Assembly: GCA_012271165.1 (NCBI GenBank)
Contig: JAAXGX010000026.1
Location: 1 to 32,526, forward strand
Source: Vicinamibacteraceae bacterium
GTDB taxonomy: Bacteria > Acidobacteriota > Vicinamibacteria > Vicinamibacterales > UBA8438
Length of the DNA stretch: 32,526 nt
Direction of reading: 5' to 3'
Part shown: piece by piece, positions 1 to 32,526 of the stretch
Numbering within the stretch: the first letter of the stretch is position 1
How the letters are laid out: each line of letters starts with the position of its first letter
Notes under the pieces: generated by a model
What the model saw: the letters and a program-made list of their open reading frames with translations, nothing else
Told to the model about the DNA's origin: nothing
Databases searched by the model: none
Position numbers and translations under genes: made by a program

Positions 1-1094
1 GCCTTCATCAGGCCGATGTTGCCTTCCTGGATCAGGTCTAGGAACTGCAGGCCGCGGTTCGTGTACTTCTTGGCGATCGAGACGACGAGCCGGAGGTTCG
101 CCTCCACCAGTTCCCGCTTCGCCTGCTCGGCCTGGGTCTCGCCGCGCACAATCGTCAGCAGGATGCGATTGATGTCGTCGGGGGTCTCCTGCAGCTTTTC
201 CGTGCGCCGCTTCAGATCGGCCCGCAGCTCCCGCAGCCGCCTCGCCAGCTGCTTGCGATCCTCTCCGGTCAGGCGGCCCCGCCTGACCTTGGCCTTCAGT
301 TGCCGATCGAGCAGCTCGATCTCCCGGTGCACGCGCTGCGCGCCCTCGGCCGCCTCCTTTATGAGGTCGATCAGGTGGCGCTTGACCGGCTCGGTGAACT
401 CGATGCGTCGAATGAGCCGCGAGAGCTCCACGCCGGCCCGCAGCCTCCGCCAGCGATACAGGCGGTACTGCCGCCGGTTGCGCTTCGTGACCTCGGCGAG
501 CTTGGTCTCGGTCTGCTGCAGCTCGCCGTGCTTGGCGTGGACCCTGTCGATCTGTCGCAGCAGCTGCTGCCCGCGGTCGGCCACGCGGGCATCGGTCAGC
601 TCGTCGTCCTGGAAGATCACCAGCTCGCGGATGGTCCGTTCGCCGCGCCGCAGCTGCTCGCCGAGCCTGATGACGACGCGCGCCGTCGTGGCGGTGCGCG
701 AGATGGTCTTGATGACGGAGAGCTTGCCCCGCTCGATCCGCTTGGCGATGGCCACCTCACCCTCGCGAGTCAGGAGCGGTACGGTCCCCATCTCGCGCAG
801 ATACATGCGGACCGGATCGTTCGTCTTGTCGATCGGGCTCGGCGCGAGGTCGAGCTCGACCTCCTCGCTGCCTTCGGCCCGGCGGTCGAGCAGCTTCTCT
901 TCGCGGTACTTCTGCTCGGAGTCGACCACCTCGATGCCGGCGTTGCCCAGCGCGGCGAACAAGTCGTCGAGCTCCTCCGACGACGTCAGCTCGGCGGGGA
1001 GCATGTCGTTGACCTCGTCGTAGAGAAGGTAGCCTTTTTCCTTGCCAAGGATGATGAGTTGACGAATCTCGTCGTACTTCTCTTCGATTGACAA
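1..1094 (-). CDS. rpoD: RNA polymerase primary sigma factor (sigma-70), N-terminal part, cut by window edge
   Basis: Primary sigma factor that directs RNA polymerase to housekeeping promoters. About 364 codons are present. The N-terminus reads [20 protein letters not shown], typical of region 1.1. Region 1.2 follows ([20 protein letters not shown]), then a long charged, non-conserved region. The visible part stops in regions 2.1-2.2 with [16 protein letters not shown] and [14 protein letters not shown], the core-binding signature. Regions 2.3 to 4 lie outside the window. The start is TTG at 1092-1094, chosen because a perfect AGGAGG sits 7 bases upstream and the protein begins exactly where RpoD region 1.1 should. 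It lies 20 bases downstream of dnaG on the same strand, the dnaG-rpoD arrangement of the macromolecular synthesis operon. Confidence 0.95.
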
Positions 1095-1101
1095 GAGTCT
1101 G

Positions 1102-1107
1102 CCTCCT
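1102..1107 (-). promoter_or_regulatory. Strong Shine-Dalgarno for rpoD
   Basis: AGGAGG on the minus strand, 7 bases before the TTG start of rpoD. It is a full anti-16S match and is the evidence that decides this non-ATG start. Confidence 0.8.
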
Positions 1108-1114
1108 GAGCGTT

Positions 1115-2884
1115 TCACCCTCCGAGCGCCTCCGGGCGCTGCAGCAGATCCTGCTTGCGTTGCAGCAGTGCGAGCATCTCGTCTTCCGCTCCCGGCGTGC
1201 CGGCCCGCTGGCAGCGGTCGATGGCTTCCTGCAGCGCGCCCAGCTCGCGCCTGAAACGTCGCCGGCGCAGGGTGCCCACGCAGTCGGCGACGTCGGCCGG
1301 CGCACGCGGCGCGCGCGCGATGCGCTCCACGAGCGCCGCCTCGCCGGCGCCCACGCGTTCGAGCAGCGCCTGCGGGACGGCGTCTGCCGGCCACTCCGCG
1401 AGGGTCTTCGCCACGCGGAGGATCGGCTCGGTCGCCAGGCCCTCGAAGTCGGCCGGCTCGGTGTCCGCCAGTGCTCGCAGCGCCGCGCTCGTGTCACGCA
1501 TCGTGGCCCAGATGAGGCCTCTCTCGGCGTGCGTCACGGCCGGCTCGATCGACTCGCTCACCGCCCCGTCGAGGGTCGTCCGCCGCTTGACGGCGAGGCG
1601 CCGCAGGTCGTCGCGGACGACGTCCTCCATGATGCCGGCCCGGTGGGCCACGCGATCGGCGAACTCGTCCCGCGCCGCCGCCTCCGGCATGCGGGCAGCC
1701 ACAGCCAACATATCGGACAGGAACGCCTTGCGCTGTGCACTGCGCGACAGATCGCGCGTGCCGGCCGCCTTGTCCAGCACGTAGTCCACGTAGCGCCGCG
1801 ACGTGCGCAGCCGCTCGACGTAGTACGCGCCCCCGCGCTCCCGCACGCAGGTGTCCGGGTCCTGGTCCGGCGGCAGCTCGGCCACGTTGACGTCCAGCCC
1901 CTCGCCCAGCAGCAGCTCGCCCGTCCGGGCGGATGCGTTCTGGCCGGCCGCGTCGGGGTCGAAGCTCACGATGACCTTCGACGCGAAGCGGCGCAGCAGG
2001 CGCGCCTGCTGCGCGGTGACCGCCGTGCCGCAGGTGGCCACGGCCGGCTGCACGCCCGCCTGCACCACCTGGGCGAAGTCGAAGTACCCCTCAACCATCA
2101 CGGCGTAGCCCAAACGCCGGATCGCGGACTTGGTGAGATGTAAACCATACAACGTCCGGCTCTTCGTATACAGCGGGGTCTCCGGCGAGTTGACGTACTT
2201 CGGCTGCTGGCCGGACTCGAGCGCGCGCCCCCCGAATGCCACCACCGAGCCGCTGTCGCGGCAGATGGGAATCATCAGCCGGTTCCGGAACCGGTCCAGG
2301 ACCTGACCCCCGTCGCGCTCCACGACCAGACCGCCGGCCAGCAGCAGGTCCAGCGGCTGACCCGCGCCGAGGAGGTGCCGCTTCAGGCTGTCGCGCCCCG
2401 CGGGCGCATAGCCGAGTCCGAGCCGCTCGATCGTCTCCGGGCGGATGCCGCGCGCCTCGAGATGCGCGCCCGCCCGCGCGCCCGCCGCCGTCGCCAGTTG
2501 CGCGCTGAAGAAATCGGCGGCCAGACTGTGGACCTTCAGCAGCGCCTCGCGTCTGGCGTCGGCCGTCGCGTCCCGGGCCGGATCGTCGGTTTCCGGCACC
2601 TGGAGACCGAAGCGCCGGGCAAGCAGCCTGACCGCGTCCGGGAAGGCCAGCTTCTCCTGCAGCTCGACGAACTTCACCACGTCGCCGCCGACGCCGCAGC
2701 CGAAGCAGTGGAAGAAGCCCTTGTCGGGGTTCACGTTGAACGAGGGCGTCTTCTCGCTGTGGAACGGGCACAGACCCTTGTAGGTGCTGCCGGCCTTCCT
2801 GAGCGGAACCGAGTCCTGCACCACCTGCACGATGTCGGCGTGAGCCTTGAGGTCCTCCACGAAATGCGGCGGAAAGCGTCCCAC
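1115..2884 (-). CDS. dnaG: DNA primase DnaG
   Basis: Makes RNA primers for chromosome replication and works with the DnaB helicase. The 589-residue length is normal for the family. The N-terminal CHC2 zinc finger is visible as C39-P-F-H42 and C60-F-G-C63, followed by GGDVVKFVE. The catalytic core contains VVAFGGRAL (about 214-222) and SPETPLY (about 233-239). The TOPRIM metal residues are E265 in VEGYFD and D309/D311 in FDPD. The last 130 residues or so are Ala/Arg-rich and helical, as expected for the DnaB-binding domain. The start is GTG, 2 bases after the mutS2 stop, which suggests translational coupling; rpoD follows 20 bases downstream. Confidence 0.96.
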
Positions 2885-2886
2885 GT

Positions 2887-5367
2887 TCAGTCCTTCAGCT
2901 CGACGACCGTAACCCCCTCGCCGCCCTGCTCCCGCTGCGCCGGCGCGAAGCGCGCCACCTGCGGATGAGTCTCGAGGAAGCCGGCTATCGAGCGCCGCAG
3001 CGCCCCGGTCCCGTGCCCGTGGATGACACGCACCTCGCGCCGTTCGTGCAGCACGGCCCGATCGAGATGCCGCTCCGTGCGCGACAGCGCCTCGTCGACA
3101 GTGCAGCCGATGACGTTGAGCTCGGGCGGCAGGTCGCTATCGTCCGCGGCGCTCACGGTGATGCGGCCGCTCCGCGGACGCTCGCCGTCCGGGGCGGCCT
3201 GGAGGTCGGAGAGCGGCACGCGCATCCGCTTGCCGCGCACTTCCACCTCGGCCTCGGTGTCGTGCAGTGCGCGCACCTGGCCGTCGAGGCCCAGGCTCTC
3301 CACCTTCACCGTGGCGCCGACGTCGGGTGCGGCCGCCGGGGGGCGCGAGCCGGTTGCCGCCGACGCCGCGGACGGCGGCGCCGGCGCGGCGGCAACCGCG
3401 TCCGCAGCCGCGTCCGCCCGGTTGGCGAGGGCATCGAGCGCCGCGTGCGCCGTGCTGCGCAGGGCGCCCGTCTCGCCGGTGGTCAGCGGTCTCTTCCCGG
3501 CCGCGGCCCGCTCGGCGGCGGCGCGCTGCAGATCGGACGCCTGGCCGCGCAGCTCGTCGACGACGGCGTCGACTTCCTTGCGCGCCGCGCGGATCCGGTC
3601 GCCGACGCCGTCGGCGAGGCGCAGGCGCGCCCCTTCCGCGCGCGCCTCGGTCGCCTGCCGGACGGCATCGAGCTCCGCGCGCTCCGAGGCCAGGCGCTGG
3701 CGCTCGAGGGCCAGCGCCTGGCGCTCGCCCTCGAGCGAGCGGAGCTCGTCGTCCACCCTGGTCAGCCGCTCGGCCAGTTGCGCCTCGCGCGCGCTCTGGC
3801 GGTCCCGCGCGGCCTGGATGACCTCCGGCGGGACGCCCAGCCGGGCGGCGATCTCGAACGCCAAGCTGCGCCCGGGCGTCCCGTACGCGAGCCGGTAGTT
3901 CGGCGCGAAGGTGTCGGTGTCGAAGCCGAACGCCGCGCAGGCGACGCCTTCGGTGGTGGCCGCGTACGCCTTGAGCAGCTCGTCGTGCGTCGTGGCCATG
4001 ACCACCGCGCCGCGCGCGCGGAAGTGCTCGATGAGCGCCGCGCCCAGCGCGCCGCCTTCCACCGGGTCCGTGCCCGCGCCGACCTCGTCGAGCAGGACGA
4101 GCGCCGGCAGCTTCAGATGCTCGTGCATCGCCACGATGTTGCTGATGTGGCCGGAGAAGGTGGAGACGCTGGCCGTGATCGACTGCTCGTCTCCGATATC
4201 CGCGAAGACCGTGCGAAACACGGTCACCCGCGACCCGGCGGCCGCCGGCACGTGCAGCCCGGCCTGCGCCATGAGGGCCAGCAGCCCCGCCGTCTTCAGC
4301 GCAACCGTCTTGCCGCCCGTGTTCGGTCCGGTGATGACCAGCACCGAGGTCGGGGGGATCGCGCACACGTCCACCGGCGTAGGCTGCCCGGACGCCGAGT
4401 CGTCGGCGCGCAGCCGCGCGCGCACCTCCGGTATCAGCAGCGGATGCCTCGCGTCCCGGAACTCGAGATGCAGCTCGGCGCTCAGCTCCGGCGCGGCGCC
4501 GCCGACCAGGCGCGAAAACGCGGCGCGCGCCTGAATCTCGTCGATCTCCGTGGCCGCCGTGAGGGTATGCCGCAGGTCGAGGGCGCGCTTGCGCAGCGCG
4601 TTGGTCAGCTCGAGGAGGATCCGTTGCACCTCGGCCGCCTCGCGGTCGCGGAGCGCGACGATGTCGTTGTTGATCTCGACGGTGCTGAGCGGCTCGAGAA
4701 ACAGGCTCGCCCCGCTGCCCGAGCTGCCGTGGACGATGCCCGGGATCGCGTCGCGGTGCTCGGCCTTGATCACCAGCACCTGCCGGCCGGCGCGTTCCGT
4801 CACGATGCGCTCCTGCAGATAGCGCGCCGTGCCCTTGCCCCGCAGGTAGGAGTCGAGCGTGGACCGCAGGCGGTTCGTCTGTCTGCGCAACTGCTCGCGG
4901 ACTGTTCGCAGGGCCTCCGAGGCCCCGTCCACCACGCTGCCCGCGTCGTCGATCTTCGCGCGGATCTGCGCGATCTCGTCGGCAAACGAGCGGCACCCCT
5001 CCAGCGTGGTCCGCAGCGCCGGAAACGGCCCGCCGTCCGCGCTCTCGACCGCGCGCCGGACCGCGTCCACGGACGACAGGAACGCGGCCAGCCCGCGCAG
5101 GTGACCCGCCTCGAGCGGGAATCCCTCGATCGCGAGGCTCGTCAGGGCCTGCTCGAGATCCGCCGGCGCGTCGAGCCCGACCGGCCCGTTCGAATCGAGA
5201 TACCGAACGCACTCGCTGGTGGCTGCCAGGGCGGCCTGCGCGCTCCGGATGTCGGTGCGCGGACGGAGCTCGGCCAGCCGGGCGGCGCCGAGCGGCGTCA
5301 GCGCGAAGCTCCGAACAACCTCCACGATCCGGTCGAACTCGAGAGACCGGAGCGAGCCGTCGTGCAT
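2887..5367 (-). CDS. mutS2: MutS2 family ATPase with C-terminal Smr endonuclease domain
   Basis: MutS2 proteins act on branched DNA or stalled/collided ribosomes, not mismatches; the exact role varies by species. From the chosen ATG the protein has 826 residues. There is an N-terminal core/clamp region, Walker A GPNTGGKT (347-354), Walker B LVLLDEVGAGTDP (423-435) and ATTHDE (458-463). A long charged coiled coil follows (about 520-650), then an Ala/Pro-rich linker, then an Smr domain (about 750-826) with the HGHGTGALR motif. I chose ATG 5367 because MHDGSLRSLEFDRIVEVV matches the usual family N-terminus. A TTG at 5412 would add 15 residues; neither has a convincing Shine-Dalgarno. It sits between larB and dnaG on the same strand. 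Confidence 0.93.
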   Translation of the reverse strand: MHDGSLRSLEFDRIVEVVRSFALTPLGAARLAELRPRTDIRSAQAALAATSECVRYLDSNGPVGLDAPADLEQALTSLAIEGFPLEAGHLRGLAAFLSSVDAVRRAVESADGGPFPALRTTLEGCRSFADEIAQIRAKIDDAGSVVDGASEALRTVREQLRRQTNRLRSTLDSYLRGKGTARYLQERIVTERAGRQVLVIKAEHRDAIPGIVHGSSGSGASLFLEPLSTVEINNDIVALRDREAAEVQRILLELTNALRKRALDLRHTLTAATEIDEIQARAAFSRLVGGAAPELSAELHLEFRDARHPLLIPEVRARLRADDSASGQPTPVDVCAIPPTSVLVITGPNTGGKTVALKTAGLLALMAQAGLHVPAAAGSRVTVFRTVFADIGDEQSITASVSTFSGHISNIVAMHEHLKLPALVLLDEVGAGTDPVEGGALGAALIEHFRARGAVVMATTHDELLKAYAATTEGVACAAFGFDTDTFAPNYRLAYGTPGRSLAFEIAARLGVPPEVIQAARDRQSAREAQLAERLTRVDDELRSLEGERQALALERQRLASERAELDAVRQATEARAEGARLRLADGVGDRIRAARKEVDAVVDELRGQASDLQRAAAERAAAGKRPLTTGETGALRSTAHAALDALANRADAAADAVAAAPAPPSAASAATGSRPPAAAPDVGATVKVESLGLDGQVRALHDTEAEVEVRGKRMRVPLSDLQAAPDGERPRSGRITVSAADDSDLPPELNVIGCTVDEALSRTERHLDRAVLHERREVRVIHGHGTGALRRSIAGFLETHPQVARFAPAQREQGGEGVTVVELKD

Positions 5368-5417
5368 GAGAGAAGGCCCCGAGCCTATCACGGACGACGA
5401 ACCGTGGTCCAACCGCG

Positions 5418-6179
5418 TCAGGGCAGATGATTGATGGCGCTTGCCAGCGCCGCCGCACCGAAGCCGTTGTCGATGTTCACGACCGCAACGCCCGCCGCAC
5501 AGCTGTTCAGCATGGCCAGCAGCGCGGTCAGGCCGCCGAAGCTGGCGCCGTATCCGACGCTCGTCGGGACCGCGATGACCGGCGCCCTGACCAGGCCCCC
5601 GACGACGCTGGGGAGCGCGCCTTCCATGCCCGCCACCGCGATGATCACCCGCGCGCTGTCGAGCCGCTCGTGCTCCGCGAGCAGGCGGTGCAGTCCGGCG
5701 ACGCCCGCATCGTACAGGGCGTCCACCCGATTGCCGAGGACCTCGGCGCTGATGCGGGCTTCCTCGGCCACCGCGATGTCGGACGTTCCGGCCGCCACGA
5801 CGAGGACGACGCCCCGTCCCGTGGGGGCAGTCGCGGACGGCCGGGAGATCACGCGCGCGTCCGCGTGGAAGCGCGCGTTCGGCACGACCCGCGCGACGGC
5901 CTCGTAGGCTGCTTCGTTGGTCCGGGTCACGAGCAGGGCATCTCCGGCGGCGACGAGCCGCTCGGCAATCGCCGCGACCTGCTCCGGCGTCTTGCCCGCG
6001 CCGAAGATCACCTCGGGGAATCCCTGCCGGACGGCGCGGTGATGATCCACGCGGGCGAAGCCGAGGTCCTCGAACGGCATGCGCCGCAGCATCTCGGTCA
6101 GCCGATCCGCCGCCCGGGCCGCGGTGGTCGTGCCCTGCTCGACCTCGTCGAGGATGCCGCGCAGCTCGTCGGGAGTCAT
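5418..6179 (-). CDS. larB: LarB-like pyridinium-3,5-biscarboxylate mononucleotide synthase
   Basis: LarB carboxylates nicotinic acid adenine dinucleotide in the first step of nickel-pincer nucleotide cofactor synthesis (lactate racemase and related enzymes). The 253-residue protein has the family layout: a helical N-terminal segment containing DHHRAVRQGFPEVIFGAGK (about 46-64), then the AIR-carboxylase (PurE-like) fold with VVAAGTSDIAVAEEA, AGVAGLHR, GMEGALPSVVGGL and VPTSVGYGASFGGLTALL. The start is ATG with little Shine-Dalgarno. The partners larC and larE are not in this window, so the cofactor pathway cannot be confirmed here. mutS2 follows on the same strand. Confidence 0.9.
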   Translation of the reverse strand: MTPDELRGILDEVEQGTTTAARAADRLTEMLRRMPFEDLGFARVDHHRAVRQGFPEVIFGAGKTPEQVAAIAERLVAAGDALLVTRTNEAAYEAVARVVPNARFHADARVISRPSATAPTGRGVVLVVAAGTSDIAVAEEARISAEVLGNRVDALYDAGVAGLHRLLAEHERLDSARVIIAVAGMEGALPSVVGGLVRAPVIAVPTSVGYGASFGGLTALLAMLNSCAAGVAVVNIDNGFGAAALASAINHLP

Positions 6180-6212
6180 GCCGGCTGGGCGCCGCTCGCG
6201 GCGGCGCGCGAA

Positions 6213-6241
6213 TTGACTTGCGGGAGTCCGGCCTGTACGTT
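6213..6241 (+). promoter_or_regulatory. Possible sigma-70 promoter for the glycosyltransferase gene
   Basis: TTGACT (6213-6218), a 17-base spacer, then TACGTT (6236-6241), in the divergent gap between larB and the glycosyltransferase. Transcription would begin near 6247, downstream of the ATG at 6243. If the promoter is real, the ATG at 6276 becomes the likelier start. Prediction is by eye only. Confidence 0.35.
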
Positions 6242-6242
6242 C

Positions 6243-7811
6243 ATGGCGAGCGTGCCCGGCACCGACACGGCCGTCATGCCACTACCCGGATCGCTTCTGG
6301 TAGGGCTCTATTTCGTTCTTCTCGTCTGCCTGAGCGTCTACGGCGCGCATCGCGCCTACCTGCTCTACCTTTATACAAGATATCGCCCGCGCCGGCCCGC
6401 GGCGCGGGTCGACGGCGACGACGACACCCCGTTCGTCACGGTGCAGCTTCCCGTCTACAACGAGCTGTACGTCGTCGAGCGTCTCATCGACGCGGCGGCG
6501 CGCCTGGACTATCCCCCGCAGCGCCTGGAGATCCAGGTTCTGGACGACTCGACCGACGAGACGCAGCGGATAGCGGCCGCGGCGGTGGCCCGCTGGTCCG
6601 CGCGCGGAGTCGCCATCCGCCGGCTGCACCGGGCCGAGCGGACCGGGTACAAGGCCGGCGCGCTGGCGGCCGGGCTGCGGGCCGCGCGGGGCGAGGCGAT
6701 CGCCATCTTCGACGCCGACTTCATCCCGCCGCGCGATTTCCTGCGGCGCGCGCTGCCGGCGCTCCGCGAGCCGGGCGTAGGCCTGGTGCAGGCCCGCTGG
6801 GGGCACGTGAACCGGGAGTGCTCGTGGCTCACGCGCGTGCAGGCCCTGCTGCTGGATGCCCACTTCGTCCTGGAGCACGGAGCTCGCAACCGCGGCGGGT
6901 GCTTCTTCAACTTCAACGGGACGGCCGGCGTCTGGCGGCGGGCGGCCATCGACGACGCGGGCGGCTGGCAGCCCGACACGCTGACCGAGGACCTCGACCT
7001 GAGCTATCGCGCCCAGCTCGCCGGGTGGCGGTTCGTCTTCCTGCCGGACCTGGTCGCGCCGGCCGAGCTCCCGGTGGAGATGAACGCCTTCAAGACGCAG
7101 CAGCACCGGTGGGCGATGGGATCGATCCAGACCTGCCTGAAGGTGCTGCCCCCGGTGCTGCGGAGCGGGTTGCCGCTGCGCCTCAAGGCGGAGGCGTTCT
7201 TTCACCTCACGGCCAACTTCAACTACCCGCTCCTGCTGCTGGCGTCCGTGCTGATGGTGCCCGCGCTCTTCGTGCGGGCGCTGGCCGGATCGCAGACGCT
7301 GCTGCTGGTCGACGTGCCGCTGTTCTGCGCGGCGGCGTTGTCGATGGTCAACTTCTACGCGGTCAGCCAGCGTGCGGTGCGGCGCGACTGGCTGTCGCAG
7401 TTGCGGTACGTGCCGCTCGCGATTGCCGTCGGGATCGGTCTCTCGGTCAACAACACCCGCGCCGTCCTCGGCGCGCTGCGCCGGGCCCGGCCGCGCTTCG
7501 TGCGCACGCCCAAGTACGGCGTCGTCGGCCGCCGCGACGAGTGGCGGACGAAGCGCTACCGGCCGGCCGTCGCGGGCCAGCCGTTCGTGGAGCTGGCGCT
7601 CGGGCTCTACTTCACGCTGGCCGTGCTCGGCGCGGCATCGAGCGCCCTGTTCGCGGCCGTTCCGCTGCTCTGCGTCTTCCAGTTCGGGTTTCTGTACATG
7701 GGAGTGGTCTCGCTCCTGCAGCAGCCGCGGCCCGATCGCGCCGGCGTGTCGCGAGCGCGGCCGGCAATGGCTGGCGTGGCCGGCAAGCGGCGCGGAGCAT
7801 CGCCGGCGTGA
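6243..7811 (+). CDS. Membrane family-2 glycosyltransferase, cellulose synthase/CSLA-like
   Basis: A processive, inner-membrane glycosyltransferase that probably makes a beta-linked glucan or mannan. The closest pattern is the bacterial CESA_CaSu_A2 group related to plant CSLA/CSLC; the true sugar is unknown. One N-terminal membrane helix (about 17-37) precedes a GT-A domain with QVLDDSTDET (98-107), GYKAGALAAGL, the metal-binding DAD (157-159), FNFNGTAGVWRR, the catalytic TED (248-250) and QQHRW (286-290), the counterpart of Q/RxxRW. Several C-terminal membrane helices follow (about 320-345, 355-372, 390-405, 455-495). ATG 6243 gives 522 residues; ATG 6276 gives 511 and starts right before the first helix. 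No PilZ domain or BcsB-like partner is nearby. Confidence 0.88.
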   Translation: MASVPGTDTAVMPLPGSLLVGLYFVLLVCLSVYGAHRAYLLYLYTRYRPRRPAARVDGDDDTPFVTVQLPVYNELYVVERLIDAAARLDYPPQRLEIQVLDDSTDETQRIAAAAVARWSARGVAIRRLHRAERTGYKAGALAAGLRAARGEAIAIFDADFIPPRDFLRRALPALREPGVGLVQARWGHVNRECSWLTRVQALLLDAHFVLEHGARNRGGCFFNFNGTAGVWRRAAIDDAGGWQPDTLTEDLDLSYRAQLAGWRFVFLPDLVAPAELPVEMNAFKTQQHRWAMGSIQTCLKVLPPVLRSGLPLRLKAEAFFHLTANFNYPLLLLASVLMVPALFVRALAGSQTLLLVDVPLFCAAALSMVNFYAVSQRAVRRDWLSQLRYVPLAIAVGIGLSVNNTRAVLGALRRARPRFVRTPKYGVVGRRDEWRTKRYRPAVAGQPFVELALGLYFTLAVLGAASSALFAAVPLLCVFQFGFLYMGVVSLLQQPRPDRAGVSRARPAMAGVAGKRRGASPA

Positions 7812-7850
7812 GGAAACCGGGGTAGCGACACAAGTCGTGAGAGGACTCGC

Positions 7851-9128
7851 ATGAGCGTCCGCTTCCGATTCGACTGGGTTGACGCCGGGCCGTCGCCCGA
7901 CGCGCTCGCCCGCGACACGATGGCGGCGCTGACAATCGAGGCCGGCAACGCCACTGTTACCTCGGTTATCGACCGGCGAAACGGACTCTACAGGAGCCAC
8001 GTCGTCACGCCGCTGTTCAGCGTCGCCGAGTGGCTGGTCGGCAACTGGTGGCACATCTGGTACGAAGTTGAGGACGCAGGGGCGCAGCGGATCGACTTCG
8101 AGTCCCGGCACAATCTCGCCTTCGCCGGCGACGGGTTCGTCCTGCCGAGCCTCACCATGGTGCCCATGTCCGGTCGCATGCAACTGCGCTGGATGAAGCG
8201 CCGGCCGCGCCACGCCGGCATCGAGTTCGTCGACAGCGGTGAACAGGATGTCGAAGGCCAAGCGCTCGAAACGGAGCTCCGCCGCCTTGTCGACGCCGTC
8301 CTGGAGAGGCTGCGGAACGTGCCCGGCCACGAGAGGTTCACGAACATGCTCGACGAGGCATGGGCGGCCGTCAACGGGCTCGATGCGGAGGAGCGTGAGT
8401 TCAGTCGCGCTGCCGCGCTGCTGGGTGTCGATCCGTTCGACGTCCAGGATTCCCTCGCGGACGCCATCGCAGCCTTCTGGGAGGGCACCGACCCGGCCAT
8501 ACGGGCCGACGCCCTGGCTGGTGCGGATGCAAGCGGTGACTCGTTACAGCGCGTGGGCGAGTGGCTGGCCGGCGCGCGCGACGCGCTTGCCATTGCAGGC
8601 AACGGACACGACTGGGCCGACATCCGCGCCGGGCTGCCGCGGCTGGCGAACGCCGCGCCCTGGACTCGGGGCTACGATCTCGCGAGGACGGTGCGCCGCC
8701 GTCTCGGCGCGGATGACGGCCGGTTCGATTTCGGCGTCAACGGTGTGCCCGCGGCGGCGCACCGTGACATGCAGCCTCCCTCGCGCCGCATTCACGGACT
8801 GGTGGCAGCCGAGGCGCCGGCGTGCGTGACGGTCCCAAGGGGCGAGTCCGGCACGCGGTTTCTGCGTGCCCGCGCCCTCGGCGACTACCTCGGCCGACCC
8901 CAGCCGGCTCTCGGTCTGCTCAGCTCGCTTGCGACGGATCGCCAGCAGCAGTCCCGGGCGTTCGCCGCCGAGTTGCTGGCTCCTGCCGCGTCCCTGCGCG
9001 CACGACTACCAGGCGAACTCGTGGAGGTGGAGCGGGTGGACGACCTGTGCGGCGAGTTCGGTGTTTCCAGCGAGGTCATCCGCCGCCAGATCGAGAACCA
9101 CGGGTTGGGGCGCATCGTCGTCTGTTGA
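7851..9128 (+). CDS. ImmA/IrrE-like protein with degenerate zinc-protease motif
   Basis: A 425-residue protein with no signal peptide. The C-terminal 90 residues look like the end of ImmA/IrrE metallopeptidases as found in some stress and phage-related regulators: QQSRAFAAELLAPAASLR (367-384), then VDDLCGEFGVSSEVIRRQIE (396-415), resembling the usual 'FA.EFL.P...L.ELA..FGVS...I..Q' tail. Where the HExxH zinc motif should lie the protein reads RFLRARALGDYL (336-347), that is R341-A-L-G-D345 in place of HELGH, so catalysis is unlikely. The first 330 residues form an unrecognised domain with an aromatic patch, LVGNWWHIWYEV (62-73). GAGAGGA lies 5 bases before the ATG. The cellular role is unknown; it converges on the accessory cluster. 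Confidence 0.72.
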   Translation: MSVRFRFDWVDAGPSPDALARDTMAALTIEAGNATVTSVIDRRNGLYRSHVVTPLFSVAEWLVGNWWHIWYEVEDAGAQRIDFESRHNLAFAGDGFVLPSLTMVPMSGRMQLRWMKRRPRHAGIEFVDSGEQDVEGQALETELRRLVDAVLERLRNVPGHERFTNMLDEAWAAVNGLDAEEREFSRAAALLGVDPFDVQDSLADAIAAFWEGTDPAIRADALAGADASGDSLQRVGEWLAGARDALAIAGNGHDWADIRAGLPRLANAAPWTRGYDLARTVRRRLGADDGRFDFGVNGVPAAAHRDMQPPSRRIHGLVAAEAPACVTVPRGESGTRFLRARALGDYLGRPQPALGLLSSLATDRQQQSRAFAAELLAPAASLRARLPGELVEVERVDDLCGEFGVSSEVIRRQIENHGLGRIVVC

Positions 9129-9193
9129 TGCCGTCCCGCCGGCGCTCCCCGCACCCCTGCGGTCGTGCTCGGTGGGGGTAGAGCTACCAGTTC

Positions 9194-9222
9194 CCGGTCG
9201 CTGACGGGCCGGTCAGCACCGG
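9194..9222. terminator. Hairpin between convergent genes, possible bidirectional terminator
   Basis: CCGGT-C-GCTGAC, loop GGGCCG, GTCAGC-ACCGG: an 11-bp stem with one bulged C, in the 108-base gap between the ImmA-like gene and the HicB-like gene. There is no T-tract on either side, so intrinsic termination is only a guess. Confidence 0.35.
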
Positions 9223-9236
9223 TCACGCCACGTCCT

Positions 9237-9461
9237 TCAGCGGTTCGCCAGGTCACGTCCGGTCGTAGCTGGCGGCAGCGGCTTCCCGTCGGCGTGGTAC
9301 AGATCGATGGCTTCTTCGACAATCACGGAGAGTTGCGCGAAGACCTCGCGTTCGTCGGCCCCGTGGCACCCGCCGAGCAGCAGCCCCGGGCAGCTTCCCA
9401 CGTAGCATCCGTCCTCGTCCGACCATGCCACGATCTTGGCGTAGCGGGCGCTGTCCTTCAC
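9237..9461 (-). CDS. HicB-like small protein (orphan antitoxin-type)
   Basis: A 74-residue protein with the HicB/UPF0150 partial RNase H-like fold: YAKIVAWSDEDGCYVGSCPG (7-26), then GGCHGADEREVFAQL and IVEEAIDLYHADGKPLP. HicB proteins normally neutralise the HicA mRNA interferase. No HicA-like ORF (about 60 residues with a dsRBD-type fold) is present on either side: the downstream gap is 108 bases and upstream is the vWA gene, so it is an orphan here. The start is GTG, fixed by AAGGAG at 9470-9475, 8 bases upstream. It begins 19 bases after the vWA stop and could be the last gene of that transcript. No C-terminal DNA-binding domain is visible. Confidence 0.72.
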   Translation of the reverse strand: MKDSARYAKIVAWSDEDGCYVGSCPGLLLGGCHGADEREVFAQLSVIVEEAIDLYHADGKPLPPATTGRDLANR

Positions 9462-9480
9462 GGTTGCAACTCCTTGATCT

Positions 9481-10458
9481 TCAATCGTCGAAGAGCGCCT
9501 GCAGGATCGTGACGGACAGTGACGCCTGCTCGTCCGCGCGCACGAACTGGCCGCCGCCGGCCGCGGCGACGCGTCGCATGAACGCGGGGGTGTCGGGGTA
9601 GGCAGGGCCGAGCTCGCTGGTATCCACCAGCACGGCGGACACGGTATGCCGCGCGCCGCGCCGTCCCGCGAACCGCCGCGCGTCTGCTATCGCCTGTTCG
9701 CGCCGGTCGGCGTGCGCGGGGTTGTCCGAGATCATCACGATGGACCGCTGCGCCGCGCCGGCCCGCCAGCTCGCGTCGACCGCCGTGCGGAGCGCCTCGG
9801 CGTAGTCCTCGTCGGCCGTGGTGTTGCAGGCGTCCGACCCTGGCTGCATCGAGCGGGCGAACGCCACCAGTTGTCGCACCGACCGCCGATCGATGGGCCG
9901 GAGCGGCGCAACGCGCAACGCTGTGCCCGGATCGCAGCGGTCCTTGAAGTCGATCAATCCGACGGCCGCGTCCTCGGTCAGCTTCACCAGCAGCTCCGCC
10001 AGGCCGATTTCCTCCCGGAGGCTCGCGACCTCGTAGGTCATGCTGGAGGTCGTGTCGAGGGCGATGACCAGATCGATCGGCGGCAGCTTCGGCAACCTCG
10101 ACTCCGCCTCGGCGAGGGCTTGCTCCAGCGCCCGCTCGCGCGCCCGCGCGGCGGCGCGTTCGGCCTCGGCATCCGCCAGCCGGTCGCGGAACGCCTCGCG
10201 CTCAGCCTCGGCTGCAGCCAGGCGGGTCTCGAGCCGGGCGCGTTCCGCCTCGACTTCCTCCAGTCGACTCTGCGACGCGTCGTCTGCAGGGGGCGGCAGG
10301 CCGGCGGGTGGTTCCCGCGCGGGGGCAGGTGCGTCGCCCGTGTTGGGGAAATAGGGGAGCAGGACGAACGAGACGATCATGAATGCGCCGAGCGCCGACG
10401 CGAACAGATCGATCGCCGACACGTTGAAGATGTTGATCTCCCGGCGGGCGGGTTTCAC
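9481..10458 (-). CDS. Membrane-anchored von Willebrand factor A domain protein with ExbD/MotB-like anchor
   Basis: The 325-residue protein starts with a short cytoplasmic tail and one membrane helix, INIFNVSAIDLFASALGAFM continuing to about residue 37. This resembles the N-terminal anchor of ExbD/MotB-type stator proteins and includes an Asp (D17) at the membrane entry. A Pro-rich linker (40-60) and an Ala/Glu/Arg coiled coil (62-123) follow, then a vWA domain (127-325). The MIDAS motif reads D135-T-T-S-S139, a Thr-containing variant of DxSxS, with ISDNPAHAD (243-251) supplying the later Asp. The start is GTG overlapping the stop of the FHA gene by four bases (GTGA), so translation is coupled. 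The same frame is open far upstream, but that extension runs through the FHA gene out of frame and is not real. Its expected partner is the TolQ/ExbB-like channel upstream in the cluster. Confidence 0.82.
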   Translation of the reverse strand: MKPARREINIFNVSAIDLFASALGAFMIVSFVLLPYFPNTGDAPAPAREPPAGLPPPADDASQSRLEEVEAERARLETRLAAAEAEREAFRDRLADAEAERAAARARERALEQALAEAESRLPKLPPIDLVIALDTTSSMTYEVASLREEIGLAELLVKLTEDAAVGLIDFKDRCDPGTALRVAPLRPIDRRSVRQLVAFARSMQPGSDACNTTADEDYAEALRTAVDASWRAGAAQRSIVMISDNPAHADRREQAIADARRFAGRRGARHTVSAVLVDTSELGPAYPDTPAFMRRVAAAGGGQFVRADEQASLSVTILQALFDD

Positions 10459-12042
10459 CGTGTGCTCCGCTTGATCGACACCGTCAGGCGAACCGCCGCG
10501 CCGACGCCGATCTCGTCCCCGTGCGACAGCCCGGCCGGTCTGCCAGCAGGGATCGCGGTACCGTTCAGGAGGGTACCGTTCGTCGAGTCCAGATCCTCGA
10601 TTGAGAGATTGTCTCCGTCTGCCGCCATCCGGAAGTGTCGCCGCGACGCTTCCGGATGGTCGAGCACGACGCCCGCCCGCTCCGGATTGCGCCCTACCAC
10701 GACACCTTCCGGCGATCCCAGTTGCGCGGCGTCGATCTTGAGCACCACGCTCCGGCCATCCTCGTCCGTGCCTTCCAGAAGGCACGAGAACGAGGCTGGT
10801 GTGACGGCTGCGGCGAGCTTGTCCTGCGTTTCGCGGCGTGCCGCTTCCGACTCGACCAATTGACTCCGCCGCCGCCAGAAGAGGAGTCCCACCGCGAGCA
10901 ACACGACGGCACCGGCGACGAGCGCGCCCACGAACCGGAGCCGCTCCTGCTCGAGTTGCGCCACACGTTGCTCGGCCTCCCTTGCCTGCGCGCGGGAGCC
11001 ATTCGCACGTCGCTCCAGATCGTCCAGCTCGGCTTCCTGCTCCTCGGCGGCGGCCTGCAAGAGCTCGGCTTCTTCGCGCGCGGCATCCCGTTCCGCCTCG
11101 GTCGCAACCGCATCCGCCTGCAGAGCTGCGGCACGGCGTTGTGCCTCGGCGGCCCGCGCACGAGCCTCTTCCGTTGCGCGGCGGGCCGTGTTCGCCGCCT
11201 CCCGCGCTTGCCGCGCCTCGTCTTCGAGCTCTCTGGCCCGCGCGGCCTGTTGCGCAACCGTGGCGTTGGCGTCGGGGCACAGCGTGTCGGCCGTCCGCAC
11301 CTCGACGCCCAGCTCGGCAACGGCCCGGCGAGCCTCGGCGCCGGCGACGCTGAACGTCGACTCGCCGGGTCCAACCCGATCGTTCAGGTCGCGCAGCGAC
11401 AGATCGGGGTCGGGCCGGATCAGGCCGACGACCTCGCCACAGTCGTTCAGCATCGGCATGCCGTATTCCCGGGCGGTGACCGTCGCGTTGTGCCGGTAGA
11501 GCAGCAACTCCCGCTCGCCCTGCAGGTCGGGCTCCAGGCGGCGCAGCTCGGCAATCAGGCCGGCCGCCGGCACGACACCGAGCGAGCCGTCCACGGCGAA
11601 CCGGGGGACATGGACGACGTCGCCCTCTTCGGGGTCCGCGTTCGGGTTTGTCCGCAGCGAAGCGGGCGCCGCCCGCCGGCATCTGATCCGCGGCGAGGAC
11701 GGCGATGCCCGACCGCTCGTCAACGCTGCGCAACTCCGCGGTGAACTCCTGCGCGCCGCCTGGGGTGACAACGACGACGGCTTCCGCGCCGCGCAGCATC
11801 TGGGCGCTCGTGACGACCAAGCCGTTTCCGACCGCCAAACCCGAGATGTCGCCGAGCGCCATGCGGGTCCGGTCGAACGCGCGGACCACCACGATGTGGT
11901 TCTCGATGGCCGACAGGTCGGGCTGGGCTTGCACGACAGGCACCGGCATGCCGAGGGTGAGGAGTACCGCCGCTGCCAAGCAGGCGGAAGCTCTCGTCGC
12001 GTGGTCGGCCAAGCTGTGCATCGTCTGGTGTCTGCTCCTCAT
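10455..12042 (-). CDS. Exported inactive trypsin-like domain + coiled coil + TM + FHA protein, with a one-base frameshift
   Basis: Two frames are needed for one protein. From ATG 12042 the first frame gives a signal peptide (about 15-40, ending VVQAQ) and the first half of a trypsin-like beta-barrel. Near 11631-11634, a C4 run on the coding strand, the reading must move by +1; the second frame then gives the rest of the barrel, an Ala/Glu coiled coil, a membrane helix (FVGALVAGAVVLLAVGLLFW) and an FHA domain with VVVGRNPE, SRRHF and STNGTLLNG. Dropping one C restores about 528 residues with DKPERGPEEGDVVHVPRF at the joint. The protease is dead: VTSAQML replaces the catalytic-His motif, SGIAVL the DLAVL Asp motif, and YGMPMLND the GNSGGPL Ser motif. 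The protease half would be periplasmic and the FHA domain cytoplasmic. The frameshift may be real, phase-variable or an assembly error. Confidence 0.75.
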
Positions 12043-12069
12043 CGACCTCGCACGCGCGGACTTCGTTCG

Positions 12070-14025
12070 TCACCCTTCGAGCGCTCGAAGTCTGGACTGC
12101 GCCAGCTTGTGGCCTTGCTGGGCCGCCTTGCTGTACCAGGCCACTGCCTTCCGGTTGTCCGGGTCGACGCCTTCGCCGTCGTCATGTATCAGGCCGAGGT
12201 GCAACAGCGCATACATCCGACCGAGGAGGAACTGCGCGTCGGCGACGCCTTGTTCGGCGGCCTTTCGGTACCAGGCTGCTGCCTCCAGGTAGTCCTGGTC
12301 GACACCATCGCCGTTTTGATACATCCTGCCGAGGTCGAACTGCGCGTCGGCGAGTCCCTGTTCGGCGGCTCTTCGGAACCATGCGGCCGCCTTCCCGGCG
12401 TCCCGGTCGAGGGCGTCGCCTTTGTCGTACTCCAGGCCGAGATGGAACTGCGCTTTTGCGTGACCCTGTTCGGCGGCCTTTCGGATCCATGCGACCGCTT
12501 TCCGGGCGTCCGGGTCGACGCCGTCGCCAAGGTCGTACCTCAGGCCGAGTTGGAACTGCGCTTCTGCGTGACCTTGTTCGGCGGCCTTTCGGGTCCATTC
12601 GACCGCCTTCCCGTCGTCCGGGTCGACGCCGTCGCCGCTTTCGTACATCGAGCCCAAGCGAAACTGCGCTTCTGCATGACCTTGTTCGGCGGCCTTTCGG
12701 GTCCATTCGACCGCCTTCCCGTCGTCCGAGTCGACGCCTTCGCCGTTGTTGTACATCGAGCCCAAGCGGAATTGCGCTGCTGCCTGACCCTGTTCAGCGG
12801 CCCTCGTGATCCACGTTGCTGCCTGTCGGAGATCCTGGTCGACGCCCCTGCCAAGGAGATACAGCACGCCGAGGTGGAACTGCGCCGAGGGGCTCCCGTG
12901 TTCCGCAGCTTTCCGCAGGCGCGTCAGCGAAGGAATGTCGGCCCGCGAGGCAGCGGCGGCGAGGTCGTGAGTATCCGCGAACAGCGCGCGCCACGCGGCG
13001 ATCGCCTGGGGCCGGTCTTCGGGCCGCAATGCCAGCCCACCGTCGATGGCGGCCAGCCATGCCGTCGGCGTTGCCGCAGCCCGTAACAACAGCTTGGTGA
13101 GCTCTTCCTTGGATAGCCCTCGCAACTTCTCACGGGTCAGTCCGGCCGACGCGTACAGACGCCGCTCCAGCGGCTCGCACTGGTCGTCCAGCATTCGTTC
13201 CGGTGCACTCGGCGGTGCCTCACCGGTCAACACGCGGTACGACACGGCCGCGAGCGCGTAGATGTCCGTCCACGGGCCCTGCCTTGCTTGGCTCGAATGC
13301 TGCTGGATGGGCGCGTATTCCGGTGTCAGCACGCGCGTGTGCGTTCGCTCGCGGGCGTCAACGCGGGCCGCGCCGAAGTCGATCAGTACCGGTTCGCTGT
13401 CCGCCGCGCGAACCACGATGTTGCCCGGCTTGATGTCCCTGTGCAGGTACCGCTGTCCGTGCACGTGCTCGAGGCCGTCCAGCAGCCGGTCCAGCCAGGG
13501 GCGCCACTCGGCGGCTGACAGCGGCCCGCGCGATTCCAGGATTGCCGCCAGCGAGTCGCCTTCAACGTACTCCATGACGATGTACGCGGTGCCGTGCGCC
13601 TCGACGAAGCGATGGACCCGCACCACATTCGAGTGCCGGAACCGGTGGACTGTCCGCGCCTCCTCGATGAACCGGGCGAGGCCCCACGCGTAGGTCTTGC
13701 GGTTCTCGGGTGACGACGCGACGACACGCAGGTTGTCCCCGCGCGCCGCGAATCCGACCAGGAAGTACTCCTTCAAGACCTCGATGAACCGGTTGATGCC
13801 CCGCGTGTAGGACTCACGGTTCTCGGGCGACGATGCGACGCGCCGGTCGCCCTTGCGCACCGCGAGCCCGGCCGGGAAGTACTCCTTCAGGACGACCGGG
13901 CCGTCCAGGTGATGATCGAACGCCAGGTAGGTGATGCCGAAACCGCCGGCGCCGAGCACGCGAACGACCTCGTACTCGTCGATGCGATGGCCTGCCGGGA
14001 GCGCATGGGCGTGCGTCTCGGACAC
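12070..14025 (-). CDS. Serine/threonine protein kinase with duplicated N-lobe segment and C-terminal SEL1 repeats
   Basis: A Hanks-type kinase of 651 residues, probably the writer of the phospho-signal read by the two FHA proteins. Motifs: glycine loop GAGGFG (25-30), catalytic lysine in VLKEYF, C-helix RFIEEA (118-123), VMEYVEG hinge (150-156), HRDIKPGN (195-202), DFG (216-218) and PEYAPIQQ (235-242). The lysine segment is present twice (K47 and K85) because residues 45-82 and 83-121 are tandem copies; only one can sit in a normal N-lobe. After the kinase domain (to about 350) come SEL1-like repeats of 36 residues (378-638) for protein interaction. No membrane segment is visible. The start is GTG, 10 bases after the PP2C stop. 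A remnant of a second kinase of this family lies at 18343-18540. Confidence 0.9.
   Translation of the reverse strand: MSETHAHALPAGHRIDEYEVVRVLGAGGFGITYLAFDHHLDGPVVLKEYFPAGLAVRKGDRRVASSPENRESYTRGINRFIEVLKEYFLVGFAARGDNLRVVASSPENRKTYAWGLARFIEEARTVHRFRHSNVVRVHRFVEAHGTAYIVMEYVEGDSLAAILESRGPLSAAEWRPWLDRLLDGLEHVHGQRYLHRDIKPGNIVVRAADSEPVLIDFGAARVDARERTHTRVLTPEYAPIQQHSSQARQGPWTDIYALAAVSYRVLTGEAPPSAPERMLDDQCEPLERRLYASAGLTREKLRGLSKEELTKLLLRAAATPTAWLAAIDGGLALRPEDRPQAIAAWRALFADTHDLAAAASRADIPSLTRLRKAAEHGSPSAQFHLGVLYLLGRGVDQDLRQAATWITRAAEQGQAAAQFRLGSMYNNGEGVDSDDGKAVEWTRKAAEQGHAEAQFRLGSMYESGDGVDPDDGKAVEWTRKAAEQGHAEAQFQLGLRYDLGDGVDPDARKAVAWIRKAAEQGHAKAQFHLGLEYDKGDALDRDAGKAAAWFRRAAEQGLADAQFDLGRMYQNGDGVDQDYLEAAAWYRKAAEQGVADAQFLLGRMYALLHLGLIHDDGEGVDPDNRKAVAWYSKAAQQGHKLAQSRLRALEG
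12112..12894 (-). repeat. Tandem 108-bp SEL1 repeat array inside the kinase gene
   Basis: Six complete units of 36 codons (residues 378-592) with consensus AEQGHAEAQFRLGxMY..GDGVDPD..KAVEW.RKA, then a shortened seventh unit (593-606) that runs straight into an eighth (LLHLGLIHDDGEGVD, 607-638). Neighbouring units around 12560-12780 are almost identical at DNA level, which points to recent unit gain and loss by recombination or slippage. Confidence 0.85.
13663..13893 (-). repeat. Tandem duplication within the kinase N-lobe
   Basis: Codons 45-82 and 83-121 encode the same segment twice. Both copies begin VLKEYF, pass through ASSPENR, and end RFIE. Copy 1 has 38 codons and copy 2 has 39. The copies have diverged (PAGLAVRKGDRRV against LVGFAARGDNLRVV), so the event is not very recent and both stayed in frame. 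Confidence 0.85.
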
Positions 14026-14035
14026 GACTCGGAGT

Positions 14036-14965
14036 CTACATCCGCGCCCGGTGCATCGGATCCCCCGGCGCCTCCAGCAGTGCGACGGTCGCGTTGTCCT
14101 GCGTCGCCGAACCGCGCGCGTTCACGGCGGCCAGCAGCGCGTCCTTGACTGCCTCCAGGCCGTTGCTCCGGCGTGCCGCAATGATCGCCGCCGCCTCCTC
14201 GTCGTCCAGCGTGTCGAGGCCGTCGCTCGCCAGCAGCACCAGATCGCCGGGCTGCAGTCGCTCCGGCGTCGCCGACGTGTCGATCTTGGCGATGGTGCGT
14301 CCGACCAGCGCCGAGCGGAGCTCGTGCGCCTTCATTCCGGCTGCCGCCTCGGGATCCATTTCGCGCATGGCAGCGATGACCGGGGCCATCGAGTGGTCCG
14401 CGTTGAGCCGCTTGAGCCGCCCGGCCCGATAGAGGCAGAGCCGCGAGTCTCCGACGCTGATCCACTCCAGGCCGTCGGTGGTGAGCGCGGCCGCCACCAG
14501 GGTGGTGCCCATGCCGTCGAGCGCCCGATCGCTGTCGACCGCATGCCCGATCGCCTCGTTGGCGCGGTCGAGCGCGGCGCGGAGCCGATGCGCCACCCGA
14601 CCTTCCGGTGCGTACGCTTCCACGAACGCGCGCACGGCGACGCGGCTGGCGACTGAGCCGCCGGCATGCCCTCCCATCCCGTCCGCGACGACCGCTACGG
14701 GATGCAGGCCGCCGGGATCGAGCAGAGGGCTGTCGATGAAGCCGATCTCGTCCTCCTGCATCTCCCGCGCCCCGACGATCTGCCCGCCAGCGCGGCGCAC
14801 GGGCGCGGCGGGGCGTCTGCTCGCGTGGGAAGACGGCCCGCGCCGCCACCAGGCGACCAGCATCACGACCGGGAGTTGCAGCGTCACCGCCAGCAGCAGC
14901 GCGCCGAACACGGCGGCGGTCGCCAGGAGAACGGCTTCCGGCGGGGAGAGATCAGTCGGCGGCAT
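14036..14965 (-). CDS. Membrane-anchored PP2C-type serine/threonine phosphatase
   Basis: Probably removes the phosphates placed by the neighbouring kinase. The 309-residue protein has an N-terminal membrane helix (about 11-40, ending in WWRR) with a cytoplasmic PP2C domain from about 60. The metal-site motifs are all there: REMQEDE (67-73), ADGMGGH (94-100), GTT (153-155), VGDSR (171-175), ASDGLD (246-251) and QDNATV (289-294). The gene overlaps the end of the FHA gene by 14 bases and ends 10 bases before the kinase start, so the three are surely co-translated. The membrane anchor is unusual compared with soluble PppA/PstP-type enzymes of similar size and places the phosphatase next to the membrane proteins of the cluster. 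Confidence 0.9.
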   Translation of the reverse strand: MPPTDLSPPEAVLLATAAVFGALLLAVTLQLPVVMLVAWWRRGPSSHASRRPAAPVRRAGGQIVGAREMQEDEIGFIDSPLLDPGGLHPVAVVADGMGGHAGGSVASRVAVRAFVEAYAPEGRVAHRLRAALDRANEAIGHAVDSDRALDGMGTTLVAAALTTDGLEWISVGDSRLCLYRAGRLKRLNADHSMAPVIAAMREMDPEAAAGMKAHELRSALVGRTIAKIDTSATPERLQPGDLVLLASDGLDTLDDEEAAAIIAARRSNGLEAVKDALLAAVNARGSATQDNATVALLEAPGDPMHRARM

Positions 14966-15602
14966 CGGACCAGTGGAAGCGGTCGCCGCAGAACGCCACG
15001 AAGCGCAGGGTGGTGCGCCCGACGGTGATCGTGGCGCCGTCCTCGAGCGGCAGGCGCGTGTCGATGGCGACGCCGTTCAGATGCGCCAGGTTGGTGCTCT
15101 GCTCGCCGGGCGCGACCGAGAAGGTCCGGCGCAGGGGGTCGTAGGTGACCCAGAGATGGCCCCGACGGGATATCCGCGTGTCGCCGAACGGCAGGGCGAT
15201 GCGGTTGTCCGACATCCGCCCCAGGTCGTTGCGGCCGGCCCCGATCCGGACGTCCCGCCCCTTGCCGGGACCTTCGACTACGACGAGCCAGCCCGAGACC
15301 GGATCGATCTCGTCCGCCTCCGGTGCGTCGCTCGCCGGTATCGCCCCAACGAGGCGCGTCCGGTCGTGGCTGCCGTCCGACGCCCTCGCGTCGCGGGCGC
15401 CAGGGCTCGGCCTGCGGACGACCGTCTTCTCGTCGTAGCGTCCCGGCGCGGGCCGGCCGCCTCCGGTCCGTGGCGCGCCGCGCGTGCGCGTCGCGGTGGT
15501 CTCGTCGCCGCCGGATGCGTCGTCGTCGGTGCGGGAACCGGGCAACGGCACGTTGGTTTTCTCCTCGATGATCCGGCCGTCCGGGGTGCGATACACGGGC
15601 AT
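14952..15602 (-). CDS. FHA domain protein with possible phosphothreonine tail
   Basis: A soluble 216-residue adaptor. The C-terminal FHA domain (about 104-205) keeps the phosphothreonine-binding residues: GAGRNDLGR (121-129), ISRRGHLWV (144-152) and HLNGV (174-178). The N-terminal 100 residues are disordered and hydrophilic with two Thr sites in basic/acidic settings, YDEKTVVRRP (56-65) and HDRTRLVGA (79-87). These look like kinase target sites of the GarA/OdhI kind, so the protein might bind its own phosphorylated tail; this is inference. AAAGGT lies 5 bases before the ATG. It starts 10 bases after the channel-protein stop and overlaps the PP2C gene. Confidence 0.87.
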   Translation of the reverse strand: MPVYRTPDGRIIEEKTNVPLPGSRTDDDASGGDETTATRTRGAPRTGGGRPAPGRYDEKTVVRRPSPGARDARASDGSHDRTRLVGAIPASDAPEADEIDPVSGWLVVVEGPGKGRDVRIGAGRNDLGRMSDNRIALPFGDTRISRRGHLWVTYDPLRRTFSVAPGEQSTNLAHLNGVAIDTRLPLEDGATITVGRTTLRFVAFCGDRFHWSDAAD

Positions 15603-15612
15603 GGCGAACCTT

Positions 15613-16376
15613 TCACTTCTCGTAGAGCCGGTTGATCAGGTTGTCGAGGCAGTACTGGCCCGCCCGGTTCAGCGCGCCTTCCTCGCGCGCCTGCGCGACG
15701 TTCTGGGCGAGGACCAGCACGGCCGACTGCATCAGCGCCAGCATCGTCGTATAGAAGGCGACGCCGAGGCTGCGGGTGAGCTCGCCGAGCAGCGCGGGGT
15801 CCTGATAGTCGTCCGCGGCGCCGGCCTGGCTCAACGCCGCCGCGATGCCAACCACGGTGCCGATGAACCCGATGGTGGGGATCACCCACACGAGGTAGCG
15901 CAGCGTGCTGTAACGCGTGTCCAGCTCGTGCTGCATCAGGTCGAGCGACGAGGTGAGCAGCGCGTTGGCCCGGTCGGTCGACCTCGAGCTCTGGAACTGC
16001 AGGATGCAGCGGGCGACCAGCCGCTGCAGGAAGAATTCCTCCTGGCCGCGAACGCGGGAGCGGATGGCTCCGAGGTCCCCAAGGCGCAGCATCGTGGCGT
16101 CGTCTTCGGGTAGCAGGCGCTCCGGATCTGCTCCGCTTCGACGCTTGCCCGCCGGTAGCGCACCGCCACCTCGCCCAGCGCGCCGAAGAACACCAGCCAC
16201 ATGAGGTTCTGGATGGTGAACGGATAGTCGAACACGGTCGAGTTGCGGTCGAGCAGAAAGGCCGCGATGCGACCGTCGGTCAGGATCAGGCTGGTCAGGG
16301 TGATGCAGGCAATCGCCGCGAGCAGGGCAAGAGCCCAGGAAGCCAGCCGCCGGCTCGACTCGGTGGTGGCGGGCAT
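15613..16376 (-). CDS. MotA/TolQ/ExbB-like proton channel subunit, with a one-base frameshift
   Basis: Inner-membrane channel subunit of the ExbB/TolQ/MotA superfamily, which uses ion flow to drive a partner stator. The first frame (ATG 16376) gives MPATTESSRR, membrane helices at about 12-33 and 53-72, then a cytoplasmic stretch up to AEQIRS. The frame must then change by one missing base, near 16105-16130, to continue with LLPEDDATMLRL. The second frame supplies the diagnostic helices: WVIPTIGFIGTVVGIAAAL, the family 'P..GF.GTV.G' motif, and GVAFYTTMLALMQSAVLVL. Restoring one base gives about 254 residues. No slippery heptamer is visible, so programmed frameshifting is not supported. The ATG has no Shine-Dalgarno; a weak TATTAG (16390-16395) is the only promoter-like element in the 50-base gap behind the HNH gene. 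Confidence 0.78.
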
Positions 16377-16426
16377 GACGCGGGTGAGTCTAATACAGTC
16401 CCGTCGAGCCCCGACTCCCGCGGTTG

Positions 16427-18094
16427 TCACGCGGCCGGGCCGGCGGCCGGCGGCGTTCCGCCCCGCGGCCGCCACAGCACGCCCACCGCCCAGTCCAGGT
16501 CCACCCGCTCGCCCCGCCAGGCGGGCGTTGCGGTGTGCGGGCTCGGGCGGACGCCCTCCCGGTCGAGTCGCGCCCACACGGACGCCAGCGGCGGACCGGT
16601 GACGGCCGCCGCCGGCGGCGCCTCCGGCAGCGCTTGGCCGTCGGGCCGGACGAACCGCGGCTCGCCCGCCGCGTCGAACCCGACCCGGAACCCCTCCTCG
16701 TGCACCGCCCGGTGATGACGCCGGCACAGCAACACCAGGTTCGACAGCGCCGTCTCCCCGCCGTGCACCCAGTGGCGGACGTGGTGCGAATCGCATCGCG
16801 TTGCCCGGCAGCCGGGGAAGCGGCAGTGCCGGTCGCGCGCGGTCAGCGCCCGGCGCAGCGCGGGCGAGATGGTGCGCGTACGGCGGCCCACGCTGAGAAC
16901 CTCGCCGGCCCGACCGTGCCGCATCGTGACCGTCGCGGCGTCGCAGGCCAGCCGCCGGGCCGTCTCGGCGGAGACGTGGATGCCGCCCGCCTCGTCGAGC
17001 GCCGACTGGCCCCCGGCGGCGGCCGGGAAGACCGTGTGACCGGCCCGCGCCGGTTGCGAGGCGCCGGGCACGGACCGGGCCGGACCTGCTGCCCGGGCCG
17101 GGTCCGTTCCGCCGCCCGCGCCACGCGCCACTGTCGGCGACGGCTCGTTCGTGCTGTCGGGGGGCACTGCGCGCGGTCCGTACGTTCCCGAGGGAACGTA
17201 CGGACCGGCCGTCGCCGCACCGTCGCCGCCCCGCTCGCCGTGTTCCACGTCTTCCGCCAAGGTGTCGGCATCCACGTGCACGACCACCTGATAGCGGTCG
17301 CCGGCTGTGCCCCTGTCGAGTCCGCCGGCCAGGGCGCACTCGGCCACCACCCCCAACGCATCCGCGCGCCGCTGCGCCGGGGTTGGGACCATGTCGTCGG
17401 CCGCGTCATCCGCCGCCCCGTCCGACCCCGCCGTGCGCCGCTCGGCGTCGAGCGCCGCCTCCAGCGCCCGCCGCACGGCCGCGCCCACCTCCGGCGTCAG
17501 CCGGCCGCGCACCACGATCATCCCGTCCTCGTCCACCCAGGTCGCAAGCGACCGCGAGGCGTGCCGCTGCGCGTCCTCCGCCGCCTCGGCCGTCCGGTCC
17601 ACCCGCCGCCACGTGCGGACTATCTGCTCGACGTGCGCCGCGGTGCCGGCCAGCGCCACGTCGAGTAGCGCCTGCTCGGTCTCGGGTGTGGCCACGCGGG
17701 TGACGGCGCGCACCTTCGAGTAGGAGACGGCGCCGCGCCTCAGCGCGTCGCGCAGCAGGGGCAGCTCGGCCAGGGCGCGGGCGACCCGTACATGCTCGCG
17801 GGCAGCCCCCGGCGCCAGGCCGGTGCGCCAACTCAGCCACTCGGCGCAGGAAGCGAAGCCCTCCCAGCCGTTGCGCGCGTCGAACTCGCGGATCAGGCCC
17901 AGTAGCTCGCCGGTGGCCGCCGCGATGCCGGCGGCCAGCTCGGCGATGCGGTCGCCGAGTGTGTCGACGCAGGGCGCAGACTCGTCCGCACGATCCGGCG
18001 GGGAAGCGAGCGGCCCGGCCGCGGCGGGCGGGGCAGAGAGCGGGGCCGGTGAGCCAGACGAGGCAACCGGAGCGAGTCGGGAGTCAACAAGCAT
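16427..18094 (-). CDS. DUF222 / HNH endonuclease family protein (13E12 type)
   Basis: A 555-residue member of the 13E12-repeat/DUF222 family, common in multiple copies in high-GC genomes and often seen near mobile or phage-like regions; function is mostly unknown. The DUF222 part spans about 45-280 (EWLSWRTGLAPGAAREHVRV at 85-104; GAVSYSKVRAVTRVA). A low-complexity Gly/Ala/Pro linker follows (285-365). The C-terminal HNH motif has C424-x4-C429, H437-H438, N452 and C457-R-R-H460-H461, so the nuclease centre looks intact. GGAGGT lies 12 bases before the ATG, a little far, so the start is uncertain by a few codons. It ends 50 bases before the channel gene on the same strand and could read into the cluster. 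The linker contains a perfect palindrome. Confidence 0.9.
   Translation of the reverse strand: MLVDSRLAPVASSGSPAPLSAPPAAAGPLASPPDRADESAPCVDTLGDRIAELAAGIAAATGELLGLIREFDARNGWEGFASCAEWLSWRTGLAPGAAREHVRVARALAELPLLRDALRRGAVSYSKVRAVTRVATPETEQALLDVALAGTAAHVEQIVRTWRRVDRTAEAAEDAQRHASRSLATWVDEDGMIVVRGRLTPEVGAAVRRALEAALDAERRTAGSDGAADDAADDMVPTPAQRRADALGVVAECALAGGLDRGTAGDRYQVVVHVDADTLAEDVEHGERGGDGAATAGPYVPSGTYGPRAVPPDSTNEPSPTVARGAGGGTDPARAAGPARSVPGASQPARAGHTVFPAAAGGQSALDEAGGIHVSAETARRLACDAATVTMRHGRAGEVLSVGRRTRTISPALRRALTARDRHCRFPGCRATRCDSHHVRHWVHGGETALSNLVLLCRRHHRAVHEEGFRVGFDAAGEPRFVRPDGQALPEAPPAAAVTGPPLASVWARLDREGVRPSPHTATPAWRGERVDLDWAVGVLWRPRGGTPPAAGPAA
17175..17206. repeat. 32-bp perfect palindrome inside the HNH gene
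   Basis: Arms GGTCCGTACGTTCCC and GGGAACGTACGGACC, 15 bp each, around a 2-base centre GA. It lies in the disordered linker of the DUF222/HNH protein, codes for GPYVPSGTYGP (residues 297-307) and keeps the frame open. Confidence 0.9.
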
Positions 18095-18114
18095 GAATCC
18101 ATCATAACCTCCAT

Positions 18115-18342
18115 TATTTCAACCGCTTGTACGGCTCCGGGACGAGCGATCGGGCGGCCGGTTGACGTTTTTCATGCCGCGGCCGGCGACGGGCGCCCAG
18201 AGCTGGACCGGGGCGGTAAACGGGCCAAGTCTCGCCGACGTCCGAACCCGAGACGAATCGCCTCGACGGAGGCTGTCAAGCGGAAAACGCAGCAGGACGA
18301 AAAAACAACGAAGCTCAACGGGGTGCGCTTCCAGCTTCTCCC
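18115..18342. other. Non-coding or decayed stretch upstream of the HNH gene
   Basis: I see no supported gene here. The first part (18101-18170) is AT-rich for this genome and should hold the HNH promoter. The remainder continues the open frame of the kinase remnant but has lost all kinase similarity, consistent with decayed or joined DNA. Confidence 0.5.
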
Positions 18343-18540
18343 GCCCGCCGCGTCTGCACGAATCACGACGTTCGCCGGCTTGATGTCGCGGTGCAGGTAG
18401 TCACGGTGGTGGACGTGCTCGATGCCGGCGAGCAGGGCGTCCAGCCAGGGCCGCCACTGCGCCGGCGTCAGGCTCCCGTGCCGCTCCAGAAACGCGGCCA
18501 GCGACTCTCCCTCCACGTACTCCTCCAGGAACGTGCGCAC
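18343..18540 (-). pseudogene. Serine/threonine kinase remnant
   Basis: About 66 codons of a kinase middle section: EEYVEGESLAAFLERHG, LTPAQWRPWLDALLAGIEHV and YLHRDIKPANVVIRADAAG, covering hinge, helix E and catalytic loop. This matches residues of the intact kinase at 12070-14025 (MEYVEGDSLAAIL, AAEWRPWLDRLLDGLEHVHG, LHRDIKPGNIVV). The glycine loop, catalytic Lys, DFG and the whole C-lobe are missing, and after ADAAG the sequence is unrelated. A further in-frame fragment (LLWRDSFVRTF) extends upstream to a stop near 18575. It is dead DNA from a second copy of the same kinase family. Confidence 0.8.
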
Positions 18541-18653
18541 GAAGCTGTCGCGCCACAGTAATCCTTGAGAATCATGAGGTCATGTCCTGTTCTGCAAGGA
18601 ACTCTGCCGGCTCGTTTGCCCGCGCTTCCGGCCGGATAGTAGGCTCTGACCGG

Positions 18654-19802
18654 ATGACTGCGCCAGCCGCGCCGGCGAAGGCCGGGCTCGAGGGCGTCGT
18701 CGCGACCTCGTCGGCGATCTGCCATCTCGACGGGGCGCACGGCGTGCTCGCGTACTGCGGGCACGACATTCACGATCTCGCCGAGCACGCCACCTTCGAG
18801 GAGGTGTGCCATCTCCTCTGGCACCGGCGCCTCCCGACCCGGGCCGAGCTGGGGGACCTGCAGTCGCAGCTCGCGAGCGCGCGGCCGCTGTCCGAGCCGC
18901 TGCGGCGGCTGATTCGGTCGCTGCCGCCGGGCAACACCATGGATGCCCTGCGGACGCTGACCTCGGCGCTGGCGCACTTCGACCCGCAGGCCGGCGACGC
19001 CTCGCCCGCCGCGCGCTATCGCCAGGCGGTGCGTCTGACGGCGCAGCTGGGCAGCGTCGTGGCGGCCTGCGGCCGCGTCGCCGCGGGCCGCAGTCCGATC
19101 GAGCCGGATCCCGCCCTCGGCCACGCCGCCAACTTCCTGCTCATGCTCGGGGGCGAGCGGCCGAGCGCCGTGGCGACGCGTGCGTTCGACGTGGCACTCA
19201 TCCTGCATGCCGACCACGAGCTGAACGCGTCGACCTTTGCCGCCCGCGTGACCGCCGCCACGTTGAGCGACGTCCACTCGGCCGTGGTCGCCGGCATCGG
19301 CGCGCTCAAGGGGCCGTTGCACGGCGGCGCCAACGCCGCGGTCATGAAGCTGCTGACGGACATCGGCGAGGATGCCGACGACGAGCGCGTGGAGCGCGTC
19401 ATCCGGGACATGCTGGCGCGCAAGGTCAAGGTGCCCGGCTTCGGGCACCGCGTGTACCGGACCGAGGATCCGCGCGCGACGCACCTCCGGCGCATGTCCC
19501 GCGAGCTGGGCGAGCGCGCCGGACGGACCCGCCTGCACGAGATGTCGCGGCGCATCGAGGCCGTGATGAAGGAGGCGACGCAGATCGACGCGAACGTCGA
19601 CTTCTACTCGGCGTCGACGTACGCGCTGCTGGGGATCCCGGTCGATCTGTTCACGCCGATCTTCGCCGTCAGCCGCGTCGCGGGCTGGACGGCGCACGTC
19701 CTCGAGCAGTACGCCAACAACCGCCTCATCCGGCCCCGCGCCGAGTACGTCGGACCGGAGCACCCGCAGCCTTTCACGCCGCTGGACGAACGAGGCCGAT
19801 GA
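18654..19802 (+). CDS. Citrate synthase (or 2-methylcitrate synthase)
   Basis: Condenses acetyl-CoA (or propionyl-CoA) with oxaloacetate in the TCA or methylcitrate cycle. With 382 residues it belongs to the short, dimeric Gram-positive/archaeal type. Catalytic residues are visible: H223 in GPLHGGAN, H265 in GFGHRVYRTEDPRA and D316 in NVDFYSAS; supporting motifs are LHADHELNASTFAARV (184-199) and FTPIFAVSRVAGWTAHVLEQ (333-352). I prefer ATG 18654 because MTAPAAPAKAGLEGVVA leads directly into the family N-terminus; an upstream start at 18582 would add 24 residues of no family character. Sequence alone does not separate citrate from methylcitrate synthase. Its stop overlaps the next start (ATGA). 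Confidence 0.93.
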   Translation: MTAPAAPAKAGLEGVVATSSAICHLDGAHGVLAYCGHDIHDLAEHATFEEVCHLLWHRRLPTRAELGDLQSQLASARPLSEPLRRLIRSLPPGNTMDALRTLTSALAHFDPQAGDASPAARYRQAVRLTAQLGSVVAACGRVAAGRSPIEPDPALGHAANFLLMLGGERPSAVATRAFDVALILHADHELNASTFAARVTAATLSDVHSAVVAGIGALKGPLHGGANAAVMKLLTDIGEDADDERVERVIRDMLARKVKVPGFGHRVYRTEDPRATHLRRMSRELGERAGRTRLHEMSRRIEAVMKEATQIDANVDFYSASTYALLGIPVDLFTPIFAVSRVAGWTAHVLEQYANNRLIRPRAEYVGPEHPQPFTPLDERGR

Positions 19803-21508
19803 CGGCGCCGTCGGAGCGAGCGGTGGGCGCCGGGCGGCCACCGCAGCGCGGCGCCCTGCCCGAGACGGCCCGCCGCGACATCGGCCGCGCGATCCGGCTG
19901 CACACCGACGGGCAGCTCGAGGCGGCCGTCGACGCGTACCGGGCCATCCTCGAGCGGTATCCCGAGGCCGGCGCGTGCTGGTCCAACCTGGGGGTGGCGC
20001 TGCGGAAGCTGGGCCGCAGGGACGAAGCCCTGGCGGTGCTGCGCGAGGGGGTGCGTGCCTGCCCGGAGTTCGTCGATCTCAACTACAATCTCGGCAATGC
20101 GCTCTCCGACGCCGGGGATGCGCAGGCTGCCCTCGAATGCTACCGCGCGGCCTTCGCTCGCGAGCCGGGCCATCTGCCCGCGGCCATTGCCTGCGGCGCC
20201 GCGCTCCTCGGGCTGGGGCGTTTCGAGGAGGCGATTGATCACTACCGGGCGGCGCTCGACCGGCATCCCGACAACGCCAGTCTGTATCACGCGCTGGGGC
20301 GGGCGCTCTGGAAGCTGCGGCAGGTGCGGGCCGCCGCGGCGGCCTACCGGCGCGCCATCGCGCTGGGACCCGCGCCACCCGTCTACCGCATCAATCTGCA
20401 CCACGCCCTGTCCGCGCTGGGGGAGTACGCGGAGGACGAGCGGCAGTTGCGCGCCGCCGCGGCGCAGGATCGGCGCTCGCCGGCGGTGCTGGCGGCCCTG
20501 GGTCAGAGCCTCATCGACCAGGGCCGCCTCGCGGCCGGCCTCGAATGCTGCGACGCGGCCCTGGCGGCAGACCCTGATCATCTCGACGCGCGGCTCGGGC
20601 GCGCGCGCGCCAATCTCCTGGCGGGCCGCTACGCCGCGGCCTGGCCGGACTTCATGTGGCGGCGCCGGCACCCGACGTGGCGGGCGATGGGCGTCGAGGG
20701 CAGGGACTGGGAGGGCCAGGATCTCGCCGGGCAATCGATCCTGCTCTACGGCGAGCAGGGCCTGGGCGACGTGATCCAGTTCGCGCGGTTCGCGCCGCTG
20801 CTGGTGGAGCGCGGCGCAGAGGTGTCGCTCTACTGCCCGCCCCGGCTGGTCCGTCTGCTGCAGCGGCTGCCCGACGTGCGCCAGGTCGTGCCCGGCGACC
20901 GGCCGTGTCCTCCGACCGACTGGATCTGCTCGCTCCTGGACGTGCCCGCCGTTCTGGGAACCGACCTCGACTCGATACCGGCCACCTGTCCCTATCTGCC
21001 TGCCGGCAAGCGGCCGCAGCCGCTGCTGCCGCCCGCGCGGGGGTTTCGAATCGCCATCGTCTGGGGCGGGAATCCGGCTCACGCGCGGGACAGCGAGCGC
21101 TCCTGCCGGCTCGCGGACTTCGCGCCCTTGATCGAGCTGCCCGGCACCGAGTTCGTCAGCTTCCAGGTGGGGCCGCGCGCCCGGGAGCTGCGGGCGGGCT
21201 GGCGCGGGCTCGTCGGCGCCGCCGGGAAGGAGCTGACCGCGTTCGAGGCGACCGCGGACGCGCTCATGGAGGTGGACCTCGTCATTACCGTGGACACGGC
21301 GCTCGCCCACCTGGCCGGCGCCCTCGGCCGGCCCGTCTGGACCCTGCTGGCGTTCGCCCCCGACTGGCGCTGGCTGCTCGAGCGCACGGACACGCCCTGG
21401 TACCCGACGATGCGCCTGTTCCGGCAGCCGCAGCCCAACGATTGGGCGGGGGCCTTCCGCGCGGTCCGCGCGGAGCTTGCCGCCCGGCTGGCGCAGCCGC
21501 ATAATTGA
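19799..21508 (+). CDS. TPR-repeat glycosyltransferase (family 9/41-like C-terminus)
   Basis: A 569-residue soluble protein. Residues 25-285 form about seven tetratricopeptide repeats (e.g. [60 protein letters not shown]). The C-terminal part (about 310-560) is a GT-B-like glycosyltransferase: [20 protein letters not shown] (315-334), [14 protein letters not shown] (418-431), [19 protein letters not shown] (496-514) and [19 protein letters not shown] (526-544). Such TPR-GT proteins are widespread in bacteria and thought to modify proteins or glycans; the donor and acceptor are unknown. Its ATG overlaps the citrate synthase stop by four bases, and its stop touches the lepA leader. Confidence 0.87.
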
Positions 21509-21528
21509 CCCGCCGTCCGGTCCTCTCG

Positions 21529-23334
21529 ATGCATCACCTTCAGATCCGCAACTTCTCCATCGTCGCCCACATCGACCACGGCAAGTCGACGCTCGCCGAC
21601 CGGTTTCTCGAGCTCACCGGCGCCCTGCGGCCGCGGGAGATGGAGGCACAGGTCCTCGACAGCATGGACCTGGAGCGCGAGCGCGGCATCACGATCAAGG
21701 CTCACGCCGTGCGCCTGGGCTACGAGGCGGATGACGGCCGGCGCTACGTGCTGAATCTCATCGACACCCCGGGGCACGTCGACTTCTCCTACGAGGTGAC
21801 GCGCTCGCTCGCGGCCTGCGAGGGCGCGCTGCTGCTGGTCGACGCCTCGCAGGGGGTCGAGGCGCAGACGGTCGCCAACGCCTACCTCGCCGTCGACAAC
21901 GACCTCGAGATCATCCCGGTCATCAACAAGATCGATCTGCCCGGTGCGCAGGCGGACGAGACGGCCCGGCAGGTCGAGGATCTGGTGGGGCTCGACGCCG
22001 CCGCCGCGATTCGCGCCAGCGCGAAGGAGGGCACCGGCGTCCGCGACATCCTGGAGGCGGTCGTCGCGCGCGTGCCGCCCCCTGCCGGCGCCCCCGATGC
22101 CCCGCTGAAGGCGCTGATCTTCGACTCGTGGTACGACGCCTACCGGGGCGTCGTGATTCTCATCCGCGTGCTGGACGGCGCGATCCGGCCGGGCATGAGG
22201 GTGCGGCTGATGGCCCAGGGCCGCGAGTGCGAGATCGAGCAGGTCGGCGTCTTCTCGCCGAAGCCGCTCGAGACCGACGCGCTCGGCGTCGGCGAGGTGG
22301 GGTTCGTCATCGCCGGCATCAAGCGTGTCGGCGATGCCCAGATCGGCGATACCCTGACGGACGCCGGACGCCCGACCGCCAGCCCGTTTCCGGGCTTCCG
22401 CGAGCTCAAGCCGATGGTCTTCGCCGGGCTCTATCCGGTGGAGGGCCACCAGTATCCGGAGCTTCGCGAGGCGCTCGACAGGCTGCGGCTCAACGATTCG
22501 TCGTTCGTCTTCGAGCCGGAGACGTCCGCGGCGCTGGGGTTCGGATTCCGCTGCGGCTTCCTCGGGTTGCTGCACATGGAGATCGTCCAGGAGCGTCTCG
22601 AGCGGGAGTTCGACATGGACCTCGTGACGACGGCGCCCGGCGTGCTGTACCGGGTGACGACCACGGACGGCGAGGTGCTGGAGATAGACAGCCCGGCGAA
22701 GCTGCCGGACCCCGGTCGGATCGACCGGCTCGAGGAGCCCATCATCGCGGCGATGATTCTCGCGCCGGCCGACTGCGTGGGCGCGATCCTGCAGCTCTGC
22801 CAGGAGAAGCGGGGCGTGCAGACGAATCTCGAGTACCACGCCTCGAACCGGGTCATGATCTCGTACGACCTGCCCTTCAACGAGGTGGTGCTCGACTTCT
22901 ACGACCGTCTGAAGACCGTCTCCCGCGGCTACGCGTCGCTCGACTATCATGTGAGCGGATACCGGGAGGCGCCGCTCGTGCGGCTGGATCTGCTCGTCAA
23001 CGCCGAACCGGTCGATGCGCTGTCGGTGATCGTGCACCGCGACATGGCCTACACGCGGGGGCGGGCGCTCGCGACGAAGATGCGCCAGCTCATTCCGCGC
23101 CAGATGTTCGAGGTGGCCATCCAGGCGGCCGTCGGCACGCGGATCATCGCTCGGGAGACGGTGCGGTCCCTGCGCAAGAACGTCCTCGCCAAGTGCTATG
23201 GTGGTGACATCACCCGCAAGCGCAAGCTGCTCGAGAAGCAGAAGGAGGGCAAGCGCCGCATGAAGCGCGTCGGGCGCGTGGAGATTCCGCAGGAGGCGTT
23301 TCTCGCGGTGCTGAGGATTGGCGCAGACTCATGA
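21529..23334 (+). CDS. lepA: Elongation factor 4 (LepA) GTPase
   Basis: Ribosome-associated translational GTPase that back-translocates or remodels ribosomes. The 601 residues from ATG 21529 match the usual length. G1 AHIDHGKS (13-20), G2 ERGITIKA (51-58), G3 DTPGH (79-83) and G4 NKID (133-136) are intact. The C-terminal domain unique to LepA is present: [40 protein letters not shown] and GKRRMKRVG. The start at [20 protein letters not shown] fits the family ([18 protein letters not shown]); a TTG at 21505 overlapping the previous stop would add 8 residues. There is no clear Shine-Dalgarno, so reinitiation after the upstream gene is likely. lepB overlaps its stop, the classic lepA-lepB operon. 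Confidence 0.97.
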
Positions 23335-24023
23335 CAGCAGCGTTTCGGAAATCGACGGCGCGCGAGTACTTCGAATCGATCGTCATCGCCGTGATCCTGG
23401 CGCTCTTCATCCGGACGTGGGTCGTGCAGGCCTTCAAGATTCCGACCGGATCCATGGAGCACAACCTGCTGATCGGCGATCACCTGCTGGTCAACAAGTT
23501 CGTCTTCGGGCCGACTGCCGGCGCCGCGGAGCAATGGGTGCTGCCGAACGGCGCGGTGGAGCGCGGCGACGTGGTGGTGTTCAAGTTTCCCGAGGAGCCG
23601 GAGCGGGACTTCATCAAGCGGGTCATCGGCCTGCCGGGCGAGACCCTCGAGCTGCGCCGGAAGCGTGTCTACATCGACGGCGAGCCGCTCGACGAGCCGT
23701 ACCTGGCGGGTCAGCAGCCCCTGCTGCGGCCCGGGGCCGTTGCCGTCGCGCGGCGCGACACGTTCGGGCCGGTGACGATTCCGGACGGGCACTACTTCAT
23801 GATGGGAGACAACCGCGACAACTCGCAGGACAGCCGCTTCTGGGGCCCGCTGCCGCATGCCTACCTGAAGGGCCGGGCCATGCTGGTCTACTGGTCGTAC
23901 GACGCGGCCGAGCCGGTCCTGCAGGAGCCGGGTCTCGGTGCCGGCCTCAGGCGTCTCTCCTCCGGGGTGGCGAGCTTCTTCACTCGCACCCGGTGGGAGC
24001 GGATGTTCCAGCTCATCGGCTGA
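23331..24023 (+). CDS. lepB: Signal peptidase I
   Basis: Inner-membrane serine protease that cleaves signal peptides of exported proteins. It has 230 residues. One N-terminal membrane helix (about 15-34) leads to the nucleophile S41 in [20 protein letters not shown]; the general base is K96 in [13 protein letters not shown], and the box E motif [14 protein letters not shown] is complete. A C-terminal extension of about 40 residues ([20 protein letters not shown]) may form a second amphipathic or membrane-associated helix. ATG 23331 overlaps the lepA stop as ATGA, so expression is coupled. Confidence 0.96.
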
Positions 24024-24055
24024 GCCTCCGGGCGCCGCGGACAGAAGGAGCCGCC

Positions 24056-26053
24056 ATGCACAAGCCGACCGTCCGTCTCGCCCTCTGCATCGTTCTCCTG
24101 CTCCCGCTGCCCGCCGGGGCCGCGGAGCACCCGCTCGACCCGCTGAGCTACCAGGAGATGTGGCGCGCGCTCGAGCTGCTGCGGGATGCCGGGCACATGG
24201 ACCGCGACACGCGCTTCTCGGAGCTGACGCTCCGGGAGCCGGCCAAGCACGACGTCCTGGCGTGGCGTCCCGGCGCCGAGATGCCGCGCGCGGCCTACGC
24301 CGTGGTGCGCCAGGGTCACGAGACGTACGAGGCGACCATCGATCTCGCCGCCGGGCGGGTAGCGTCCTGGCGGCCGCTGACCGGCGTGCAGCCGAGCTGG
24401 CTCGGCGAGGAGTTCAACGCGCTGGTCGACAAGGTGCTCGAGCATCCGGACTTCATCGCCGGCCTCGCGGCGCGCGGCATCACCGATTTCACGTTTCTCG
24501 ACTGCCGCACGGGGCCGCCGGGCTACTTCGGGACGGCGGAGGAGCGCGGCCGTCGCATCGGCAACGTGAGCTGCTCGGAGTCCCGCGACGTCCGCAACTC
24601 GTGGACCCGCCGCGTGGAGGGCCTGAGCGCCGTGGTGGACCTCGTCGCGGGGGAGGTGCTGCGCGTGGTCGACGACGGCCCGGTGCCCATCACCGGCACC
24701 GTCGCCGACTTCGATCGCACGACGCTCGACGCCCCGCGCGAGGTTCCCGGGCCGCTCGACACGCGCCAGCCGCTCGGCCCCGGCTTCGAGCTGGACGGCT
24801 ATCAGGTGCGCTGGCAGAACTGGCGCTTCCACCTGCGGCCTGACCAGCGGGTCGGCGTGGTGCTGTCGCTGGTGCGCTACCAGCCGGCCGAGCGGGCGCC
24901 CGCCCGCTCGGTGCTGTACCAGGGCTACCTGTCCGAGATCTTCGTGCCGTACATGGATCCCTCGTTCGCCTGGTACCGCCGCAACTTCATCGACATCGGC
25001 GAGTTCGTGGCCGGCGGGCTGGCCAAGCCGCTGCTGCGGGGGCGCGACTGTCCCGACCACGCGGTCTACGTGGACACGCTGGTCAGCGGCGGCAACGGGC
25101 GCCCGCGCACCGTGCAGGACACGATCTGCCTGTACGAGCGAGAGACCGGCGACCCCGTCTGGCGGCACTATGCCGACGAGCAGCCCGACAGCCGGCGCAG
25201 CCGCGATCTGGTCGTGCGCACCGGCGCCGTGGTCGGCAACTACGACTACGTGCTGGACTGGATCTTCCGCCAGGACGGCTCCATCGAGGCCAGGGTCGGC
25301 GCCACCGGCATCCTGGAGGTGAAGGCGGCCAACGCCGCGTCCGCGACGGAGTCGGCCGCGGCGGCCCGCGCGACCGACGCGGACGGCGCCGAGGCGCCCG
25401 ACGCGCCGGACCGCGAGGATGCGTACGGCCGCTTCGTGGATCGCAACATCGTGGCCGTGAACCACGACCACTACTTCAGCTACCGCCTGGATCTCGACAT
25501 CGACGGCACCGGCAACCGGTTCGTCACCGACCGCCTGGTGACACGTCGGCTGCCGCCGGACCATCCGCGGCGCAGCCTGTGGGTTCAGGAGCAACAGGTC
25601 GCGGCGAGCGAGCGCGACGCACGGCTCGACATCGACCTGCGGCGGCCGGCGCTGTGGCGGGTGCTCAGCACCGATCGGGTCAACGCCGCGGGCTACCCCA
25701 CCAGCTTCCAGGTGCTGCCGGGACGGAACGCGAACACGCTGCTGTCTGCCGACGACTATCCGCGGCGCCGCGCCGGCTTCATCGATCACCACCTGTGGGT
25801 GACGCCGTACCGCGTCGAGGAGCGCTACGCGGCCGGCGACCACCCGACCCTGAGCGAGCCCGGCCTGGGCCTGCCGGACTGGACGGCAGCGGATCGGCCC
25901 GTGCTCGACACGGACATCGTCCTCTGGCACACGGTCGGCATGCACCATCTGCCGCGCGCCGAGGACTGGCCGGTGATGCCGACCATGTGGCACGGCTTCG
26001 AGCTGCGGCCGTTCGACTTCTTCGACCGCAACCCGGCGCTCGACCTGCCCTGA
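24056..26053 (+). CDS. Secreted copper-containing primary amine oxidase
   Basis: Oxidatively deaminates primary amines to aldehydes, releasing H2O2 and ammonia, and uses copper and a self-made topaquinone (TPQ). The 665 residues begin with a signal peptide (MHKPTVRLALCIVLLLPLPA, cut near 22), so it acts outside the cytoplasm. The TPQ precursor is Y396 in GNYDY. Copper ligands are H470 and H472 in NHDHYFS and H631 in MHHLPRAEDWPVMP. The probable catalytic base is D313 in RNFIDIGEF. An Ala/Asp-rich insert (425-456) sits between the TPQ and copper motifs. AGAAGGAG lies 5 bases before the ATG. It starts 32 bases after lepB but is functionally unrelated. Confidence 0.93.
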   Translation: MHKPTVRLALCIVLLLPLPAGAAEHPLDPLSYQEMWRALELLRDAGHMDRDTRFSELTLREPAKHDVLAWRPGAEMPRAAYAVVRQGHETYEATIDLAAGRVASWRPLTGVQPSWLGEEFNALVDKVLEHPDFIAGLAARGITDFTFLDCRTGPPGYFGTAEERGRRIGNVSCSESRDVRNSWTRRVEGLSAVVDLVAGEVLRVVDDGPVPITGTVADFDRTTLDAPREVPGPLDTRQPLGPGFELDGYQVRWQNWRFHLRPDQRVGVVLSLVRYQPAERAPARSVLYQGYLSEIFVPYMDPSFAWYRRNFIDIGEFVAGGLAKPLLRGRDCPDHAVYVDTLVSGGNGRPRTVQDTICLYERETGDPVWRHYADEQPDSRRSRDLVVRTGAVVGNYDYVLDWIFRQDGSIEARVGATGILEVKAANAASATESAAAARATDADGAEAPDAPDREDAYGRFVDRNIVAVNHDHYFSYRLDLDIDGTGNRFVTDRLVTRRLPPDHPRRSLWVQEQQVAASERDARLDIDLRRPALWRVLSTDRVNAAGYPTSFQVLPGRNANTLLSADDYPRRRAGFIDHHLWVTPYRVEERYAAGDHPTLSEPGLGLPDWTAADRPVLDTDIVLWHTVGMHHLPRAEDWPVMPTMWHGFELRPFDFFDRNPALDLP

Positions 26054-26092
26054 GCACGAGGGTCGCCCCGCGTCGGTCGTGACAGCGCCCCA

Positions 26093-26111
26093 AGGCGCGC
26101 ACGGCGCGCCT
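26093..26111. terminator. Hairpin after the amine oxidase gene
   Basis: AGGCGCGC-ACG-GCGCGCCT: a perfect 8-bp G+C stem with a 3-base loop, 39 bases after the amine oxidase stop and between convergent genes. There is no T-tract, so termination strength is uncertain. Confidence 0.4.
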
Positions 26112-26134
26112 CGGCGGCCGCGGCGCGGGGCTGT

Positions 26135-26183
26135 GGGGTCCCCGCAAGCGGACGCCGGGGGTTCGGGGCAAAGCCCCGTCTGA
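26135..26183. repeat. 49-bp hairpin repeat, copy 1 (REP-like)
   Basis: Begins GGGGTCCCCGCAAGCGGACG and ends GGGGCAAAGCCCCGTCTGA. It contains a GGGGC-AAA-GCCCC hairpin. The reverse complement matches copy 2 at 27938-27986 in 45 of 49 positions by hand alignment. It sits between the convergent amine oxidase and yggS genes. Confidence 0.85.
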
Positions 26184-26189
26184 TTGACG

Positions 26190-26909
26190 CTACCGTGCGG
26201 CCCGGCGGCCGAAGATGGCCGTGCCCACCCGCACGATCGTGGCGCCCTCCTCGACGGCGACCTCGAAGTCGTTGCTCATGCCCATCGACAGCTCGGCCAG
26301 CCGCTGCCGCGGCACGCCGCCGTCGGCGAGCTGGTCGCGCAGCTCCCGCAGCCGGCGAAAGTACGGCCGGGTGCGCTCCGGATCCGCCGACCAGGGAGGC
26401 AGCAGCATGAGTCCCCGCACGTTGACCGCCCGGCACGCCGCGGCCGCTGCCAGCACCTGGCGCACGACGTCGACCGGTGCGCCCGACTTGGCCTCCTCGC
26501 CGGCCAGATCGACCTGCACCAGCGCCTCGGCCGTCGCGCCCTCCTCGCGTGCCGTGCGCTCGAGGCGCTGCAGCAGCCCGACGCTGTCCACCGCGTGGAT
26601 CCAGGCCATGGCGACGACCGCGCGGCGTGCCTTGTTCGACTGCAGGTGCCCGATGAGGTGCCAGGTGATCGGGCCGAGGTCGGCCGCCTGGGCGACCTTG
26701 GCCAGGGCTTCTTGCACGCGGTTCTCGCCGAGGTCGGTCAGGCCTGCGGCGACCGCCGCCTGGACGTAGGTGACGGGGAACGTCTTGGAGACGCCGACGA
26801 GACGAACCGCGCCCGGGTCGCGTCCGGCGCGGTCGCAGGCGCCCGCAATCCGTTCACGGACGGCGCGCACGTTGCGCGCGATCGTCGCGGCGCGGTCGGC
26901 CGGCGGCAT
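26190..26909 (-). CDS. yggS: YggS/PLPBP family pyridoxal phosphate homeostasis protein
   Basis: Binds PLP and keeps vitamin B6 and amino-acid pools balanced; no catalytic activity is known for the family. It has 239 residues in a single PLP-barrel like alanine racemase domain I. The PLP lysine is K42 in VGVSKTFP. Family motifs: LGENRVQEA (60-68), WHLIGHLQSNK (83-93), SMGMSNDFEVAVEEGATIVR and VGTAIFG. The ATG follows the TPR gene stop by 5 bases on the same strand, so the two form an operon. The hairpin repeat begins 7 bases beyond its stop. Confidence 0.94.
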   Translation of the reverse strand: MPPADRAATIARNVRAVRERIAGACDRAGRDPGAVRLVGVSKTFPVTYVQAAVAAGLTDLGENRVQEALAKVAQAADLGPITWHLIGHLQSNKARRAVVAMAWIHAVDSVGLLQRLERTAREEGATAEALVQVDLAGEEAKSGAPVDVVRQVLAAAAACRAVNVRGLMLLPPWSADPERTRPYFRRLRELRDQLADGGVPRQRLAELSMGMSNDFEVAVEEGATIVRVGTAIFGRRAAR

Positions 26910-26914
26910 GGCGG

Positions 26915-27898
26915 CTACCGCTCCAGGCGGGCGAGCTCCTCGCGCGCGCTGGCGGCGTGCTCGCCGCCGCCGTCCAGCCGGAGGTAGCGGCGGAGCGCGC
27001 GCGCGGCGCGGTCGGGATCGTCGGATCGCAGCAGGCTGACGGCCAGCCAGTAGTGGGTGGCGGGGAAGCTCGAATCCTGCCTCAGCAGGCTCTCGAAGGC
27101 GGCCCGCGCGCCGGCCACCTCGCCCGCGTCGAGTCTGGCGATGCCCCGCTCGAGCTCTTCCTGCAGCTGCTGCCTGCGCTCCGCGAGCTGGGCGACCGCG
27201 AGCCGGGTGGCTTCCTCCCGCGCCGCCGCGGCGTCGGCCGCCCTGCCCTGCCGCGTGTAGATGCTGGCGAGTCCGTAGTGGGCGGCCGCATAGCCCGGCA
27301 CGATCTGCAGCACCCGCCTGAAGGCGGCCTCGGCGTCCGCGAACCGTTCCAGCTCGGCGTAGGCGACCGCGAGGTTGTAGCTGCACTCCGTGCAGTCCGG
27401 CCGCCGCTCGAGCGCGCGGGCGAACTGCGCAACCGCCGCGGCGTAGTCGGCCGCGCGGTTCGCGGCCAGACCCGCCGCGAACGCCCGCGACGCGGCCTCG
27501 CGGTCGCCGAGCTCGGCGATCCACGCCGCGTCGCGCCGGCCCGCGGCCAGCTCCAGGTTGACCTCGACCGTGCGGCCGGCGCGGACCCGAATCCTGAACA
27601 TGTCGCTGTTCAGATCGTCCCTGCCGGCGGTCACGGCATAGAGCCCCGCCGCGACGTCGCTCCCGGCGTAGGCGCCGTCCGTCGCCGTCTCCAGCGTGCG
27701 GCCGTCGCCGCCGTCGCCCAAGCGGCGCACGACGACCTCGGCGCCGGCGACCGGGCGGCCGTCCTGGTCGACGACGCGGCCCCGGATCGTGCCGGCTTCC
27801 TGCGCCGCCCCGCCCGCACCGAGGAGGCACCACAGCGCCAGCGCCCGGAACGCGCCGGTCGCGAGGGTGCGCGAACGGACTTGGCCAGCCCGCAGCAT
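26915..27898 (-). CDS. Exported carboxypeptidase-regulatory-like / TPR protein
   Basis: A 327-residue protein of unknown role. An N-terminal signal peptide (about 14-33, ending GAGGAAQ) is followed by a carboxypeptidase-regulatory-like beta domain (37-115) with IRGRVVDQDGRPVAGAEVVV and GLYAVTAGRDD. From about 135 to 320 there are four or five tetratricopeptide repeats (e.g. ADYAAAVAQFARALERRPD, CSYNLAVAYAELERFADAEA, AAHYGLASIYTRQGRAADAA, THYWLAVSLLRSDDPDRAAR). This layout is typical of periplasmic scaffolding proteins in Acidobacteriota-like genomes. ATG 27898; yggS follows after 5 bases. Confidence 0.82.
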   Translation of the reverse strand: MLRAGQVRSRTLATGAFRALALWCLLGAGGAAQEAGTIRGRVVDQDGRPVAGAEVVVRRLGDGGDGRTLETATDGAYAGSDVAAGLYAVTAGRDDLNSDMFRIRVRAGRTVEVNLELAAGRRDAAWIAELGDREAASRAFAAGLAANRAADYAAAVAQFARALERRPDCTECSYNLAVAYAELERFADAEAAFRRVLQIVPGYAAAHYGLASIYTRQGRAADAAAAREEATRLAVAQLAERRQQLQEELERGIARLDAGEVAGARAAFESLLRQDSSFPATHYWLAVSLLRSDDPDRAARALRRYLRLDGGGEHAASAREELARLER

Positions 27899-27918
27899 GC
27901 TCCAGCCAGTCTACACCT

Positions 27919-27950
27919 CATTCAGACGGGGCTTCATTCAGACGGGGCTG
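27919..27950 (+). repeat. 16-bp tandem duplication at the edge of hairpin repeat copy 2
   Basis: CATTCAGACGGGGCTT (27919-27934) is directly followed by CATTCAGACGGGGCTG (27935-27950). The second unit is the first part of the 49-bp repeat, so the repeat boundary was duplicated. Confidence 0.85.
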
Positions 27951-27986
27951 CGCCCCGGACCCCCGGCGTTCGCTTGCGGGGACCCC
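27938..27986. repeat. 49-bp hairpin repeat, copy 2 (REP-like)
   Basis: Begins TCAGACGGGGCTGCGCCCC and ends CGCTTGCGGGGACCCC, with a GGGGC-TGC-GCCCC hairpin. It is in opposite orientation to copy 1 and ends 7 bases before the helicase gene stop. The two copies bracket the TPR-yggS pair, each starting or ending within about 40 bases of a gene end. Confidence 0.85.
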
Positions 27987-29945
27987 TGCGCGGTCAGGGC
28001 GGTGCGTCGAGAAAGCGCCGCACGTCGTCGAGCTCGTGGGTGATCGGCGCCGGCGGCAGGCTGTCCAGGAACCGGCGCCCGTAGCTCCCGGTTTGGACCC
28101 GCGCATCGAACAGCGCCAGCACGCCGCGGTCCCGGCGGTGCCGGATCAGGCGGCCGAGGCCCTGGCGCAGGGTCAGAATGGCAAGGGGCACCTGATAGTC
28201 GGCGAAGGCGTTGCCGCCGCGGGCCTCGACGGCCTCCATCCGCGCCGCCGTGATGGGATCGGAGGGCGGCGCGAACGGCAGCTTGTCGATGACGACGCAG
28301 CTCAGCGCTTCGCCGGCCACGTCGACGCCCTGCCAGAAGCTGGAGGTCGCGAGGAGTACTGCCCGGGGTGTCGACCGGAACTCCCGCAGCAGCACGGTGC
28401 GCGGGGCCGAGCCCTGGACCAGCAGGGGGTACGGCAGCGTCTTCCCCAGCCGATCGCGGATGTCGCGCAGGTTGGCGTAGCTGGTGAACAGGACGAATGC
28501 GCGCCCGCCCGTGGCGCGCAGCAGGCCGTCGAGCTCGCGCGCCACGGCGGCGGTGAACCTGCCGCTGCGGGGATCCGGCATCCCGCGCGGCAGGAACAGC
28601 ACGGCTTGCCGCTCGAAATCGAACTCCGACGGCAGCCGGAGCTCGTGCGCTTCGCCGACGCCGAGCCGCTCCCGCAGATAGTCGAACGTGTCGTCCACGG
28701 TCATCGTGGCCGAGGTCAGAATCGTCCCGGCAGCACGCTCGAGTATGTGCTCGCTGACGACCCCGGACACGTCGATGGGGGACGCCCGCAGGAACACGCC
28801 CCGCTCGCGGCGCTCGAGAAAGTAGACGAAGTCGTCGTCGCTGGCCGCGAGCAGGAAGCGGAGCTGATCGCGCAGCTCGCGCGCGCGCCGCGCCAGCGCC
28901 AGCAGATCCTCCGAGGCGTCCTTGATCGCTCCGCAGCCCGCCTCGAGCTCCGTGAGGCTCTGCGCCAGGCTGGTGGCCGTGTCGGCCGCCGGCTCGAGTA
29001 GCTCGCCGGTCACCCGGATCCTGTCGCGGGGGAGCGCCATCTGCTGCAGCACTGCGATGAACATCCGCGCCCGCTCGCGCGTCAGCTCCAGGCAGCGACG
29101 CAGTTCGTCGGCGTCAGCCGGCGATGCCGTCTCGTCCGTGTCCAGTATCCGGCGCCCGTCCTGCACCAGCCGTTCCAGCCGGTGGTTGCTGACCTCCCTG
29201 CCGAAGTACTGGGTCGCCGCGTCCTCGAGCTGATGCGCCTCGTCGATCACGGTGCAGGCGCACGACGGGATGACCTCGCCGTACGCGCTCTGGCGCACCG
29301 CGGCGTCGGCGCACAGCAAATGGTGATTCACGATGACCAGATCGGACTCGAGCGCCTGGCGCCGCATGCGCGTGACGAAGCAGTCGTCGTAGCGCGGACA
29401 CTCCAGGCCGAGGCAGTTCTCCGACGTCGCGGAGATCTCGGGCCACAGGGGGAAGTCGTCCGGCAGGTCCTCGACCTCGGCGCGGTCGCCGGTCTCCGTC
29501 TGGCCGGCCCATTCCTGCAGGGCGTCCACGTACGCCCGCTCGGCCGCCGCCCGCGGCTCGCCGTCCTGCCGGTGCTGGTCGAACCGATGCAGGCACAGAT
29601 AGTTGCCGCGCCCCTTCATGTAGGTGGCCGTGAACGGGACGTCGAGGGCGCTGCGGAGCGCCGGCAGATCCTTGTGGAAGATCTGGTCCTGCAGGTTCTT
29701 CGTGCCGGTCGACACCAGGACGCGCCGCCGGGAGAGGATGGCGGGCACGAGGTAGGCGAGCGTCTTGCCGGTGCCGGTGCCGGCCTCGACGAGCAGCACG
29801 CCGCCGCCGGCGAACATCTCGCCCGTGGCGGCCGCCATCTCCCGCTGGCCCGGACGGGGCTCGAACGCCGGCAGCGCGCGCGCCAGCGGGCCGCCGTCGG
29901 CGAACGCCTCGGCCACGAGCGCGCCGAGCGCGTCCTGGTCCGGGC

Positions 29946-32526
<2,581 letters not shown>

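Follow-up and report, generated by a model that had tools for sequence, protein, structure and literature searches.

An in-frame tandem duplication of the catalytic-lysine segment in a PpkA-like bacterial kinase

Introduction

A kinase gene in the stretch of Vicinamibacteraceae DNA analysed here (32,526 nucleotides, hereafter the window) carries twice in succession the part of its N-lobe that holds the catalytic lysine. Which of the two lysines would do the work, where the additional residues would go in the fold, how and when the second copy arose and whether it is of any use to the protein are the questions considered below. All of the conclusions rest on one draft assembly, 72% complete and in 217 contigs.

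Results and discussion

The kinase gene and its family

The gene (12070..14025, minus strand), delimited by its open reading frame and translation, starts at a GTG and encodes a PpkA-like Hanks-type Ser/Thr kinase of 651 amino acids, with a kinase domain at about aa 14-350 followed by Sel1 repeats at about aa 367-640. Pfam recognizes the latter strongly (Sel1, 5.4e-77, 7 repeats), while its Pkinase match (1.6e-32) covers aa 114-276 only; that it begins as late as residue 114 is consistent with an N-lobe match broken by the extra segment. The residues G25, G27, G28, G30, K47, E122, H195-R196-D197 and D216-F217-G218 are all there, so that, judged by sequence, the protein has the G-loop, beta3 lysine, C-helix glutamate, HRD and DFG of a Hanks-type Ser/Thr kinase.

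The nearest solved relative is the N-terminal kinase domain of PpkA (PDB 5hnv, 5x1q-5x1t), a type VI secretion regulator. PpkA 5hnv is alone among PDB sequences in matching the kinase part below 1e-30 (E 9e-52), and it is also the top fold match, with a TM-score of 0.84 to the target; the best match both in sequence and in fold thus places the window kinase in the PpkA-like (KEYFP) group. The group motif, [VI]A[IL]KE[YF].P, is found in copy 1 save for a change of Ala to Val at Lys-2. PpkA itself matches a single-copy homologue at E 2.6e-61 and shares with the window kinase a KEY[MF]P beta3 motif and a long beta3-alphaC linker, but has the segment in one copy. What the comparison shows is a resemblance between kinases and not one between secretion pathways; no type VI gene was recognized near the window kinase.

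Two further features of the gene concern its internal structure. The Sel1 array (12212..12802, minus strand), found by both Tandem Repeats Finder and Pfam, has a 108-bp period with 5.5 copies and 82% matches, and the kinase C-lobe contains a second private insertion of about 26 amino acids (aa 292-318; 13072..13152, minus strand), predicted by AlphaFold to be helical (298-303 and 306-317); the alignment is gapped at this point in the 27 homologues that reach it, none of which has the insertion. From this insertion and the similarity of the Sel1 units, the gene appears to be prone to internal rearrangement.

The duplicated segment

The initial annotation had read residues 45-82 and 83-121 as diverged tandem copies at 13663-13893, and these limits proved exact. 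Copy 1 (aa 45-82; 13780..13893, minus strand; VLKEYFPAGLAVRKGDRRV-ASSPENRESYTRGINRFIE), defined by the repeat searches and by the position of beta3 in both structure predictions, has K47 (13885-13887) in its native beta2-beta3 context together with the family-invariant P51. Copy 2 (aa 83-121; 13663..13779, minus strand; VLKEYFLVGFAARGDNLRVVASSPENRKTYAWGLARFIE) follows directly and contains K85 (13771-13773) and the YAWGL that leads into the C-helix, whose glutamate, E122 (13660-13662), comes immediately after. Tandem Repeats Finder reports 13662-13893 with a period of 117, 2.0 copies, 79% matches and a score of 290, and an ungapped repeat search recovers the same pair in two registers, at 77-84% identity, with a spacing of 117 and then 114, so that one whole codon is missing from copy 1. 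The protein alignment between the copies scores 105, as against 18 +/- 4 (maximum 38) in 2000 shuffles, which on the sequences compared excludes chance as the cause of their resemblance.

As had been claimed, the beta3 and C-helix-leading segment is duplicated with the frame kept, and there is neither a stop nor a frameshift in it. The further description, that the catalytic-lysine segment is doubled, can be refined: the lysine is doubled but the Lys-Glu pair is not, copy 1 ending one residue before the C-helix Glu; in the KEYFP family the duplicated segment is mostly long beta3-alphaC linker. Alignments to other kinases bypass an inner, redundant stretch at about aa 64-92 (13750..13836, minus strand), made up of the tail of copy 1 and the head of copy 2: the phmmer match to PpkA breaks into aa 4-63 and 93-302, and BLAST matches to single-copy relatives split in the same way.

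Relatives and origin

Relatives were drawn from 60 related genomes, from a scan of a collection with one genome per species, and from searches with a profile through the order and the phylum. The 37 distinct homologous segments obtained, which come from Acidobacteriota, Marinobacter and Firmicutes, are all single-copy, with a Lys-to-Glu spacing of 35-40 residues; in the window kinase this spacing is 75 from K47 and 37 from K85. An adjacent double match to the 52-column profile of the segment was found only in the window's own genome, among 162 genomes of the order and 396 of the phylum, and the duplication was not found among the 28 genomes of the family that were searched. Plasmid-borne relatives, ten among the matches listed, are likewise all single-copy, with 151-159 query residues matched in 113-121 codons; two of them adjoin tssH. 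The single-copy KEYFP kinases of Acidobacteriota (G018, G012, G010, G019 and L038) are 52-69% identical to the window kinase over the aligned region and several have a PP2C gene within a few kb, as it does, but they have the 35-40 spacing and neither the duplication nor the 26-aa C-lobe insertion. The comparison with the closest homologues proposed at the outset thus has a plain answer, in that none of those examined has the insertion. A literature search found no description of such a duplication in a bacterial kinase.

A relative of the window kinase at locus L121 (G018:C12:37500-40500, about 791-1825, minus strand) has an internal deletion that keeps the frame open; in it, the beta3-alphaC linker is followed directly by a stretch from late in the C-lobe (FSWDIYALAAVSYRVLTG).

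Both copies in the window kinase have Val at Lys-2 where relatives have Ala, both carry SSPENR, and both have Tyr at a position that is Phe in almost all near relatives. These shared derived residues indicate that the duplication arose inside the window gene, in its own lineage, and the origin, read from the sequence, is intragenic. A chimera of paralogues was considered and is ruled out by the derived residues common to both copies and by the lack of a donor in the assembly. A related proposal, that the assembler fused two strain or paralogue variants, might be entertained for a draft genome of this completeness and contig number, but we consider it very improbable: the copies differ in about 20% of their bases and yet have in common derived residues unseen in relatives, the assembly has no other kinase bearing the duplicated segment, the flanks of the joint are unlike and hence offer nothing long on which an assembler could jump, and the locus lies mid-contig with the frame exact. 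Misassembly in general is unlikely given the divergence of the copies and the missing donor.

The duplication appears to postdate the separation from all of the relatives found. The dS between the copies is 0.24, a value from only 6 synonymous differences, or about 30% of the 0.77-0.92 that separates the C-lobe of the window kinase from those of five relatives; the event would then be younger than the split from every one of them, which would explain why none shares it.

The catalytic lysine and the fold

The choice between the two lysines draws on the conserved residues, the alignments to PpkA and its relatives, and structure prediction, and all three agree on K47 as the probable catalytic lysine and E122 as its partner. 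In the alignments, PpkA and the relatives match copy 1 over its left part and copy 2 over its right part. AlphaFold with homologues places beta3 at aa 42-49 and the C-helix at 106-127 (mean pLDDT 82, pTM 0.81), with aa 62-95 below a pLDDT of 50; the input alignment of this run had already placed the homologues on K47. In a second run the homologue fragments were confined to the C-lobe and the part preceding beta3, with none over either copy, and its alignment contained a six-residue misplacement. There beta3 is predicted at 42-48, the C-helix again at 106-127 and K85 within a helix, at low confidence (mean pLDDT 62, and below 50 for aa 41-135). The check on the partner of E122 suggested in the initial annotation pointed to K47 in both runs, with K47 in beta3 and E122 in the C-helix, the second run being of low confidence.

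It might instead be supposed that the catalytic lysine has moved, with K85 forming beta3 and pairing with E122 and copy 1 bulging out between beta2 and beta3. The K85-E122 spacing of 37 falls within the family range, and copy 2 keeps K-E-Y-F and A-x-R; we nevertheless regard this as unlikely, since copy 2 lacks the KEYFP proline, invariant in 37 of 37 relatives, as well as the native G-P-V lead-in, and both predictions put K47 in beta3. Very unlikely, in our judgement, is a switch in which two beta3 strands compete for the one place in the N-lobe, the protein passing between a K85-E122 arrangement of normal spacing and a K47-E122 arrangement with a long loop.

The explanation that we favour, and hold to be probably correct, is a single in-frame duplication that left a working N-lobe built on K47 and E122, with the inner material looped out and drifting nearly neutrally. 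One tandem event would have copied 39 codons, beginning where beta3 begins and stopping just short of the C-helix glutamate. The left end of the product would supply beta1-beta2-beta3, in which K47 would be the lysine that binds ATP, and the right end the C-helix, with E122 as the partner of K47; the helix-leading half of copy 1 and the beta3 half of copy 2, including K85, would lengthen the linker and bulge from the fold, in a family whose beta3-alphaC linker is long in any case. Substitutions would then build up in this inner material almost as if neutral. Of the three fates first proposed for the extra residues, looping out is the one that the evidence favours, and neither a displaced lysine nor autoinhibition is.

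Constraint on the copies and possible function

Over this stretch 11 pairs of single-copy homologues have a dN/dS of 0.06-0.40, as compared with 0.91 between the two copies, which points to very little constraint on the extra material; most simply, the redundant half-copies can drift almost freely. The initial annotation had held the divergence to be tolerated or selected, and tolerance agrees with these values, selection does not. The proline of KEYFP is retained in copy 1 and gone from copy 2, and the W of WGL, present in 17 of 18 near relatives, is retained in copy 2 and gone from copy 1; the C-helix glutamate comes after copy 2 alone. This pattern, outer ends keeping the family-conserved residues and inner ends losing them, is suggestive, with two columns carrying the contrast, so that statistically it is not strong.

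Relaxed constraint on the segment could also mean that the whole gene is decaying, towards a pseudogene or a pseudokinase, with the duplication as one lesion among several, and the Ala to Val change at Lys-2 in both copies, the 26-aa insertion in the C-lobe and a truncated kinase remnant 4 kb away could be taken in the same sense. The 651-aa frame is open, however, with G-loop, K, E, HRD and DFG intact, and the dN/dS of the C-lobe to relatives is 0.16-0.24, a value that mostly reflects the time before the duplication; we think decay quite unlikely, and the kinase probably still works.

In-frame duplications are also familiar from human kinases, FLT3-ITD and EGFR exon 20 being examples. Another is BRAF V504_R506dup, in which three codons of the beta3-alphaC loop are duplicated in tandem and in frame; it was described in a tumour whose MAPK signalling was active (PMC5855983) and, like the duplication in the window kinase, lies in the N-lobe beside the C-helix. 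The human duplications are somatic and activating, and either short or located elsewhere, while that of the window kinase belongs to an inherited bacterial gene and spans 39 codons including a beta3 strand. By analogy with BRAF, where a duplication can accompany activation, regulation by the insert is possible, and nothing in the data calls for it. In its fuller form this proposal has the spare beta3/helix piece docking on the N-lobe or shifting the C-helix and so setting activity, and the insert does sit at the hinge that positions the C-helix; an autoinhibitory effect is likewise possible but unsupported. We rate a regulatory pseudo-segment as distinctly improbable, as neither the dN/dS near 0.9 nor the loss of conserved residues from the inner halves suggests a conserved function, none of the relatives examined has the insert, its predicted pLDDT is below 50, and the BRAF case involves 3 residues in a short loop.

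If the duplication is real, the window kinase would be a natural enzyme that survived duplication of its catalytic-lysine segment, and a family with long beta3-alphaC linkers would be able to take up 38-39 extra residues there, making this protein a simple test of the tolerance of that loop. Its broader significance is slight: a single gene in a single assembly, whose extra copy drifts, is a curiosity rather than a new mechanism.

Gene neighbourhood

A PP2C-type phosphatase gene (14036..14965, minus strand; Pfam PP2C_2, 2.1e-13) precedes the kinase gene on the same strand at a distance of 10 bases, and a MotA/ExbB gene lies upstream of both. In genomes G018, G012 and G002, too, PP2C homologues and related kinases are a few kb apart at most. 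An ORF at 14952-15602 looks FHA-like by eye and has no Pfam match. Downstream, on the same strand, an FHA-domain protein is encoded. The minus-strand frames 9481-12042 and 10455-11771 overlap and seem to belong to a single protein with an FHA domain at its end, apparently frameshifted somewhere near 11650, and a gene for a VWA-domain protein then follows. The break may be a sequencing error or a real lesion.

The truncated remnant of a related kinase (18172-18540, minus strand; match 18355-18528), which reads VEGESL...HRDIKPANVVIR and is 67% identical, has neither the N-lobe nor the rest of the C-lobe and sits between a DUF222-HNH gene and citrate synthase. At loci L117 and L118 several KEYFP kinase genes and PP2C genes are grouped within 10-16 kb, which suggests that the kinase/PP2C module has been duplicated repeatedly in this family.
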